Source: Fuerstiella sp.
GTDB taxonomy: Bacteria; Planctomycetota; Planctomycetia; Planctomycetales; Planctomycetaceae
DNA: 64,000 nucleotides
Direction: 5' to 3'
Assembly (NCBI GenBank): GCA_022447225.1
Contig: JAKVAZ010000006.1
Span: 186,001-250,000, forward strand
The notes under the pieces were generated by a model. The model ran no database searches. It was given only the letters and a program-made list of their open reading frames with translations, and had not been told where the DNA came from. Position 1 is the first letter of the stretch, and every line of letters starts with the position of its first letter. Both the position numbers and the translations under genes were made by a program. Shown here piece by piece: positions 1 through 64,000 of this stretch.

Positions 1-569
1 TGCAGCCCCAGAGCGGCCTGTCGAAACATATCGCAGGCCATGGCAGGACGGACAGGACCACCAAGAGCCACCAATTCGTGCAGACTAATGGCTCGCATCA
101 GATCCATGACCAGATACGTGACAGCTCCGGTGGAACCCAGTTTGTGCGTCCGTACAACATTGGGATGGTCAATGTGTATTCCTGCCCATGATTCCAGTTT
201 CATACGAGCCAGCATGCCGGCATCCGCTGAATACCGGCTGGACAAAACTTTCAGAGCAACTTTTTGATTTGACTCAGGATCCTCAGCGATAAAAACACAA
301 CCCATTCCGCCGACGCCAAGAATCTCACGAATACGAAATCCGTCGATAACAAACCCACGATAACGACCTTCCAGCAGGAGTTCTGCCTGAAACGGCGTCA
401 GTATTCGTTCGGTGACCAGCTGACGAGCAAGATCGTCCCCCCGGCTGTCTGCTGACACATCAAAGGCCTGGCGAATTTTTTCGAGCTGCCGTGGCGAAAG
501 CAGCCTGCTTTTTGTAAGCAGCTTCAGATAGCGTTCAGCCGTCACTGGTATCTGAGTTGTTTCAGGCAT
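1..569 (-). CDS. Ser/Thr protein kinase, N-terminal part (cut by window edge)
   Basis: The reading frame runs leftward from an ATG at 569 off the window edge, giving about 189 residues. A helical N-terminal region of about 75 residues precedes a Hanks-type kinase start: a glycine-rich loop (GVGGMGCVF) and the VALKVL lysine that anchors ATP, then the HPNVVR segment typical of the helix C/beta-4 region. The catalytic HRD and DFG motifs would lie beyond the edge, so activity cannot be judged. It is the third gene of a leftward run sigma factor, kinase, kinase, with a 212-bp gap upstream, so it may be co-transcribed with them. The family phosphorylates Ser/Thr in the cytoplasm; no target is visible. 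The kinase assignment is firm; the start lacks a clear Shine-Dalgarno. Confidence 0.85.
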   Translation of the reverse strand, partial: MPETTQIPVTAERYLKLLTKSRLLSPRQLEKIRQAFDVSADSRGDDLARQLVTERILTPFQAELLLEGRYRGFVIDGFRIREILGVGGMGCVFIAEDPESNQKVALKVLSSRYSADAGMLARMKLESWAGIHIDHPNVVRTHKLGSTGAVTYLVMDLMRAISLHELVALGGPVRPAMACDMFRQAALGL

Positions 570-781
570 GCAGAAACTGTTGTAGTTATTGCAGTTGATC
601 ACCGACGATGTGCTTAACGCCTGCCACCAGAACGGTTCCGGATCCGTTAAATTCTACTACACCCACATCGATTTCCGCATAATCCCGAGCAACCATTGGC
701 TGGATTTGCAGTATTTGTCAGCTTCCGAAGAACTGGTCTGTCACGTCAAACGTAACGCCTGGAAGAATTGTGCAGATTTGA

Positions 782-2092
782 TCACGAACTCCACTGGTTC
801 CAAAGTGAAGACAGCCTGCCACGACGAGTCGCTGACACACGTTGTCCGCGGTCACACAACAGCAGGTCCGAATACAATGATTCAGCGTTCTGATAACGAT
901 CCGTAGGGCGTTTCTCAATACAGTTCATCACAACTGTCTCCAGATCGCGTGGGATCTTCGGCTGAATTTTTGAAGGACGTATGACACGCTCCTCACAAAT
1001 TCGCTGAATCAGCTCAGCTTCTGAATCTGCATCAAAAGCATACTGCCGGGTCAGCATTTCATAAAACGTAAGTCCCAGAGAATACAAATCACTGCGACGG
1101 TCAGAGACACCGCTGAAACGTTCCGGAGGCATATAACGCAGCGTGCCGTATGGAGCATCGGCCTCAAGGTTGGATTCAGATGCCCGCACAGTTCCGGAGA
1201 GTCCAAAATCCGTAATCCAGACGCGTCCGTCCTCGTTAACCAGTATATTGGCAGGTTTAATATCATTGTGCACAAGTTGCTGCTGATGAGCGTATCGCAG
1301 CGCCTCACAGACCTGCATCGCAATTTGGGTGAATGCTCGCCAGGATTCACGGGTCAACCTAGGTCGTCGCGAATTATTGTCCGTTGCTGCAGTGGCCTCC
1401 CGACTCCGGTCTGAATCCCCCTGCACGAAACGATTCGAACGACTCCGCTGTTCACGGACTATTTCGTCCCGATAAACGACCCCGTCAGTATCTCTCAGAC
1501 GAGTGATAATCTGCTCCAGCGTGACACCGTTGATGAACTGCATCGTGTAGTAACAGTAACCGTGTTCCTGCCCGAATCGATACACAGGAACGATATGCCG
1601 GTGGCGAAGTCGCGCAGCCGTGCGTGCTTCTTCTTCAAATCGATTCTGCCATTCGGGAACCATCGAAACCCGCCACGGCAGTACTTTGACTGCGACGATG
1701 TGATTACTATCAATATCACGTCCCTGATACACAACGCCCATTCCCCCGCGCCCCAGTTCACAGAGAAGTTTACATCGCCCCAGACGTGTGAATGGAAACT
1801 GCCGGGGTATACTTCGTCGCATGGCCCGGGATTCATTCTGCAACCGTGCCCGCTCAAGCATCGCCATCACGGGAAATGACTCACGAATCACTTCCGCGTG
1901 TACGGGATATCGTTTGGCATAGGTTTCAATAGAAGGTCGTTCTCCGCGACGCAGTTCGTCCACAAACTGACTGGCCAGCAACTCGATCGGCGTGCGCGAC
2001 CTCAGATCAGCACCTGGGCCTGGTTGTGGCAACCCCAGCAACTGAAACCCGGTGTCCTCATCTCTGATCGGTGAATTCAAGTCACTCACCAA
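782..2092 (-). CDS. Soluble Ser/Thr protein kinase with HND catalytic loop
   Basis: Full-length Hanks-type kinase of 436 residues. Residues 35-80 form the helical N-terminal module often seen in planctomycete kinases. The kinase domain spans about 104-420, with glycine loop GRGGMG near 114-119, ATP-anchoring Lys136, catalytic-loop Asp277 and DFG at 295-297. The usual HRD arginine is Asn (HND, 275-277), making it a non-RD kinase, which usually does not depend on activation-loop phosphorylation. A charged insert of about 50 residues (195-250) interrupts the lobe junction. No transmembrane segment follows, so it should be cytoplasmic. The first codon is probably TTG at 2092, because AAGGA sits 7 bases upstream; GTG at 2089 is the alternative. 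It lies downstream of an ECF sigma gene on the same strand, a pairing common in planctomycetes. Confidence 0.93.
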   Translation of the reverse strand: MVSDLNSPIRDEDTGFQLLGLPQPGPGADLRSRTPIELLASQFVDELRRGERPSIETYAKRYPVHAEVIRESFPVMAMLERARLQNESRAMRRSIPRQFPFTRLGRCKLLCELGRGGMGVVYQGRDIDSNHIVAVKVLPWRVSMVPEWQNRFEEEARTAARLRHRHIVPVYRFGQEHGYCYYTMQFINGVTLEQIITRLRDTDGVVYRDEIVREQRSRSNRFVQGDSDRSREATAATDNNSRRPRLTRESWRAFTQIAMQVCEALRYAHQQQLVHNDIKPANILVNEDGRVWITDFGLSGTVRASESNLEADAPYGTLRYMPPERFSGVSDRRSDLYSLGLTFYEMLTRQYAFDADSEAELIQRICEERVIRPSKIQPKIPRDLETVVMNCIEKRPTDRYQNAESLYSDLLLCDRGQRVSATRRGRLSSLWNQWSS

Positions 2093-2252
2093 TAGCTATT
2101 CCTTCACAGCACGCTTCACGCGAAAGGTTATCAAGTACCCCGATCACCGGTCAGCCAATGTCAAACCCGGAACTCCCAGCCGGCCTCACGGAAATTATTT
2201 TTTTCAATCGCAAGCTGCAGTTTAACGTGCACCGCCAACGAAAAAGTAATAC

Positions 2253-2915
2253 TTACGGCAACACAGTCCAGTCCTGAAATTCCGGCAGGATCCGCAGTAC
2301 ATTCTTCAGGCGGCCCAGAGCACGCATATACCGATCGCTGCACGCCTGATCTGAGATTCCAAGAATCAGAGCCGCTTCTTTGTTGCTTAACTGTTCAAAA
2401 TGACGAAGGGCAAGTACTTCGCGATCGATTTCGTTCATCGACTGCAAAGAAACCTGAAGCTGATTTGACAACTCGGCCCTCAACGCTGCCTGACTGGGTG
2501 AAGTCAAATGCCCGAGCAGATGAAACGACAGTGCTGAAGACGTCGATCCGGACGTCCAGCCGCGATTGATCGAAAATTCAAGTGCAGCATTGCGTTTTTG
2601 AGTTCCCAAATGCCGACGGTGAAGATCAATAATCGTCTGGCTGGCAATAAGCCGGAACCACACAAAAATAGAACGCGTGGCATCGGCGAGAAAATGATCG
2701 ATTCGCTGAACAGCTGACAGCCAGGCTTCCTGGAGTATGTCGTCTGCGTCGACCCGACCGTGCAGACGAGGGTCCAGGCGAAAGTTGATCATTCGCCACA
2801 GCCGGTCCCGATGCTGCGAGAACAACTCTGCCAGTGCCTCCTGATCACCACCAACAACCCGATCGATAAGTTCCTGCTCAGGCTCAATCCGTAATTCTTT
2901 GCCCGACTGTGTCAT
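2253..2915 (-). CDS. ECF RNA polymerase sigma factor, planctomycete kinase-linked type
   Basis: A 220-residue sigma-70-family protein with only regions 2 and 4. Region 2 (about 15-95) has the VDADDILQEAW core-binding helix and the WFRLIASQTIIDLHRRH segment. Region 4 (about 155-210) has the IDREVLALRHFEQLS helix and a helix-turn-helix. This layout is typical of ECF sigma factors, which direct RNA polymerase to dedicated promoters. No anti-sigma gene is adjacent; instead two protein kinases follow on the same strand, suggesting control by phosphorylation (inference from the known planctomycete sigma/kinase association). It is divergent from a second ECF gene, and the 251-bp gap between them probably holds both promoters. 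Start ATG at 2915. Confidence 0.95.
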   Translation of the reverse strand: MTQSGKELRIEPEQELIDRVVGGDQEALAELFSQHRDRLWRMINFRLDPRLHGRVDADDILQEAWLSAVQRIDHFLADATRSIFVWFRLIASQTIIDLHRRHLGTQKRNAALEFSINRGWTSGSTSSALSFHLLGHLTSPSQAALRAELSNQLQVSLQSMNEIDREVLALRHFEQLSNKEAALILGISDQACSDRYMRALGRLKNVLRILPEFQDWTVLP

Positions 2916-3166
2916 CCGTCTGGATCTGGTTGAGTGATCATGGACAATACTAGGCTGGTATTACTTTAGCAGTTCGATGTATTGATCAACAGCGTCTGCG
3001 GTTCCCCGAAAACTGAATCGAATGCTTCCTCGATACGAAGTTCCCGAATTCTGTTCCAATGGTACGCACGACGATCCTGTCGCCGCGGGCATGAGTCATG
3101 TCGGCAATCACAATGACACCGAAAATCTGATCCCATACCTGAAACCCGGTGCAGCGGGAGTTGATT

Positions 3167-3787
3167 ATGTGGCCGGAAGGCACCCAAACACTCAATCTTC
3201 TTACAAAAATCCGTGACGGAAACCAGCAGGCAGTTGATGACCTGATTGATCGTCATCGTGAGGCCGTCAAACGCCTTGTTGATATGAGAATGGATCGGGC
3301 GATTGCTCAACGTGTCGATGCAAGTGATGTCGTTCAGGATGTTCTGTTCGAAGCAAGCAGACGTATGAAAGATTATCTGGACAATCCGGTCGTCCCGTTT
3401 CACCTCTGGTTAAGACAACTGGCCCGGGATCGAATCGTCGACATGCATCGTCGGCATCGAGCTGCAAAAAAACGCAGCGTGGATCGAGAACAGCCGATCG
3501 CCTCAGTCAGCAGTGATGAAAAATCGGTCAATGATCTGGCTCAGCTTTTACGAGATGCGGAACTCACTCCGGCGGCTGCTTCAGTACGTAAAGAAATCGA
3601 ACAGCACTTCGTTGCAGCAATCAATCAGCTTGATGATGCCGACCGCGAAATCATCATGATGCGACACTTCGAACACCTCTCCAGCGCGGAAACGGCTGAG
3701 GCTCTGGATGTGACACCTGCAGCCGCCGGCATGCGCCATCTGCGTGCACTGCAGCGTCTTCGTAACATTCTTGGAAATGTCGACTGA
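3167..3787 (+). CDS. ECF RNA polymerase sigma factor
   Basis: A 206-residue sigma factor with region 2 (QRVDASDVVQDVLFEA and the following WLRQLARDRIVDMHRRH) and region 4 (LDDADREIIMMRHFEHLS then a helix-turn-helix). It resembles the divergent sigma gene closely enough to be a paralogue: both share the core-binding helix, an LHRRH/MHRRH block and the RHFE-LS motif. I chose ATG 3167 because GGGAG lies 6 bases upstream; an in-frame GTG at 3149 would add six residues. No anti-sigma factor or kinase follows. The next region is a decayed gene on the other strand, so this sigma gene appears to be monocistronic. Confidence 0.94.
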   Translation: MWPEGTQTLNLLTKIRDGNQQAVDDLIDRHREAVKRLVDMRMDRAIAQRVDASDVVQDVLFEASRRMKDYLDNPVVPFHLWLRQLARDRIVDMHRRHRAAKKRSVDREQPIASVSSDEKSVNDLAQLLRDAELTPAAASVRKEIEQHFVAAINQLDDADREIIMMRHFEHLSSAETAEALDVTPAAAGMRHLRALQRLRNILGNVD

Positions 3788-3980
3788 AGCTGCAGGTGGA
3801 ACAGCCCCCGCGCATCAGTCAATCATCGTCAGGGCTGAGGCGTGAACTGACATCAGGGTTGGATTCACTGAATTCTTCTTGCATCCGGATAAGACTCTCA
3901 CCAGCGTCAAGAACGCAGACTGAGTTTTCCGCCCCAAAGATCCAGTGCATTGGCGACCATTCTGTCTCTGGTTCACCCAA

Positions 3981-4416
3981 TTAAGAATCGCTAAAGGCTC
4001 CAGCAGAAATTTCAAGCAGTGTCGCCACACGGGCAGGTGTATAAACGGACCGATCCAGGGTCACTCCCGCTTCAGCAAGGGATGTCAACATGTGGGGTAA
4101 TGAAGAGCTGAAGAACTCCGGTCAGAATCCCGCTACACGTGGATGCCTTCATTGTTCGGCTGCAGAATCGAATCTTGCTCATCCCCCGAGAGTTAACGTA
4201 TTCGCCAGTATCCACAAGATAGTCAACCATACCTGAACCGGGGATCAGTGCATCATTCCTGAACTCAATTTCCGTTACCCAGCCACGAAACGCATGTTCA
4301 ACGTAATACAGTCGGAGCTTCTGCTGAATGTACCGCGACAAAAGAGCATACGCCACGAACGCCAGGTCTTCATCAGAAATGCCCCACATCATCACACAGC
4401 GGTGATAGAACAGCGT
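3981..4416 (-). pseudogene. Decayed unknown gene, frameshifted
   Basis: Between 3788 and 4628 no intact gene is visible, but protein-like sequence survives on the minus strand. One frame (about 4416 to 4080) reads a helical stretch with ALLSRYIQQKLRLYYVEHAF and later MVDYLVDTGEYVNSRGMSKI. That frame stops at 4072. A second frame continues with LAEAGVTLDRSVYTPARVAT and ends at a TAA at 3981-3983. The two pieces join near 4080-4110, consistent with an indel plus at least one nonsense change. I do not recognise the family. The flanks 3788-3980 and 4417-4628 show nothing further. An alternative is a short intact gene of 107 residues at 4072-4395, but the in-phase continuation argues for decay. 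Confidence 0.4.
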
Positions 4417-4628
4417 GCGTCATATTTTCTATCTGAATTTCCCCGACGGAACCGATCCCGGCAACTGTGCCAGAATGCGTTTCCGGTCACCGGCCGGCAG
4501 TACAAAACCAGGCAATCATGAACACGACTACAGACACAACCTGGATCGAAACAACAGTGATTGTCGGAATACATTTTCAATGACTCATGGAAATTCATTC
4601 GAACGGTCGACCAGGTGTTCTCGGGCGG

Positions 4629-6257
4629 CTAAGACACCTCGTCGGACTCGAAAATCTGATGCTTGGAGGGTTCTCGTTTGTAAATGACAGTTTGAGCATC
4701 TTCAAAAACTTTTACCCAGTGTTCGCTCTTTCTCAGCGCGTCGATCAGCAGCTCATGTCGTGACTTATCCGTGACTGCCAGGTTCACTCCGTAAATCTCA
4801 GTGAGACATCGCCAGTCCTCGGAGCCGGCGGCCAGTCTCTGATAGTGAGTCCAAACCTGCTCGGGAATCACGTGCACATGCAGATTCACCATGGGACGGA
4901 AACCTTTCGGACCGAATCGCTGCAAAAAACCGGACCACTCAGCGGAACAAAACACCAAACCCTCAGGAAGTGACCGCTGTGAATTCAGAAACTCAGCGGC
5001 CGAAACGGGCGTCTGTGATGAAACAGCCCGATCGATGCTCACACGGCGACCATGAACAACCTGCACACCAAGAGTGGTCATTGCAAAAAATATCCAGCAC
5101 AGGCCAATATTCGCCAACCCCCACAATCCGGTCCGTTGAGTCATCTCCGTGGTTCGCCCGATGCTCCGAAACCGTCTCCATGCAGCCGCACCGTGGCCGG
5201 CAAGAGTCAGCCCCATCACCGGTGCCAGCCAGTTGATCATCCGCGATGACCACAGCGTCATTCCGGCGGTAAACACAAGCAGTATTGACTCATCCAGCCG
5301 CAGTCGACGCGGACTCCACCGCAGCACAACGATCAACAGCAATCCCAGCGCTGCGGCCATCCGGCCCTGATGCATTCGGAGCGTCAGTGGACTCCATTCG
5401 AACATCGATTCAATATTGGGATGTCGGCCAACCCGCAATACCTCCGTAAATATCAACAGACCATTCGGATTCACCAAAGCAGCCGCGGCACACAGCTGAG
5501 TCAGCAACAGTAGTCGCACAAATCGTTGATTTGAAATACCCGCACCAATGCTTTTTGTTCTTACCCCGATAGTGATCGCATGAGCCAGTCCCGCCAGAGC
5601 CATGGTCATCAGCCCGATGGCAAACGAGCCGTGAGAGTTAGCCCAGATCCCGAACATCACAGGCAGCAATACCCAGACGGCCCGGCGCCAGCGACGTACG
5701 GTCAACAGCCACGTAACCAGCATTGAGTAACATAAAAAACCCACCAGCTGTGGCCGAATAACTAACAACTGCTGCCAGTTCAGCGCCATACATGAAAAGA
5801 GCGCCACAAAACCAAACACAACAGACCCGGATCGACTTACTCCGCCCGTAGCCACAATTCCCAGGGGAAGAACCACCAGCAGACCGTAGGCAAACTGGAG
5901 TCCGGCAAACCCGTAAGCTGAGAACAGCGTAAACAGCCCTAACTGGGAGAGCCACGCGGACGTCACCACAGGGACACCTTCAGCCAGCGCAAGCAATGGC
6001 TCAGTATAAGGAATCCTGCCGTGAGCCATCATCCAGCTCCCGTAATTCACATGATCCCACAGATCGGTAGGCCACAACGGTCGGCTGGAGAATATGGTGA
6101 TCATTAAAGTGCCGAGCGTCAGAACAAACAAAACAGAACCGCCTGACATACGGATCCAGTCCGGCGTTTTGTCTTCAAGGACACGCGAGTCCGGAAGATC
6201 TTTGACTGCGCTCAGATCTGACACGTTATCTGTGGTTTCTTCCTCTTTGCTGACCAT
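4629..6257 (-). CDS. Polytopic membrane protein, GT-C-like
   Basis: A 542-residue integral membrane protein. A charged cytoplasmic tail of about 37 residues precedes roughly ten hydrophobic segments (about 40-410) and a soluble C-terminal domain of about 120 residues. The first loop after helix 1 has an acidic W-x2-D-x2-DH motif (WPTDLWDH) followed by GSWMMAHGRIPYTEP. This resembles the acidic first loop of GT-C-fold, lipid-linked sugar-using glycosyltransferases. That fold is my inference; substrate and reaction are unknown. The C-terminal domain resembles those seen after such membrane parts in planctomycete proteins. Start ATG 6257 has AGGAG 6 bases upstream. No neighbour suggests a pathway. 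Confidence 0.75.
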   Translation of the reverse strand: MVSKEEETTDNVSDLSAVKDLPDSRVLEDKTPDWIRMSGGSVLFVLTLGTLMITIFSSRPLWPTDLWDHVNYGSWMMAHGRIPYTEPLLALAEGVPVVTSAWLSQLGLFTLFSAYGFAGLQFAYGLLVVLPLGIVATGGVSRSGSVVFGFVALFSCMALNWQQLLVIRPQLVGFLCYSMLVTWLLTVRRWRRAVWVLLPVMFGIWANSHGSFAIGLMTMALAGLAHAITIGVRTKSIGAGISNQRFVRLLLLTQLCAAAALVNPNGLLIFTEVLRVGRHPNIESMFEWSPLTLRMHQGRMAAALGLLLIVVLRWSPRRLRLDESILLVFTAGMTLWSSRMINWLAPVMGLTLAGHGAAAWRRFRSIGRTTEMTQRTGLWGLANIGLCWIFFAMTTLGVQVVHGRRVSIDRAVSSQTPVSAAEFLNSQRSLPEGLVFCSAEWSGFLQRFGPKGFRPMVNLHVHVIPEQVWTHYQRLAAGSEDWRCLTEIYGVNLAVTDKSRHELLIDALRKSEHWVKVFEDAQTVIYKREPSKHQIFESDEVS

Positions 6258-6798
6258 TGGAGTCTCCTGGCTTCACGGAAAGTGAAGTCACGCGGCGGCC
6301 GGAGAACACAGTCAATACCTACATGGACTCCAGGTCACCTTCTCCTGCAACTCCACGTGAATCACAGCTGCCGAAAATCAGCATTACTGGATCGTTTGCA
6401 TCATAGAAAAGATAGGAGTTATGACATTTCGACATCGGCCAAAATGTTCGAACTGACTGTTGACACTGATTCCCGTTTATACGTTTTTCCATATCTCGCA
6501 GGAAATCAGCTCACTCGACTGTGTTTTTCGAGAATCGTTAACGAGGCGCGGAAGCCGCTCAGGCTCCCCAACATCGGCAGGGGACGGCCCATATGGCTGT
6601 GTTCGGCAGCTTCCGCCGACGTGCCGCTCACACAGTATCAAGAGCCGGAGCCTACGGTCTCCGGCGGTATATTCCCCTGGGGAAATCCCAGCACATTCAG
6701 TATTCTTGCAAACGAAGATTTGTTCGCATCCTCGAAGAGTTTCATTCGAAAGTATGTGAGTTCCCCGCACGTCGTTAAGGGGTCACGGAGTATGAATC
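6258..6798. other. Intergenic region without a supported gene
   Basis: 541 bases between divergent genes. Open frames exist on both strands (up to 178 codons on plus, reaching 6818), but none has a recognisable domain. Their composition is Ser/Arg/Pro-rich, as expected of chance frames. The right end carries GGAG at 6787-6790, the ribosome binding site for the gene starting at 6799. Promoters for both neighbours presumably lie here; none stands out. Confidence 0.5.
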
Positions 6799-7482
6799 AT
6801 GCAAACAATCCCTATTGAGACTGAATCCACGGACCGCGGAACAACAATTGTCATCGCCGACTCCAACGTACTTCATGCTGAATCGGTTTCCTGGTGCCTC
6901 AACGCGTATGGAGCATTCTGCGCCGTTGATCATGTGACGAATCTCGATGGCCTGCTGGACGTGATTCGAAGTCAGCGTCCGTCTGTGGTCGTTATCGCTG
7001 AATCGATCATTGTAGATGCAATACGCAGTGTGACGTCCGAACTGGCTGTGAAACTGGCCGAAACGCGAATTGCGGTATTTGCCGATCGCCTGACAGATCG
7101 TCAACTGGATCTCGTCACCAACAACCCAATCACAGGGCTTTTATCACGACAAGAAGGCACACGCAAAATTTGCGATCAACTCATTCGGATCGCATCAGGC
7201 GCAGTCGTGCTGTCAGCGCAGCTGGAAAACCGCGTGACTCTGGATGAACAGCGACAGTTTCAGTGCACCGCCAGTCGACAAATGACACAGTTCACAGACC
7301 GCCAGTGGGATGTTCTGCTTCGGGTCGCGGAGGGAGTCAGAGTCCCTGAGGTTGCTGAGGAACTGCAGATCTCACGCAAGGCGGTTGAGGCGCACAAGCA
7401 TCGTATCATGCAGCGACTCGGCGCCTCCGACCGAGTTGAGCTTTGTCGCTGGGCGATTCGTGAAGGCCTGATTCACGCCTGA
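6799..7482 (+). CDS. LuxR-type response-regulator-like transcription factor without phospho-acceptor
   Basis: A 227-residue DNA-binding regulator. Residues 15-135 have the alternating beta/alpha pattern of a CheY receiver. Strand 1 reads IVIADSN and strand 3 reads SVVVIAES, where the invariant phospho-accepting Asp is replaced by Ala/Glu, so ordinary phosphorylation looks impossible. Residues 165-225 form a LuxR/NarL helix-turn-helix (FTDRQWDVLLRVAEG, then ISRKAVEAHKHRIMQRLG). It probably binds DNA constitutively or in response to another signal. Start ATG 6799 follows GGAG by 8 bases. No histidine kinase is adjacent. It converges on the 7588-8028 gene, with a hairpin terminator between. Confidence 0.88.
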   Translation: MQTIPIETESTDRGTTIVIADSNVLHAESVSWCLNAYGAFCAVDHVTNLDGLLDVIRSQRPSVVVIAESIIVDAIRSVTSELAVKLAETRIAVFADRLTDRQLDLVTNNPITGLLSRQEGTRKICDQLIRIASGAVVLSAQLENRVTLDEQRQFQCTASRQMTQFTDRQWDVLLRVAEGVRVPEVAEELQISRKAVEAHKHRIMQRLGASDRVELCRWAIREGLIHA

Positions 7483-7515
7483 ACACACGCAGGCAAGAAA
7501 TTTGAACCACAAAAA

Positions 7516-7547
7516 AAAATCCACGTAACACAAGTTACGCGGATTTT
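7516..7547 (+). terminator. Bidirectional rho-independent terminator
   Basis: An inverted repeat, AAAATCC-A-CGTAAC / GTTACG-C-GGATTTT, with a 4-base loop and a single mismatch. It lies between convergent genes ending at 7482 and 7588. A-tract and T-tract arms on both sides let it serve either strand. Confidence 0.75.
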
Positions 7548-7587
7548 CGAATCTGATTCACTGGTCAGGCGTTTCGACCTGAAGTCT

Positions 7588-8028
7588 TTACTTGGTCTTT
7601 ACGAAGCCCTTCTTAAAGGCCCTATCGCTAAAGACAAGTGCGAACTTATCTGCTCCCTCAGCCTCATCCACTTTCTTCTTACAGTTGCCACAACAGAACT
7701 TGACTTCAACTCCGCCAACAGTGGAAGTTGTCTTCAGCGGACCACCGCTTAATGGACACTTCTTTTGTTCGTATTGTCCGGTTGCAACCAGCTGAGCGTG
7801 TGCTTTGGCCGTGTGCTTGCTGGAGTCCTTTTCAAACGCTGCCTTACACTTTCCACAACAGAAATAAACTTTTCCACCCTTGAAATCAGCCGCCTGAGAT
7901 TCCTTTGCCTTGCCCCCCGAAATGGGGCATTTTGCGGAAAATTTCTTATCGGCAGCATCTGCCTGAGTCGCTGCAAACATGATTGCCATGGCGAACACAA
8001 GTGACCCAGCCGCAAATTGACGTAACAT
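7588..8028 (-). CDS. Secreted protein with two CP-x-SGG / CC-x2-C (YHS/TRASH-like) units
   Basis: A 146-residue exported protein. Residues 1-25 are a signal peptide ending ADAADK. The mature part is two repeats of about 50 residues. Each starts with CPISGG or CPLSGG and ends in FCCGKC or FCCGNC, so each has one Cys, a gap of about 20 residues, then CC-x2-C. This resembles YHS/TRASH-type metal-binding units. Copper or other metal binding is inference; no partner gene is adjacent. The rest is Lys-rich. Start ATG 8028 has GGAG 7 bases upstream. It shares a terminator with the converging regulator gene. Confidence 0.85.
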   Translation of the reverse strand: MLRQFAAGSLVFAMAIMFAATQADAADKKFSAKCPISGGKAKESQAADFKGGKVYFCCGKCKAAFEKDSSKHTAKAHAQLVATGQYEQKKCPLSGGPLKTTSTVGGVEVKFCCGNCKKKVDEAEGADKFALVFSDRAFKKGFVKTK

Positions 8029-8317
8029 TCGTCATCTCCAACATGATTGACACAATGAAAGACAGCCGGAATCGTTCCACCTAGCTGGTGGGACCCAGGC
8101 AGCAATTATCAGATACAACTGTATTCGACCATTTCTGGGCAGAATACGCAAGTTGATTCCTATAATCCTGCCTGCTGAAGTTGGGATTCGGGTGGATTTT
8201 TTTTCGATCGGATCAACCATCCCGGAACGTTTCCAATTGCAGTCCTGCCTCAGGAGTGCAAAATAATTGAATTTGGCTCCTGATTCGTCTTCCGTCCTTC
8301 GGGCCTGAAATTAGCAG

Positions 8318-9511
8318 ATGCAACCAGTGTGTTTCCTGCATTACATTCGCCTGCTCACGGTCTTGACAGCAATTGTCGCTGCCAAACCGGTGTTTGGCCA
8401 GCAGTTCACCGGATCCGGCCGGATGTCGCTGGGATCGACCTGGACCCGCCATAGTCTGCCGGCCAGAAGTCCCCATCAGGTTGTTCACAGCTCTGTAGTC
8501 AATCGTCAATTCTTTGGAGGAGTCACTGTTGGTCGCGGATTCACTCCATTTTACTATCCATGTCTGGCTAGTTCCCCGTCCTGGATTCATCCGGGATTGT
8601 TTTATCCTTCGATTTGGTCGGCCGAAACATCCGGTTTTCGCTGGTCGGTGAATTATTCGGGAACCGGTTCGTTTTTCAGACGCTTTGGACCGGTGCTGCC
8701 ACTGTATTACGATACTGGATTCAGTGGTTATTACTCTCTTCCATCCGCGTATTCAGGTGATCGGTCCGTATACAACAGAGATATTCCTTCGGTCAGCGTC
8801 TCAAAGGTCAACAAAACGCCACCAGCCAAATTTTCTGCTTCCTTTGGCAGATCAGGGATCACAACGCAGCCTGTTCAGACAGATTTCGCATCAGTCCAGC
8901 GGAAAGTGACAGCAGCGATTGAAATGGCACCTCTCGCCGGAGAATTTGCAGCCACCGCGGCTCATCAGGCACGAGTGACCACACTGGACAGGATCGAAAG
9001 CCAACGGCTTCAGAATCGGGGCGACCAGGCTTTGCAGGACGGAGATCCTGAACTTGCCCGTACATTTTATCAGTCAGCGATTCAGGCCGCTTCAAATCGA
9101 CAGACTCCGTGGCTTCGAATCGCATGGGTTTATGTGGTCCAAAGAGATTTTGCCAGGGCAGCCGCAGCGTTGAAACGGGCGATACTGATTCATGATGCAG
9201 CCGGCGGAGGGTGGGTGACGGCGAAACAACTTGTCGGTGATGCTGCAACAAACAGTTCCTGGCTGTCACATAATGGTTTGTGGATCTGGCTTCAGGATCA
9301 TCCTTCGTCTGCCGATCGCCTGTTGCTTGCAGCCGGCTACGAGTTGTTTCTGGGAAATCGTCTCCGTGCTCAAAATTTTCTCGAGTTGGCACTGTCCGCC
9401 GGGGCCAGTCCAAGAAGCTATGAGACTCTCACTAAAGTTTCAGAGAATCTTCGGTCCCGAAGTCTTTTTAGCAAGCAAGAACCGGAGGTAGAGTTGCCAC
9501 CCCGGATGTAA
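8318..9511 (+). CDS. Secreted TPR-repeat protein
   Basis: A 397-residue protein with a probable N-terminal signal segment (about 10-27, ending VFGQ). Next comes a Ser/Gly/Tyr-rich, low-conservation region (about 30-160). The helical C-terminal half has a recognisable TPR pair at about 225-300 (residue pattern GDQALQDGDPELARTFYQSA, then a second helix pair ending RDFARAAAALKRAI). TPRs are protein-interaction scaffolds; the partner is unknown. The Tyr/Phe/Gly-rich segment resembles low-complexity regions of planctomycete surface proteins (inference). It is a monocistronic gene facing a decayed region. ATG 8318 is the only plausible start but has no clear Shine-Dalgarno. Confidence 0.8.
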   Translation: MQPVCFLHYIRLLTVLTAIVAAKPVFGQQFTGSGRMSLGSTWTRHSLPARSPHQVVHSSVVNRQFFGGVTVGRGFTPFYYPCLASSPSWIHPGLFYPSIWSAETSGFRWSVNYSGTGSFFRRFGPVLPLYYDTGFSGYYSLPSAYSGDRSVYNRDIPSVSVSKVNKTPPAKFSASFGRSGITTQPVQTDFASVQRKVTAAIEMAPLAGEFAATAAHQARVTTLDRIESQRLQNRGDQALQDGDPELARTFYQSAIQAASNRQTPWLRIAWVYVVQRDFARAAAALKRAILIHDAAGGGWVTAKQLVGDAATNSSWLSHNGLWIWLQDHPSSADRLLLAAGYELFLGNRLRAQNFLELALSAGASPRSYETLTKVSENLRSRSLFSKQEPEVELPPRM

Positions 9512-9689
9512 ATGAGGCCCGTGTTAGATTCAGGTGACCGGAAGGTTCAGTCCGGTGTGGAACCGAGGGACCGTACAGCAACTCCACATAGACCTAAATT
9601 CACAGACACAAATTCAGAATAGAGCAAATTTTGTCAGCTGGACAAAATGACCAAATGCAGGTGACTATGCGGCTCCTTAGTCTCACTGA

Positions 9690-10303
9690 CGCACATAATC
9701 CATTAGCGCTCTCACGAACGCAGTGAACAATTCGGCAGACTCGGGATTCCGAAAGTTCAGGAACCGTTCCAAATTCGCGAAGTTTGAGTCTCTCAGGATA
9801 ATGCAGCGCAATCACATTGCGCTTGATGTCCCACAGTGCCTCACTCCCATCCGTCAGAACCTGCCACAGTTCCTGCTGCTCGGACAGGTCGTTCGATTCA
9901 GACAGACGGCATGATTCGCTGTGAACCCATTCGTTCCATCGATGCCGAACGAGTCAGTCATCCCAGGATCAGACATTCAGAATTTCTGTTCCACCGGAAG
10001 ACCGGATGCCCCAGCCAACTGCTCAACGGTCGCAGCTGAATCGAATTGAGCACGTATCTTTAAGACAAAGGCAATCCGTTGCAGCATTTGCCGGGACAAC
10101 GGACAGTTGCGGGGCAGCTCATCCGAAATTGCCCCGCAAATCCTATGAATAAGAAAAAATTCGGAATTCGGCGTCCCGTGCCGGATCCAACTGCGGGACG
10201 TTTTCATACGTCCCGCGATACCGGCCAACTCCAGGTGATCTGCAGAAACACAGGGCAGTAACTGGACCAGCAACCGATTCAAAACAGGTCTGACATACCC
10301 CAC
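9690..10303 (-). pseudogene. fliA: Decayed sigma-28 (FliA/WhiG-type) sigma factor
   Basis: Two minus-strand frames together cover most of a flagellar-type sigma factor. Frame one (10303 to 9977) carries region 2: LNRLLVQLLPCVSADHLELA, then IHRICGAISDELPRN, matching the family's RIRGAILDELR motif, and a region-3-like TVEQLAGASGLPVEQ. It ends in a stop at 9977. Frame two (about 9953 to 9690) carries region 4: IKRNVIALHYPERLKLREFG then LSESRVCRIVH, matching the family's VIALYY-E-L-LKEIG and ESRVCQIH. The frames differ, an intervening stop exists, and conserved residues such as the RIRG Arg and the -FDP- region are lost. No start codon context remains. I see no intact flagellar gene in the window. 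The family assignment is by motif recall, not search. Confidence 0.82.
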
Positions 10304-10534
10304 AAATCATCAGGGATCAGCCGTTTATGTGGAGGTTGAAGCCATGTCCAAACTCATGAGGAAAACGAGTTAACTCAACGGCAACACGTCCGACAAACTC
10401 AGTTCCGCGAAATTCCGGTCACAAGTGAGCATGCCCGTCGGCTCTTCACACTGATCAAGCAATCATGTTGAATCGGCACAAACGATGCCGTTGGACACCC
10501 GTGAACCATCAGGCCTCCGGAAATCGGTTGCGAA

Positions 10535-10558
10535 GTGTTCGCTTACTAAAGCGAACAC
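10535..10558. repeat. Perfect 10-bp inverted repeat
   Basis: GTGTTCGCTT, loop ACTA, AAGCGAACAC. A perfect small palindrome in gene-free DNA about 140 bases beyond the rpsA stop. It has no U-tract on either strand, so a terminator role is doubtful; it could be a protein-binding site or chance. Confidence 0.5.
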
Positions 10559-10616
10559 TATTTCGCCGGGCGACAGAACGTATTTCTACGGCTGATCTGT
10601 CACAACTCTGTGAGCA

Positions 10617-10664
10617 CAGCCAAACAATGCCCGACTTTTTTCAAAGTCGGGCATTGTTTGGCTG
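10617..10664 (-). terminator. Perfect 22-bp hairpin downstream of rpsA
   Basis: A 22-base arm (10617-10638) pairs without mismatch with 10643-10664. Read on the rpsA strand, the loop is GAAA, a stable GNRA tetraloop. It begins 33 bases beyond the rpsA stop. No U-tract follows, so it may be a non-canonical terminator, an RNA 3-prime-end protector, or the relic of a mobile palindrome. The structure is directly visible; its role is inferred from position. Confidence 0.65.
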
Positions 10665-10696
10665 TTCAGATTGCTGATTCGACAAAGACGATCAGA

Positions 10697-12643
10697 TCAT
10701 TCGGAAACTTCTGCTTCATCATCATCCTGATCAGCAGCGTCCTGATCAGCAGCGTCCTGATCAGCAGCGTCCTGATCAGCAGCGTTCTGATCAGCAGCGT
10801 TCTCTTCACCGCTTTCCGTTTCGTCTCCGACGGCTGATTCCGGTGTCACTTCCGGGGCAGACGGTTCACCTTCAGCAGCTTCATCACCACTACTGAAACT
10901 AAAGAGAGGTCCGGCGGTAGCCCCCATGCCTCCCTTGAGTTCTTCGCGAGTACCAGAGTCCATCTCTCCAACGGCAGGGCTGGCGGCACCTGAGTCAGAT
11001 TCAGCAGCCGCCTGAGCCTTAATCTCCTCATCCGACCGACAACTCAAACCAATTTTTCGATCGGCGGTATCAACTCGCAGGACACGTACTTCGAGTACCT
11101 CTCCGACGTTGACCATGGCTTCCGGGTGCTCGACCTTATGATCTGCCAGCTCAGAAACGTGCAGCAGCCCTTCCAGCTCGTCTTCCAGCTCCACAAAGAC
11201 ACCGAAATTTGTGATCTTGGTGACTTTGCCGCTTACGGAACTTCCTGGAGTATATTTTTCCGGAATGTGACTTTCCCACGGATCTTCGGCAAGCTGCTTA
11301 AGTCCGAGTGCAATCCTTCGACGCTCTTCATCAACGGAAAGGATTTGACATTCGATCGGATCTCCCTTCTTCAGGATCTCATTCGAATGTGAAACTTTGC
11401 GAGTCCATGACATATCACTGATGTGAAGCAGTCCGTCGACTCCTTCCTCAAGTTCAACAAATGCACCGTAGTTGGTGAGGTTGCGCACAGTTCCGGCAAC
11501 CGTTTCACCCACAGGATACTTCTGGGAAACATCGTCCCACGGATTGTCCTGGGTCTGTTTCATTCCCAGGGAGATTTCCTGTTTCTGTGTGTTGATTCCC
11601 AACACCATCACTTCAACTTCGTCGCCAATACTCACCAGTTCGCTCGGATGACTGACGCGACGAGTCCACGACATTTCACTGATATGAACTAGTCCCTCAA
11701 TGCCGTCTTCCAGCTTGACGAAGGCACCGTATGTCAACACATTGACAACCTCTCCGTTCGCCGTGGTATTGACAGGAAACTTCTCCTCAATGTTATCCCA
11801 GGGACTCGCTGATTTCTGTTTGAGACCAAGGGCGATTTTTTCCTTCTCGTAGTCAATATTCAGCACCATCACTTCCACTTCATCATCGATCTTAACCATC
11901 TCTGTGGGATGGCTGATACGCCCCCAGCTCATATCAGTGATGTGCAACAGCCCGTCGATCCCTCCAAGATCGACAAACGCTCCGAAATCGGCAATATTTT
12001 TGACGGTTCCATTTCGAAGATCGCCTACCTGGAGCGTTTCCAGCAGCTCCTTTTTCATCTTCTCACGAGCTTCTTCGATGAGTCGACGACGGGAGACGAC
12101 GATGTTGCGTCGCTGCTCGTCGATCTTGAGAATCATGCACTCGATATCCTGACCGATGTAGTCACCGATATCCTGAGGACGCCGCACATCGACCTGGCTG
12201 GCAGGCAGGAACACGTGCACTCCTATGTCAACCAGCAGACCTCCCTTGATCTTGCGTTCAACCGGCCCCTTTACAATGTCGCCTTCCGCATGACGGGAGA
12301 TGACATCTTCCCACTGACGAATGCGGCGTGCTTTTCTCCACGACAGCAGAATAAGGCCTATGGAATCCTCAAATTCTTCCAATAGGACTTCTATATCCGA
12401 TCCTGGTTCCGGTAGTTCATCACCAACATCCCATTCGTCCCGCTGAATGACTCCTTCACTCTTGTAGCCAATATCAACGACAACTTCCTCATCGTCGACA
12501 CGCACCACCCGGCCATTCAGCAACTGATTGATGTCATACGTTTGAGCCTCGTGCTCATAGATGACTTCTTCTGACTCAGTAAACAGGGAGTCAATTTCGT
12601 CTTCGTCTACAGAAAACTCTCGAATGAGGTTATGGTCGACCAT
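10697..12643 (-). CDS. rpsA: 30S ribosomal protein S1 (six S1 domains, acidic repeat tail)
   Basis: A 648-residue protein with six S1 RNA-binding domains at about 39-102, 119-185, 206-275, 292-362, 379-449 and 466-535. Domains 3-6 carry the strong signature of V-x3-(T/N)-(N/D)-(F/Y)-GAFV-(D/E/K)-L followed by GL-(L/V)-H-I-(S/T)-(D/E)-MSW. This matches ribosomal protein S1, which recruits and unfolds mRNA on the 30S subunit. About 105 C-terminal residues are acidic, Ala/Gly/Glu/Ser-rich and end in five AADQ(D/N) repeats, an extension I do not expect in proteobacterial S1 (about 557 residues). The N-terminal 35 residues are also acidic. Start ATG 12643; the Shine-Dalgarno is weak, as is common for S1 genes. 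Transcribed alone. Confidence 0.95.
   Translation of the reverse strand: MVDHNLIREFSVDEDEIDSLFTESEEVIYEHEAQTYDINQLLNGRVVRVDDEEVVVDIGYKSEGVIQRDEWDVGDELPEPGSDIEVLLEEFEDSIGLILLSWRKARRIRQWEDVISRHAEGDIVKGPVERKIKGGLLVDIGVHVFLPASQVDVRRPQDIGDYIGQDIECMILKIDEQRRNIVVSRRRLIEEAREKMKKELLETLQVGDLRNGTVKNIADFGAFVDLGGIDGLLHITDMSWGRISHPTEMVKIDDEVEVMVLNIDYEKEKIALGLKQKSASPWDNIEEKFPVNTTANGEVVNVLTYGAFVKLEDGIEGLVHISEMSWTRRVSHPSELVSIGDEVEVMVLGINTQKQEISLGMKQTQDNPWDDVSQKYPVGETVAGTVRNLTNYGAFVELEEGVDGLLHISDMSWTRKVSHSNEILKKGDPIECQILSVDEERRRIALGLKQLAEDPWESHIPEKYTPGSSVSGKVTKITNFGVFVELEDELEGLLHVSELADHKVEHPEAMVNVGEVLEVRVLRVDTADRKIGLSCRSDEEIKAQAAAESDSGAASPAVGEMDSGTREELKGGMGATAGPLFSFSSGDEAAEGEPSAPEVTPESAVGDETESGEENAADQNAADQDAADQDAADQDAADQDDDEAEVSE
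10726..10800 (-). repeat. 15-bp x5 minisatellite within rpsA
   Basis: Five head-to-tail copies of CCTGATCAGCAGCGT; the fifth differs at one base (T for the first C). The array is an exact multiple of three and encodes AADQN followed by four AADQD on the minus strand. Copy-number change would alter the S1 tail length without shifting frame. Confidence 0.95.
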
Positions 12644-13070
12644 GGCTAAAAGAACCGCCTGGAGGGAGTAGGTCGGCCGCTCCGACCCACAAAACTCGGT
12701 TGAAGGACTGGTCCGGAGCGGGACTCACCGTGACTTCCGCTGACAGACCAAGAAAATCGGACTGACGCTTATACAATCACCGCAAAACAAAGTCCAGCAG
12801 AGGATTACGACAGAACCATGAACCGGTCATTCACTCGCAGTGAGTTCCACGTGACGCTCAACCACCGACTACCCCCGAGCCCTCCGGGCTCCTAAACTAC
12901 CCTCTCTGCCCTATTAACCCAACACCAACATCGCTAAAACCTTGATGCTAAATATGCAGAATAAATTCGGTCGGATTTCGGTGTTGATTCCGGCGACAGA
13001 ACCATGAAAATGTACATGCTGCCGGCTACATGCTGACACATTAATCCCTGATGAACTTTTGGAGGCCTGA
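12644..13070. other. Divergent promoter region
   Basis: About 430 bases between the divergent rpsA and CxxCH-protein genes. A small hairpin GAGCCC-TCC-GGGCTC lies at 12877-12891. GGAGG at the right end is the ribosome binding site of the gene at 13071. No other feature is evident. Confidence 0.5.
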
Positions 13071-13472
13071 ATGTTGAATCTGACGACCTTTGGTCGAACT
13101 ATGTTCGCCGGTGCATTACTCATCGCTTTTGTTGTTCTGCCATCCGAAGATGCAGTAGCGCGCCCCCCCTACAAAAGACTCTATCAGAAGGTCTATCCTG
13201 ACCTGGCAAAGACCGAGGGTGTGAAAATCGGTTGTTCGGTGTGTCACCCTGTTAAGAGCAAGAAAATCCGCAACAATTACGGCGTTGCCCTCAAAAAAGA
13301 ACTCGGCGTGACTGACCCAAAAAAATGGGTAAAAGATAAAAAAGTAGTTACCGAGGCACTGAAGAAGCTGGAAAGCCAAAAGAGTCACGTTAAAGGCAAG
13401 ACCTACGGAGATCTGATCAAAGAAGGAAAATTACCTGGTGATGACAAGGCTGCAGACGGCAAGTCCGAATAA
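13071..13472 (+). CDS. Small secreted CxxCH (cytochrome-c-like) protein
   Basis: A 133-residue protein with a signal peptide (about 1-31) and a mature part rich in Lys. A single CSVCH (about 55-59) is a c-type haem attachment motif. No obvious distal Met ligand lies in the expected spacing, and the sequence around it (VKSKKIRNNYG) is basic. Haem attachment would need periplasmic export and the Ccm or Ccs machinery, none of which is in the window. It might alternatively bind metal through the CxxCH. No redox partner is adjacent. Start ATG 13071 has GGAGG 5 bases upstream, a strong ribosome site. A clear terminator follows at 13523. Confidence 0.75.
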   Translation: MLNLTTFGRTMFAGALLIAFVVLPSEDAVARPPYKRLYQKVYPDLAKTEGVKIGCSVCHPVKSKKIRNNYGVALKKELGVTDPKKWVKDKKVVTEALKKLESQKSHVKGKTYGDLIKEGKLPGDDKAADGKSE

Positions 13473-13522
13473 AGCCAGGTGAGTCAGACAGACCGGCGCC
13501 CCAGCGCCGGCCCACCGGAACC

Positions 13523-13553
13523 AACGCGAGTTCAGATCGGACTCGCGTTTTTT
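13523..13553 (+). terminator. Rho-independent terminator
   Basis: AACGCGAGT pairs with ACTCGCGTT over a 9-base loop, followed by a run of T. It ends the CxxCH-protein transcript. A second GC-rich 7-bp hairpin (CCGGCGC/GCGCCGG) lies just upstream at 13493-13510. Confidence 0.9.
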
Positions 13554-13637
13554 AATTTATCCCCGTCCGACTGCCGCAGTCCGGTCGGTGCCGGTTCCGA
13601 AAATTTTCCCAGACAGAACGGCAATGTGCTGAAATAT

Positions 13638-14225
13638 TCAGCCCGTCTGCTCGGAAGCGGCCGCTGCCTGTTCGTCAAAGTCGAGTTGCAGTTGACGATC
13701 GTCCCGCAGCCCCAGTTCCCGAAACAACAGACTCGGCTGAATATCGGTATTATGCTGATATTTCGTGCTCTCGTATTTTGTGACCTCACCCTCAATGGTG
13801 TGGTAAAAAATCTGGCACACCTGAACACCAGGATAAATCCGCACGGGCTGTACTGCGAACATTTCGAGCGTCCAGTATCCGCAGAAACCCACGTCACCAA
13901 ATCCAGCCGTTACATGTACAAACAGGCCAAGACGTCCGATGGAGGAACGACCTTCGAGCATTGGCACAAGATTGTGTGTTTCGGTGTGTTCAATCGTGCG
14001 TCCCAGATACAGCTGATTGGGCTGCAGCACCAGCCCGTCTTCGGGAATCGAAAGCCGTCTGAATCGACTGGGACGTCTCATGTCCAGCACGATTTCTTCG
14101 TAGACGAGTAGCTCGTTGTGCAAACACAGATTGTAGCTGTTGGGATTGAGCTGATCCTCGGAAAAGGGATCGATAGACAGGTTCTTACCCAATTGGGCCT
14201 TGATTTCACTGCCGCTCAAAATCAT
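13638..14225 (-). CDS. dcd: dCTP deaminase
   Basis: A 195-residue trimeric pyrimidine enzyme converting dCTP to dUTP (the bifunctional relatives go to dUMP), a source of dTTP precursors. It carries the EGRSSIGRLGL segment and the downstream GFCGYWTLEM segment with the catalytic Glu in the last part. The length is usual for the family. It has a low-complexity C-terminal end of about 20 residues. It converges on the CxxCH gene and is transcribed leftward, separated by about 120 bases from the end of the upstream oxidase gene, so co-transcription with the oxidase is possible. Start ATG 14225. Confidence 0.93.
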   Translation of the reverse strand: MILSGSEIKAQLGKNLSIDPFSEDQLNPNSYNLCLHNELLVYEEIVLDMRRPSRFRRLSIPEDGLVLQPNQLYLGRTIEHTETHNLVPMLEGRSSIGRLGLFVHVTAGFGDVGFCGYWTLEMFAVQPVRIYPGVQVCQIFYHTIEGEVTKYESTKYQHNTDIQPSLLFRELGLRDDRQLQLDFDEQAAAASEQTG

Positions 14226-14348
14226 CGATGATGCTGCCGAATCGGAGATTTACAGACTGAAACGACCTCGAGTAACCAATGAGGCGTCGACGATGCCCGG
14301 CAGCGTATGCGGATTGTCGACAACGTTCAACCGCCCGGGGAACTTCGT

Positions 14349-15485
14349 TCATTGAAACCGTCGGCTGCTGAGGAAATCGATTGGCAGGTTCGTCCGCCCC
14401 GTGGTGGCCAGATCGGCCAGTGCTGCCCCGATTACGCTGGCAAACTTGAATCCGTGGCCCGAAAAGCCCGTAGCGAACACGATTCGTGAACATTCGGGGG
14501 CATGGTCCACAATGAAATGACCGTCCGGTGATGTGGTATAAAAACAACCGCTGGTGCGAAACGGTTCTGTATTAATCCCCGGCAGGAAATCTCCGGCAAA
14601 TTCCACACAGGGGACACGTTCCGCAAGCATAGCAGCCTCCCCGGGGTTCGACGGGTCAGTTATTTTTGCACCTTGTGTATGCCGGGCAAGTTTGATTTCT
14701 GCCAGCCCGGTTCTCATACCGTAAAAAGCTCCGTTTTCTGTTTCAAAGTAAAATGCAGGCAGCTTTGAAAGAGCATCTCGTGACGGTCGATCAACGGTGT
14801 GCCACAACTGAAGTTTATGCAGAACCTGCATCGGCGGCAGCTCCACACCCGTCCGTTCGGCACTAAGCAGCGACCGTGACCAGGCACCCCCGGCAATCAC
14901 GACCGACTCTGCTGTTCGGGTCGCCTTGTCTGTCCTCACGATGACAGAACCGGAATTCAACTTCCAGTCCTGCACCTGTTCGTAAAAACAGGTTTCAGCA
15001 CCCAGCTCTGCCGCTCGTTCCAGATGTTGAGCCACGCAGTGTTCAACTGCAAGAATACCGGCATCAGCATCCAGCACCACACGATGCGTTTCCGGAAATC
15101 GCAGCAGTGGCCAGCGTCGGGCAGCTTCAGACGGAGCAATGACTTCCACTGTCAGACCATGCTGTTCCGCTGCAGCCAGAGTTCCGGGAACCGCTTCCCC
15201 GTCAGCCGGCCCGGACAGCAAAACACCAATACGATGATATAGTGAGACCTGACTTTCTGATTCGAGCTGCCTCCAGAGCTGCTCAGCAGTTTGCAGCAGC
15301 GGAACATAATCTGAATGCTCGAAATAGGCCTTTCGGAATATTCTAAAGTTGCCGTGCGAACTTCCTCGGGCGTGCGCCGGACCAAACTGATCCAGACCAC
15401 AAACACGCAGGCCGCGTCTCGCAAGGTGATAAAGGGCACTGCTGCCCATACCACCAAGACCAATCACCAAACAATCATAGTTCAT
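14349..15485 (-). CDS. FAD-dependent sarcosine-oxidase-type amine oxidase
   Basis: A 378-residue flavoprotein of the monomeric sarcosine oxidase / N-methyl amino acid oxidase family. The N-terminus is the dinucleotide-binding GLGGMGSSALYHLARRG. Then come a GSSHGNFRIFR segment and, near the C-terminus, SGCFYTTSPDGHF, where the Cys matches the residue that covalently binds FAD in the family. The substrate is unknown; sarcosine, N-methyltryptophan or pipecolate are the family's usual choices. I start at the ATG at 15485: the 67 residues upstream are compositionally odd and lack the motif, while GGGAAA lies upstream of this ATG. The dcd gene lies about 120 bases downstream. Confidence 0.9.
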   Translation of the reverse strand: MNYDCLVIGLGGMGSSALYHLARRGLRVCGLDQFGPAHARGSSHGNFRIFRKAYFEHSDYVPLLQTAEQLWRQLESESQVSLYHRIGVLLSGPADGEAVPGTLAAAEQHGLTVEVIAPSEAARRWPLLRFPETHRVVLDADAGILAVEHCVAQHLERAAELGAETCFYEQVQDWKLNSGSVIVRTDKATRTAESVVIAGGAWSRSLLSAERTGVELPPMQVLHKLQLWHTVDRPSRDALSKLPAFYFETENGAFYGMRTGLAEIKLARHTQGAKITDPSNPGEAAMLAERVPCVEFAGDFLPGINTEPFRTSGCFYTTSPDGHFIVDHAPECSRIVFATGFSGHGFKFASVIGAALADLATTGRTNLPIDFLSSRRFQ

Positions 15486-15686
15486 AAATTTTCCCGTTAC
15501 TGCTGAGGACAGCCCCCCGGAGCGATCGCGACCACCGCTGGACAAAGCCTGGCCCCGTCCTACAATCCCGGCCCACCGAGCCGTGAATATCGACACCCCG
15601 GATGTTTTATCTGCCCGGACATCACAATTGACAGCAGAGCTATGCTGCTTCGGTCCAGCTGTACCCGAGGCATAAAGGTTATCCAA

Positions 15687-17378
15687 ATGAGTCGTTCGAT
15701 GGAAAAGATCGTCGCCTTGTGCAAGCGACGGGGATTCGTCTTTCAGAACTCAGAGATCTACGGCGGACAGAACGGATTCTGGGACTATGGTCCGCTCGGT
15801 ACAGAACTAAAGAGGAATGTACGCAACGTCTGGTACGAAGACATGGTGCAGTCCCACAATGAACTCCTGCTGTCGGACGGCGCGCCAGGAAAATTCCAGA
15901 TGGTGGGACTGGAAACTTCAATCATCATGCATCCCCAGGTCTGGAAGTGTTCGGGACACTACGACCTGTTCCACGATATGATGGTTGACTGCCGTGAAAC
16001 ACGCGGTCGTTTTCGCCTGGATCAGGTTCGAGTGCGACGAGTCAGCTCCCGGGACAAAACGGTACCGGGTCAGCTGGATAGTACTCCGCCGGATTCAGTT
16101 CGCGATAGTGACCAGAAAGAATTTGAACATGTGCTGGTGGCGTCCACCGCAGAAAACTTTCAGGAGGATCTGACGGCAGAAGCTCTGCGCGTGTTTGGGC
16201 TCAAAAAGAAATACGCCGATCGGCTTCAGTGGGACGGCGAGGCAACCACGCTTGACCGGATTACCGAAGCTGATTTTGCGTGCGTGGTGGCCCCCGGTGC
16301 AAACCGGGCCGGTTCGCTCACAGCCCCTCGTGAGTTCAACCTGATGTTCAAAACGGTCATCGGAGCGCTGGGCAGCAGCGAAGACGCGGCGTTTTTGCGT
16401 CCGGAAACCGCACAGGGTATCTTTGTCAACTTTCGCAATGTGGCAGACAGTACCCGAGTCAAACTGCCGTTTGGCGTGGCTCAGATCGGAAAGAGCTTCC
16501 GAAACGAAATCACGCCCCGTAACTTCACGTTTCGGTCACGGGAGTTTGAACAGATGGAAATCGAGTTCTTCTGCCATCCGGATCAGTCGAGAGAATGGTA
16601 CACATGGTGGCGGGATTGTCGTTACCAGTGGTATCAGCATCTGGGCATCAGTTCCGAACGTCTGATCCTTCGCGATCATGAAGCGTCTGAACTTGCCCAT
16701 TATTCTGTTGGCACCGCTGACATTGAATACGCTTTCCCGTTTCTGGAAGACGGCGAGTACGGTGAACTGGAGGGAGTTGCTCACCGAGGCAACTTCGATC
16801 TGCGGTCACATATGGAAGGCAAGCTGGCCAAAACCAAACAGGGCGAACTGGAAGTCCAGCAGGACGAAAACGGCCACCCGGTCCATCGGGGCAGCGGTAA
16901 GGATCTGAGTTACTTTGATGACCAGTCCCGTGAACGATTCATTCCTCACGTCATTGAACCATCTGCGGGTGCAGACCGGGCGACTCTGGCATTCATCTGT
17001 GAGGCATATCATGAAGACGCGCAGCCGGATGAACACGGAAAACCCCAGGAACGCACCGTGATGCGGTTTCATCCGCGACTGGCCCCGGTCAAGGCTGCCG
17101 TGTTCCCGCTGATCAAGAAGGAAGGCATGCCGGAAAAGGCCGCCGAAATATTCGGTGAACTCAAGGCGGCCGGTCTGAACTGTCACTACGACCAGCAGGG
17201 GGCCATCGGACGACGTTATCGTCGTCAGGACGAAATTGGCACACCGTTCTGCCTCACGGTGGACGGCGATACCGCTTCAGACAACTCCGTAACGCTGCGT
17301 GATCGCGACAGTCTGGAACAGGTACGCATCTCTGCAGATCAGGTCGTTGAAGAAATCAACGACCGACTGAAAACATGA
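15687..17378 (+). CDS. glyQS: Glycyl-tRNA synthetase (homodimeric class II type)
   Basis: A 563-residue class II synthetase that charges tRNA-Gly with glycine and ATP. N-terminal FVFQNSEIYGGQNGFWDYGP is the family signature. Class II motif 2 is seen in IGKSFRNEITPRNFTFR with the EFEQMEIEFF that follows; RPETAQGIFVNFRNV is also present. A C-terminal anticodon-binding fold includes the APVKAAVFPLIKK block. The upstream in-frame region (15642-15686) is excluded because ATG 15687 is preceded by AAAGG and matches the family's usual start. It diverges from the oxidase gene with a 202-bp shared promoter region and converges on glgB with only 18 bases between stops. Confidence 0.96.
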   Translation: MSRSMEKIVALCKRRGFVFQNSEIYGGQNGFWDYGPLGTELKRNVRNVWYEDMVQSHNELLLSDGAPGKFQMVGLETSIIMHPQVWKCSGHYDLFHDMMVDCRETRGRFRLDQVRVRRVSSRDKTVPGQLDSTPPDSVRDSDQKEFEHVLVASTAENFQEDLTAEALRVFGLKKKYADRLQWDGEATTLDRITEADFACVVAPGANRAGSLTAPREFNLMFKTVIGALGSSEDAAFLRPETAQGIFVNFRNVADSTRVKLPFGVAQIGKSFRNEITPRNFTFRSREFEQMEIEFFCHPDQSREWYTWWRDCRYQWYQHLGISSERLILRDHEASELAHYSVGTADIEYAFPFLEDGEYGELEGVAHRGNFDLRSHMEGKLAKTKQGELEVQQDENGHPVHRGSGKDLSYFDDQSRERFIPHVIEPSAGADRATLAFICEAYHEDAQPDEHGKPQERTVMRFHPRLAPVKAAVFPLIKKEGMPEKAAEIFGELKAAGLNCHYDQQGAIGRRYRRQDEIGTPFCLTVDGDTASDNSVTLRDRDSLEQVRISADQVVEEINDRLKT

Positions 17379-17396
17379 TCGCAGCCACTCTTTGGC

Positions 17397-19307
17397 TTAA
17401 TCATTTGATGATGCGGATACGTCTTCGGACAGCGAGACCGGCTTGAATGCCACGACTGCCAGTGGTGGAACGAACATGGAGATACTGTCCTGGAATCCGT
17501 GACTGGCCGTGTCCGTACTGTAGCGTCCGCCCTGGTTTCCCGTTCCTGACCCGCCGTACCACTCTGCATCGCTGTTAAAAATCTCACGATAAAACCCGGC
17601 TTTCGGGACGCCAATTCGATATTCACTGCACGGAACGGGTGTAAGATTCGCGGCAATAAGTACCTGTTGCTGCTGATCCAGTGATTTGCGAATCCAGGCT
17701 ATCACACAGTTCTCTGTATCGTCGCCCACAACCCACTGGAACCCCTGAGAAAAAACGTCAGCTTCGTGTAAAGCCGTTTCTTTGGTGTACAGTCGATTGC
17801 TGTCGCAGATCATTCGGCGAATGCCTTCGTGACGTTCATAAGTCCGCAGCAGCCAGTCGATTTCGCCATCGTGATCCCATTCGTTCCACTGACCGATCTC
17901 GGCCCCCATAAACTGCAGTTTCTTGCCCGGCATCATGTACTGCATCGCATACAGCAAACGAAGATTGGCAAACTGCTGCCATTCATCGCCTGACATTTGA
18001 GACAGCAGAGACTGCTTGCCATGGACAACTTCATCGTGTGACAGCGGTAATATAAAATTTTCCGTAAACGCATAAACCGCTCTGAATACCAGATCGTTGA
18101 GATGCCAGTTGCGATGAATACAGTCACGCTGCATGAATCGCAGAGTGTCGTTCATCCAGCCCATGTCCCACTTCATCGTGAAACCCAGCCCTCCGGTGTG
18201 TACCGGACGGGAGACGCCCGACCACGCGGTCGATTCTTCGGCAATACTCAAAACGCCGGGAAACTCGCTGTGCAGCATCGTGTTCATCTCACGCAGGAAC
18301 TGAACGGCTTCCAGATTTTCACGACCCCCATCCTGGTTTGGTATCCACTCTCCCGGAGCACGTGAGTAATCCAGGTACAACATGGAAGCCACGGCATCGA
18401 CACGAATACCGTCCACATGATACACGTCACACCAGAACCGGGCGCTTGACCGGAGAAATTCGGCCACTTCGCGTCGGCCGTAATTAAAGATGTAGGTATT
18501 CCAGTCCGGGTGAAACCCCTGTCGGGGATCAGCGTGTTCATAGATGGCCGTACCGTCGAACCGGGCCAGTCCATGGTCATCAGTCGGAAAATGACCGGGG
18601 ACCCAGTCGATCAGGACTCCCAGTCCATGACGGTGCAGGTAATTAACAAAATATCGAAAATCGTCAGGTGAGCCAAAACGACTGGTCGGACTGAAGTAGC
18701 CTGTAGTCTGGTATCCCCACGACCCGTCAAATGGATGTTCGGTGACGGGCATCAACTGAATGTGTGTGTAACCGGCTTCCAGTACATATTCAGTAATGGC
18801 CGATGCAAGCTCACGATAGTTGAGAAATTCACGACTGTCTTCAGGACGCCTCCACGATCCAGGATGCACTTCGTAAATGCTGACAGGAGACCGCAGCCAG
18901 TCGGTCGAAATACGTTTATTCAGCCAGTCATCGTCAGTCCAGTCGTATCCGCGCAGATTCCATACAATCGATGCTGTGGCCGGGCGCAATTCCGATGCGA
19001 AAGCAAAAGGATCCGCTTTTTCAATCAACCGCCCGTCACGAGTTCGAATCGCAAATTTGTAACACGTCCCCGACGTTGCGCCGCGAATTTCACCACACCA
19101 GACACCGCCATCACTGGAGTTGAGGAAATCGCGACCGGGCGACCAGCTATTGCCGTCGCTAATGACTGAAACTTCACGAGCGTTGGGAGCCCATACAGAA
19201 AACCGCACACCTGCATCAGTCACATGGGCTCCCATTGACCGATACAGCGTGGAACCATCAGCTGGTGCATCGAAAGTACACCGAATTTCACTTAATTCCT
19301 GATTCAT
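17397..19307 (-). CDS. glgB: 1,4-alpha-glucan branching enzyme
   Basis: A 636-residue GH13 enzyme that makes alpha-1,6 branches in glycogen. An N-terminal CBM48-type domain (about 25-110) precedes the catalytic barrel. The four conserved regions are present: [32 protein letters not shown] (nucleophile Asp), the SIAEEST acid/base Glu, and [12 protein letters not shown]. The C-terminus has the GH13 all-beta domain. The ATG at 19307 is preferred, although an open TTG at 19343 would add 12 residues; neither has a strong Shine-Dalgarno. No glgA, glgC or glgP is adjacent; the GH57 gene at 42.7 kb is the other alpha-glucan enzyme here. It converges on glyQS. Confidence 0.96.
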
Positions 19308-19808
19308 GACTTCGCTGGCCAGCACCCCGTTGCTTGCGAACAACTTTAAAAGGAGACGACACCAAACCTACCGTTTGTACGGCCAGTTGAAAATCGTCAG
19401 CCTGGCTCACAGTAGAAATTATCATCGGCATCGATCATGCGTGTCTATTGCATGTGCTGACATTGGCAGTCCCTGATGTCGGCCGATCACCAAAGATTGT
19501 GTCAAACGGCTGTTTTTGCCGTCGGTGATCCGCGAATTCAGACCGCAGATGTTCACACAAACTCGTAAATGGCAGTCGGCCTGCAGAATTGTGTGTCCCG
19601 ATGCTGTCACAGTCCGGCACCGTTCACAAATTTCGCAAACTTTACAGAAGCCCGTCCCCCGGGGCTGTGAGTCGTTAATTCATCACAAAAGCGTGCACGT
19701 TTCTCATTCCGGAGGCACAGGGGCGGTTCCCTTCGGAACACTGTTCGCCAAACAGGATGAAGTGCCCCTGGTCAGCTCAGGGGACGATCGCTCAGACCGG
19801 CTGTGGAT
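19308..19808. other. Intergenic region, nothing definite
   Basis: About 500 bases with only short, unrecognisable frames. A six-base-pair hairpin lies at 19765-19783 (CCCCTG/CAGGGG). Confidence 0.5.
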
Positions 19809-20219
19809 CTAGTCGCCCGACAGCTCGATAATCAGATCATTGAGAGGCTGCGGTTCAACAGAGACAGACAGCGATGAACGTGCGTAGTCTCCGTAGCGTC
19901 GAGGAACCGGTCGACCGTGATCCTTCGTATGCTGTACAGTGCCATCACTGACAATGATCTGCACAACGACAACTCGATGCTTTCCGGACGCTGCTCCGTC
20001 GGATGAGGTATAGGTCCCCAGTACAAATGAACCGTCTTGCTGAATTCGTCCACTGGCCGTAGTCCCAAATGTCACAGATTCAAGCTCAATCGTTCCGACG
20101 CGCACAGGGGTACCGTCTGTATACTGAACTCGACCGCGAACGGGATACGTGGAGACTCGGTCAGTCTGACACCCAAACAAAAGCAACGCGAGAATCCACA
20201 GCAGAGTACACCGCATCAC
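19809..20219 (-). CDS. Small lipoprotein of planctomycete type
   Basis: A 136-residue exported lipoprotein. A hydrophobic N-terminus ends in the lipobox LLLFGC, so the Cys should be lipidated. The mature part begins TYPVRGRVQYTDGTPV, which resembles the carboxypeptidase-regulatory-like beta-sandwich common next to DUF1559 proteins. The start is GTG 20219 or, more likely, the immediately following ATG 20216. It abuts the DUF1559 gene: that gene's stop ends exactly where this one starts, so the pair is co-transcribed and probably translationally coupled. The function is unknown; planctomycete genomes carry many such pairs. Confidence 0.88.
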   Translation of the reverse strand: MMRCTLLWILALLLFGCQTDRVSTYPVRGRVQYTDGTPVRVGTIELESVTFGTTASGRIQQDGSFVLGTYTSSDGAASGKHRVVVVQIIVSDGTVQHTKDHGRPVPRRYGDYARSSLSVSVEPQPLNDLIIELSGD

Positions 20220-21236
20220 TCAGAATCCACCCGCAGGCTGACCGTCGTGCCGATTGGCGAGATACCCCAGAACCCTGGTACTGGTGGATGTGCTGATCTG
20301 CCGACCACTTCCATCCGCCAAAGCAAACTGCACGAATCCCACATGCGAACTGCCGAACGAAAACTGATCGGCTCGCTGGTCCGTGGAACTGTGAGCCAGA
20401 GGGACCCCCGGACCGCCAATCCGTGCGAAATTCGTCAAATAACGACCGAAATAGGCGGGACCATTGTACGGTGTGGATTTGTCACTTCCCTCTGGAATAT
20501 GCGGTTCGCCGATTAACAGCGTATTACTGGTACCGTCTGCCACGTCGACAATACCAATTTTATCAAGCCAGTCCGGCTCTACAGTTTTCTGGTTACCGGC
20601 AGGACGACTCGAAATCAGAACACCAGTACCGTTCCCGCCCCAGTAAAAATCGGTTGGTGCATTCACCGCACCCGGAGACAAATCACCGTGGTTGGCTGCA
20701 TAGTCAATAATAGCACCTCCCGGAACAGTCTGCAGGCCGGCAGGACAGCCGCAGGCAGCCGTAATGACAATCTGTTCATCCGGAACGACAGCCTCCGAAA
20801 CAGAATGGCGGGCAGGACACAGAAAAACAGCTATCGCACGGTTCCTGGCAACCGGCGTCTGCCCAAGGTAGGTCCCATATTCATCCCACTCGTCATACAC
20901 ATTCGCCTGATCCAGATATGGCAGCAAACGCACCGGCCAGGATGCTTCATCGAGTGCAACGGAGTTCCCGATATCCAACCCTGTCCGCTTAACATCAAGA
21001 ATCAGCCGCGCCGGAGGAAAGACCCCGTATGTGTCGTGAAACAGATGTGCCGCCAATCCAAGCTGTTTGAGATTGTTGGCGCAATGAATACGGCGAGCCG
21101 CCGCGCGGACCTGCTGCACTCCCGGAACCAACAGCGACAGAAGAACACCGATGACTGCAATAACGACCAGTACTTCAAGCAGTGTGAACGCAGGTCGCAG
21201 GTGACTTTTCTGCCTTTGATTTGACCGAGTCAGCAT
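20220..21236 (-). CDS. DUF1559 protein with prepilin-type N-terminus
   Basis: A 338-residue protein with the planctomycete DUF1559 layout. A short basic leader ends in an [20 protein letters not shown]-type type IV prepilin helix, then come [18 protein letters not shown] and NTLLIGE-like motifs. A prepilin peptidase would cut the leader and the helix would assemble into a pseudopilus or anchor in the membrane. No pilus machinery lies nearby. The C-terminal region around 275-330 has the usual [17 protein letters not shown] segment near the end of these proteins. Its stop is fused to the start of the downstream lipoprotein. AGGGTG lies 5 bases upstream of the ATG. Confidence 0.95.
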
Positions 21237-21576
21237 ATGTCACCCTGAATTCAGATTGAGTCACAGAATTCCGCTGAGTGGAACAGCAAGATTTATTACC
21301 GACCTGCCTAGCGCCCGACCTTGCAAAGTCTGACTCCGAAATCGTTTGAAATCAACTCGCAATTCGCGAGATAAAGATAAGTGGTTTTCAGCCGATCAGC
21401 AGAATTCGATGACCATTCGTGTTCCGTCAGAAGTGAATTGACGTATTAGAAACTTCGTGAGTCTGATTGATGCATTCTGATATTTGAACTCCCAGAAAAT
21501 TGTGTATTCCGTACTGTTGACTTCGTCTTTCCGGGCCTGAACCTGCCAAGATCAGCGTCTGGCGGTCCGAAGTCTA
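21237..21576. other. Intergenic region, promoter side of the DUF1559 gene
   Basis: About 340 bases with no supported gene. It lies between the DUF1559 start and the end of the dead transposase. Any 3-prime remainder of the insertion element would be here, but I see no terminal repeat. Confidence 0.45.
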
Positions 21577-21835
21577 TCAATCCTGACACCGACGTGTGAG
21601 AACACACACTTCTATTTCGGCCAGATCAAGCCGACTGGCAGTATTGGTGAATCGTAAATCTCCGGCCCTTCGCTCCGGCGTCTGACCTCATCACGCACGA
21701 AAGCTTCGTACCGCGTGGCGGTTCTGTGTGTGTGTGTGTGTGTGTGTGTTGAGGTTCTCAATCACCAGTACGACCTTCGACGTCGGATGCGTCAACAGGC
21801 GATGCAAAAAAGTTCAATACACAATCGATGAATCC
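21577..21835 (-). pseudogene. Fragment of an IS630-family DDE transposase
   Basis: Protein-like pieces in three minus-strand frames match the catalytic C-terminus of IS630 transposases. From the 5-prime side: TFLHRLLTHPTSKVVLVIEN followed by LNTH (the family has DNLNTH, so the catalytic Asp is now Glu), a CA tract, ATRYEAFVRDEVRRR, then LRFTNTASRLDLAEIEVCVL and RRCQD before a stop (family: HYTPKHASWLNMAEIE). There is a stop before the first piece, and frames change at the CA tract and again near 21660. No element ends were found, so this is a truncated relic. Confidence 0.8.
21725..21749. repeat. (TG)12.5 dinucleotide microsatellite
   Basis: An uninterrupted run of 25 bases of alternating T and G (CA on the other strand). 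It sits exactly where the relict transposase codes for the Thr-His pair after its catalytic LNTH motif. Alternating purine/pyrimidine of this length is rare in bacteria and can adopt Z-DNA. Confidence 0.95.
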
Positions 21836-21928
21836 GCTTCACTACCTCCACCTCGATGGATATCGATTTTGCGTCATGAAACATCTCTGAGCTTCAAGTG
21901 ACACATGAACGCCTCGAGGACGATGACG

Positions 21929-22741
21929 TTATGAGCTATTCTCAGCACTGGCTTCGGTCAAACGGCCCTCCAGAAACGTGGACAGATTACAGAGTTCGGC
22001 CACAGATTCCACGATAACGTCCGGACGATAAGCGTACTCGTCAAGATCATCTCGGGTTGTCCCTCCGGTCAACGTAAGTACCGTTCGATATCCCATTTGA
22101 ACGCCACCAAGGATATCGGTTTCCATAGTGTCCCCCAGCATTATGGTATGTGACGTGGCTAGTCCAAGCTCTTTTCGGGCGGCTCGCATCATGACGGGAC
22201 TCGGTTTGCCGACACTGAACGCTTTGATCCCCGTCACAGCCTCCAGATAAGCTACCGTTGCCCCGCAACCGGGACGAGTGCCGGTTTGCGTAGGGCAATT
22301 CGGGTCAAGATTGGTTGCGATCAACTTTGCACCGGCAAGGATCATATTGACTGCGTTTTCCAGGGCATCCAGTGTTACCGTACGGCCCTCTCCCACGACA
22401 ACGAAATCAGGTGAATGATCTACAATCGAATACCCATTCCTGTGCAGCGCCTGCAGTAAGCCCCCTTCCCCGATGACATAAGCCGTACCGGCTGGTTTTT
22501 TCGCTGCCAAAAATCTCGCGGTGGCCATCGCACATGTAAAGATATTGTGCTCGTCGACAAGAACCCCCATACGTGCCAATTTGGTTTGAACGTCACGCCT
22601 CGTACGCTGGCTATTGTTCGTCAAAAAAACAAAAGGCACTTGATCTTTTCGTAGTTCCTGAATAAATCGATCAGCCCCTGGAATCAACTCACTGCCTCGG
22701 TAGATGACTCCATCCATATCGATAAGGAAACCTGTTTGCAT
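21929..22741 (-). CDS. HAD-superfamily (NagD-like, type IIA) sugar phosphatase
   Basis: A 270-residue HAD hydrolase. Motif I is FLIDMDGVIYRG, with two Asp (nucleophile and acid/base). Motif II is in VFLTNNS. The cap region is of C2 type; a Lys lies in the SVGKPSP block and motif IV is MLGDTMETDI. This is the layout of NagD/AraL-type phosphatases that dephosphorylate small phosphosugars or nucleotides; the substrate is unknown. I start at ATG 22741 because GGAG lies 6 bases upstream; an ATG 7 codons earlier lacks a ribosome site. No neighbour suggests a pathway. The dead IS630 relic sits just downstream. Confidence 0.92.
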   Translation of the reverse strand: MQTGFLIDMDGVIYRGSELIPGADRFIQELRKDQVPFVFLTNNSQRTRRDVQTKLARMGVLVDEHNIFTCAMATARFLAAKKPAGTAYVIGEGGLLQALHRNGYSIVDHSPDFVVVGEGRTVTLDALENAVNMILAGAKLIATNLDPNCPTQTGTRPGCGATVAYLEAVTGIKAFSVGKPSPVMMRAARKELGLATSHTIMLGDTMETDILGGVQMGYRTVLTLTGGTTRDDLDEYAYRPDVIVESVAELCNLSTFLEGRLTEASAENSS

Positions 22742-23497
22742 GGTTAACTCCGTAAATGTCATGGCTGTTCAGTTCACTAGCGACAGCAAGTCACGTGCCA
22801 TATACGGGTAAGCAACAGTGCCTGTTTCGCAACTGTAAAAATAGTCGGAATGCTGTTTTTGTAAGCATGGTGTCGTACGATTGGCAGGCAAAACATCATG
22901 CCGTAGGCGTTCAGCGTCGTAACCAAAATACCCCGGGTACGATGTTCGTTTATGCCTCCGTCCCCGCACCATAAGAGACGCCTGTCACTTTTATGGCTCA
23001 CCAAGTGTCAGATCGCCATGCTGAGACTCACTGCATTCACACCACGTCGTCAACCTGCGCACACGGATAATCACGCTGTTTCCGGCGAGGCTGGGAATCA
23101 TGAGATACCGATTGGCTGCTGTTGTCTGACGTCTTTGTCGCGACCGCGACATCTATCACAATTCGTGATGCCTTTGGAAACAGACAAGATGAAGAATCAA
23201 TAACTTTCGAATTAAATTTGACTCACAATCCTCATCGACGCCACAGTTCCCCAAATGATTGTTTCGTTACCAGTGATCTGACGGACATTCAGCGAGCACA
23301 GACCCGTTTGTGGATTTTCCGCACACAAGATGACTTCCGCTGAAAGTCAGATGAGAGGTGTTATGCTCCACGGTGCGTTACTTCGATCGGAATATGTCAT
23401 GTCATATCCCGGTGGAATTCCAGCATTTGCACATTATTCCGAACGACTACGAGGCGTGTTTCCCAATATTCGTTCGAATTTGATGCAGTAGCCCGTG
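22742..23497. other. Intergenic region, nothing definite
   Basis: About 755 bases with only short, unrecognisable frames on both strands. The largest plus-strand frame (about 23122-23340) and a 46-codon frame at 23351 have no domain similarity I can name. No strong hairpin or repeat. Confidence 0.5.
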
Positions 23498-24931
23498 TTA
23501 GGCTGCACCCGGCAGTGCGGTTCCTGCCCGGGTGACCTGGCAGAGACAGCCCAGCAGCGCTAAAGAATCGGAAATCACTTCATGCGCTGCTCCCTGATTT
23601 GGACGACCGGCATCCAGCAGCACAATGCGATCCTCTTCCGCAGGAACATGAGTCGAGACATGGTCCCTGACCGATCCGACAGTCTCGTTGAGCCATCCGG
23701 AAAGATGTTCGTTCTCCAGAACGTAACCGTCGCGGTTGACAACTGTCATGTACCGATCGTCCTCTGCAATACTGATTCCCCAATCAGCGTGAATTTTCCT
23801 CACACGCTGGCTGAGTTGCTGTATGGCGGAAGCTGATGAATGACTGACAACAACATCAACGGATCTGCCGGATTCTGAAAACAACCACTGCAGGCGGTCC
23901 CTGACAAGCGGATCACAGCTGCTGCAGATGATTCTGGCAGTGATCGATTTCGGAAACCATGTGTGCAGCCAGCGGCGATAGGCCGATTCCGCATCAATCG
24001 AATGACATTGACCGCTGCGGCGGGCGCGGCGAAATCGAGCCGCTGAGATCGTAGCCTGCCGCGGCAGTTCGAGGCTGCTGAGAGTGGAATCGACGGGACT
24101 TATGTCTGCCGTTAGCGGGTATTCGTCGGATTCGCCGGAGTGAATAGAATGTTTGAGACGAGCCACCACATCGCGACGGTCAGTCGAATCCGAATTTTCG
24201 AATTGGGTGTTTGATTCCCGGATCTGCTGAATTCTGATACCGGAAGCCTGCCACGGAATCGAGACCCCCTGACCACAGTCATCAAACAGATCGAAACCCG
24301 TCACTGACGGAATCGCGCCGGCACCTGTGACAATGATCCCCCAACACGGTCTGGTCTGGTTGCGACACGTCTCCTGAATTGACGCTGCAGTCGCCCGGCC
24401 GGTGTCGATCACATGACAACCGTTCTGCAGAGTCGCCGTCACGATTCCGGCATAAATATCGGGTGAGGATGCTCTGCCATCGTACCCCGTCACCACCATC
24501 GGTGAATCGATACTGCTATTGAGTTTTGGATCCTCAACTCCCGATGAGCACAAACGCGTTTCTTCATCACCGCACTGCGTCAGCAGGTGTCCCGTGACAA
24601 CTCCAATCAGTTGTGCCGCCTGATGACGAGTCAAAGCATTTTGCCAGACACCTCGAATCCCCCAGTGAGTACGTCTGATGGACTGAGCAGCCTTCGCCGC
24701 CGAATTGTCAGTTTTCTTCGGTTCCGGCCACTCGTCCCGACTACGACAAATACGACAGCCGGGCCAGTAGGCAGCCAGACGCGCGCGATGAACGGCCTGA
24801 CTGATCGGAGATGACTCCCCGGGACAGAAGTAAACAGGTTCTGCAGGCAGATTCACGATGTCGGGTTCGACAGACATACGACACGCAGTATGTGCTGAGA
24901 TCGCAATTCTGCCCAGATCAATGTTTTTCAC
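23498..24931 (-). CDS. Degenerate phosphoglucomutase/phosphomannomutase-like protein
   Basis: A 477-residue protein with the alpha-D-phosphohexomutase fold but without the family's catalytic residues. It has GIRG at 91-94 and a VVTGYDGRASS block at 146-156. The phosphoserine loop, normally TASHNP, reads VTGAGAIP (201-208), so the catalytic Ser is gone. The metal loop, normally DGDxDR, reads AEDDR (389-393). It therefore looks catalytically dead or altered. An N-terminal C-P-G...C-R-I-C segment (Cys36, 59, 62) is unusual for the family. The gene begins with GTG 24931 inside the end of the upstream LRR lipoprotein gene (14-base overlap), so the two are probably translated together. It could be a scaffold or sugar-phosphate sensor. 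Confidence 0.75.
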   Translation of the reverse strand: MKNIDLGRIAISAHTACRMSVEPDIVNLPAEPVYFCPGESSPISQAVHRARLAAYWPGCRICRSRDEWPEPKKTDNSAAKAAQSIRRTHWGIRGVWQNALTRHQAAQLIGVVTGHLLTQCGDEETRLCSSGVEDPKLNSSIDSPMVVTGYDGRASSPDIYAGIVTATLQNGCHVIDTGRATAASIQETCRNQTRPCWGIIVTGAGAIPSVTGFDLFDDCGQGVSIPWQASGIRIQQIRESNTQFENSDSTDRRDVVARLKHSIHSGESDEYPLTADISPVDSTLSSLELPRQATISAARFRRARRSGQCHSIDAESAYRRWLHTWFPKSITARIICSSCDPLVRDRLQWLFSESGRSVDVVVSHSSASAIQQLSQRVRKIHADWGISIAEDDRYMTVVNRDGYVLENEHLSGWLNETVGSVRDHVSTHVPAEEDRIVLLDAGRPNQGAAHEVISDSLALLGCLCQVTRAGTALPGAA

Positions 24932-26048
24932 CCCGCAGGTAAACCGTGCAGCGCGGAACGGAGTTCTTGAATGCGACGACGCCGTCCAGGGTGCACAGAC
25001 TGTCGTTGATTCGCAATTCCTTCAGGTTCCTGTGTTTTGAGAATCCTTTCAGTGTTTCGTCGGAAATTTTCCAAACTCCGCTCAATTCAAGATATTCCAG
25101 CTGCCGTGACTTTCTCAGGAACTTCAGCCCGGCGTCAGTGACGAGTGGATTGCCGGCGAGACTGACTCGCCGCAACGTTGTCACTCTGCTGAGCCCCGAC
25201 AGTGAATTGTTACTGACCGACGCGGCAGTCACGTAGAGTTCTTCCAGATCATCGAATTCCCGTAAATAGATGAATCCCAGTCGGCCAAACGTTGTTTGCG
25301 ACGCATGAATAGTCCGCAGCGGAGCGTTCGCACCTTTCCTTCCAAGTTCCTGCATTCCATTGCCCTCTATATTCAGAGACTCAACAACAAGATGCTCTAG
25401 TGCGGAAAGCTTCGCGAGATGTTTAAACCCCAGGTCGGTGACACGAGTGTCAGAAATATCCAGCAGCTTCAGGTTCGTCATTCCGCTCAACGCCGACATC
25501 GTCGTATTACGAATCGAGGATTTTTTCAGATTCAGTGATTCCAGAGTGGTTGCACCCGCAAGTCCCGACCAGTCGGCATCACGAATTCGGGCGTGCTCCA
25601 GATCGAGCTTTTTCAGAGCCGGCAGCGTAGCAAGAACTTCCAGCCCGGCTGCAGACAACGTGGCCCCTGTGAGTTTTAGTTCCGTAACGGTTTCCAGCCC
25701 TTCGTCGATCCCTGAGAACTTCCGAAGATCCTGGTCTGTGACTCTTAACGAAGGTTTTGCATTGATCGAGGCCAGGACCGAAGCAGCCGAAGGTCGCACG
25801 GAAGGTCCGGGTTCTGCAGTCGGTGTCGGACAGGGTTGACCTGCTGCCGCATTCCCGTGCCGGACGGGAACCGGCTGCTTCGCTGCCACAGGTGACGGAC
25901 GTTTTCCGCTGTCTGGTTCTGCCGTCGGCAAATTCGGAGCCTTGGAACCGGATTCCGTCAGGGACGGAATTTCCACTTTTTCACAACCTGCTGCAGCTAC
26001 CAACACAAAGATCGAAGCAAGCATGGCACGACCAGATACCTGAATCAT
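24918..26048 (-). CDS. Leucine-rich-repeat lipoprotein
   Basis: A 376-residue exported lipoprotein. Its signal peptide ends in VAAAGC (lipobox Cys). A Pro/Ser/Thr-rich linker (about 25-95) resembles a cell-surface spacer. Then come about ten leucine-rich repeats of about 24 residues (LETVTELKLTGATLSAAGLE, LKKLDLEHARIRDADWSGL and so on), the GALA-like type. LRRs bind proteins. I start at ATG 26048 because GGAG lies 6 bases upstream; a GTG one codon earlier is open. It overlaps the downstream pseudo-phosphohexomutase by 14 bases and lies 155 bases downstream of moxR on the same strand. A surface partner for the downstream protein is possible but unproven. Confidence 0.9.
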   Translation of the reverse strand: MIQVSGRAMLASIFVLVAAAGCEKVEIPSLTESGSKAPNLPTAEPDSGKRPSPVAAKQPVPVRHGNAAAGQPCPTPTAEPGPSVRPSAASVLASINAKPSLRVTDQDLRKFSGIDEGLETVTELKLTGATLSAAGLEVLATLPALKKLDLEHARIRDADWSGLAGATTLESLNLKKSSIRNTTMSALSGMTNLKLLDISDTRVTDLGFKHLAKLSALEHLVVESLNIEGNGMQELGRKGANAPLRTIHASQTTFGRLGFIYLREFDDLEELYVTAASVSNNSLSGLSRVTTLRRVSLAGNPLVTDAGLKFLRKSRQLEYLELSGVWKISDETLKGFSKHRNLKELRINDSLCTLDGVVAFKNSVPRCTVYLRGEKH

Positions 26049-26203
26049 CACAGTCTCCAGTTGCCGTTAAAAACAGTCCGTCAGCCCTCAACAGGTGATC
26101 TCTGTTGTTGCATTCGTATTCATAATTGTCAGCAGCGAGACCGCACAAATACGTGGAAATGGATTATCGAATCCCGCAAATCCTGTGATTGTAAACGAAT
26201 CAC

Positions 26204-27247
26204 CTATTCTTCGTATTTCGGTACGTTAGGTTCGGGAACTTCTGCCACCAGTTTGTCGACGATGTCGTCGGTTGTCATCCCTTCGGCCTGTGCCTGAAAA
26301 TTCGTTGAGATTCGATGACGGAGTACGGGAACAGCGACTCTGCGAACATCAGGGATGGTTACATGAGGACGTCCATCCATAGCCGCGAAGGCTTTAGCAC
26401 CCGCAATCAGGTATTGTCCCGCACGCGGCCCGGCCCCCCAGTCAACCAGGGTTTTAATAAATTCGGGTGCAGCTTCGTCTCCCGGACGAGTCGCCCTCAC
26501 GAGTCGCGTGACATAGCTGATGATGAGCGGTGACGCGACAATCAAACTGATTTGTTTCTGCAAATACAGAATCGAACGGGCGGAGAGTACCTTTCGCACA
26601 TCGGTAGATTCTCCGGAAGTCGTCGTCTCCAAAATACGTTCTTCTTCGTCCAGAGTCGGATAGTCCACCATTACATTGAACATAAAACGGTCAAGCTGTG
26701 CTTCCGGCAGTGGATAAGTCCCTTCCTGTTCAATGGGGTTCTGTGTGGCAATCACAAAGAAGGGTTCCGGAAGATTGAATGTCTGCTGGCCGACTGTGAC
26801 TTCTCTTTCCTGCATTGCCTGCAGCAAAGCCGCCTGTGTCTTGGGCGGAGTCCGGTTAATCTCGTCGGCCAGCAGCACGTTTGTAAACACCGGACCATCC
26901 ACAAACCGAAACTCACGGCGGCCCTGTTCGTTTTCTTCCAGGACATTTGTACCGGTAATGTCGGCCGGCATCAGATCCGGCGTAAACTGTATACGATGAA
27001 ACTGGACGTCCAGCAGTCGGGCAATTGTGCTGACAACCAGTGTCTTGGCCAGCCCCGGAACACCCACCAGCAGACAGTGTCCACCGGTGAAAATCGCCGC
27101 CAGAATCTGGTCAATCACGACGTCCTGTCCGATGATCACTTTGTGAAGTTCTTCCACCATCACTTCGTGGTGACGATGGAATTTTTCCAGAAATTCATCA
27201 AAGTCTCGTTTCTCGGCCAATGAACCGGTTCCTCGTTCAGGCGACAA
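26204..27247 (-). CDS. moxR: MoxR-family AAA+ ATPase
   Basis: A 347-residue AAA+ ATPase. Walker A is GVPGLAKT (62-69), Walker B is LLADEIN (about 124-130), and the sensor is [22 protein letters not shown], with a C-terminal helical lid. MoxR proteins act as chaperones that help mature other proteins, usually together with DUF58 and VWA partners. None of these follows here; the next gene leftward is an LRR lipoprotein, 155 bases away. The first codon is TTG 27247 (no Shine-Dalgarno) or TTG 27220, which has GAGGA about 9 bases upstream and is favoured by spacing. The assignment is firm; the partner is unknown. Confidence 0.94.
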
Positions 27248-27759
27248 GTCATTCTGTGTTTGATTTACAGGTCAGACAGGGTCGTCTTCCCCATGATCGT
27301 TTCCGACTGATGATCCGCCGGCAACGATATGCGGCCTGCACAGGGTAAGCATAACGACGCATTTCTGACTTGTCCTGCCTGTCCCGACCACGAATCCCCG
27401 GCTATACAACGATTCCTGCTCAATGACACCGCGAACTACGGCCGGAAGCCGTTCACATCAACGCTCCCGGATTCACCCGGACGGAAACGGAGCACCGGTA
27501 TCCACATGTGACCGCAATGCCGGAAGACACACGTGGATCAGCATCCACTGCCGGGCGGAACTGTCAAACAATGTGACAAATAACGGCACACCCCGGCCGC
27601 GGCAGTCCATCGACCGGGGTTCCACTCAACGCTGAAGCGCTGGTGCTAAGGCGCAAAGGACGAACACCCGTGATCCCTGGCTTGATCAGAGAATCTACCT
27701 CGCGCTGAAACTGTGACAAGACAGTGTTAGATCCTAGACTCAAGCCGGCGCATTACGAG
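27248..27759. other. Intergenic region
   Basis: About 510 bases between moxR and the end of the frameshifted gene. Short frames on both strands, none recognised. Nothing else noted. Confidence 0.45.
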
Positions 27760-28332
27760 CTACGGGAACAACCAAATTAGAAACAGAGCAATAAGGGCGG
27801 CGACGGCGAGCCGGTACCAGTACGGCAAGTCGTCTACCCAAGTTCTCCGTAACAGGAAGAAGCGATTAGGCAGGGGAGTTGGCTTCAGGTGCGCCTCATC
27901 GGGATAGTAGTAGGCACCGTCATGCGATCGACAGGTCTCATCTTTATCGCCTATCAGGCGTGCGCTGAGATCAATTGAATACCAACCAACAAGTCGATGG
28001 CTTCTGGCTGTGAATTTTGGGCAAACAGATACTCTTCGCTCCAAAAGAGCCCAAACCAATCGCCCTCTCCGAGGTGGCATTTCGAGAACCACCCATTTCC
28101 CCCTTTTTCCGGATCGCCGACATCCGAACGCCGCCTCGCAAATTGTCGCAATTCCTCCAGCAAGATCGGATTGTGTTTCGCGTTCTTAGTTCTAACAATG
28201 GAAACATGGCAGGGAATCGACTCCCTCGTTTTGAATCCGGACGATAACGAGTGTCGGCGTGACGACAGGAAAAACATAGTCGCAAAGCGACGGTGTTACG
28301 ACCATCCAAAAAACAATAGCCACTTTCATCAT
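27760..28332 (-). pseudogene. Frameshifted exported/membrane protein of unknown family
   Basis: Three minus-strand frames read like one protein of about 180 residues. Piece 1 starts at ATG 28332, overlapping the stop of the AsmA-like gene as ATGA, and has a hydrophobic start (MMKVAIVFWMVVTP). Piece 2 (about 28230 to 27995) has HNPILLEELRQFARRR and LFWSEEYLFAQNSQPEAI. Piece 3 (about 27995 to 27760) has WYSIDLSARLIGDKDETC, then a C-terminal membrane helix before a stop. The breaks near 28220 and in the TTGTTGGTTGGT run near 27987 look like indels. The ATGA coupling argues for a formerly real gene. I do not recognise the family. Confidence 0.55.
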
Positions 28333-31300
28333 CGAAGCCGGTTGAACAAGCGATCCAGCTGACGGTTGATTTCACCGTGAATTCGCTGAGTACCGGCATC
28401 GTAAACCACGCGTGAAAGATCAATGCTCGGCTGCGTCACCGTACCGCGCACCGGAATTGACACTGACCGTGCGGACTGCCGGTCGCCGGATCTTTCCAGC
28501 GGCACGTCGACGATCAGGCGGAGTTGCTGATTGAGTCCGATGGTTCCCCGGCTCTTCAATTCGAATCCGGACAGACCAACCACAAACTGATCATGAGTGA
28601 TCATTCCGTTTCTGAGTTCAAAAGGGATCTGTTGAGCAGGAATCACCAGATCACGCTGGAGGGACCGACGATCCGATCGCACCGTGTTCAGTGTCTGCAG
28701 CAACGTCTTAAGAGATCGTCCGGGCCTGGCCGATATCTCATGCACCGTGATAACGCCTCCCAACTCGGCAGCCTCAGGACGGCCGGCAGTTAAGTGACAG
28801 TGACTCAGTCTGGCCGAAACAGCCCCCTGAACGTCAGTCGCTTCTGACAAAAACGGGGCAACATAACCAAGCCACTGACCGGCCAGTTCGTTAGAGACAG
28901 TAATGTTCTCCACTCGACTTCCGGATGCCAGAGCCAGGTGACTCTGACGCAGATCGTAATTGATCATCGTTGTAAGCTGTCCGCCATTAACTGAGCAGCG
29001 AACGGTTTCAGTTTCAATCTCTCCGTTCTTGAGGCGAACCGGGATCTGTACCGGCCCGAGTTTTAGACCATACGCATCCGCCGCATCCCAGCCGAGTTCC
29101 CCGGTGACTTCAAATTTTGGAGCGTCAGCCGGGCCGGAACCATCCCAAAAAGCAGGTGTACCTCGCACTACAAAACGCGTCTGTTTTTGTCCGGTCAGCC
29201 GTAAATCCCCTCCTGAATCACCAAACGCTGTCCTGCTGAGAGCTGCCAAGTCGTACTCAGCATCAACTACCAGCTGTGTGGTCATCCACTCTCCGGTCGA
29301 TTCCAGTGTTCCACTGAGCTGTGCATCAATTCCGGGAGCCCGCAGCCGACCGTTTCGAATCACATAGTGATCAGCCTGCGTGTCGGTATCGATGTCCAGG
29401 GTGAGTCGGGCCTGATTGAACGGCGTCATGGAAGAACCTGCCCCAAAATCCGAAGAAACGGAAGCCGTCGGTCCAGGTCGAATTTCGCCAATAATAGTCA
29501 GACGTTGAGAGGGTGCCGCATCCAGCTGCGCGAAGACCCGGGAATCCCGGGCCAGCCAACTGAGTTCCGTCCACGGACCCACCAAACTCCGTACGGCGGC
29601 CCCGGTACCGTTGACTGTCAGCTGCCCGTCCAGCATCTTCAGCAGAGACTCATCGAGGCATATGCCGAGTTTTGGTGATTCGATCCGCAGGTTGTCTCCG
29701 AGGATGCTCAAGTTCCGAACCATGAAACCGGACGACAACGGTATTCCCACAGCAGCATCAATCTGCAATTCACCCTGAACACCAGGTTTTCTGCTGTCGA
29801 TGAACTGCCCCAGATGACTCCAGAGTCGGTTCACATCGACACGACCGTGAAGATGCAGTGTGTTACTGACCGGCTTCACCTGCAGTCGACCGAAGTCCGC
29901 TGAAAGTGTTGCAGAAGTTAATTGTGTCTGAGCCATACCTAGCGGGCCCGAACACATCAGCCGCACCGGTGAGTCCCAGCGAATCGTGCGTTGATTGTGA
30001 ATGGCAACAATCGGTGATGATTCCAGCACGGCCTGCCAGTCGAGTTCCTCAGAATCATGGACACCGGCTGACCTCGGCTCTGTTTGCATGGCAAAACGCA
30101 GTGAACCTTCCTGGAGCCGCAATCCCTCACGAAGCTGCATTGTGCGGGGCAACATCTGAGACAATTTCACAAGATCAACAAGTCCTCTGATATTCACCTG
30201 CCCCGCAGGGGCAGCGGCGGTTTCCGTTAAAAACGGTCTGCGATCATTTGTTAACCACGACGATGTACCGATGATTGATTTCGGCAGCTGATCCGCAGGC
30301 AGCCGAATTTCTCCACTGCCGTTCAGGGAGGCAAATGGACATTTTGCTGAAAGCGTCTGTACGATAATTCCGTCGTCAGCAACTGCAATCGCACAGTCTG
30401 CTGACGCGGTCGACATTACCACGGCCTCTTCGCTGTGCCATGTCGCCTGACGCCAGACAACGTCTGCAGCACGAACTGCACCGCGTAACGCAATTCCGTC
30501 GACAGGGGATGTACCGTTCATCACCGCCTCACCCTGGACAGATACGAGTCCGCGACAGCGAACTCCCGGAATCAGCTGCACAATCAAAGGCTCCAGTTCC
30601 TCAAGATCAAGCTCTCTGGCCACAAATCGCAGAGCCCGGTGCGTTTTATTACTGACCGTGCAAAGTTTGATCTCGACGGTCGGCCGCTCTGATCTTTGTG
30701 ATTCTCCGTCTGGCGTATCCAGTTGCAGCGGATGAAAACCGGCTGTGAGCTGCTCCAGACGAGCTGCTATTCGGGGATTCACCGTCGTGCCGGACGCCGG
30801 GAACCTTTCACGGGCTCCGATGAATCCCGTTCGGTCCCTGCCGATGGAAGCAACAAGCGAAATGTCGGGAAATAAACCATCTGCCTGCAGTGTCGACACT
30901 TCGCAGTGAATGTCAGAAACCAGTCTGTCCACAGTGTATGCAGCATGGTCTTTTGCAGTGATACGGTCTTCTGAAGTCCACACGGACGAATCAGTTCTTA
31001 CGACGTTGATGCGTCCGTTGTGCACAGCAATTCGAAATGGAACCGTATTTCCGCTCGAATCCTGTTCACCACCCAGATCCTCAATCGCGTCCCTCAGATT
31101 GGATCCATCGATCGTGTTAACGAGATTCAGTTCAGGTTCGGTCAGAATCACGTCGATGCCGCGGCCAAAATTCCAACCGATCTGCCACAGAGACTGCCGA
31201 GTGGTGAGCCTCCGAACAGTCAGTAGTGGAGGAACTGTTTGCGACCGTTCCCGGGTATTATCGATTTGCAGTCCCGTACATTCGATCGGTGCCCACCAGT

Positions 31301-31502
31301 GCAGGGACAGGTGCTCAAACCTGGTGACAGCGGCAATCCGCGGACAGAACCAGTTCAAACCGCGAAGACCGATTCCCGTCACCGTCACCGCACTTGGCAA
31401 CAGCACCATCATTGCCAACACACAGATGCCGTAACGAAATCGTCTGCCCGCTGCAGGTACAGAGGCTGTCATTTCTTCCGTTACGTCTTCGTTGACATCC
31501 AT
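28329..31502 (-). CDS. Large AsmA-like envelope protein
   Basis: A 1057-residue protein. A cytoplasmic tail (about 1-25) and one membrane helix (about 26-48) precede about 1000 residues of repetitive beta-rich sequence. This pattern is typical of AsmA/TamB/DUF3971-like proteins, which form long grooves bridging membranes and are linked to lipid transport in Gram-negative cells. The C-terminal 60 residues (IPVRGTVTQPSIDLSRVVYD) match the AsmA-type end. Planctomycetes have an outer membrane, so this role fits (inference). The start ATG 31502 has a weak GAG 8 bases upstream. Its stop overlaps, as ATGA, the start of a broken membrane gene, so the two were once one operon. Confidence 0.75.
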   Translation of the reverse strand: MDVNEDVTEEMTASVPAAGRRFRYGICVLAMMVLLPSAVTVTGIGLRGLNWFCPRIAAVTRFEHLSLHWWAPIECTGLQIDNTRERSQTVPPLLTVRRLTTRQSLWQIGWNFGRGIDVILTEPELNLVNTIDGSNLRDAIEDLGGEQDSSGNTVPFRIAVHNGRINVVRTDSSVWTSEDRITAKDHAAYTVDRLVSDIHCEVSTLQADGLFPDISLVASIGRDRTGFIGARERFPASGTTVNPRIAARLEQLTAGFHPLQLDTPDGESQRSERPTVEIKLCTVSNKTHRALRFVARELDLEELEPLIVQLIPGVRCRGLVSVQGEAVMNGTSPVDGIALRGAVRAADVVWRQATWHSEEAVVMSTASADCAIAVADDGIIVQTLSAKCPFASLNGSGEIRLPADQLPKSIIGTSSWLTNDRRPFLTETAAAPAGQVNIRGLVDLVKLSQMLPRTMQLREGLRLQEGSLRFAMQTEPRSAGVHDSEELDWQAVLESSPIVAIHNQRTIRWDSPVRLMCSGPLGMAQTQLTSATLSADFGRLQVKPVSNTLHLHGRVDVNRLWSHLGQFIDSRKPGVQGELQIDAAVGIPLSSGFMVRNLSILGDNLRIESPKLGICLDESLLKMLDGQLTVNGTGAAVRSLVGPWTELSWLARDSRVFAQLDAAPSQRLTIIGEIRPGPTASVSSDFGAGSSMTPFNQARLTLDIDTDTQADHYVIRNGRLRAPGIDAQLSGTLESTGEWMTTQLVVDAEYDLAALSRTAFGDSGGDLRLTGQKQTRFVVRGTPAFWDGSGPADAPKFEVTGELGWDAADAYGLKLGPVQIPVRLKNGEIETETVRCSVNGGQLTTMINYDLRQSHLALASGSRVENITVSNELAGQWLGYVAPFLSEATDVQGAVSARLSHCHLTAGRPEAAELGGVITVHEISARPGRSLKTLLQTLNTVRSDRRSLQRDLVIPAQQIPFELRNGMITHDQFVVGLSGFELKSRGTIGLNQQLRLIVDVPLERSGDRQSARSVSIPVRGTVTQPSIDLSRVVYDAGTQRIHGEINRQLDRLFNRLR

Positions 31503-32042
31503 TTCGTGATCTCACACAGAAACAGGAAAACACTTCCTGTCATCGACGTGAGTGACACACCGACCTAAATTCCCTTTACCCAGGGGACTCGGTGTCGTCG
31601 AATCCTGCAGAGCTGTCCGCTGAACCGCTGCAACCGGTGGAAAATTTTACCGGTCGTCCGAACTGGGTAAGTTTTGGACCTGAGGCATCAGGAATCTCTC
31701 ACGCCTTCGTTGATGACCAAATCCGGTCAGTACTCCCGACGGCGACCTGAATATCTTTTTCCGTATAAAAACCTGGTTACCCGGATCGAGATTTCCGATT
31801 GTTTAAACGTGCTCGTACGGCACGGTCATCCCGGTGAAACACTGGGTTCGTGCGCAGGTCGTTTCAGTGATTTACCCGCATAGTCGCAACATCTGCGTTT
31901 CACGGTTGGCCGTACACCTCTGACACGTCCACACCTGGATCGATTGACGTATTTGTCGAAACTTGAGGAAAGTAAATTCGCCTGATGACCGGGCTCAGCG
32001 GCCATCATCAGCCGCGTTGATCTGCCATAGAACTTTCCGGGA
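31503..32042. other. Intergenic region, nothing definite
   Basis: About 540 bases between the AsmA-like gene and the beta-oxidation gene, which are both transcribed leftward. No supported gene, repeat or terminator was seen. Confidence 0.45.
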
Positions 32043-34157
32043 TCAGGACTTGGACCAGTCACTGAATGTACGGCCGCTCTCAGCCAGGTCTCTGAGCAGC
32101 GGTGCGGGTTCCCACCAGAAGCCCTGGGTTTCATGGTAGTAACAGATTCGGTCATACACCTTCTTCAGGCCGACGGTGTCCGCATACTTCATGGGACCTC
32201 CGCGCCATGACGGAAATCCGTATCCATAAAGGTAGACAATGTCGATGTCGACAGACCGCATTGCGATCCCTTCCTGCAGAATCAGTGCCCCTTCATTGAT
32301 CATTGAAAACACGGTTCGCTCGATGATCTCCTCATCACTGACATCGCGACGCACAATCCCGGATTCCGCAGCACAGGACTCGATCAACTGCTCTACTTCG
32401 GGATCTCGGATTGCACTGCGTCCGTCGTACCTGTACCAGCCGGCACCGGTCTTCTGGCCATAACGTCCCTGTTCGTACAGCCTGTCGGCAACAAGTGGCT
32501 GCCGCATTCCCCGGGGAATTGTATCTTTAATCTCCTGATTGATCCGCCAGGCAACATCAATCCCGGACAGATCGGAGACAGCGTGAGGTCCCATCGCCAT
32601 GCCAAATCGTCGGTGCACGCTGTCAACCTGTTCGACCGTGGCACCTTCCTCCAGTAAAAACTGAGCTTCCCTCTGATAGGGCCAGAACATTCTGTTCCCC
32701 ACAAATCCGAAGCAGTTCCCGACCAGGACACCGACTTTCCGAAGACGACGGGCAAGATCCAAGGAGGTGGCAATCACGTCGTCAGCCGTTTCTTTGCCGC
32801 GAACCATCTCCAGCAGTTTCATCACATTGGGAGGACTAAAGAAATGATGGCCAATAACGCTTTGCGGGCGTCGGGTAGCAGCGGCAATTTCGTCGATGTC
32901 CAGTGTGGACGTATTCGATGCGAGAATCGCACCCGGCTTCGCAATCTCGTCCAGTTCCCCAAAGATCTGCTTCTTAAGATCCATTCCTTCAAAGGCCGCT
33001 TCGACAATGATATCGGCATCTGAAATTTGGGCGTAGTCGGTGGTACCGGTGATCATCGTCATTTTCCGGTCAACGTCCGCCTCAGTCATCCTGCCCCGCT
33101 TGACAGAAATTCCATAGGTTTGACGAATTCTGTCAAGCCCCTTCTCCAGCTGTTCCTGACTGACTTCCCTGATGATGACCGGAATTCCAGCATTCACGTA
33201 AGTCATCGCAATCCCGCCGCCCATGGTACCGGCACCAATGACTGCCGCTGAATCGACCGAGCGACGCTGTGTGTCCTTGGTAATACCAGGAACTTTGCTG
33301 ACCGTTCGTTCTCCAAAGAAGGCATGAATCAGTCCCTGGGACTGAGTACTCTGCAGACATTCCGCAAAGATGCGAAACTCATTCTGAGAACCGTCTGCAA
33401 AAGAATTCCGGCCGGCAGCTTCCACGGCTTCGATACATCGAAGTGGTGATTCCTGACCGCGTGCACGTTTACTGACTACTCTTCTGAGTTCTTCAAGCGC
33501 GGCCGCATTTTCATCGGTCTCACCAAGACGATCCGTTATTTCGCTGGTTTTCCTGGGAGCACCTCCGGTTTCAACCAGTTCGTGTGCGTAGTCCAGAGAC
33601 TTTTCCAGTAAATCCCCATCGGCAATCCGGTCGATGATGCCAAGTTCGCAGGCAACGTTAGCGGAAATCATGTCCCCGCTGGCACAGATTTCAGCAGCCT
33701 TCGGAATTCCACACAGCCGCGGCAGACGCTGGGTTCCCATCGCACCGGGAATCAGACCCAGTTTAACTTCCGGAAACCCCACACGGGCGTCCGCCACAGC
33801 GATCCGATAGTGACATCCGATGGCTGTTTCCAGTCCTCCCCCGAGAGCGTTGCCGTGAATTGCTGCGATCACCGGTTTGGAACAGTTTTCGATACCATTG
33901 ATCATCGAATGCATCGGGAATTCAGAATCGATTCCGCTTTGATGAAGCGAATCGAATTCACTGATGTCAGCCCCTCCCGAGAAGGTCTTTCCTGCCCCCG
34001 TAATAATAATCGCACAAACGGCATCAGCCCGGGCTGCGTCTTCGACAGCGGAAAGGACGGCTCTGCAGACCGCCTGGCTTAAAGCGTTGACCGGTGGATT
34101 CATGAGCGAAATGACGGTGACATCGTCCCTGACCTCAACCAGAACAAGCTCACTCAT
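32043..34157 (-). CDS. Bifunctional enoyl-CoA hydratase / 3-hydroxyacyl-CoA dehydrogenase
   Basis: A 704-residue multifunctional beta-oxidation enzyme of the FadJ/FadB and peroxisomal EHHADH type. Residues 1-190 are an enoyl-CoA hydratase domain (GAGKTFSGGADISEF, then HGNALGGGLETAIGC). About 295-475 is the NAD-binding domain (VIGAGTMGGGIAMTYVNAG and GHHFFSPPNVMKLLEMVRG). Two C-terminal dehydrogenase domains follow (480-580 and about 615-700). It hydrates enoyl-CoA and oxidises the 3-hydroxyacyl-CoA. The thiolase partner is not in the window. AGGA is 7 bases upstream of ATG 34157. The divergent neighbour is an SDR. Confidence 0.94.
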   Translation of the reverse strand: MSELVLVEVRDDVTVISLMNPPVNALSQAVCRAVLSAVEDAARADAVCAIIITGAGKTFSGGADISEFDSLHQSGIDSEFPMHSMINGIENCSKPVIAAIHGNALGGGLETAIGCHYRIAVADARVGFPEVKLGLIPGAMGTQRLPRLCGIPKAAEICASGDMISANVACELGIIDRIADGDLLEKSLDYAHELVETGGAPRKTSEITDRLGETDENAAALEELRRVVSKRARGQESPLRCIEAVEAAGRNSFADGSQNEFRIFAECLQSTQSQGLIHAFFGERTVSKVPGITKDTQRRSVDSAAVIGAGTMGGGIAMTYVNAGIPVIIREVSQEQLEKGLDRIRQTYGISVKRGRMTEADVDRKMTMITGTTDYAQISDADIIVEAAFEGMDLKKQIFGELDEIAKPGAILASNTSTLDIDEIAAATRRPQSVIGHHFFSPPNVMKLLEMVRGKETADDVIATSLDLARRLRKVGVLVGNCFGFVGNRMFWPYQREAQFLLEEGATVEQVDSVHRRFGMAMGPHAVSDLSGIDVAWRINQEIKDTIPRGMRQPLVADRLYEQGRYGQKTGAGWYRYDGRSAIRDPEVEQLIESCAAESGIVRRDVSDEEIIERTVFSMINEGALILQEGIAMRSVDIDIVYLYGYGFPSWRGGPMKYADTVGLKKVYDRICYYHETQGFWWEPAPLLRDLAESGRTFSDWSKS

Positions 34158-34366
34158 AAAATTTCCTCAGGGGCCCCGATCCGATGAACACGAAGGGCCG
34201 GGGTGTGATGCGATGCAACCGGTTTGCTGATCGCATGTCGGGGTCCTAGAATCCCGCCTGTCAGGCGGTATCCAACGTTAACAACCGGTAAACAGCCAGT
34301 CAAAGCAGCCGTCCAGCTGTACCGTAACATTCAAATTTCGTCCCCGAATCCGCCCAGAGCCAATCG

Positions 34367-35128
34367 ATGACAGATCGTTTTTCACTTCGCGGTCGCAACG
34401 CCATCATCACCGGAGGGACAAGAGGAATCGGACTTGCGATTGCGCAGGGATTCCTTGAAGCCGGAGCGAAAGTCACGATCTGCAGTCGGAAGCAGTACAA
34501 CGTAGACGAAGCATTGACGGAGCTGGCTGAATTCAGTGACAGCATTCAGGGTGTGGCAGCACACGTGGGAAAAACAGAAGATCTGGAACGTCTGATTTCC
34601 CACGCGGAAACGCGTTTCGGTCCCGTCGGGATTCTGGTCAATAACGCCGGCACGAATCCGTATTTCGGGCCCCTGATCAAATCAGAGGAAGCGGCATGGG
34701 ACAAAACGATGCAAGTGAATCTGAAAGGCCCGTATATGCTGTCAAAACTTGTCGCCAAAAAAATGGTGGCCGGCAACGGAGGCTCAATCATCAATATTGC
34801 ATCAGTGGCAGGTCAGACGGCTTTAGCGATGCAGGGCATTTATTCCATTACCAAAGCAGGTGTGATCATGCTCACAAAAGTAATGGCAAAGGAATTGGGA
34901 GCTCAGAATGTTCGGGTCAACTGCATCTGTCCCGGCGTCGTTCGCACGAAACTCAGCGAAGCATTGTGGGCAGATCCAAAAATGGAAAAACAGATGGCCT
35001 CTCTGAAAGCACTTGGACGCGTGGGAAATACAGACGAACTGACGGGTGCAGCTGTTTATCTTGCCTCTGATGCCGGATCATTCACCACCGGTGCAACGTT
35101 GAATGTCGATGGCGGCATGGTGATCTAG
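34367..35128 (+). CDS. SDR oxidoreductase (3-oxoacyl reductase-like)
   Basis: A 253-residue classical short-chain dehydrogenase. It has TGGTRGIG (cofactor loop), NNAGTN, an IASVAG with catalytic Ser, and the active-site Tyr/Lys in YSITKAG. The GGMVI C-terminus is typical. Arg and Lys next to strand 2 (CSRKQ) favour NADP. Family members reduce 3-oxoacyl or sugar substrates; the substrate is unknown. It is divergent from the beta-oxidation gene with 209 bases between. A weak hairpin follows its stop. Confidence 0.9.
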   Translation: MTDRFSLRGRNAIITGGTRGIGLAIAQGFLEAGAKVTICSRKQYNVDEALTELAEFSDSIQGVAAHVGKTEDLERLISHAETRFGPVGILVNNAGTNPYFGPLIKSEEAAWDKTMQVNLKGPYMLSKLVAKKMVAGNGGSIINIASVAGQTALAMQGIYSITKAGVIMLTKVMAKELGAQNVRVNCICPGVVRTKLSEALWADPKMEKQMASLKALGRVGNTDELTGAAVYLASDAGSFTTGATLNVDGGMVI

Positions 35129-35143
35129 GCGATGTTCCATCGC
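35129..35143 (+). terminator. Possible weak terminator
   Basis: GCGATG-TTC-CATCGC, a perfect 6-bp hairpin directly after the SDR stop. The T-tract is imperfect, so this is only suggestive. Confidence 0.3.
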
Positions 35144-35359
35144 TTCTCTGCGGTTTTTGCTACCGCTGACTTCAGCGTATGGTCACAATGAACACTCGCA
35201 ACTCAGACGGCAAATCGAACGATTTCGGTGTTTATCCACCCGCCCGCAAGGTATCTGTGCGGTCTGTTTTGTAGGCTTTTACTAAACGGTCAGAACTGAA
35301 CTGTGCCGTTTTTTTTTCCTCATCACTGCCTTCGTTTCCTGCCCTCGGAGTTGGCACTC

Positions 35360-36673
35360 ATGCGTTTCCTTCACTGTTCACTTGCCCTGATCTTCACAAT
35401 CGCATGTCCCGTCAGCGTGTTTGCAGCAGAACCTCCCGCCGGATTTCAGCCGCTGTTTAATGGAGTGAACCTGAATGGACTGCACGGCTGGGATCACCAG
35501 GCCATGACAAAATTCAGGGATGCGACTCCCGATGAACTCAGTCAGGTCACCGCAGAATGGACGGCCGACGCAGAAAAACACTGGTCCGTGGAAAACGGTG
35601 AGCTCGTCAACGACGGTCACGGCAAATATCTGGCCACCGATGGCAACTATCGCGACTTCGAACTGCTCCTTGAATACAGGACGGTGGCAGGTGCCGACAG
35701 TGGAATCTATCTGAAGGGCTGTCCTCAGGTTCAAATCTGGGACTTTACGGACCCTCGTAAATTTGCAATTGGCGCAGACCTTGGAAGCGGCGGCCTGTGG
35801 AACAATTCACCGGGTCAACCCGGCAAAGACCCGCTGTTTCTGGCGGACCGGTCCCTGGGCCAATGGAATTCGTTCCGCATTCTTCAAGTGGGATCCAGAA
35901 CATCGGTATGGCTGAATGGTCAACACATCGTTGACAACGCAGTCATGGAAAATTATTTCGATCGTGGCGCTCCACTTCCACTGGAAGGTCCGGTCGTTCT
36001 GCAAACACACGGAGGAGAAATTCGCTGGCGTCATATGGCGATCCGGGAACTGAGCAGCGAAGAAGCCAACACATTTCTGGCTGCACACCAGAGACAGGCT
36101 TTCGTTTCGGTGTTCAATGGCACGGATCTTTCAGGATGGCAGGGCGCCGTCAACGACTATGAAGTCGTCGACGGAGCGATCCGGTGTCGCGACGGACATG
36201 GCGGACTGTTACTCACGGAAAACGAATATTCGAATTTCATCGCCCGACTGGAGTTTCGACTGCCGCCCGGCGGCAACAACGGTCTGGCAATCCGTTCTCC
36301 ACTCACAGGGGACCCGGCATACCATGCAATGTGTGAGCTGCAGGTCCTGGATTCAACACACGAAAAATATGTCGATCTGGACAAGCGCCAGTATCACGGA
36401 TCGGCTTACGGGATGACGGCAGCCCGACGTGGATTCCTCCGTCCGACAGGCGAATGGAACTACCAGCAGGTGGTCGTGGACGGATCCCAAATTCAGGTTG
36501 AACTAAATGGGGCTTTGATTCTTGATACGGATCTTGCTGGTGTCACCGAATACATGAAGAATTCCTCCCATCCCGGAAAAGACCGAACATCCGGGTACTT
36601 TGGATTCGCGGGTCACAGTGATCCTGTTGAGTTCAGAAGTATCGCAATCAGGAAGCTGGCCGATTCACAATAG
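35360..36673 (+). CDS. Secreted protein with two DUF1080 (3-keto-disaccharide hydrolase-like) domains
   Basis: A 437-residue exported protein. Residues 1-22 are a signal peptide (MRFLHCSLALIFTIACPVSV). Two beta-jelly-roll domains of the DUF1080 type follow, about 25-230 and 250-430, each with the GFQPLFNG-NLNGL or VFNGTDLSGW start typical of this family. Planctomycetes have many such genes, and some members are linked to glycan binding or hydrolysis, but I see no catalytic residues I can certify. I start at ATG 35360 because GGAG lies 9 bases upstream and it gives a clean signal peptide. It stands alone. Confidence 0.92.
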   Translation: MRFLHCSLALIFTIACPVSVFAAEPPAGFQPLFNGVNLNGLHGWDHQAMTKFRDATPDELSQVTAEWTADAEKHWSVENGELVNDGHGKYLATDGNYRDFELLLEYRTVAGADSGIYLKGCPQVQIWDFTDPRKFAIGADLGSGGLWNNSPGQPGKDPLFLADRSLGQWNSFRILQVGSRTSVWLNGQHIVDNAVMENYFDRGAPLPLEGPVVLQTHGGEIRWRHMAIRELSSEEANTFLAAHQRQAFVSVFNGTDLSGWQGAVNDYEVVDGAIRCRDGHGGLLLTENEYSNFIARLEFRLPPGGNNGLAIRSPLTGDPAYHAMCELQVLDSTHEKYVDLDKRQYHGSAYGMTAARRGFLRPTGEWNYQQVVVDGSQIQVELNGALILDTDLAGVTEYMKNSSHPGKDRTSGYFGFAGHSDPVEFRSIAIRKLADSQ

Positions 36674-36836
36674 CAGTTCGCGAACCTGATCGTTTTGAAT
36701 CGTTTAACGCCGGTCCGGCAGGCGATGGCAGACACAAGCGTTATGATAACACTCCGGCCGATGTCTGGCGGTTTGTGGTTCCCCAGGCGAAACCTTCTTA
36801 ATCTGTCAACCCGGTAAATCATCCAAGGATTCCAAC

Positions 36837-37559
36837 GTGACCATTTCCGCCGAAACACTGGACGGACTTAAGAAATTTGATACACCGACCGTCTGCAATG
36901 TCATCGAATTATTCGCGGTTCGTCCCCGCAGTACCGGATACATGGATCAATCTATTCAGGCCTGTTTTCCAAAACTTCCCCCGATGGTCGGACTTGCGCT
37001 CACGACTGAATTCAGAGCCCTTTCTCCACCCAAAAGCGGAGATGTATACGGCAGCATGGACGCACAGCTGGAATGTATCGAGTCGATGGAGGCCCCGGCG
37101 GTGATCGTGTTTCAGGACCTAGATGTTCCATCCGCTGCCGCAACATTCGGCGAAGTGATGTGCTCGACATATAAGGCATTTGGTGCTGCCGGTCTGATCA
37201 CGTCGGGAACCGGACGGGACCTGGACCAGGTGGACGAACTGAATTTTCCGGCGTTCACTGCCGGCACCTGTTGCTCTCATGGAGCCTGTCACATGTTATC
37301 AGTGAATGTACCCGTGGTCGTTGGAGGAATAAGTATCTATCCCGGCGATCTGCTTCACGGAGACTGTAACGGGGTTACAACAATTCCACTGGATGTGGCT
37401 TCAGAGATTCCACAGGCATGTGAAGAATTCATGAAGGCCGAAGCATACGTAATCGACTATATGAAAGCCGGTTCTCCCACAATTGCCGGACTGAAAGAAG
37501 CTCGTGAGGCGCTGATGGCCGACGTAAAAGTACTGGGGGCAAGACTGCGACGCAGTTGA
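36837..37559 (+). CDS. RraA-family protein (4-hydroxy-4-methyl-2-oxoglutarate aldolase-like)
   Basis: A 240-residue RraA-fold protein. The family signatures are present: STYKAFGAAGLITSGTGRD-like and GDLLHGDCNGV. Members are either aldolases acting on 4-hydroxy-2-oxo acids or RraA regulators of RNase E; sequence alone does not decide, but free-standing RraA-like genes in planctomycetes are more likely metabolic. The start is GTG 36837, with AAGGA about 8 bases upstream. Its stop is within 12 bases of the start of the following adenosyltransferase gene, so the two probably form an operon. Confidence 0.88.
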   Translation: MTISAETLDGLKKFDTPTVCNVIELFAVRPRSTGYMDQSIQACFPKLPPMVGLALTTEFRALSPPKSGDVYGSMDAQLECIESMEAPAVIVFQDLDVPSAAATFGEVMCSTYKAFGAAGLITSGTGRDLDQVDELNFPAFTAGTCCSHGACHMLSVNVPVVVGGISIYPGDLLHGDCNGVTTIPLDVASEIPQACEEFMKAEAYVIDYMKAGSPTIAGLKEAREALMADVKVLGARLRRS

Positions 37560-37567
37560 CCGAAGTC

Positions 37568-38155
37568 ATGGTGCGACTGGATCGAATTTACACTCGCTCG
37601 GGTGATTCCGGAAAAACGTTTCTCGGTGACGGAAGCTGTGTCGCCAAGACTTCACAGCGGATCGTTGTCATGGGAGCCGTGGACGAAGTCAATTGTCATC
37701 TTGGGACGGCGATTTCCCATTCAAACGATTCCGGTCTCCAACAGCTGTTCAGCCGAATTCAGCAACTCCTGTTTGATCTGGGAGCGGATCTTTGCAGTCC
37801 GATTCCGGCCGATCCGTCAGCGGATCAGTGCCCGCGAATAGCAAAGCAGCACACGGTCTGGCTGGAAACCCGAATTGATGAAGCCACGGAGAAACTGAAT
37901 CCACTGATCAGCTTCATTCTGCCCGGTGGACGTCCGGCTGCTGCCGGCCTGCATCTGGCACGATCCGTGTGTCGTCGAGCCGAACTGGAGTTTCTGCGGC
38001 TTATTGAGTCCGGTGAATCCGCCACTACGAACTCCGAAATCGGTGTTTTTCTGAATCGTCTCTCGGATTTGCTGTTTGTTCTGGCCAGACGTGAAAATTC
38101 AGATGGTGCAGACGACGTCCTTTGGAAGGCCGGATCTGCAGTGGAAATCAACTAG
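37568..38155 (+). CDS. ATP:cob(I)alamin adenosyltransferase (PduO/MMAB type)
   Basis: A 195-residue all-alpha adenosyltransferase that transfers adenosyl from ATP to cob(I)alamin. The ATP-binding N-terminus YTRSGDSGKTFLGDGS is clear, with GAVDEVNCHLG and, near the middle, ILPGG and the RSVCRRAE region holding the conserved Arg and Glu. Its product, adenosylcobalamin, serves mutases and diol dehydratases, none of which is in the window. I start at ATG 37568; a TTG overlapping the rraA-like stop would add four residues. It sits 8 bases after the RraA-like gene and 15 bases before the next, suggesting one operon. Confidence 0.93.
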   Translation: MVRLDRIYTRSGDSGKTFLGDGSCVAKTSQRIVVMGAVDEVNCHLGTAISHSNDSGLQQLFSRIQQLLFDLGADLCSPIPADPSADQCPRIAKQHTVWLETRIDEATEKLNPLISFILPGGRPAAAGLHLARSVCRRAELEFLRLIESGESATTNSEIGVFLNRLSDLLFVLARRENSDGADDVLWKAGSAVEIN

Positions 38156-38170
38156 TATTCCGATGTTGTT

Positions 38171-38548
38171 ATGTCAGTTGAAAACATACAAAACCCGGCC
38201 CTATCCGACCTGGCCGCTGAATTTCAGAAAACCATGGCCCATGCCTGGATGGTGCGGACATTCATCAAGCATTGTGATGAAGTGGATGACTTTCCTGAGC
38301 TAATGGAAATTGTTCGATCTGTGTTCGACATGAGTCGGGCAATTGAGAACAAAACCGAAGATCCAGCTGTCTATTTTCGCTTTGCCCGTAAAAAGATCGG
38401 CAAACTTCGAAAGGCCGTGGCTGAGTTCCGGGAAAACGCCTGGCGGGCCTCAACGCACACAAATTTCCAGCAGGCGGTGATGTCCATCGAACATGCTACG
38501 GATCGAATGGAAACGATTCTCCAGGAGGCAAACCGCCTGACTGTATGA
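38171..38548 (+). CDS. Conserved helical protein of unknown function
   Basis: A 125-residue soluble protein, almost wholly predicted helical by residue pattern, with charged amphipathic stretches (PELMEIVRSVFDMSRAIENK and FRFARKKIGKLRKAVAEFRE). It has no signal peptide or membrane segment. It lies 15 bases behind the adenosyltransferase gene on the same strand, so it is probably the third gene of that operon. I do not recognise a named domain. The start is ATG 38171; there is no obvious Shine-Dalgarno, consistent with coupling. It might act with cobalamin handling, but nothing shows this. Confidence 0.7.
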   Translation: MSVENIQNPALSDLAAEFQKTMAHAWMVRTFIKHCDEVDDFPELMEIVRSVFDMSRAIENKTEDPAVYFRFARKKIGKLRKAVAEFRENAWRASTHTNFQQAVMSIEHATDRMETILQEANRLTV

Positions 38549-38880
38549 AGATAGCCAAACGGCAGGCACATATTGGCGATTTACCGTTGTAAACCCATGA
38601 TTTGATACCTGTACCTGGTACAGAGACTGACCACTGATCGCTGGATAAAATCGCATCGACTAACCGCCGAATGTACCGAATTGGGGCAGACGAATTGAAT
38701 TCCTGCCTTCGTGAACTACAACTCAGGTTAAATGGTGTACTGGTTCACCATCTGGAATCGTCTGAGTTGTACCGACGACACCAACATGGACAGTACTGTC
38801 CTGAATTGACGCTCCCCTGAAAGCTTCCTGCGATGCACGGACTGCAGCAGACAACATTCGGGAATTCAAAATCTGCAGGC
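38549..38880. other. Intergenic region before the mechanosensitive channel gene
   Basis: About 330 bases between co-directional genes. Nothing supported; an earlier in-frame ATG at 38833 is discussed under the channel gene. Confidence 0.45.
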
Positions 38881-41800
38881 ATGACGTCGACGGTGCCTGA
38901 GCGAGACAGCCCATGTGACCGATTTCACACGTCGATCGTAACCGCGGCGGGGCTGCTTGTACTGGCCCTGACGGCGTCACCGGTACCGGGTCAGACTGAT
39001 CCGGTGCCACAAACCCAGGAACCCGCTCAGCAGACTCGGTCTGGTGGCCAGGATCTCACTTCCCGGGTCGGCCCGCAGCAGGCGCTGCGTCAGCAGATTA
39101 CCCGACTGACGTCGGCCACTGAAACAGCAGATGTGGATGAGGCAACCCGTGAGCAAATTCGCGGTCTGCTGGCTCAGGCGACATCGGACATGGATACGGC
39201 CGATGATCTGGCAAAACAGAACACCGGGGTCCGGAATCGGCTCAAACAGCTGCCGAAAGCGGCGGACCAGTTGCGAAATCCGCCACCACGTCCGGCAGAA
39301 AACTCTGTTGAGTCAATGACTGTGGAAGAGCTGGAAGGAGAAATTGCCACACAGGAACTGAACCTGACGTCTGCCGAACAGCAACTCGCCAAGGATCAGC
39401 AGGAGGCAGAGTCCGCTACAGATCGAAAACGGCTCCTTCAGGAAAGAGTGCAGGCCGCAGAGCAGAATGTCACTTCCGCTGTGGCACGACTGAAGACTCT
39501 TCCGGAAACCCCCGTCACGCTGCTGGATGAAACACTCCGCACCAGTTCAGAGGCGAACCGTATTCGGGCCGCAGCAGAATATGATCTGCCCCGTACGCTG
39601 CTTGCAGAAGTCGACACAAATTTATCACTGAATCTGCCGAGCCTCCGCGTCGCAAATCTCCAGTCACTGATCGATTCCCGGAACGTCCGACTTCAGGAAC
39701 TGCGGACGAAACTAAAAAAACTGCGAACGGAACAGGCCCGCCAGGAACTGGACCTGGCTATTGAAGCCAGGAGTCAGCTGGCGTCCATTGACAATGCAGA
39801 GATTCGCGAACTCGGTGCATTCAGGCTCGAACTGGCTAAAGAAACCAGTCGCATCACTCAGGAGGACGAGCCTCACTGGAATCAGATCCTCAACCGACGC
39901 CGCGATGATCTCGACCGTCTGACCGATAAGGGAGACAAAATCCGAAAACGAGTTGAACAGTTTGGCACACATTCGACACTTGGCCGCGAGATACTTCATT
40001 TCGGAACAGAACTGCCGTCACTGAGTATAATTCGTGCCGAAATTGATCAGATCGATGTGCTTACCACCGGATGGCGACTGAGAGAGATCGAATATGAAGA
40101 ACAGAAAGAACGAATTCAGTCAGTGATTCGTCGGTTTGGACAGACAGCGGGCACGGCGGAACGAGAGATACTGGAACATGTTGAAGACCTCCTGAATCAG
40201 GTCAATGAGAGCAATATCAGATTCTTTTCGACACTTGCAGATGTCAATGGCGCTGACCTGGCCACCATCGCCTTCATTAACGACTGGATGACGTTTTCCA
40301 GTGAACACGCGCTTTGGCTGCGCAGTCACGAGGCTCTGACGTTACAGGACGCTGCTACGGTTCTGCCGACGATGCGCGCCCAAGGTCGTGATATCGTACA
40401 AAGCCTGATGACCGTGGCTGCAAATTCAGGCAGGTTATTGTGGACACTGATCATTCCGGCCGGACTGGCGATTGTCATTCTGCTGGCCGTTCAGTCACGC
40501 GCCAGGGAAGCACTCAAACAACGAGGAAAAGAAGCATCTCAAAGAACTTGCACGAGTCTGCAGCCAACCATGTGGACTCTGTTGCTGAGCGTCGGACTGG
40601 CCGCTGAATGGCCACTGTTTTTGATGATGACAGGCACCGTGCTGCAGCGTAATGCCGATAACGTGGCGGATGCGCTGGGACAGGCACTGATTCAGCTGGG
40701 TGGAATTGCTTTGTGGCTGGAGTTCATTCGACAAGTACTTCGACCCGGCGGGCTGGCATCAAATCACCTGACATGGAGCCCGGTGGTCGGTGATCACCTG
40801 CGCCTCTGGCTGCGACTGGTCTTTGCGGTTCTCCCCCTGCCTCTGTTTATGTTTCTGCTGACACGAAATCTTCCGGAACAGTCAGATACCACGGAGCGAA
40901 TTCTGTTCATGCTGCTGCTGGTCTGCAGTTCAACACTCCTGTGCCGACTTTTTTTTCCGCTGAACAGCAGATTCGTCCGCACACTGGTGTCAGGATCCGG
41001 TTTTCTGGATTCCACACGCTACCTGTGGATTTCCGTAACGGTGGCAGCCCCTCTGATTCTGGCAGTTTGTTCGGCAGCCGGATTTCATCACACGGCTCTG
41101 TCACTTTGGGACCGAATGGGCTGGTCTGTAGTGACCGGAACAGGAGTGATCCTTTGCTGGTCACTGGTTATGCGATGGCTCAGAATGAATCATCGCGCTA
41201 TGCGACTGGAGCTGGCCCGTGAACGAGCCCGAAAACGGAACCAGTCGGATCACACATCCGACAGCTCCCTTGCACAGCATGCGGTCTCGGAAGATTCCGA
41301 ATTAATGGTCTTCGGCACACAGGCCCGACAACTGGTGCGCAATGTCGCCGTTCTGGCCATGATCGGCTGTGCCTGGGGAATCTGGTTCGACATCCTGCCG
41401 GCACTTCGGATTGTGGATCGTTACGAATTGTGGAGCGTCCAGGAACAGGTGACAGTCACACAAGTCACAGAATCCGGAGACGAGCAGTCAACGCAGCGCT
41501 GGAGAACCCGGGCAGTGACTGTTGGTAGCCTGCTGCTGGTGATATTCGCATCAGCAGCAACATTCACAGGAGTACGACAACTTCCGGGACTGATCGAAGT
41601 CATTCTGCGGAGAAGATCCAGCCTTGACAGCGGCGTGCGTTACACTGTTTCCACCGTCTCCAGATACGTCGTGCTGGTTGCCGGAACCACGGTTGTCTGT
41701 CATTCGCTGGGACTCCGCTGGTCGCAGGTCCAGTGGCTGGTCGCCGGCCTTTCCGTTGGACTCGGATTCGGTCTCCAGGAAGTGTTCGCAAACTTCATCT

Positions 41801-42285
41801 CCGGCATTATCATTCTGGTGGAACGCCCCATTCGAATCGGAGACATCGTGACCATCGACGGTGTGAGTGGCGTGGTATCAGGGATTCAGATTCGTGCCAC
41901 ATCAATCACCGACTGGGACCGCCGTGAATTTATAGTACCGAATCGGGAACTGGTCACAGGCAAACTACTCAACTGGACGCTGAGTGATTCGACGAACCGA
42001 GTCATGGTTGCTGTAGGAATTGGCTATGGATGTGATCCGGAAAAAGCCCGAACAATCATGCTGAACACAGCCAGAGCACATCCCAACGTACTGGATGAGC
42101 CGGGCCCCGTAGCGACATTTGAGAAATTCGGCGACAGCTCTTTGGAACTCGTACTTCGGGCATATCTGCCGAACCTTGATAATCGTCTGTCGACAATCAC
42201 CGAACTGCACACCCGGATCCATCACTCGTTTGCCGAAGAAGGCATCGACATTCCATTCCCACAGCGTGAAATTCGCATGTTGTAA
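38881..42285 (+). CDS. Large MscS-type mechanosensitive channel with coiled-coil periplasmic domain
   Basis: A 1134-residue protein from ATG 38881 (1150 from ATG 38833). The N-terminus has a signal peptide ending VPGQ. About 60-450 is Gln/Glu/Arg/Leu-rich coiled coil, placed outside the cytoplasm. Around ten membrane helices follow (about 510-930), then the MscS pore and beta domain with GLGFGLQEVFANFISGIIIL and PNRELVTGKLLNWTLSD. This is the MscK/KefA architecture, a channel that opens under hypo-osmotic tension. The alternative start at 38833 would place 16 odd residues ahead of the signal peptide, so I prefer 38881. Monocistronic, 437 bases before a GH57 gene. Confidence 0.9.
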   Translation: MTSTVPERDSPCDRFHTSIVTAAGLLVLALTASPVPGQTDPVPQTQEPAQQTRSGGQDLTSRVGPQQALRQQITRLTSATETADVDEATREQIRGLLAQATSDMDTADDLAKQNTGVRNRLKQLPKAADQLRNPPPRPAENSVESMTVEELEGEIATQELNLTSAEQQLAKDQQEAESATDRKRLLQERVQAAEQNVTSAVARLKTLPETPVTLLDETLRTSSEANRIRAAAEYDLPRTLLAEVDTNLSLNLPSLRVANLQSLIDSRNVRLQELRTKLKKLRTEQARQELDLAIEARSQLASIDNAEIRELGAFRLELAKETSRITQEDEPHWNQILNRRRDDLDRLTDKGDKIRKRVEQFGTHSTLGREILHFGTELPSLSIIRAEIDQIDVLTTGWRLREIEYEEQKERIQSVIRRFGQTAGTAEREILEHVEDLLNQVNESNIRFFSTLADVNGADLATIAFINDWMTFSSEHALWLRSHEALTLQDAATVLPTMRAQGRDIVQSLMTVAANSGRLLWTLIIPAGLAIVILLAVQSRAREALKQRGKEASQRTCTSLQPTMWTLLLSVGLAAEWPLFLMMTGTVLQRNADNVADALGQALIQLGGIALWLEFIRQVLRPGGLASNHLTWSPVVGDHLRLWLRLVFAVLPLPLFMFLLTRNLPEQSDTTERILFMLLLVCSSTLLCRLFFPLNSRFVRTLVSGSGFLDSTRYLWISVTVAAPLILAVCSAAGFHHTALSLWDRMGWSVVTGTGVILCWSLVMRWLRMNHRAMRLELARERARKRNQSDHTSDSSLAQHAVSEDSELMVFGTQARQLVRNVAVLAMIGCAWGIWFDILPALRIVDRYELWSVQEQVTVTQVTESGDEQSTQRWRTRAVTVGSLLLVIFASAATFTGVRQLPGLIEVILRRRSSLDSGVRYTVSTVSRYVVLVAGTTVVCHSLGLRWSQVQWLVAGLSVGLGFGLQEVFANFISGIIILVERPIRIGDIVTIDGVSGVVSGIQIRATSITDWDRREFIVPNRELVTGKLLNWTLSDSTNRVMVAVGIGYGCDPEKARTIMLNTARAHPNVLDEPGPVATFEKFGDSSLELVLRAYLPNLDNRLSTITELHTRIHHSFAEEGIDIPFPQREIRML

Positions 42286-42722
42286 ACAGAAGGAACTATG
42301 ACAATTCACTAATCAAAAAAGTCGAACGCAGTTCAACGCGACTTATAATTTGTGACCAGGTTGCCCCGGGGAATTTAATGTGCGTCATACGACAATCCGG
42401 AATGAATTTTCAGAAACAGGTTGCGGTCGTTCTACGTACGGGAAACACTTCGATTCCCTTATTCCAAGAAGACGTCGAACATGCCACAATTCACACACAG
42501 GCCGGCTGTCCGGCCGGCAACTCGGAAAAGATCCGCAGAGTCAGCCGCCGGCATAAGGATTTACGACATTGGAAAAAGTGACGCACATTCGGGATCAACG
42601 AATTCGATCTCAGTGGTGAAGCCTTGTTAAATCATCGAGGGCACGAATTTCAAACGCGACAGGTCGGCAAACACAGCTGAGATACCTCTCCTGTTTAGAT
42701 GGAGAGTCGGAGTAGTCCATCC
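42286..42722. other. Intergenic region before the GH57 gene
   Basis: About 437 bases. Frames at 42378-42581 and 42421-42630 have no recognisable content. A GC-rich 12-base palindromic patch (GCCGGCTGTCCGGCCGGC) lies at 42501-42518. Confidence 0.45.
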
Positions 42723-44954
42723 ATGGCAGGAACTCTGCGTCTGATTCTGGCGCTGCACAATCATCAGCCGATCGGAAATTTCGACGGCATTTTTGAACAG
42801 TCATATCAGGAAAGCTATCAGCCGTTCCTGAATGTCGTGACCGACTATCCGGAAATCAGATTTTCCCTGCATATATCAGGGAGTCTGCTTGACTGGCTTG
42901 AGAAACACCGCCCCGAATACATTGATCATGTTCGGTCACTCGCTGAACGTGGCCAGGTCGAGATCATCGGCGGTGCGTTTTATGAGCCCATTTTGTCGAA
43001 TATCCCGCGTCGTGACCGTATTGGTCAGATTCGTACGTTCACTCAGCATCTTGAAAAAATGTTCGGAACCTCCATCCACGGGATGTGGATGCCCGAACGT
43101 GTCTGGGAACAGTCGTTTGCCGGTGACCTGACTGCCGCCGGTGTTCGATACACGATACTGGATGACCATCATTTCCGTAGTGCCGGTATGAATCAGTATC
43201 AGCTGTTCGGGTACCACGTCACTGAAGATGAAGGGCGTCTGCTTGCGATTTTTCCCGGCAGTGAACACCTGCGATACCTGATTCCCTTCCGTAGTCCGGA
43301 AGAAACAATCACCTACCTGAGAGACATTGCGGACCGTCATGACAATGCCATCGTTGTACTGGGGGATGACGGAGAAAAATTCGGTGCCTGGCCTGAAACA
43401 CATAAACATGTCTATGAGGACGGCTGGCTGCGACGTTTTCTGCAGACATTACGAGACAACAGCAACTGGCTGAAAGTAACAACACCAGGCGAAACACTTG
43501 ACCAGGTGAAGCCTCAGGGGCTGTTTTATATACCGGATGCCAGCTATCGGGAGATGACTGAGTGGGTACTGGACAGCACGACACAGCAGGATCTGCAGCG
43601 TCTGAGCCACATAGAAGGGGACGAAAACTGGCAGCGGTTACAACAGTTTCTTCGGGGAGGATTCTGGCGCAACTTCAGAGTCAAGTACCCTGAAAGCAAC
43701 GAGATGTATGCCCGGATGCTGGAGATTAGCTCAAGGCTGGCAGAAGCCGAACGGGATGCGGGAAGCGAAGCTGGTGAGCTGACCGAAATTCGCCGGTTGT
43801 TATATCAGGGTCAGTGTAACTGCAGCTACTGGCACGGTGCATTTGGCGGCCTGTACCTCCCACATCTTCGCAATGCAGTCTACTCCAGTCTGATTGAAGC
43901 GGATAATCAGCTGGAACATCGTACTCAGACTTCAAACGAATGGCTGGACGTCTGTACGGGCGATTACAATCTGGATACTCAAGAGGAAGTTCGCCTGAGC
44001 AACCACAGAATGGCTGCCTATTTTAGCCCGTCCACCGGCGGCCATTTGTATGAATGGGACATTCGCAGCTGTCGGGTGAACCTGCTGGCCACGCTCAATC
44101 GGCGAGTGGAACCCTATCACCAAAAAATCATTGACCACGCAGAGAAACTGCGACAGTGCGACGGCTCTCAGGAATCCGGCGTGTCCAGTATTCATGACAT
44201 CGTCCGATTCAAACAGCCGGATCTGGACCGCAAGCTGAGTTATGACAACTGGCCGCGCAAAAGTCTGGTAGACCATTTTCTACAGCCGGACATTACCGGA
44301 GAGACGTTTCGTGAAGGCAGTGGCCTTTTGTCTTCGTTTGCAACAGCAGCGTACCGTCCAGCGGTCCGGCACGAAAACCACCAGATCGTACTGGAAATGT
44401 TCTGCCGTGGCAGTCTCAGTGATTATGAAGTCGGAATTCGAAAAACAGTAACAATGTCCCGACAGCGCCCGGGTGAATTAATGGTCAGGTATCAACTGGA
44501 AGATCTGCCAGGACATGTCCCGCTGCATTTTGCTGTCGAATTCAATTTTGCCACCATGCCGGGAGGCGCTTCAGACCGCTACTTTTTCGATGAAACGGGT
44601 GAGCAACTGGGAACACTCGATACACATATCGATGTACCGTCCTCATCTCGTCTGGGACTTATCGATGAATGGCAGGGCCTGGACATAACCGTGGAATGGA
44701 CTCAGAACGGCGGAGTCTGGGCTTTTCCCATCGAAACCATCAGTCAGTCAGAGTCCGGATTTGAGCTTGTGCATCAGAGCGTGACTGTAGCTCCACACTG
44801 GAATCTGGTGGCTCCGGAATCGGGTCCGTGGACGGTCGATCTGTGTCTGAAGGTCAACACATCGCTTGCCCGGGCACGTCAACTGGCCGGACTCAGTGAA
44901 CAGCGCCGTGATGCCGGTATCGGAAGTGAATTAGTTCCCGAAACGGTCGACTGA
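42723..44954 (+). CDS. Glycoside hydrolase family 57 glucanotransferase/amylase
   Basis: A 743-residue GH57 enzyme. The catalytic N-terminal barrel has ALHNHQPIGNFDG, the nucleophile Glu in GMWMPERVWEQ (about residue 125) and the acid/base Asp in VLGDDGEKFGAWP (about residue 216). The C-terminal half (about 390-720) carries the beta-sandwich domains found in 4-alpha-glucanotransferase-type members (DUF1925/DUF1926). It cleaves or rearranges alpha-1,4 glucans, probably on stored glycogen (cytoplasmic; no signal peptide). I start at ATG 42723; GGAG lies 10 bases upstream, better than the ATG at 42699. Functional partner to the glgB gene at 17.4-19.3 kb. Confidence 0.94.
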   Translation: MAGTLRLILALHNHQPIGNFDGIFEQSYQESYQPFLNVVTDYPEIRFSLHISGSLLDWLEKHRPEYIDHVRSLAERGQVEIIGGAFYEPILSNIPRRDRIGQIRTFTQHLEKMFGTSIHGMWMPERVWEQSFAGDLTAAGVRYTILDDHHFRSAGMNQYQLFGYHVTEDEGRLLAIFPGSEHLRYLIPFRSPEETITYLRDIADRHDNAIVVLGDDGEKFGAWPETHKHVYEDGWLRRFLQTLRDNSNWLKVTTPGETLDQVKPQGLFYIPDASYREMTEWVLDSTTQQDLQRLSHIEGDENWQRLQQFLRGGFWRNFRVKYPESNEMYARMLEISSRLAEAERDAGSEAGELTEIRRLLYQGQCNCSYWHGAFGGLYLPHLRNAVYSSLIEADNQLEHRTQTSNEWLDVCTGDYNLDTQEEVRLSNHRMAAYFSPSTGGHLYEWDIRSCRVNLLATLNRRVEPYHQKIIDHAEKLRQCDGSQESGVSSIHDIVRFKQPDLDRKLSYDNWPRKSLVDHFLQPDITGETFREGSGLLSSFATAAYRPAVRHENHQIVLEMFCRGSLSDYEVGIRKTVTMSRQRPGELMVRYQLEDLPGHVPLHFAVEFNFATMPGGASDRYFFDETGEQLGTLDTHIDVPSSSRLGLIDEWQGLDITVEWTQNGGVWAFPIETISQSESGFELVHQSVTVAPHWNLVAPESGPWTVDLCLKVNTSLARARQLAGLSEQRRDAGIGSELVPETVD

Positions 44955-45363
44955 GCCACTCAACTCTAAAGACGGAGCCTCACCGACACGTGCTAAGTAC
45001 CGGATATGTTCAGGAAACACCAGCAGGTGCGATGAACATCAACGGACCGGCCACCCTTAGTCCGGAATGAATGATACGGGGACCGTCTGATCAATGTCCG
45101 AACCCCGTAAACATTACGAACCGGAACAATCGGCTACACCAAAGTACAGTTTGAACAGCAGGCCGGCTGACGACATCGTGGCGCATTTTCATGAATGACC
45201 GCAGCGGTAAAAGTTTTTCTCAGTATCGCCTGCACAGAAGGTGGCTTTGATGACAGTGACTTTCGATCTCTGTCGCAACTGACAGCCGACGGAGTTTGTG
45301 GCAGGGACTCGGCCGTTTAGGATTCACACATTCAGGGACTCTGCCGCTGATAAGGGAACCGAT
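44955..45363. other. Intergenic region before ligA
   Basis: About 409 bases between co-directional genes with no supported feature. AGGGA at its right end is the ribosome site for ligA. Confidence 0.45.
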
Positions 45364-47388
45364 GTGACAGCCAATGTGAAACGTGAAATTGAGAAACTGA
45401 GACGCGCGCTGGAGCGGCACAATCGACTCTATTACGTCGAAGCTTCTCCGGAGATCCCGGATCGCGATTTCGACAGGCTGCTGAGTCAGCTGCAGGAACT
45501 CGAAGCTCAGTATCCGCAATACGATTCCGAAAGCAGTCCCACACGAAAAGTTGGAGGAGTCCCGATTGACGGATTTGAATCGGTTACTCACCGTATTCCC
45601 ATGCTGTCGATTGAGAATCTTTTCGAAGAGCAGGAAGTAACTGAATGGCACAGAGGACTCCAGGAACAGCTCGAGGAGGAATTACCGGACTACAGCATCG
45701 AGTACAAAATAGACGGAGTCGCCATGGGACTCATTTATGAACACGGACAGCTGGTCCGCGGAGTGACCCGTGGGAATGGTCAGACGGGAGATGACATCAC
45801 TTCGAATGCTCGTGTTGTGGGAGGTGTACCACTGCGGCTGGACATCACGAATCCGCCTGCGGTGCTCGAAGTGAGAGGTGAAGTGATGATTCACGGTGAA
45901 GATTTCGCCGCCTTCCGCACCGGCCAGATCGAACGTGGCGAAGAACCATTTCGAAATCCTCGCAATGCAGCTGCAGGCGCTTTAAAGCTTCTCGATCCCC
46001 GGATTGCCCGTCAGCGCGGTCTCCGGTTCGTTGCCCACGGGGTGGGATACTGCGAAGGGATTCAGTGGTCCAGCTATCTGCACTTTCTGGAATCGATCCG
46101 TCGGATGGGCCTGCCTGTGACCCCAGGAGTTTCTAAAGCCCGGGGGCTCGACCACCTCCTGAACGTCATTGCTCAGATGATGGAAGGCGTCCCCGCACTG
46201 CCGTTCGAAGTCGATGGAATCGTCATTAAACTTAACCGGCTCATACAGCGAGACCAGCTGGGAGCAACGTCCCGGTTTCCGCGCTGGGCCAGAGCCTTTA
46301 AGTGGGAACGATACGAAGCCGAAACAGCTGTCAGCAACATAGCGGTTCAGGTCGGTAAAACAGGAACCCTGACTCCGGTGGCAGAACTGGAACCGGTCGA
46401 AATTGACGGCACCATTGTGTCGCGGGCCAGTCTGCACAATCGAGACGAATTGGATCGATTAGGAGTCCTCGTCGGCGACCGCGTAGTCGTGGAGAAAGCC
46501 GGTAAAATCATTCCTCATATTCTTCGGGTCAACACAGCGGCACGAAGCGGAAACGAGAAACCATTTCGATTTCCGGCACATTGCCCCGAGTGCGGAGCAC
46601 CAACCCGGCAGGAAGACGGGGCTGTTTATATTCGCTGTCCCGATCCTCAGTGTCCGGCTCAGTTGAGAGAGACCATGGTTTTCTTTGCCTCACGAGCAGC
46701 CATGGACATCGACGGACTCGGTGAAAAACTGGTCGGTCAACTGCTTGATGTAAAACTGATTGACGGCATCCCTTCACTTTATCGACTGAACACCAGGCAG
46801 GACGATCTGCTGCAAGTGGAGCGAATGGCACAAAAATCGGTCGATCGACTGCTGAGAGGTATCAATGATTCCAGATCACGTCCGCTGTGGCGACTGCTGA
46901 CAGGATTGAATATTCGTCATGTGGGTCAAAGCAACGCACAGGTACTTGAGTCGGCCTTTGGCACAATCCACACCATTGCCGAACAATCGGTCGAAAAACT
47001 GGCTGCCGTCGATGAAATTGGCCCGATCATCGCTGCATCCGTGCATACATTCTTCGCTTCTGATTACGGCAGTCGACTGGTTGCAGAACTCACCGACCTG
47101 GGCCTTAATCTCGGCACAGCGGTCGTTTCCGGGAACCGAGACGGAGCGGAACAGGCTCTCAGCGGCAGTACGGTGGTTATCACAGGAACACTTTCGCATC
47201 TTTCCCGTGACGAAGCAAAACAACTGGTTCGTGATCACGGGGGAAAGACTTCCGGCAGTGTATCCCGGAAAACAGACATTGTTGTCGCGGGAGAAAAAGC
47301 CGGCAGCAAACTGACCAAAGCCCGTGATCTTGGAATCGAAGTCCTGACAGAACAGGAATTCCTCACCCGGCTTGGTATACAGAGATAG
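45364..47388 (+). CDS. ligA: NAD-dependent DNA ligase
   Basis: A 674-residue bacterial ligase sealing nicks in replication and repair. Domains in order: an Ia domain (HNRLYYVEASPEIPDRDFD), adenylation domain with catalytic Lys in EYKIDG (residue 115), OB fold, a four-Cys zinc finger (about 420-450; CPECGAPT then CPDPQCPAQ), helix-hairpin-helix region and a C-terminal BRCT domain. The length is usual. I begin at GTG 45364 because AGGGA lies 6 bases upstream and this gives the family's usual N-terminus; a GTG at 45298 would add 22 residues. It is followed after 147 bases by a histidine kinase gene on the same strand. Confidence 0.97.
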   Translation: MTANVKREIEKLRRALERHNRLYYVEASPEIPDRDFDRLLSQLQELEAQYPQYDSESSPTRKVGGVPIDGFESVTHRIPMLSIENLFEEQEVTEWHRGLQEQLEEELPDYSIEYKIDGVAMGLIYEHGQLVRGVTRGNGQTGDDITSNARVVGGVPLRLDITNPPAVLEVRGEVMIHGEDFAAFRTGQIERGEEPFRNPRNAAAGALKLLDPRIARQRGLRFVAHGVGYCEGIQWSSYLHFLESIRRMGLPVTPGVSKARGLDHLLNVIAQMMEGVPALPFEVDGIVIKLNRLIQRDQLGATSRFPRWARAFKWERYEAETAVSNIAVQVGKTGTLTPVAELEPVEIDGTIVSRASLHNRDELDRLGVLVGDRVVVEKAGKIIPHILRVNTAARSGNEKPFRFPAHCPECGAPTRQEDGAVYIRCPDPQCPAQLRETMVFFASRAAMDIDGLGEKLVGQLLDVKLIDGIPSLYRLNTRQDDLLQVERMAQKSVDRLLRGINDSRSRPLWRLLTGLNIRHVGQSNAQVLESAFGTIHTIAEQSVEKLAAVDEIGPIIAASVHTFFASDYGSRLVAELTDLGLNLGTAVVSGNRDGAEQALSGSTVVITGTLSHLSRDEAKQLVRDHGGKTSGSVSRKTDIVVAGEKAGSKLTKARDLGIEVLTEQEFLTRLGIQR

Positions 47389-47535
47389 ACGTCACCGGTC
47401 GATTCCGTGACCTCCTCCGATTGTGACGGACAGATGATCGCAGGGACGATAAACTTTCCCGTCGTTCTGAAATTTCGGTTGTGAGCAAATGCTGATTCAG
47501 CAGTGTGCGCTCGCTGATTTTGTCCAGGTGATGAA

Positions 47536-49203
47536 GTGTCGACAGCTACACTCCTCGTTATTCATGGCCCCAATCAGGGTACCCGGTACTCGGTGGAACC
47601 TGAACAAACCGAAACGACAATTGGTCGAAGTGTCGGTTGTGACATTCGACTGGACGACCATGAAGTATCGCGCCGGCATGTGATGGTCTGCTATGACGGC
47701 GTCTCCTTTCAGATTCAGGATCTGAACAGCGCAAATGGCACAAGACTCAACTCTCGGTTCATTGAAACATCTCCGCTTACCCACGGTGACACCATTCGCA
47801 TTGGCGCTTCCCTGATTAGTTTTCAGCTGTCCGATCCGTTGGTTGCAGCCCGGGACTCGGCTCAACAGGTACTGCTGATTGACGACACAGCAGATCAACA
47901 GCATTCGGCGATTGTCAAATCAGTGGCCGTCCCTCCTGCATCAGCGATGACCGTTCACCATGTACCGATTCAGGACTCACGCCTGATGTATCGTGTCGCG
48001 GAAGAACTCGTTCGACCGACTCATTCGCAGCAAACACTACTCAATGAAATCTTGAAGCTGGTTCTGTCAGCCGTCGGAGCAGATCGCGGGTGTTTTCTGC
48101 TGCGGAAATCAGACGGCACCCTGAACCCCGCTGCTTATCAGCAACGCCTGGATCAGGAAGAGGCCTCACCGCAGATACAGGTATCGCATTCCATCACCGG
48201 CTATGTGATCAATAACGGCCAGGCAGTTCGCACATCGGATGCAACAAAGGATACTCGATTTGGCGGGCTCAGTATTGCCGCAGACGGTGTGCATGAAGTG
48301 ATCTGCGCACCTTTGCGGGGACATGAGGAATTGCTGGGGGTCCTTTACATCGACACAAAGAATCACGACGTTGTTCCAGGATTTGCAACGGCCAGTCGAC
48401 TGACCGACGACCACTTAACGGCAGTATTGGCGGTTGCACGACAGTCTGCGTTAGCCGTGGAGGCTCGACAGTTTCACGACGCATTTCTCCAGGCAGAACG
48501 ATTTGCCACGATGGGGCGGACCGTAGCGGTATTGAGTCATCACATCCGAAATATCCTTCAGGGGATCAAGGGTGGTGGATACCTGATTGCCAAGGGGCTG
48601 GAGGACGACCAAAAAGAAATGGCCATAGAAGGCTGGTCGGTTGTTGAGCGAAACCAGAACCGAATTTTTGAACTGGTGACAGACATGCTGTCGTTTAGTC
48701 GGGACCGCATTCCGCAACTGCAGGTCGCAAATCTTAACGCCGTATGTGCAGAGGTCAGTGAACTCGCTTCGCTGCGGGCCGGAGAGTCCGAAACTGAGTT
48801 TATGTTTAAACCGGATACCGACATTCCGCCCGCAGCATTCGACCCGGAAGCGATCCACCGTGCCGTTCTGAATACGGTAAACAATGCGATTGACGCAGTA
48901 TATCAAAGGGAGCAGGCAGCCGTCATTCTCCAGACCGGATATGATGCCGACCAGGATATGATGCTGGTCGCGGTCAGCGACAACGGACCGGGAATCCCGG
49001 AAGATCAGCGGGAAACCGTCTTCAATATTTTTGAATCATCCAAGGGGTACGGCGGGACCGGCATCGGCCTTCCTGTCAGTCTAAAAATAGTACGCGAACA
49101 TGGTGGTCAAATTCGTATCGATAGTGAGTCCGGCAGCGGAACACGATTCGTACTGAGCTGGCCGCGAGGCAGACCGGATGAATTGAAATCACCAGTGAAA
49201 TAA
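47536..49203 (+). CDS. FHA-GAF-histidine kinase hybrid
   Basis: A 555-residue soluble sensor kinase. Domains: FHA (about 1-95; TIGRSVGCDIRLDDHEVSRRH, a phospho-Thr peptide reader), GAF (about 150-300; a small-molecule or redox sensor), then a histidine kinase with the H-box in VLSHHIRNILQGI, N-box NTVNNAIDAV, and ATP-lid motifs DNGPGIP and GGTGIGL. It has no membrane segment. The FHA domain suggests input from a Ser/Thr kinase, so it could link to planctomycete kinases such as those at 0-2 kb (inference). Start GTG 47536, with AGGTGA upstream. No response regulator is adjacent. It lies 147 bases after ligA. Confidence 0.93.
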   Translation: MSTATLLVIHGPNQGTRYSVEPEQTETTIGRSVGCDIRLDDHEVSRRHVMVCYDGVSFQIQDLNSANGTRLNSRFIETSPLTHGDTIRIGASLISFQLSDPLVAARDSAQQVLLIDDTADQQHSAIVKSVAVPPASAMTVHHVPIQDSRLMYRVAEELVRPTHSQQTLLNEILKLVLSAVGADRGCFLLRKSDGTLNPAAYQQRLDQEEASPQIQVSHSITGYVINNGQAVRTSDATKDTRFGGLSIAADGVHEVICAPLRGHEELLGVLYIDTKNHDVVPGFATASRLTDDHLTAVLAVARQSALAVEARQFHDAFLQAERFATMGRTVAVLSHHIRNILQGIKGGGYLIAKGLEDDQKEMAIEGWSVVERNQNRIFELVTDMLSFSRDRIPQLQVANLNAVCAEVSELASLRAGESETEFMFKPDTDIPPAAFDPEAIHRAVLNTVNNAIDAVYQREQAAVILQTGYDADQDMMLVAVSDNGPGIPEDQRETVFNIFESSKGYGGTGIGLPVSLKIVREHGGQIRIDSESGSGTRFVLSWPRGRPDELKSPVK

Positions 49204-49306
49204 CTCAGCGGCGAATCAGCCCCTGTCACCCGAATCAGATGATCAGACCTTCGTCGCAGCCGGCGTCGGCACTCCTTCCCTCCTTTTGACAATTCACGAA
49301 TCAGTC

Positions 49307-50275
49307 ATGCGTATCGTTGTACTTGACGGATCGACACTCAATCCAGGTGATCTCAGCTGGAGCAAACTTGAACAGCTGGGTGAAGTTGCGTTCTACAACC
49401 GGACGGCTCCTCAGGAAATTTGTGAACGTGCTGCGGGAGCGGACGCCATTCTGGTCAATAAACTCGTGATATCGGCCGAGACAATCCAGGCACTGCCGGA
49501 TCTCAGATACATCGGTGTTACCGCAACAGGTTATAATATCGTGGATATCGATGAGGCCGCTCGTCGCAGGATTCCCGTCTGCAACGTTCCCACGTATGGC
49601 ACACGTTCGGTTGCTCAAATGGTATTCGCTCACATACTGGAATTCACGCAGAACGTTGCACACCATGATCAGACGGTTCGTGACCAGCGACGGTGGGCCG
49701 CCTGTACCGATTTTTGCTACTGGGACTATCCCATGATTGAACTGGACGGACTCACAATGGGCATCGTCGGACTCGGCCGAATCGGTATGACAACGGCTCG
49801 ACTTGCACTGGCGTTTGGCATGAAGGTGTCTGCCTATGATCCATATGCGCAATCGACTGCTGACGAGATCCGGATGGTGGAGCTGGACCATTTGTTTGAA
49901 CAGAGTGACGTCATCAGTCTGCATTGTCCGCTGACACCCGACAATGAGAAGCTGGTCAATGCGGAACGACTGGCCCTTATGAAGTCAACAGCCTTCCTGG
50001 TAAACACCTCCCGCGGACCGCTTGTCGATTCAGAAGCACTGGCCGCTGCACTCAACAGTGGTCAGATAGCGGGAGCAGGCCTGGACGTACTGGAGCAGGA
50101 GCCCCCACCTAAGCAACATCCACTGTATACGGCAAAAAACTGTCACATCACTCCCCATATCGCCTGGGCAACCCGCTCGGCCCGCGGACAGCTGCTGCAG
50201 ACAGCCGTGAGCAACGTTGCTGCATTTAAGCAGGGACAACTGCAAAACGTAGTCAATGGGATCAACAGCGTTTAA
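49307..50275 (+). CDS. D-isomer 2-hydroxyacid dehydrogenase (glycerate-dehydrogenase-like)
   Basis: A 322-residue NAD-dependent oxidoreductase. The cofactor loop is GLGRIGMTTARLALAFGM. The catalytic Arg is in NTSRGPLVDSEAL, Glu in LDVLEQEPP, and His in HITPHIAWATRSA. The ATRSARGQLLQTAVSN end resembles the HprA-type glycerate/hydroxypyruvate reductases. Reaction class: interconversion of 2-hydroxy and 2-oxo acids. I start at ATG 49307; a TTG at 49286 would add seven residues with no motif. It opens a co-directional block of sugar-acid-type enzymes running to 54.7 kb, each with its own upstream gap. Confidence 0.92.
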   Translation: MRIVVLDGSTLNPGDLSWSKLEQLGEVAFYNRTAPQEICERAAGADAILVNKLVISAETIQALPDLRYIGVTATGYNIVDIDEAARRRIPVCNVPTYGTRSVAQMVFAHILEFTQNVAHHDQTVRDQRRWAACTDFCYWDYPMIELDGLTMGIVGLGRIGMTTARLALAFGMKVSAYDPYAQSTADEIRMVELDHLFEQSDVISLHCPLTPDNEKLVNAERLALMKSTAFLVNTSRGPLVDSEALAAALNSGQIAGAGLDVLEQEPPPKQHPLYTAKNCHITPHIAWATRSARGQLLQTAVSNVAAFKQGQLQNVVNGINSV

Positions 50276-50721
50276 GAGATTCACGTACACGCATCTCAGT
50301 GAACATCCTCCGGCAGAAAACGATCGAAAACGGTCATACACCCGTACCGTACAAAGCGGAATCGCCTCTGACTCACTTCTTTCAACATAGAATGTGCAGA
50401 ACTCACGACACGCCGCACGTGTGAGCCTACTGATGTTTCTCACCGTTGCCTGCGTCCTGCTGTTAGAAAATCATCTCCCGTCTTCCTGTGAAATGTTCTG
50501 CTCTGCGGAGGACTGAACAAATGCTGTTGACCATGTCGATGAATCAAACATTGGTCGATGAATCAAAACTTGACGACGGTTTCACCAAAGAATTCGCTCA
50601 ACAAAAACTCCCCTGCCGTGGTGAGTTGCATGAGAGTTGATCACGGGTACTGTATCGCGTCTGTCAACTCAACTTCCGAACTCGAGGACTCCTCCCCGAT
50701 ATCAACAAACAGAGACAAACC
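50276..50721. other. Intergenic region with a short ORF and direct repeats
   Basis: About 446 bases between the dehydrogenase and SDR genes. It holds a 40-codon frame (50521-50640, listed separately). A 14-base direct repeat, GTCGATGAATCAAA, occurs at 50535 and again at 50554, 19 bases apart. No terminator is evident. Confidence 0.45.
50521..50640 (+). CDS. Possible small protein, 39 residues
   Basis: ATG 50521 is preceded by GGAGG with 9 bases spacing, a good ribosome site. The product (MLLTMSMNQTLVDESKLDDG onward, ending ELHES) is soluble and charged, with no signal or membrane helix. It contains the two copies of a 14-base direct repeat, so it may be a chance frame. No function can be given, and only the ribosome site supports it. 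Confidence 0.25.
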   Translation: MLLTMSMNQTLVDESKLDDGFTKEFAQQKLPCRGELHES

Positions 50722-51504
50722 ATGTCCTTCACAGGTAAAAACGCAGTCGTAACCGGATCGTCAAAAGGGATCGGTCGAGCGGTCGCTCTGGAACTGGCCC
50801 GTGGCGGAGCCAATGTTACTGTCAACTGTCGGTCAAGCGCAGATGAAGCCAATATCGTCGCAGAAGAAATCCGTGCGATTGGTCGTCGCGCCATCGTCTC
50901 AAAAACAGACGTATCGGATCAGTCCGGCGTCGAAGCGATGGTAGCTGAGACCGTTGATGAGTTCGGCAGTCTGGATCTGTACGTATCTAATGCGGCCTAC
51001 AGTGACCGGGAAAACATGGTCGATGCGGACATGGAGGGATTTGAGCAAACCATCAATGTGACCATGTGGGGTGCGTTCTATGGTGTGCGGGCTGCTGCTC
51101 AACAAATGATCAAACAGGGCCACGGAGGTGCCATCACTGTCATCAGTTCACCGCATGCGATTTTAGCAATTCCAACGTCGATGGCGTACAACATGTCCAA
51201 AGCGGCGATTGATCACATGGCGCGTACAGCTGCGATTGAACTGGTAACACACGGTATTCGCGTCAATACGTTTCATCCCGGCTGGATCGATACTCCAGGA
51301 GAACGAAAATTTTTCACTGATGAGCAGATTGCCGAAGCCTCAGAAAAATTGCCGATGGGACGTCTGGGGACCTCTGAAGAGATGGCCAAAGGAATCGCAT
51401 TTACTCTCAGCGAAACGGCCGCCTACATGACCGGCAGCGTGATGACGATGGACGGAGGTGTCGGACTGCCGTGGTGGTCCAACCGAGCCGACGGCGAGAT
51501 GTAA
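50722..51504 (+). CDS. SDR oxidoreductase (glucose/gluconate-dehydrogenase-like)
   Basis: A 260-residue classical SDR with TGSSKGIG (cofactor loop), the NNAG-equivalent SNAAYSD (Ala-Ala in place of Ala-Gly, an oddity), catalytic Ser in ISSPHA, and Tyr/Lys in YNMSKAA. An acidic TDVSDQS follows strand 3. The C-terminal DGGVGLPWW is typical of sugar dehydrogenases. It is in the same block as the 2-hydroxyacid dehydrogenase, DapA-like aldolase and lactonase, so oxidation of a sugar or sugar acid is likely; the exact substrate is unknown. Start ATG 50722. Confidence 0.88.
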   Translation: MSFTGKNAVVTGSSKGIGRAVALELARGGANVTVNCRSSADEANIVAEEIRAIGRRAIVSKTDVSDQSGVEAMVAETVDEFGSLDLYVSNAAYSDRENMVDADMEGFEQTINVTMWGAFYGVRAAAQQMIKQGHGGAITVISSPHAILAIPTSMAYNMSKAAIDHMARTAAIELVTHGIRVNTFHPGWIDTPGERKFFTDEQIAEASEKLPMGRLGTSEEMAKGIAFTLSETAAYMTGSVMTMDGGVGLPWWSNRADGEM

Positions 51505-51957
51505 ATTTTCAGATATCCCGCTGCGCAACGCTCAAAGTCCGGTGATGACACTGGCCCGACTGCATGCAAACGGCCAGCACCACAAATGGTGTCTTCCATG
51601 AAGACAATCAGGGGCGGACTGGCGGTGTCCACATTCAATATTCGAACGGTTACGCGACGTTACCTTTGGACCGTGGACCCCGTATCGGTATTAACAAGAT
51701 AGCCGCAAAGAAAATCCGGGATCGGTGATTTGCGGAAACAGATGTTACGTTAGAGCGCCCTGACGGATCTAACGGAGATACACAGGATTTCGCCGGATGT
51801 CCACGCTGTACTCATATGGCTGTGCTAACATGGACAGTCACTACGAATGTGAATATCACTTGGTTACCTTTTGACAACGGCCTGGACGAAGACAACGATC
51901 GGAAGCCCCCGAAGCCGAATTAACCGCCAAGTGCTGCCTCATCTACGGAAATTTTTT
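51505..51957. other. Intergenic region before the DapA-like gene
   Basis: About 450 bases. No supported gene. GGAAA at 51946-51950 is a weak ribosome site for the start at 51958. Confidence 0.45.
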
Positions 51958-52866
51958 ATGACTCCTTTTCAGGAACGAATTTTCGGCAATATCCCTGCCT
52001 TACTGACACCACTGAATCGTGATTTTTCTGTGGATTCGGAAGCATTGCGGCGAACCACCCGGCGTCTGGTCGACAACGGCTGCCGAGGTGTGGTTGTACT
52101 TGGCACGTCCGGTGAGTTTTCGTCGATCAACGATGACCAGCGAGAAATCGCAATTCGCTCCGTTGTCGAAGAAATCGCCGGTCAGGTGCCGGTGATCGTT
52201 GGATGTGGTGAGCCAAATGTTCAGCGCACTTACAATCAGACCCGGCAGGCCGGTGCTTTGGGTGCAGATGGAGTGCTGGTTAATCCGCCGTTCTATTTTA
52301 CGATGACTCAGGACGAGATCGTGCAGTTCTTCGCCGAGTTGGTTAACGTTTCGCCACTCCCTGTTCTGCTTTACAACATCCCAAGCCTGACCAAAGTAAC
52401 AGCCGAACCTTCCACGATCCCACGGCTGAGGGACGTTGGTGTGCAGGGCCTCAAAGACAGCTCCGGCGTTCCGATCAATACCCTCGCATATCTCGCGGCA
52501 TTGGGACCGAATTCAGATTTTCGTGTGGTGGTTGGGGGAGATGCGTTTTTCGTACATCTCCTGGACGCGGGCGCATGCGCCACAACCGGTATGCTCGGTA
52601 ACATTGCTCCTCAGCTGGCTGTCCGAATCCATGAGGCATGGCTCGCCAAAGATTACCCCGGTGCATTCGCAGCTCAACACCGAGTGAATGAACTTTTCCA
52701 GTTAATTTTGCCGTTGCACAATTTTTTACATGCGACAGCCAAAGCAGTCATGAGTGAACTCGGCCTGATGGAAAAATGGGTCGCGCCTCCCAAGACGCCG
52801 ATGACCGATGCCCAGGCAGCTGAGGCATTTGCCAGGTTGCGACCGTTTCTTCCTGAATTCGAATGA
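51958..52866 (+). CDS. DapA-family (dihydrodipicolinate synthase / N-acetylneuraminate lyase) aldolase
   Basis: A 302-residue TIM-barrel class I aldolase. It has GTSGEFSSI (the family's G-T-T/S-G-E), the Tyr in VLLYNIPS, and the Schiff-base Lys in GLKDSSG. Members make or split pyruvate-derived hydroxy-keto acids, such as 2-keto-3-deoxy sugar acids or dihydrodipicolinate. Because lysine-pathway genes are absent and sugar-acid enzymes are adjacent, a KDG-type or sialic-acid-type aldolase is the better guess (inference). I start at ATG 51958; an earlier frame start at 51871 adds 29 residues without motif and is probably not translated. Confidence 0.9.
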   Translation: MTPFQERIFGNIPALLTPLNRDFSVDSEALRRTTRRLVDNGCRGVVVLGTSGEFSSINDDQREIAIRSVVEEIAGQVPVIVGCGEPNVQRTYNQTRQAGALGADGVLVNPPFYFTMTQDEIVQFFAELVNVSPLPVLLYNIPSLTKVTAEPSTIPRLRDVGVQGLKDSSGVPINTLAYLAALGPNSDFRVVVGGDAFFVHLLDAGACATTGMLGNIAPQLAVRIHEAWLAKDYPGAFAAQHRVNELFQLILPLHNFLHATAKAVMSELGLMEKWVAPPKTPMTDAQAAEAFARLRPFLPEFE

Positions 52867-52948
52867 CAACGCCAACCGACCAACAGCGTCTGACTACCAG
52901 CTCCAGGGTTCTGTTTTTTTGCGGTACCGGCTCACCCCGGGGAACTAA

Positions 52949-53473
52949 GTGGATCTGGTTTTTGCCGGACAGACGCAGAATGAAAATTTTGCCTCCATGC
53001 GATTTCGGATAGTAGTGAAGACCAACCTGTGGTTGCTCCTGCAGAACAGCCTTGTGGTGATTGGTGTGTCAGCATCCGGAGCCGTCGCAGCTGCGCTGGT
53101 TGTGATCACGTTGGTCAGAGCCCTGTTGATTCCGGAAACGCCATCGGAATGGGGTAATTGGGGAGCGGCATACGTACTGATTTTTTTTATACCCGTATCA
53201 CTTTTACTGGGAGGGATCGCAGGCTGTGTGGCAGGCCTGTCGTGGATCGGTCAACATGGGAACCGCAGGTGGGAAACCACCACATGGGCAGGAGTGTTAC
53301 TCGGCCTCTGCGTGGGACTCACCTGCAGTTCAAATTTTTTTGGCAGCAGCCACTATATGAACAGACTCGCAACAGTTCTTGTTTCCACAGCCTCTGCGAC
53401 ACTGGCCGGAACTGCGATCAGTTTTTTCACAGCTTTCCGAGATGCGGGACGGTCAAAAACAGATTCACACTGA
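52949..53473 (+). CDS. Small multi-pass membrane protein of unknown function
   Basis: A 174-residue protein with about four hydrophobic segments (roughly 30-60, 70-95, 110-130 and 140-160). I see no named domain. GTG 52949 has GGGGA 7 bases upstream; an ATG at 52997 is the alternative start, giving 158 residues. It sits between a DapA-like aldolase and a secreted lactonase in the same direction. It could be a minor transport or anchoring component, but that is guesswork. Confidence 0.6.
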   Translation: MDLVFAGQTQNENFASMRFRIVVKTNLWLLLQNSLVVIGVSASGAVAAALVVITLVRALLIPETPSEWGNWGAAYVLIFFIPVSLLLGGIAGCVAGLSWIGQHGNRRWETTTWAGVLLGLCVGLTCSSNFFGSSHYMNRLATVLVSTASATLAGTAISFFTAFRDAGRSKTDSH

Positions 53474-53621
53474 TCGTCCGTCGTTAGTTTTTTAAAACTC
53501 GACCCATCGGCACGCGATCTTCGCGGCACTACAGTGAATACACCCCCCCCAAGTTGCGGTCACCGGGAAAACGTTGCATGATGTCCGCATCACTACCGGT
53601 TCGGCGATCACGGAGTTGCAG

Positions 53622-54740
53622 ATGCATCAACATCAACTGACGAATGGTCTTTGGCAAGCCGCATTACTCTGTCTTGTGGCAGTGCATCATGCGAACGGTG
53701 CGGACTTCAAACCGTTCATCGCTTATGGAGCCAGTGCAGACTCGCAGGAGCTCGTCGCTGTTCGATTTCATCAACAGGACGGCACAGTAACATCTCAGGT
53801 CGTCCAGCGAGAACCCCTCGAATGCGAAGGAGCTCCCGTCCTGTACCACAAACAACATCAAACGCTTTACGTTGCCTCACTGCGTGCCCAGGACGGTGAA
53901 CAGAATCAACTGGTGATCTTCTCGGTTGCCAACGATGGCAGACTGACTCGCAGACAAATCATACCAATGCAGCATGGCAGTGCTTATGCCAGCTTCGATC
54001 GTTCCGGGCAGTTTCTTCTCACCACGTCTTACTTCGAAGGCTATGTCGACGTCTATCGACTGGGAGACCATGGTCTTTCCGTTTCGCCGGCCAGTACCAC
54101 CTTTGAGGGACGTGACAAAGCTCATTCGATTCTGCTTAGTCCGGACAATCGATTCGCCTATGTGCCATATGTCAAAGACAACAACGGAATGTTTCAATAT
54201 CAATTCGATTCGAAAAGTGGACGTCTAAATCCTCTGCAGCCGAAACAGGCTGACGTTCCTGACGGCATCGGTCCGAGACACGTTGCATTTCATCCCACGA
54301 AGCCGTTTGTCTTTTTCAGCAACGAGCAGCAGTTGGGCGCAACTTCCTATCGCATCGGACAAGATGGGAGACTTTCGCTGGTTTGCGTAGCCGGTAAGCT
54401 GAAAGCGGAAGAAGGACTGGATGCCTCTGACGTCGAAATCACTCACGATGGTCGGTTCCTGTTCGTTGGTGTGCGAGATTTTGCCGGAGGCAAACGCGAC
54501 AGTGTTCACCGATACTCGATTCAGCCGAACGGAATGCTGACGCATCTCGGACAGGTCTCCACCGATCCTATTCCCTGGGGACTTCACACCGCTCCCGACC
54601 GTCAGCACTTACTCATCACTGCCGCTCACGGCGAGACACTCACTATGTTTGAGATCGACAACGCAGGTGGGTTGACGAAAAACGCTGCGGTCAAATGGGG
54701 AAGAATGGTCCGAGACATCGCAGTTCTCGAGCTGGATTAG
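53622..54740 (+). CDS. Secreted lactonase-family beta-propeller protein
   Basis: A 372-residue seven-bladed propeller of the YbhE/6-phosphogluconolactonase (lactonase_7) type. Its N-terminus is a signal peptide (HQHQLTNGLWQAALLCLVAV, ending HANG), so it acts outside the cytoplasm rather than in the pentose phosphate pathway. It has the family's repeat pattern (LSPDNRFAYVPYVKDNNGMF and GPRHVAFHPTKPFVFFSNE). A role in hydrolysing a sugar lactone is inferred. I start at ATG 53622 because GGAG lies 6 bases upstream; an open TTG at 53574 is unsupported. It closes the rightward sugar-acid block. Confidence 0.9.
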   Translation: MHQHQLTNGLWQAALLCLVAVHHANGADFKPFIAYGASADSQELVAVRFHQQDGTVTSQVVQREPLECEGAPVLYHKQHQTLYVASLRAQDGEQNQLVIFSVANDGRLTRRQIIPMQHGSAYASFDRSGQFLLTTSYFEGYVDVYRLGDHGLSVSPASTTFEGRDKAHSILLSPDNRFAYVPYVKDNNGMFQYQFDSKSGRLNPLQPKQADVPDGIGPRHVAFHPTKPFVFFSNEQQLGATSYRIGQDGRLSLVCVAGKLKAEEGLDASDVEITHDGRFLFVGVRDFAGGKRDSVHRYSIQPNGMLTHLGQVSTDPIPWGLHTAPDRQHLLITAAHGETLTMFEIDNAGGLTKNAAVKWGRMVRDIAVLELD

Positions 54741-54946
54741 GCCTGACAATCGGCTTTGAGATGTCTTCGGGCAACGGCGCGGTATAGTTGCCCGGCTCCC
54801 CCCCAAATCATGCGGAAACAGTCCCCGGAACCGGGTCATACATTGGCGGTCGCAGGGTCTCCGGCCCGGTTAAGTCATCATTCGACCTCTGCGTCTGCTG
54901 ATGCAAATGGCAACCGACAACAGCACAGCAGCAGCTGACAAGGACA

Positions 54947-56350
54947 TCATCCGCACTCAGCAGCAGGCAGTTGAGACAGGAGATCATACATCACCTGCAG
55001 GTAGTGCTTTGCTTCTTGGGGCGCCATAGTCAGTGGGGGAGCAACCCGGATCACACATCCCGCTAACGGACCCAGCAGATGGATTGCGTCTCCACTTTCA
55101 TTTCCCCGATAACAGGCCTCGACCGCCTGCATCGCTATCTCTGAAGCACTGATCTTTGCAACATCTGCACATTCGACACCCCATACAGTGCCCTCACCAC
55201 GGACTGCCGTGACAACCGGAAGTTCACACAGCTTTTGCAGACCTTCCTCCAGTACACCTGCAAGGGGAACCGAACGAGCCACAACCTGACCGGATTCAAA
55301 CTCATCCAATGTCGCCAGTACAGCTGCGGATCCAAGAGGATGACCGCTCCAGGTATCCGACGCTTCGCCGTATCCCAGGCCGGCAAACAGATCTGCCCGT
55401 CCGACGGCCGCGTCAACAGGAATTCCGTTTCCGAGTCCCTTACCCAGCAATACGATGTCGGGTTCGACTGCGTATTGAGTAAAAGCATACATGGACCCGG
55501 TGCGGCCAAAATTGGCCTGAATCTCGTCCAGTATGAACGCAATGTCCTGATCTCTGCAAAACTGTTCCAACATCCGAAGATATTCCACCTGTGGGTGATA
55601 AGAACCACCACCACCCAGGTACGGTTCGGTAATCAGGCAGCACAGACGATCACCAAACTCATCTGACAGCTTTTGCAGTTCGTCTCGATATGGTTGAAGG
55701 TCAATTGGACCGCGACGTCGCTCAATTGAGCAGCACTCCGCCTTTGGAAAACTGATGAAACGAACCCGGTCATCCCTTTCGGGATCTTTCTCAGACCCGG
55801 TCACAGCACCTGCCAGGCCCTTCTTACCGTGAAAACCTCCGCGAGTTGCCAGGATCATGTCGCTGCCCGGGCGTCGGGACATACACGCCCAGAGAGCCTT
55901 CTGGGCAGCTTCACTGCCGCTGGCGGCCCACAACACCTGTTCCATACGGTTTCCACCGGACTCCGCTCGTAAACTCTGCAGAAGCCGTTCACTGGCCTCC
56001 ACTTCGACTGGACTTCCCGCATTATAAGTTGTCAGTGGTGCCGCCGACTGAAATCGGGAATCATCCGGTCCCTCACCTAAGCTGATATTCAGATAACTGA
56101 ATAATTTCATCCACCAAGACGCCGGATTATGTCCAAGATTGGCTACCAGAACTCCGGAAGTGAAGTCAGCAAGCCGACGGCCCTCCGTGGTCCAGTGGTA
56201 CGCTCCCGAACTATGCGCAATCATTGCCATACTGGACGTTTGAGTCCTCAGACACTGAGGTTCCGCTTCACAGAGACGAGCGCGCAGCTGATTACCGTGA
56301 TCTTCACCGGCATGCTGAATCGGAAACGCAGAATCAATCTGGAGCACCAT
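54947..56350 (-). CDS. Class III PLP-dependent aminotransferase
   Basis: A 467-residue class III aminotransferase (from the 56350 start). It has the substrate/cofactor region LWAASGSEAAQKALWA, the DEIQANFGRTG segment with cofactor-binding Asp, and the Schiff-base Lys in LLGKGLGNGIPVDA. Members move amino groups between omega-amines or ornithine-like substrates and oxo acids; the substrate is not evident. Three ATGs are open: 56449, 56392 and 56350. None has a good Shine-Dalgarno, so the start is uncertain; the homologous part begins near residue 45 of the longest frame. It runs opposite to the lactonase block. Confidence 0.85.
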   Translation of the reverse strand: MVLQIDSAFPIQHAGEDHGNQLRARLCEAEPQCLRTQTSSMAMIAHSSGAYHWTTEGRRLADFTSGVLVANLGHNPASWWMKLFSYLNISLGEGPDDSRFQSAAPLTTYNAGSPVEVEASERLLQSLRAESGGNRMEQVLWAASGSEAAQKALWACMSRRPGSDMILATRGGFHGKKGLAGAVTGSEKDPERDDRVRFISFPKAECCSIERRRGPIDLQPYRDELQKLSDEFGDRLCCLITEPYLGGGGSYHPQVEYLRMLEQFCRDQDIAFILDEIQANFGRTGSMYAFTQYAVEPDIVLLGKGLGNGIPVDAAVGRADLFAGLGYGEASDTWSGHPLGSAAVLATLDEFESGQVVARSVPLAGVLEEGLQKLCELPVVTAVRGEGTVWGVECADVAKISASEIAMQAVEACYRGNESGDAIHLLGPLAGCVIRVAPPLTMAPQEAKHYLQVMYDLLSQLPAAECG

Positions 56351-56798
56351 GGCAACAACACTATTCAGGAAAGACGATACCGGTACCTTCATCGGGCAGA
56401 CACGGCGACTGCAGGCAGCAGCAGAATAACAGGTAACGATTGTCGCCATTCACTCGAGAGACTCAAACGGCAGCAGCGATAAAGTGCAACCCGTTCGCAA
56501 TTCGCCGAAAATCCCCGGAAACACTTAAACTTAAGCAGTCAATTCCGGTGAATCCAACTGTGCGTGATTGATGAAGCCCCAGGCCAGGGGAGCTCCTTTT
56601 CGTTTTTTCACCAAACGACAGACGACATGAAATCTCAATATCGGATCGATCGGTGAGTCACTGAAGACGGACCCCGTAACCGGTCAGGGTTGGTCAGCAG
56701 ATCTCATAATAAAGAGTGGATTATCAACGGCACGACGAACGAGACAGGGCTATTCCGACGTTTCCCCCGACTCGTCAGAGATCTGATCGTACTTTGGC
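56351..56798. other. Intergenic region between two leftward genes
   Basis: About 450 bases if the 56350 start is right, about 350 if 56449 is right. No supported feature beyond a short T-rich stretch (56595-56608). Confidence 0.4.
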
Positions 56799-58475
56799 TC
56801 AGGAACCGGAACTCCGCGCGAGACGTTTGCCAAGAATACGCAATGCCTGTGCTACATCCGGGTCACTTCGCATTTCCCGACTGACTTCCTCGCGGCGCCG
56901 GCCGCGGTACAGCGTCTCGTGGGGACGAACACTGACATCCGGCTCGAGTCCCACACCGGAATAATTTTCATTATCCGGTGAATAAAATTTCGCGGTCGTC
57001 AGTTTCAGACCGGTTCCCCTGGCCATGTGAATAATACTCTGAACCGACCATTTCCCGTAGGTTGTACGTCCCACAATTGCACCACGTTCATGGTCAGCAA
57101 TTGCTCCTGCTACGATTTCACTGGCACTGGCGCTGTCTTCGTCCACCAGCAATACCAGTGGATAGTTCCGTGTATTCCATGTTCTGGCCTGAAAAGTCTG
57201 ATTCTGATCCAAAGAGCGTCCTCTGGTCGTAACCAGCACACCGTCTCTGATAAAGCGATCCAGAACTTTTGCGGCTGTATCAAGCAATCCACCCGGGTTC
57301 CCACGCAGATCCCAGATAAGTGCATTCATACCGTCCTGCTCCAGACGAGTAAGAGCATCATCCAGTTCCTCCGGTGTCGAACTCTGAAAACCATTTTGCC
57401 TGATGTATCCAATGCCGCGACGTTCATCCAGCATCACGGTACGCGTAATGCTCCGTACGTGTACGGCCCGTCGGCGAAAGTCGTTTTCATGCGACCGTCC
57501 CGACGGGTCTAAAAAACCCAGTCTCACACGCGATCCACTAACCCCCCGAAGGAGTTGCGCCGCCTCATCCGTTGAATAATCACGGCAGTCTCTACCGTCA
57601 ATCATCACGATATGGTCACCTGGTTTCAGGCCCCCTTCTTCAGCCGGACTGTCCATCAGGACTCGAACAAGCTTCATTCCCCGGCCGGACTGGGCCACCA
57701 TTTCAATACCGATTCCGACGAATTCCCCCTGGATGTTACCGGTAAGGTCACTGTAACGGTCCGGTGTCAGCAGATGACTGTATTCGTCCAGCGTGTTACA
57801 ACCTCCAAAGATGTATTCCATAACCACTGCTGATCCGTGCAGTCCCAGCTGCTGATACGCCAGATCACTGACGTCAGCAACAACAGTTCGAGCTTCCACG
57901 CGACTACCAACAGGCCGATTCCAATAGTCCCGAATCAAAATCCCTTTAACGCGGTCGATATCATCCGGACGGGCTGACCCCAGATGCTCGGCCACAAACC
58001 GATGGTTGCCAAGCGCCATGTACAGGCTCTCTGTTCCGTGAGAAATAAACCGCGTCGCGGAAATTGGCGTGAAGTACTCCAGCTGGACTCTTGTGAGGAC
58101 TTCATCCAGCATGTTCAGTGCTTCACTGCGACGCAGTGACAGCAGCTTCCTTTCGAAGCTGGTATCGGTATAGCGCCGATCAATTGCGAAGTGAACCCGG
58201 CTACGTCGCAGTGCGTAAATCAGATCTCTGACAGCGGGTGTCTGTTCCTTGGCAGATTTTTTATTGTCCATCCAGCGGTCGAGAGCAGCTTCATACACCC
58301 GGATCGCTTCGCCGTAGCGGTTGTCATCCTCATGTCGCTCACCGACATCATACGCCTCACCCGGAGTCGCCAGCTCCGAAATATCAAGTAAGTCTTCTGC
58401 ACTGAAAACCGCCGGTGCACTGAGTCCGGAAACCCAGAGTAAGCCAAATATCAGTCCGGTGAGTACCTGTCGCAT
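56799..58475 (-). CDS. S41-family C-terminal processing protease with PDZ domain
   Basis: A 558-residue secreted protease of the CtpA/Prc type. A signal peptide (1-26) precedes a helical region (about 30-230), a PDZ domain (about 250-330) and the S41 domain. The catalytic Ser is residue 450 in the SASASEI motif and Lys is residue 475 in TYGKWSVQ, 25 apart as in Prc. It should trim or degrade exported proteins in the periplasm. The long helical N-terminal part is unlike the shorter standard CtpA and may be a regulatory or partner-binding segment. ATG 58475; transcribed leftward alone. Confidence 0.94.
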   Translation of the reverse strand: MRQVLTGLIFGLLWVSGLSAPAVFSAEDLLDISELATPGEAYDVGERHEDDNRYGEAIRVYEAALDRWMDNKKSAKEQTPAVRDLIYALRRSRVHFAIDRRYTDTSFERKLLSLRRSEALNMLDEVLTRVQLEYFTPISATRFISHGTESLYMALGNHRFVAEHLGSARPDDIDRVKGILIRDYWNRPVGSRVEARTVVADVSDLAYQQLGLHGSAVVMEYIFGGCNTLDEYSHLLTPDRYSDLTGNIQGEFVGIGIEMVAQSGRGMKLVRVLMDSPAEEGGLKPGDHIVMIDGRDCRDYSTDEAAQLLRGVSGSRVRLGFLDPSGRSHENDFRRRAVHVRSITRTVMLDERRGIGYIRQNGFQSSTPEELDDALTRLEQDGMNALIWDLRGNPGGLLDTAAKVLDRFIRDGVLVTTRGRSLDQNQTFQARTWNTRNYPLVLLVDEDSASASEIVAGAIADHERGAIVGRTTYGKWSVQSIIHMARGTGLKLTTAKFYSPDNENYSGVGLEPDVSVRPHETLYRGRRREEVSREMRSDPDVAQALRILGKRLARSSGS

Positions 58476-59449
58476 AATCCGTCGTCCCCCCCATTCACCC
58501 CGCCCGCGACTGCAAACGGTTTGAATTTGTTCCGACAGATCAGTATCCAGGTCGCTGCATCCTGCAAATGTTTATCCTCCGTGACGGACACAAACGTCGG
58601 AACGCCCTCTGATTTTATCTGCGTTCAAGAAAGTTTCACCTGCGTTCACAACAGAGCAGCAGGCAGATTGTGATCGGGCCACAGTTGAATCCTGTCAATA
58701 GACGACATCTCAACCAACCACGAATCACACATGATCCCGGATGCGGTGAATCGCATGGTTTCAAACCATACCAACCCCCAAGCAAAAACCCGGAACACAG
58801 TTTGACTATATGACCGGATTTGGGACTGGTCAAATTGATGTTGGCAACAGAGTCAGCTCAGGCATGTGGGATTGCGTAACTCTTATTAATTAACTGACGT
58901 CAGTGATTGTTCCGAAAGTTCCCTGATAGATGAAACCTGTCGCCCCACGGGAGTAATGGTCCGGTTGTACGGACATAACGGAAATAGTGTACGCCAGCCT
59001 CCCTGATACTGTTGCTCCTGCTCACTAACGCCCGATGACGAACGGTTCCATTCCTGTAATATTCGCAAAGCGAAGCCACGTGTCCTGATTGTCTCCTGAT
59101 CAAAACAGCACGCCCACAGTCGCTATGACAGTTTGACAGTCGTTACTACACGCACAGACTGTGTTTCCGGTACAGGTCAGAACCGGTACTGCCCCTTCCA
59201 TCGAACCGTTGGCATGATTCCGGATTCAACCAAATACTCGATTTTCGTTGCTGGCACGGTTAAAATGAGATTGACGCTCAGAGGTGATGAGATGCTTCTT
59301 GACTCGGGTTCCTGCACGTTCTGCGAATATCAGAAGTAATTAACGTTGCTGTGTCTGATTCGCGTCAGCACAATTCGCTTGGGACGCGTCATAACCGGAC
59401 AACGCGAACAGAGTAATGCACTCTAAAAGAGTGGGCCGAGGCAAGGCTG
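58476..59449. other. Long intergenic region, nothing definite
   Basis: About 970 bases between divergent protease genes. Several 60-75-codon frames on both strands have no recognisable domain. A small palindrome ATGGTTT-C-AAACCAT lies near 58755. The right end has GGCAAGG just before the ATG at 59450. Confidence 0.5.
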
Positions 59450-61483
59450 ATGATGCGGACGATAATGAATCTGTCGCTGATGACCGCAGTTCTGTTGATG
59501 CTGCCACAGGTCCAGGCAGACCGAAAAACACTGGAAGCTCGCCAGAAACAGCTCAGTGCAACTCTCGAAAACGTCAGTTCCGCCGTGGTAGCTGTGACCG
59601 ACAGGCAGGGATTCGGCACGGGCGTCGTAGTGACTGGTGACGGCATTGTTCTCACCGCTTCTCACGTCGTGGAGAGCCACACAATTGGGCAACGACGTCG
59701 GGACCGAAAACTGGAGGTTATTTTTCCCGACGGTCTTGTTGCACGTTGTAAACAACTTGGACGCAACCGTTATTGCGATGCGGCCGTTCTGAAAATTGTC
59801 AGCAAACCGCCCGATGGTGAAGAGTTTCCTCATGTCCCAATGGGCCGTTCTTCGGATGTAAAACGGGGAGAGTGGTGCTTCGCCATGGGACATCCAGGCG
59901 GTCGCAGAAAAGATCGCCCTGCCGTTGTGCGTTTTGGCCGGGCGCTCTCCGTGAGCGATCAGACGATCGTATCCGACAATGCCATCGTGCTGGGTGATTC
60001 CGGTGGTCCGCTGTTTGACCTTGAAGGCCGTGTGATTGGCATTCACAGTATGATTACCCGAATTATTGTCGAAAACAGACATGTTGCGATCGATGTCTGG
60101 CACCGTGACTGGGACCGCCTGCTGAAAGGCGAATCCTGGGGGCAACTTCGTGTCAGTGACAACGAACTTGCCGCAAGTGAATTCGTGGGCATCGGACTGC
60201 ACTGGAAAGACTATCAGGCCCAGGTGACACGTATCATAACTAACAGCCCGGCTGCCAAAGCCGGATTTCGCCCGGGTGATAAACTGCTGAAAGTCAACGG
60301 CCGAACATTCGCAGACCGACTGGGACTCACTTCCCTGCTTGCACGCCTGACTGAGAACCAGAAGGTAACGGTAACCGTGCAGCGCGACGGTACGGAAGAA
60401 ACGCTGAACGTGGTTACGGGCCTTCGCCCAAAGCCACATTCGAACTCCGGTGAATTGACTCAGGAGGAACAGGAATTTGCACTCGAGTTCCAGCGACAAA
60501 TTGGATTTAACCGACGAGTTGGACAGAACGAAAAACGTACTGAGTCTGCGATGCGCGACTATGCTGCGTTGTCAAAAACAACTGCGGGAAGCGTTGTAAG
60601 ATTTAAAGCAAATGGGAAGCAGATCGCTTTTGGAATCGTCATGAGTGATGATGGTGATGTGATTACGAAAGCCAGTGAAATTTCACGAGCAACCAACCCG
60701 GTGTGCATGCTGCCTGATGATTCACCGCGTGAATTCAAGAAAATTGGGTCGAACACAACATGGGATTTGATGCTGGTGAATGTCGATGCTGACAATCTGA
60801 AACCTCTGGAATGGAGTCATGATCGTCCCTCAACCGGTTGGATGTTAATCAGTCCGGACAGTAGTGGTCGTCCGCTGTTGCCGGGCGTGGTCAGTATTCC
60901 GCCTCTCAAATTACCAACTTCGTCACAGGGATTTCTGGGCGTCCGCCTGGATAGACGGACTCGGAATTCCGGTGTCAGGGTGGACCGACTGCTGGAAGGC
61001 GGTGCTGCCGGACGTGACGGAATCCGGGCCGGCGACGTCATGTTGTCAATCAATGGAAAACCACTTAAAGGTGTCAACGACACGGTGGAACGGATCAAAG
61101 GCTTTCCTCCAAACCGCCAGATTGAAATTCGTGTTCTTCGGGGAGATACCATTCAAACTGTTTCAGTGACACTGACACCGCGTTTTGTGAGTGATCAGCA
61201 GGATGTACTACTGGACCATTACTCCGACCCGAAGTCCGCAGGTAAGTTTGCAAGCATTCATAACTCCGGTTTTCCGGAGGTCATCCAGCACGACACCGAT
61301 CTGTTTCCTCATCAGTGCGGCGGACCGGTGCTCAACATCCAGGGCAAAGCCGTCGGGATGAACATTGCCCGGGCAGCCAGAATTATCAGTTATGCCATCC
61401 CGGCCGATGTTGTCCAGGACGTGTATGAGTCACTTCGGGCCGACACACTGGCTTCACACCAGGCACGGCAAGGCGGGCCTTAA
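59450..61483 (+). CDS. Double HtrA-like protein: active trypsin-type protease plus degenerate second unit
   Basis: A 677-residue exported protein. A signal peptide (about 1-23) precedes an HtrA-type protease with full triad His72 (TASHVV), Asp110 (RYCDAAV) and Ser184 (GDSGGP), then PDZ1 (about 245-325). A second protease-like unit (about 380-660) is degenerate. His is Ser409 (VITKASEI), Asp439 is kept (TTWDLML), and the nucleophile is Cys623 (HQCGGP). A second PDZ (about 495-575) lies inside this unit, between its two barrel halves. Envelope protein quality control is likely. A leader with two overlapping ATGs (59450 and 59453) fits; GGCAAGG lies upstream. Its stop shares four bases with the convergent Tat gene. 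Confidence 0.9.
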   Translation: MMRTIMNLSLMTAVLLMLPQVQADRKTLEARQKQLSATLENVSSAVVAVTDRQGFGTGVVVTGDGIVLTASHVVESHTIGQRRRDRKLEVIFPDGLVARCKQLGRNRYCDAAVLKIVSKPPDGEEFPHVPMGRSSDVKRGEWCFAMGHPGGRRKDRPAVVRFGRALSVSDQTIVSDNAIVLGDSGGPLFDLEGRVIGIHSMITRIIVENRHVAIDVWHRDWDRLLKGESWGQLRVSDNELAASEFVGIGLHWKDYQAQVTRIITNSPAAKAGFRPGDKLLKVNGRTFADRLGLTSLLARLTENQKVTVTVQRDGTEETLNVVTGLRPKPHSNSGELTQEEQEFALEFQRQIGFNRRVGQNEKRTESAMRDYAALSKTTAGSVVRFKANGKQIAFGIVMSDDGDVITKASEISRATNPVCMLPDDSPREFKKIGSNTTWDLMLVNVDADNLKPLEWSHDRPSTGWMLISPDSSGRPLLPGVVSIPPLKLPTSSQGFLGVRLDRRTRNSGVRVDRLLEGGAAGRDGIRAGDVMLSINGKPLKGVNDTVERIKGFPPNRQIEIRVLRGDTIQTVSVTLTPRFVSDQQDVLLDHYSDPKSAGKFASIHNSGFPEVIQHDTDLFPHQCGGPVLNIQGKAVGMNIARAARIISYAIPADVVQDVYESLRADTLASHQARQGGP

Positions 61484-62826
61484 CTCTGCCAAAACGTGGA
61501 CTGCTGCGAACCTGTGTATTCAACGTTCAGATGCGGCGTTGGCACAGGAACTTCTCCGGCGATCAGACTGTCCAAACCTCCGATGACCATTCCCGAAGTC
61601 AGAAGAGTTCGCTCAATCGGATACGGTGTCCTGCCTTCAATGATCGTGGTTTCAGCATGGCGGGCCAGCGGGTTAAAGAAATCGGCGGTCGTTGAACCGT
61701 GGCCGGGCATCGGCAGATACATTTGACATGACACAATCGACCCGTCTTCCAGCATGCCTGCGTAGTTGAAATCCCGAATGTCCGTCAGCAGCATAGTGGT
61801 TCGCAAACCGTCATTGTGTTCAACGATGTAACCAAGACTTTCCGGACGGGCACCGCCGTCCTCCCGGGGAAGCTTCAACATCTTTTGCAGCCACTCGATT
61901 GACGTAGCATCAGTCGGAAAGCCGGTCTCCACCGGAAGATTGTGACTGCGCGTAAGAGCTGACACGATCAGTTGTCGCGTGGTTCTGCAGTCATCTTCCC
62001 ACAGCCGCTTCCACAAATTATCTCCGCGCAGAGCATGAATCTGTCGCACACCCGTTTCACCGCCGGCCCTGCGTTCAGACATGCACTGAGCCGTTTCCAA
62101 TGCGTGAATGTCGTAGCTGTCGACGCCTCCATAGGCCACACAGACGCTCTCTTTCACTGCGGCACCATAGGGCATATCGATGCATGGCATTCTTCGGGTA
62201 ACCGGCAAAGACGACCCGGCCAGAAAAGGGAAATTCAAACGCCGTGAATCCTCAACCATTTCCACACATTCGTCCCAGTCGGTCGAAAGATGTTTGTCAT
62301 TGAAGACAGGTACGCTGCGACCACTATCTTCAAAGACGTCAACTACTTTTTTGAACCACTCGTACCTCGGATACCGCGTCTGACCTTTTTCAGTCCGGGG
62401 ATACGATCCGTGCTCACCGATAATGATCACACCATCGACCGCCAGTTTCTCGCCACCTAATGTGAGGGCCTCTTCGATTGTGGGTACCTGATTCAACCCG
62501 TGCTTCCTGATGCGACCGCGCGCCAGATCGTTCTCCGGAAACTGATCAATATAAACCGATACAACATCCACTCGGGGCCGTTGCCAGCCGCCATTCCAGG
62601 TGTAACCGACGGTGTGCCGATCCAGAAAATGCTGTGCATGAGAATGCCGGTAAACAACCGTCCCCAGGAAGGCAACCTTTGGACGGCGGCCCAGGACAGT
62701 CTCAGCTGCCGGAACGGAACGAATCAGCGGGCCGCCTGCGCTGATTGCGCCGGTTCCCAGGAATGTTCCTGCTCCCAGAGATTTCAGAAATTGGCGGCGG
62801 TTCGATCGGTTACTCGGTTCAGTCAT
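61480..62826 (-). CDS. Tat-exported protein of unknown family
   Basis: A 448-residue protein with a twin-arginine leader (NRRQFLKSLGAG), so it is exported folded and may carry a cofactor. The mature part has no domain I can name, but it contains several ordered motifs (VAFLGTVVYRHSHAQHF, VIIIGEHGSYPRTEKGQ and HALRGDNLWKRL) and many conserved-looking His and Trp residues. Planctomycete genomes carry many Tat proteins of unknown function, so I do not assign a role. ATG 62826. It runs convergently into the HtrA-like gene, and the palindrome TTAA serves as stop on both strands. Confidence 0.85.
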   Translation of the reverse strand: MTEPSNRSNRRQFLKSLGAGTFLGTGAISAGGPLIRSVPAAETVLGRRPKVAFLGTVVYRHSHAQHFLDRHTVGYTWNGGWQRPRVDVVSVYIDQFPENDLARGRIRKHGLNQVPTIEEALTLGGEKLAVDGVIIIGEHGSYPRTEKGQTRYPRYEWFKKVVDVFEDSGRSVPVFNDKHLSTDWDECVEMVEDSRRLNFPFLAGSSLPVTRRMPCIDMPYGAAVKESVCVAYGGVDSYDIHALETAQCMSERRAGGETGVRQIHALRGDNLWKRLWEDDCRTTRQLIVSALTRSHNLPVETGFPTDATSIEWLQKMLKLPREDGGARPESLGYIVEHNDGLRTTMLLTDIRDFNYAGMLEDGSIVSCQMYLPMPGHGSTTADFFNPLARHAETTIIEGRTPYPIERTLLTSGMVIGGLDSLIAGEVPVPTPHLNVEYTGSQQSTFWQS

Positions 62827-63535
62827 TTCTGTTTTCTCTTACCGTGGCACAAATATCACACAGTCATCTGCCGGTACCGACCGGACGCTCTATCAACAAG
62901 AAGTCGGAAAGTATTCGGTCAGTCACACCTAACCCGTCCTGGAATGTTGACTGTTGGCAGAAACATCCGATCAGTATCACGGTACTGAGTTTTATGTGAT
63001 TCGACAAATGCTGTCATGTGTGACATATGCCCCACAAAACACGATTCAGATAACACTGTGGAAAATCAACGGAATCAGACCAAAGCTAACGGTCCTGGTA
63101 AAGATTCCGCATTAGAACGTTTTATCATGGTTTTGATCCGGAATCCTCTCAACCGACAGCGTGTTAAGACACTGGTGACAACAAATACCAAAGATGTTTT
63201 GAACATTCCGTCCTTCAATTCACCCCGGGAATCAATACCTGACACCAAGAAACCTGAGAATCGCTTCGCATTTGCCTTTCGATTGACTCTTCCGTCATGT
63301 CACATGATTAGAGTCCATTCAAATCCGTCCGACCAGGTTGCCGCAGGCAGCTGAGCAGAATGCTGAGTCATTTACTGCTGCACCACTGGACGACATTTAT
63401 GAGACTGGTGCCCCAACGGACATGCCTGACGGAAACAGATCCAATATTGGCCTGAACAGTTATGATGATCTGGGTAGAAACAAATTGCATATCGCAACTC
63501 TGTGAGTCAATGCGTTCGGCAACCGGAGGTCATTC
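62827..63535. other. Intergenic region, nothing definite
   Basis: About 709 bases between divergent genes. A 112-codon frame (63016-63354) has low-complexity composition and no domain, so it is not called. GGAGG at 63525-63529 is the ribosome site of the last gene. Confidence 0.45.
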
Positions 63536-64000
63536 ATGCGTGCCCTGGAACTGCGAGACAGTGAATTAATCTTTCGACCCGACTACTCTGAGCCAACTCC
63601 ACCGGATGGTGAAGTGAACGTCCGGATACTTAAGGCAGGGATCTGCGAGACAGATATTCAGCTCGTCAGAGGATACATGGAATTTGGGGGGATTCCGGGC
63701 CATGAGTTCGTAGGCATTCCCGTATCGGGTCGGTTTGAAGGCCGCCGTGTGGTCGGTGAAATCAATTGTCCCTGTGGCGAATGTGCGATGTGCAAAGCCA
63801 ACATGCCTCGGCATTGTCCACAACGGACTGTCGTCGGAATCCTGAATCGCAACGGGGCGTTCGCAGATCTGCTGACAATACCGGAAACATGCCTGCATCC
63901 GGTTCCGGATCATGTCCCCGATGAGTTAGCGGTCTTCGTGGAACCCGTGGCTGCTGCGTGTCGCATCGTCGAACAACAACTGGTCGACCCGAATGATTCC
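63536..64000 (+). CDS. Zinc-type medium-chain alcohol dehydrogenase, N-terminal part
   Basis: Partial; 155 residues before the window ends. A GICETD segment (catalytic-zinc Cys with the following Asp), GHEFVG (His), and a structural-zinc lobe with the four-Cys pattern INCPCGECAMCKANMPRHC (C-x2-C-x2-C-x7-C) identify a zinc-binding MDR oxidoreductase. The substrate is not determinable; such proteins include sorbitol, threonine and glucose dehydrogenases. The start is ATG 63536; GGAGG lies 6 bases upstream. The NAD-binding domain continues past the edge. Confidence 0.9.
   Translation, partial: MRALELRDSELIFRPDYSEPTPPDGEVNVRILKAGICETDIQLVRGYMEFGGIPGHEFVGIPVSGRFEGRRVVGEINCPCGECAMCKANMPRHCPQRTVVGILNRNGAFADLLTIPETCLHPVPDHVPDELAVFVEPVAAACRIVEQQLVDPNDS

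Follow-up and report, generated by a model that had tools for sequence, protein, structure and literature searches.

A planctomycete gene that probably pairs an HtrA protease with a degenerate HtrA-fold unit carrying a PDZ domain in its L3-equivalent loop

The window analysed here is a stretch of 64,000 nucleotides from a Fuerstiella genome, and on its plus strand lies a gene (59450..61483; 677 amino acids plus stop) whose product joins two HtrA-like units, which we refer to as unit 1, followed by PDZ1, and unit 2, associated with PDZ2. Fused orthologues were recovered at loci L014, L016 and L015, the first of which encodes a protein 83% identical to the window protein and comes from a genome of the same GTDB genus as the window genome; G071 holds the same place. 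The window genome has a single gene of this fused kind, its remaining HtrA-like matches being ordinary or partial. Residues 1-23 (59450..59518, plus strand) form a likely Sec signal peptide, judged by eye from the hydrophobic stretch LSLMTAVLLML followed by VQA/D, and a linker of about residues 326-364 (60425..60541, plus strand), which the full-length model places with low confidence, leads from PDZ1 into unit 2. The fused frame ends 14 residues past the C-terminal helix region of unit 2.

The fused gene is adjoined by a minus-strand gene (56799-58475) for an S41 C-terminal processing protease with a PDZ domain (Pfam Peptidase_S41, 2.1e-47; TIGR00225 reached at 251 bits). Two relatives, L015 and L133, carry in that place an extra HtrA-like gene (780 and 814 aa, respectively) that stands divergently beside the fused gene on the opposite strand. 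On the other side a minus-strand gene (61480-62826) encodes a protein of 448 aa that begins with a twin-arginine-like stretch and matches no Pfam family above the cut-off; the stop of this gene overlaps that of the fused gene by 4 bases, tail to tail. Antisense to unit 1 runs a 358-aa open frame on the minus strand (59423-60499) with a TTG start, which is probably a by-product of codon composition. Beyond the two units themselves no neighbours are conserved among 377 open reading frames near 74 loci, the largest shared group comprising 5 loci, some members of which belong to the same genus or are the same place fetched twice.

Relatives were gathered through a related-locus search, a search of the family (101 genomes) and a search of the phylum (392 genomes), and their DNA was fetched. 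The unit 1 protease domain occupies residues 42-225 (59573..60124, plus strand), as delimited by Pfam Trypsin_2 and by comparison of the full-length model with HtrA proteases. This model, built from 8 alignment rows (pLDDT 73.7, pTM 0.65), aligns over unit 1 and PDZ1 with HtrA proteins at Z 22.8-24.4 among the rows shown. The catalytic residues H72 (59663..59665), D110 (59777..59779) and S184 (59999..60001), all on the plus strand, are those named in the initial annotation, and the comparison with relatives bears them out: the H/D/S triad is complete in 83 of 87 unit 1 relatives, and the oxyanion glycine two residues before the serine position is present in 85 of the 87 rows. PDZ1 follows at residues 245-325 (60182..60424, plus strand; Pfam PDZ_2 at 247-321). 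Unit 1 thereby shows both features of the HtrA/Deg (S1C) proteases, a triad within a trypsin-like fold and a PDZ domain C-terminal to the protease, and shares domain order, triad and fold with DegS, DegP, DegQ and HtrA1/2; its score against the NCBIfam model of the Do family, TIGR02037, is 206 bits, below the curated cut-off of 416.2 bits. In some large relatives (L108, L115, L116 and L117) unit 1 is degenerate as well. Three large and divergent proteins of 804-837 aa (L108, L111 and L115) contain two unit 1-like stretches followed by one unit 2, and in L108 and L115 the first of these stretches also lacks the triad; a three-barrel, possibly wholly dead version of the fused protein may therefore exist.

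The second half of the protein, searched alone, matches Pfam Trypsin_2 (E 4.2e-8) in two stretches with a PDZ match (6.9e-11) between them. According to the model, the fold alignment and the profile alignment, the first part of unit 2 spans residues 365-488 (60542..60913, plus strand); it contains the N-terminal barrel together with the opening strands of the C-terminal one, as far as the GVVS strand and the onset of L3. PDZ2 covers about residues 492-577 (60923..61180, plus strand), and the last part, residues 608-663 (61271..61438, plus strand), supplies the remainder of the C-terminal barrel and the C-terminal helix. An AlphaFold2 model of unit 2 computed from six rows (the window and L014-L018) reached a mean pLDDT of 74.3 and a pTM of 0.58, with low confidence after PDZ2 (model residues 225-256). 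In the 50 rows shown, alignments of this model with HtrA protease domains have Z 20.2-22.6, cover 163-183 residues (rmsd 2.4-3.7) and span model residues from about 10 to 313, so that the second barrel fold first proposed for residues 380-660 is present and, as the match extends to both sides of PDZ2, the trypsin fold is completed around the inserted domain. Foldseek also returned high-confidence HtrA matches for the unit 2 model; their TM-scores are low (0.25-0.32 of the query), which an interrupted fold and a model with loosely placed domains would lead one to expect.

The insertion point was located by aligning a profile built from 32 sequences of unit 2 with solved chains. In the best match, the DegP-like chain 22kg, profile positions 26-129 correspond to chain positions 94-200 and profile positions 239-295 to chain positions 202-263, and the PDZ part of the profile (128-213) corresponds to the chain's own C-terminal PDZ domain at 266-363; this order of flanks and PDZ recurs in the other two printed profile alignments. 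PDZ2 thus lies within the C-terminal barrel, after the GVVS strand and before the IQHD segment, equivalent to a point between 22kg positions 200 and 202 and 16-17 residues ahead of position 217, where that chain has its nucleophile. In published studies, loop L3 is placed at residues 298-307 (also 298-310) of HtrA1, with the nucleophile at Ser328 (PMC5666011), and at 241-251 of Deg5, with Ser266 (PMC3640471). Given these positions, the spacing to the nucleophile puts PDZ2 within L3, and we conclude from the alignments that PDZ2 is an insertion in the stretch corresponding to the HtrA sensor loop. The initial annotation had recognised that a PDZ domain is inserted in unit 2, which holds; its placement between the two barrel halves does not, as both the fold alignment and the profile alignment position PDZ2 inside the C-terminal barrel. 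The domain looks intact, with its carboxylate-binding stretch GFLGV kept. One relative, L113 (family f27; minus strand, 3736-6756; 1007 aa), has two tandem PDZ domains in the unit 2 insert, at 703-783 and about 814-885, after which the QHD...GSPV part resumes.

The catalytic positions of unit 2 were compared across 101 distinct rows, which are what remains of 124 matches after removal of identical cores and, having been drawn from loci chosen by score, under-represent remote relatives. At the position of the catalytic histidine the window protein has S409 (60674..60676, plus strand), and the relatives have Ser in 97 rows, Asn in 2, Thr in 2 and His in none, which disposes of a sequencing error as the source of the Ser-for-His replacement. 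Two residues earlier stands K407 (60668..60670, plus strand), a lysine in all 101 rows. The catalytic aspartate position is retained as D439 (60764..60766, plus strand), again in 101 of 101. C623 (61316..61318, plus strand) occupies the position of the catalytic serine, where the 101 rows have Cys in 82, Val in 6, Met in 6, Ile in 3 and Thr, Leu, Ala and Phe in 1 each, and the oxyanion glycine two residues before it is present in 3 rows. The three residue assignments S409, D439 and C623 are those proposed at the outset (aspartate kept, Ser for His and Cys for Ser). The 20 loci from Verrucomicrobiota agree at the His position (Ser 19, Thr 1) and at the lysine (20 of 20), and have Met in 12, Cys in 3, Leu in 2, Ala in 2 and Ile in 1 at the nucleophile position. 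Compared with the HtrA/Deg (S1C) family, unit 2 has the trypsin-like fold and lacks both the triad and a C-terminal PDZ domain. On these grounds unit 2, devoid of the catalytic His and Ser and of the oxyanion hole, is not a decayed copy and is predicted to be a conserved pseudoprotease.

Among the 101 unit 2 rows, a unit 1 is fused in 43 and lies immediately upstream on the same strand in 44, where the two open frames overlap by up to 396 bases or are set apart by up to 99, measured from stop codon to stop codon. The remaining 14 had no unit 1 in the DNA first fetched; 3 of these lie at contig ends, and two of the three genomes (G099 and G039) carry unit 1 on another contig. For the 11 stand-alone loci no adjacent unit 1 appeared in further flanking DNA, and 10 of their genomes encode a unit 1 elsewhere, scoring 219-256 bits compared with at most 118 bits for other HtrA-like proteins. 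In three of them (G004, G070 and G048), which are single-contig chromosomes, the two units lie megabases apart. The sole exception among the 11 is G017 (91% complete), with a unit 2 and no recognisable unit 1.

Counted by genome, both units occur in 51 of the 101 genomes of the family, unit 2 alone in 5, unit 1 alone in 0 and neither in 45, where paired genes served to build the models for the two units and the thresholds were chosen once a gap in the scores had been seen. The five genomes with unit 2 alone are G016 (88% complete, at a contig edge), G017, G023 and G034 (divergent forms only) and G091 (66% complete). Across the 392 Planctomycetota genomes, with the same thresholds and the best 6 and 8 candidates per genome scored, 68 have both units, 3 have unit 2 alone (G431, G455 and G459), 5 have unit 1 alone, all at 134-138 bits and thus at the threshold, and 316 have neither; Fisher tests of co-occurrence on such counts ignore the relatedness of the genomes, and their p-values overstate independence. 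In Verrucomicrobiota unit 2 was found in 16 of 194 genomes, and at the 20 loci fetched, out of 28 matches, unit 1 is adjacent in 18 and fused in 2 (one locus of this set, L150, is the place of L018 again).

A quick tree of 142 rows places 78 unit 2 rows on one side of a branch with SH-aLRT 100 and 56 unit 1 rows on one side of another with SH-aLRT 98. The tree includes 8 other HtrA-like proteins from the same genome, leaves out, as close copies, 23 of the unit 2 rows and some of those for unit 1, together with the 4 loci with degenerate unit 1, and has values below 80 at 74 of its 139 inner branches; its topology suggests a single origin for each of the two units. The fused and unfused states interchange at least 7 times on the unit 2 tree. 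Split unit 2 genes have signal-peptide-like starts of their own (12 printed, judged by eye), which would bring the two proteins together outside the cytoplasm. This genomic distribution gives good support to the view that the two units are nearly always retained jointly, whether fused, adjacent or unlinked, and such retention suggests a dedicated protease-and-regulator pair. We consider it probable that the product of the window gene is an envelope HtrA protease (unit 1 with PDZ1) fused to a dedicated pseudoprotease partner (unit 2). The outline of the first interpretation, an active protease joined to a non-canonical sensor unit, is consistent with the triad of unit 1 and with a second unit that is conserved, degenerate and co-retained; the word sensor goes further, and would draw on the position of PDZ2 in L3.

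L3 itself differs between the two units. In unit 1 the loop is short compared with HtrA/Deg proteases: from the strand glycine to the catalytic serine there are 21 residues in 69 of 84 rows (range 20-29), and the same span measures 25-35 residues in the window genome's 8 other HtrA-like proteins. At the position of DegS Gln191, glutamine stands in 80 of 101 rows for unit 2 versus 26 of 87 for unit 1. Three studies describe activation of HtrA proteases through L3 and LD' (PMC11642142, PMC5666011, PMC5003398); in HtrA1, residue R302 lies in L3 and the R302A variant is inactive (PMC5666011), and in active HtrA structures L3 sits between protease and PDZ domain and touches LD* of the neighbouring subunit (PMC5003398). 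The L3 arginine is kept in 80 of the 101 unit 2 rows, and unit 2 of the window and of its close relatives has leucine instead.

We propose that units 1 and 2 would assemble as a mixed trimer or pseudo-oligomer in which PDZ2 could bind a signal, either a peptide or a misfolded protein, and unit 2 would use its PDZ-bearing L3 to set the LD, L1 and L2 activation loops of a neighbouring unit 1. In the periplasm, the likely role would be regulated quality control or cleavage in response to a signal. In its general form, an active HtrA protease on which a dedicated pseudoprotease acts as regulator through its PDZ/L3 module, we favour this reading and think it somewhat probable. The specific mechanism, L3 of unit 2 acting in trans on unit 1, is a more doubtful matter that we put forward tentatively. 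A short L3 in unit 1 would follow naturally if the sensor loop had passed to the dead partner. The leucine of the window protein implies that an arginine contact made in trans by L3 is not to be taken literally in this genus, where the contact must be made another way or the L3 idea is wrong.

An alternative proposal is that unit 2 serves as a chaperone or adaptor, capturing misfolded or C-terminally tagged proteins for unit 1 and exerting no allosteric control. HtrA proteins are known as protease-chaperones, according to passages in PMC3640471, and a dead barrel bearing an intact-looking PDZ2 would suit such a task; the partnership and co-retention data fit it equally well. We regard it as rather unlikely, since it leaves unexplained both the position of PDZ2 in L3 and the short L3 of unit 1.

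The residues around the former nucleophile could point to a different kind of sensor. H614 of the QHD motif (61289..61291, plus strand), at the position of Thr192 in DegS, is His in 90 of 101 rows, and H614, D615 and C623 are kept together in most rows, so that unit 2 might sense a metal or another ligand through this cluster and not through L3 allostery. A precedent is MamO of magnetotactic bacteria, which is described (PMC4794232) as a metal-binding pseudo-HtrA that promotes MamE-dependent proteolysis. On the unit 2 tree, however, the Cys was changed or lost at least 12 times and the His changed at least 6 times, and the metal site of MamO is a surface di-His site elsewhere on the fold. We judge a MamO-like metal or ligand sensor improbable.

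The same cluster bears on whether C623, possibly with H614 or K407, has been recruited into a cysteine or rebuilt protease, and on the earlier suggestion that C623 might be reactive. C623 and H614 occur together in 78 rows (Fisher p 6e-4), and K407 and D439 are invariant. A disulfide of C623 with C419 was considered and set aside, C419 being present in 57 of 101 rows and only weakly associated with C623 (p 0.02). Once relatedness was handled by an independent-pairs test, the association between H614 and C623 lost its support (median p 0.5). Set against the chymotrypsin-fold cysteine proteases, unit 2 here has the Cys but, over the 101 rows, no His at the base position and almost no oxyanion glycine, which makes a cysteine protease unlikely; the Cys is moreover replaced in 19 of 101 rows and by Met, Leu, Ala or Ile in 17 of the 20 Verrucomicrobiota rows. 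Through the independent-pairs result, the repeated changes of the Cys and the absence of the glycine from 98 of 101 rows, we reject a cysteine protease or Cys-His dyad; a reactive nucleophile at C623 is not supported, and we hold any catalytic role for unit 2 to be very improbable. That unit 2 is a functionless decaying HtrA duplicate, as its vanished active site might invite one to think, is refuted by conservation (the same replacements in 101 distinct relatives from two phyla within a single clade), by the split genes with separate signal peptides judged by eye and by the tight co-retention, and has in our estimate next to no probability.

Regulation of unit 1 by a dedicated pseudoprotease, the reading we favour, has a counterpart in the MamE/MamO pair, in which, as reported in PMC4794232, an active HtrA protease and a degenerate HtrA-fold partner are likewise kept together, MamO acts on proteolysis non-catalytically, and MamO has, like unit 2, a residue other than glycine at position 193. 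The anatomy differs: MamO retains His and Asp with Thr in place of Ser, whereas unit 2 has lost the His, and MamO carries a C-terminal transporter domain together with its di-His site, whereas unit 2 carries a PDZ domain in L3. No Pfam match to a transporter domain such as that of MamO was obtained in the window protein. By analogy, the planctomycete pair would resemble MamE/MamO in kind and differ from it in anatomy. From DegS, DegP, DegQ and HtrA1/2, with which it shares the fold, unit 2 departs in that HtrA proteins have the PDZ domain at the C-terminal end, as stated in passages of PMC3640471, whereas here it lies inside L3 and the triad is gone. The consulted passages of a survey describing planctomycetes as rich in PDZ proteins (PMC6411480) contain no PDZ-in-protease architecture of the unit 2 kind, and in the open-licence literature searched we found no description of this architecture or of the pair.

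A pair of active and degenerate HtrA proteins was thus already known from MamE/MamO, and the present one is a second such pair, occurring through Planctomycetota and in part of Verrucomicrobiota. A key issue in the study of HtrA proteases is how ligand binding by the PDZ domain is relayed to the active site via L3, and here a PDZ domain has apparently moved into the L3 of a non-catalytic partner and the L3 of the catalytic one been shortened, which would make it possible to study sensing and catalysis apart from each other in the split pairs. Sensing and cutting may perhaps be divided between homologous subunits, an HtrA regulatory design that would be undescribed; in a similarly tentative vein, the active subunit could have given up its sensor loop to a dead subunit that carries the loop with a grafted PDZ domain, and it is conceivable, if on the doubtful side, that ligand binding by the dead subunit feeds straight into the loop by which its neighbour is switched on. 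The pair provides a testable function for two hypothetical-looking proteins of many planctomycete genomes, and a short unit 1-type L3 could mark HtrA proteases that work with external sensor subunits.
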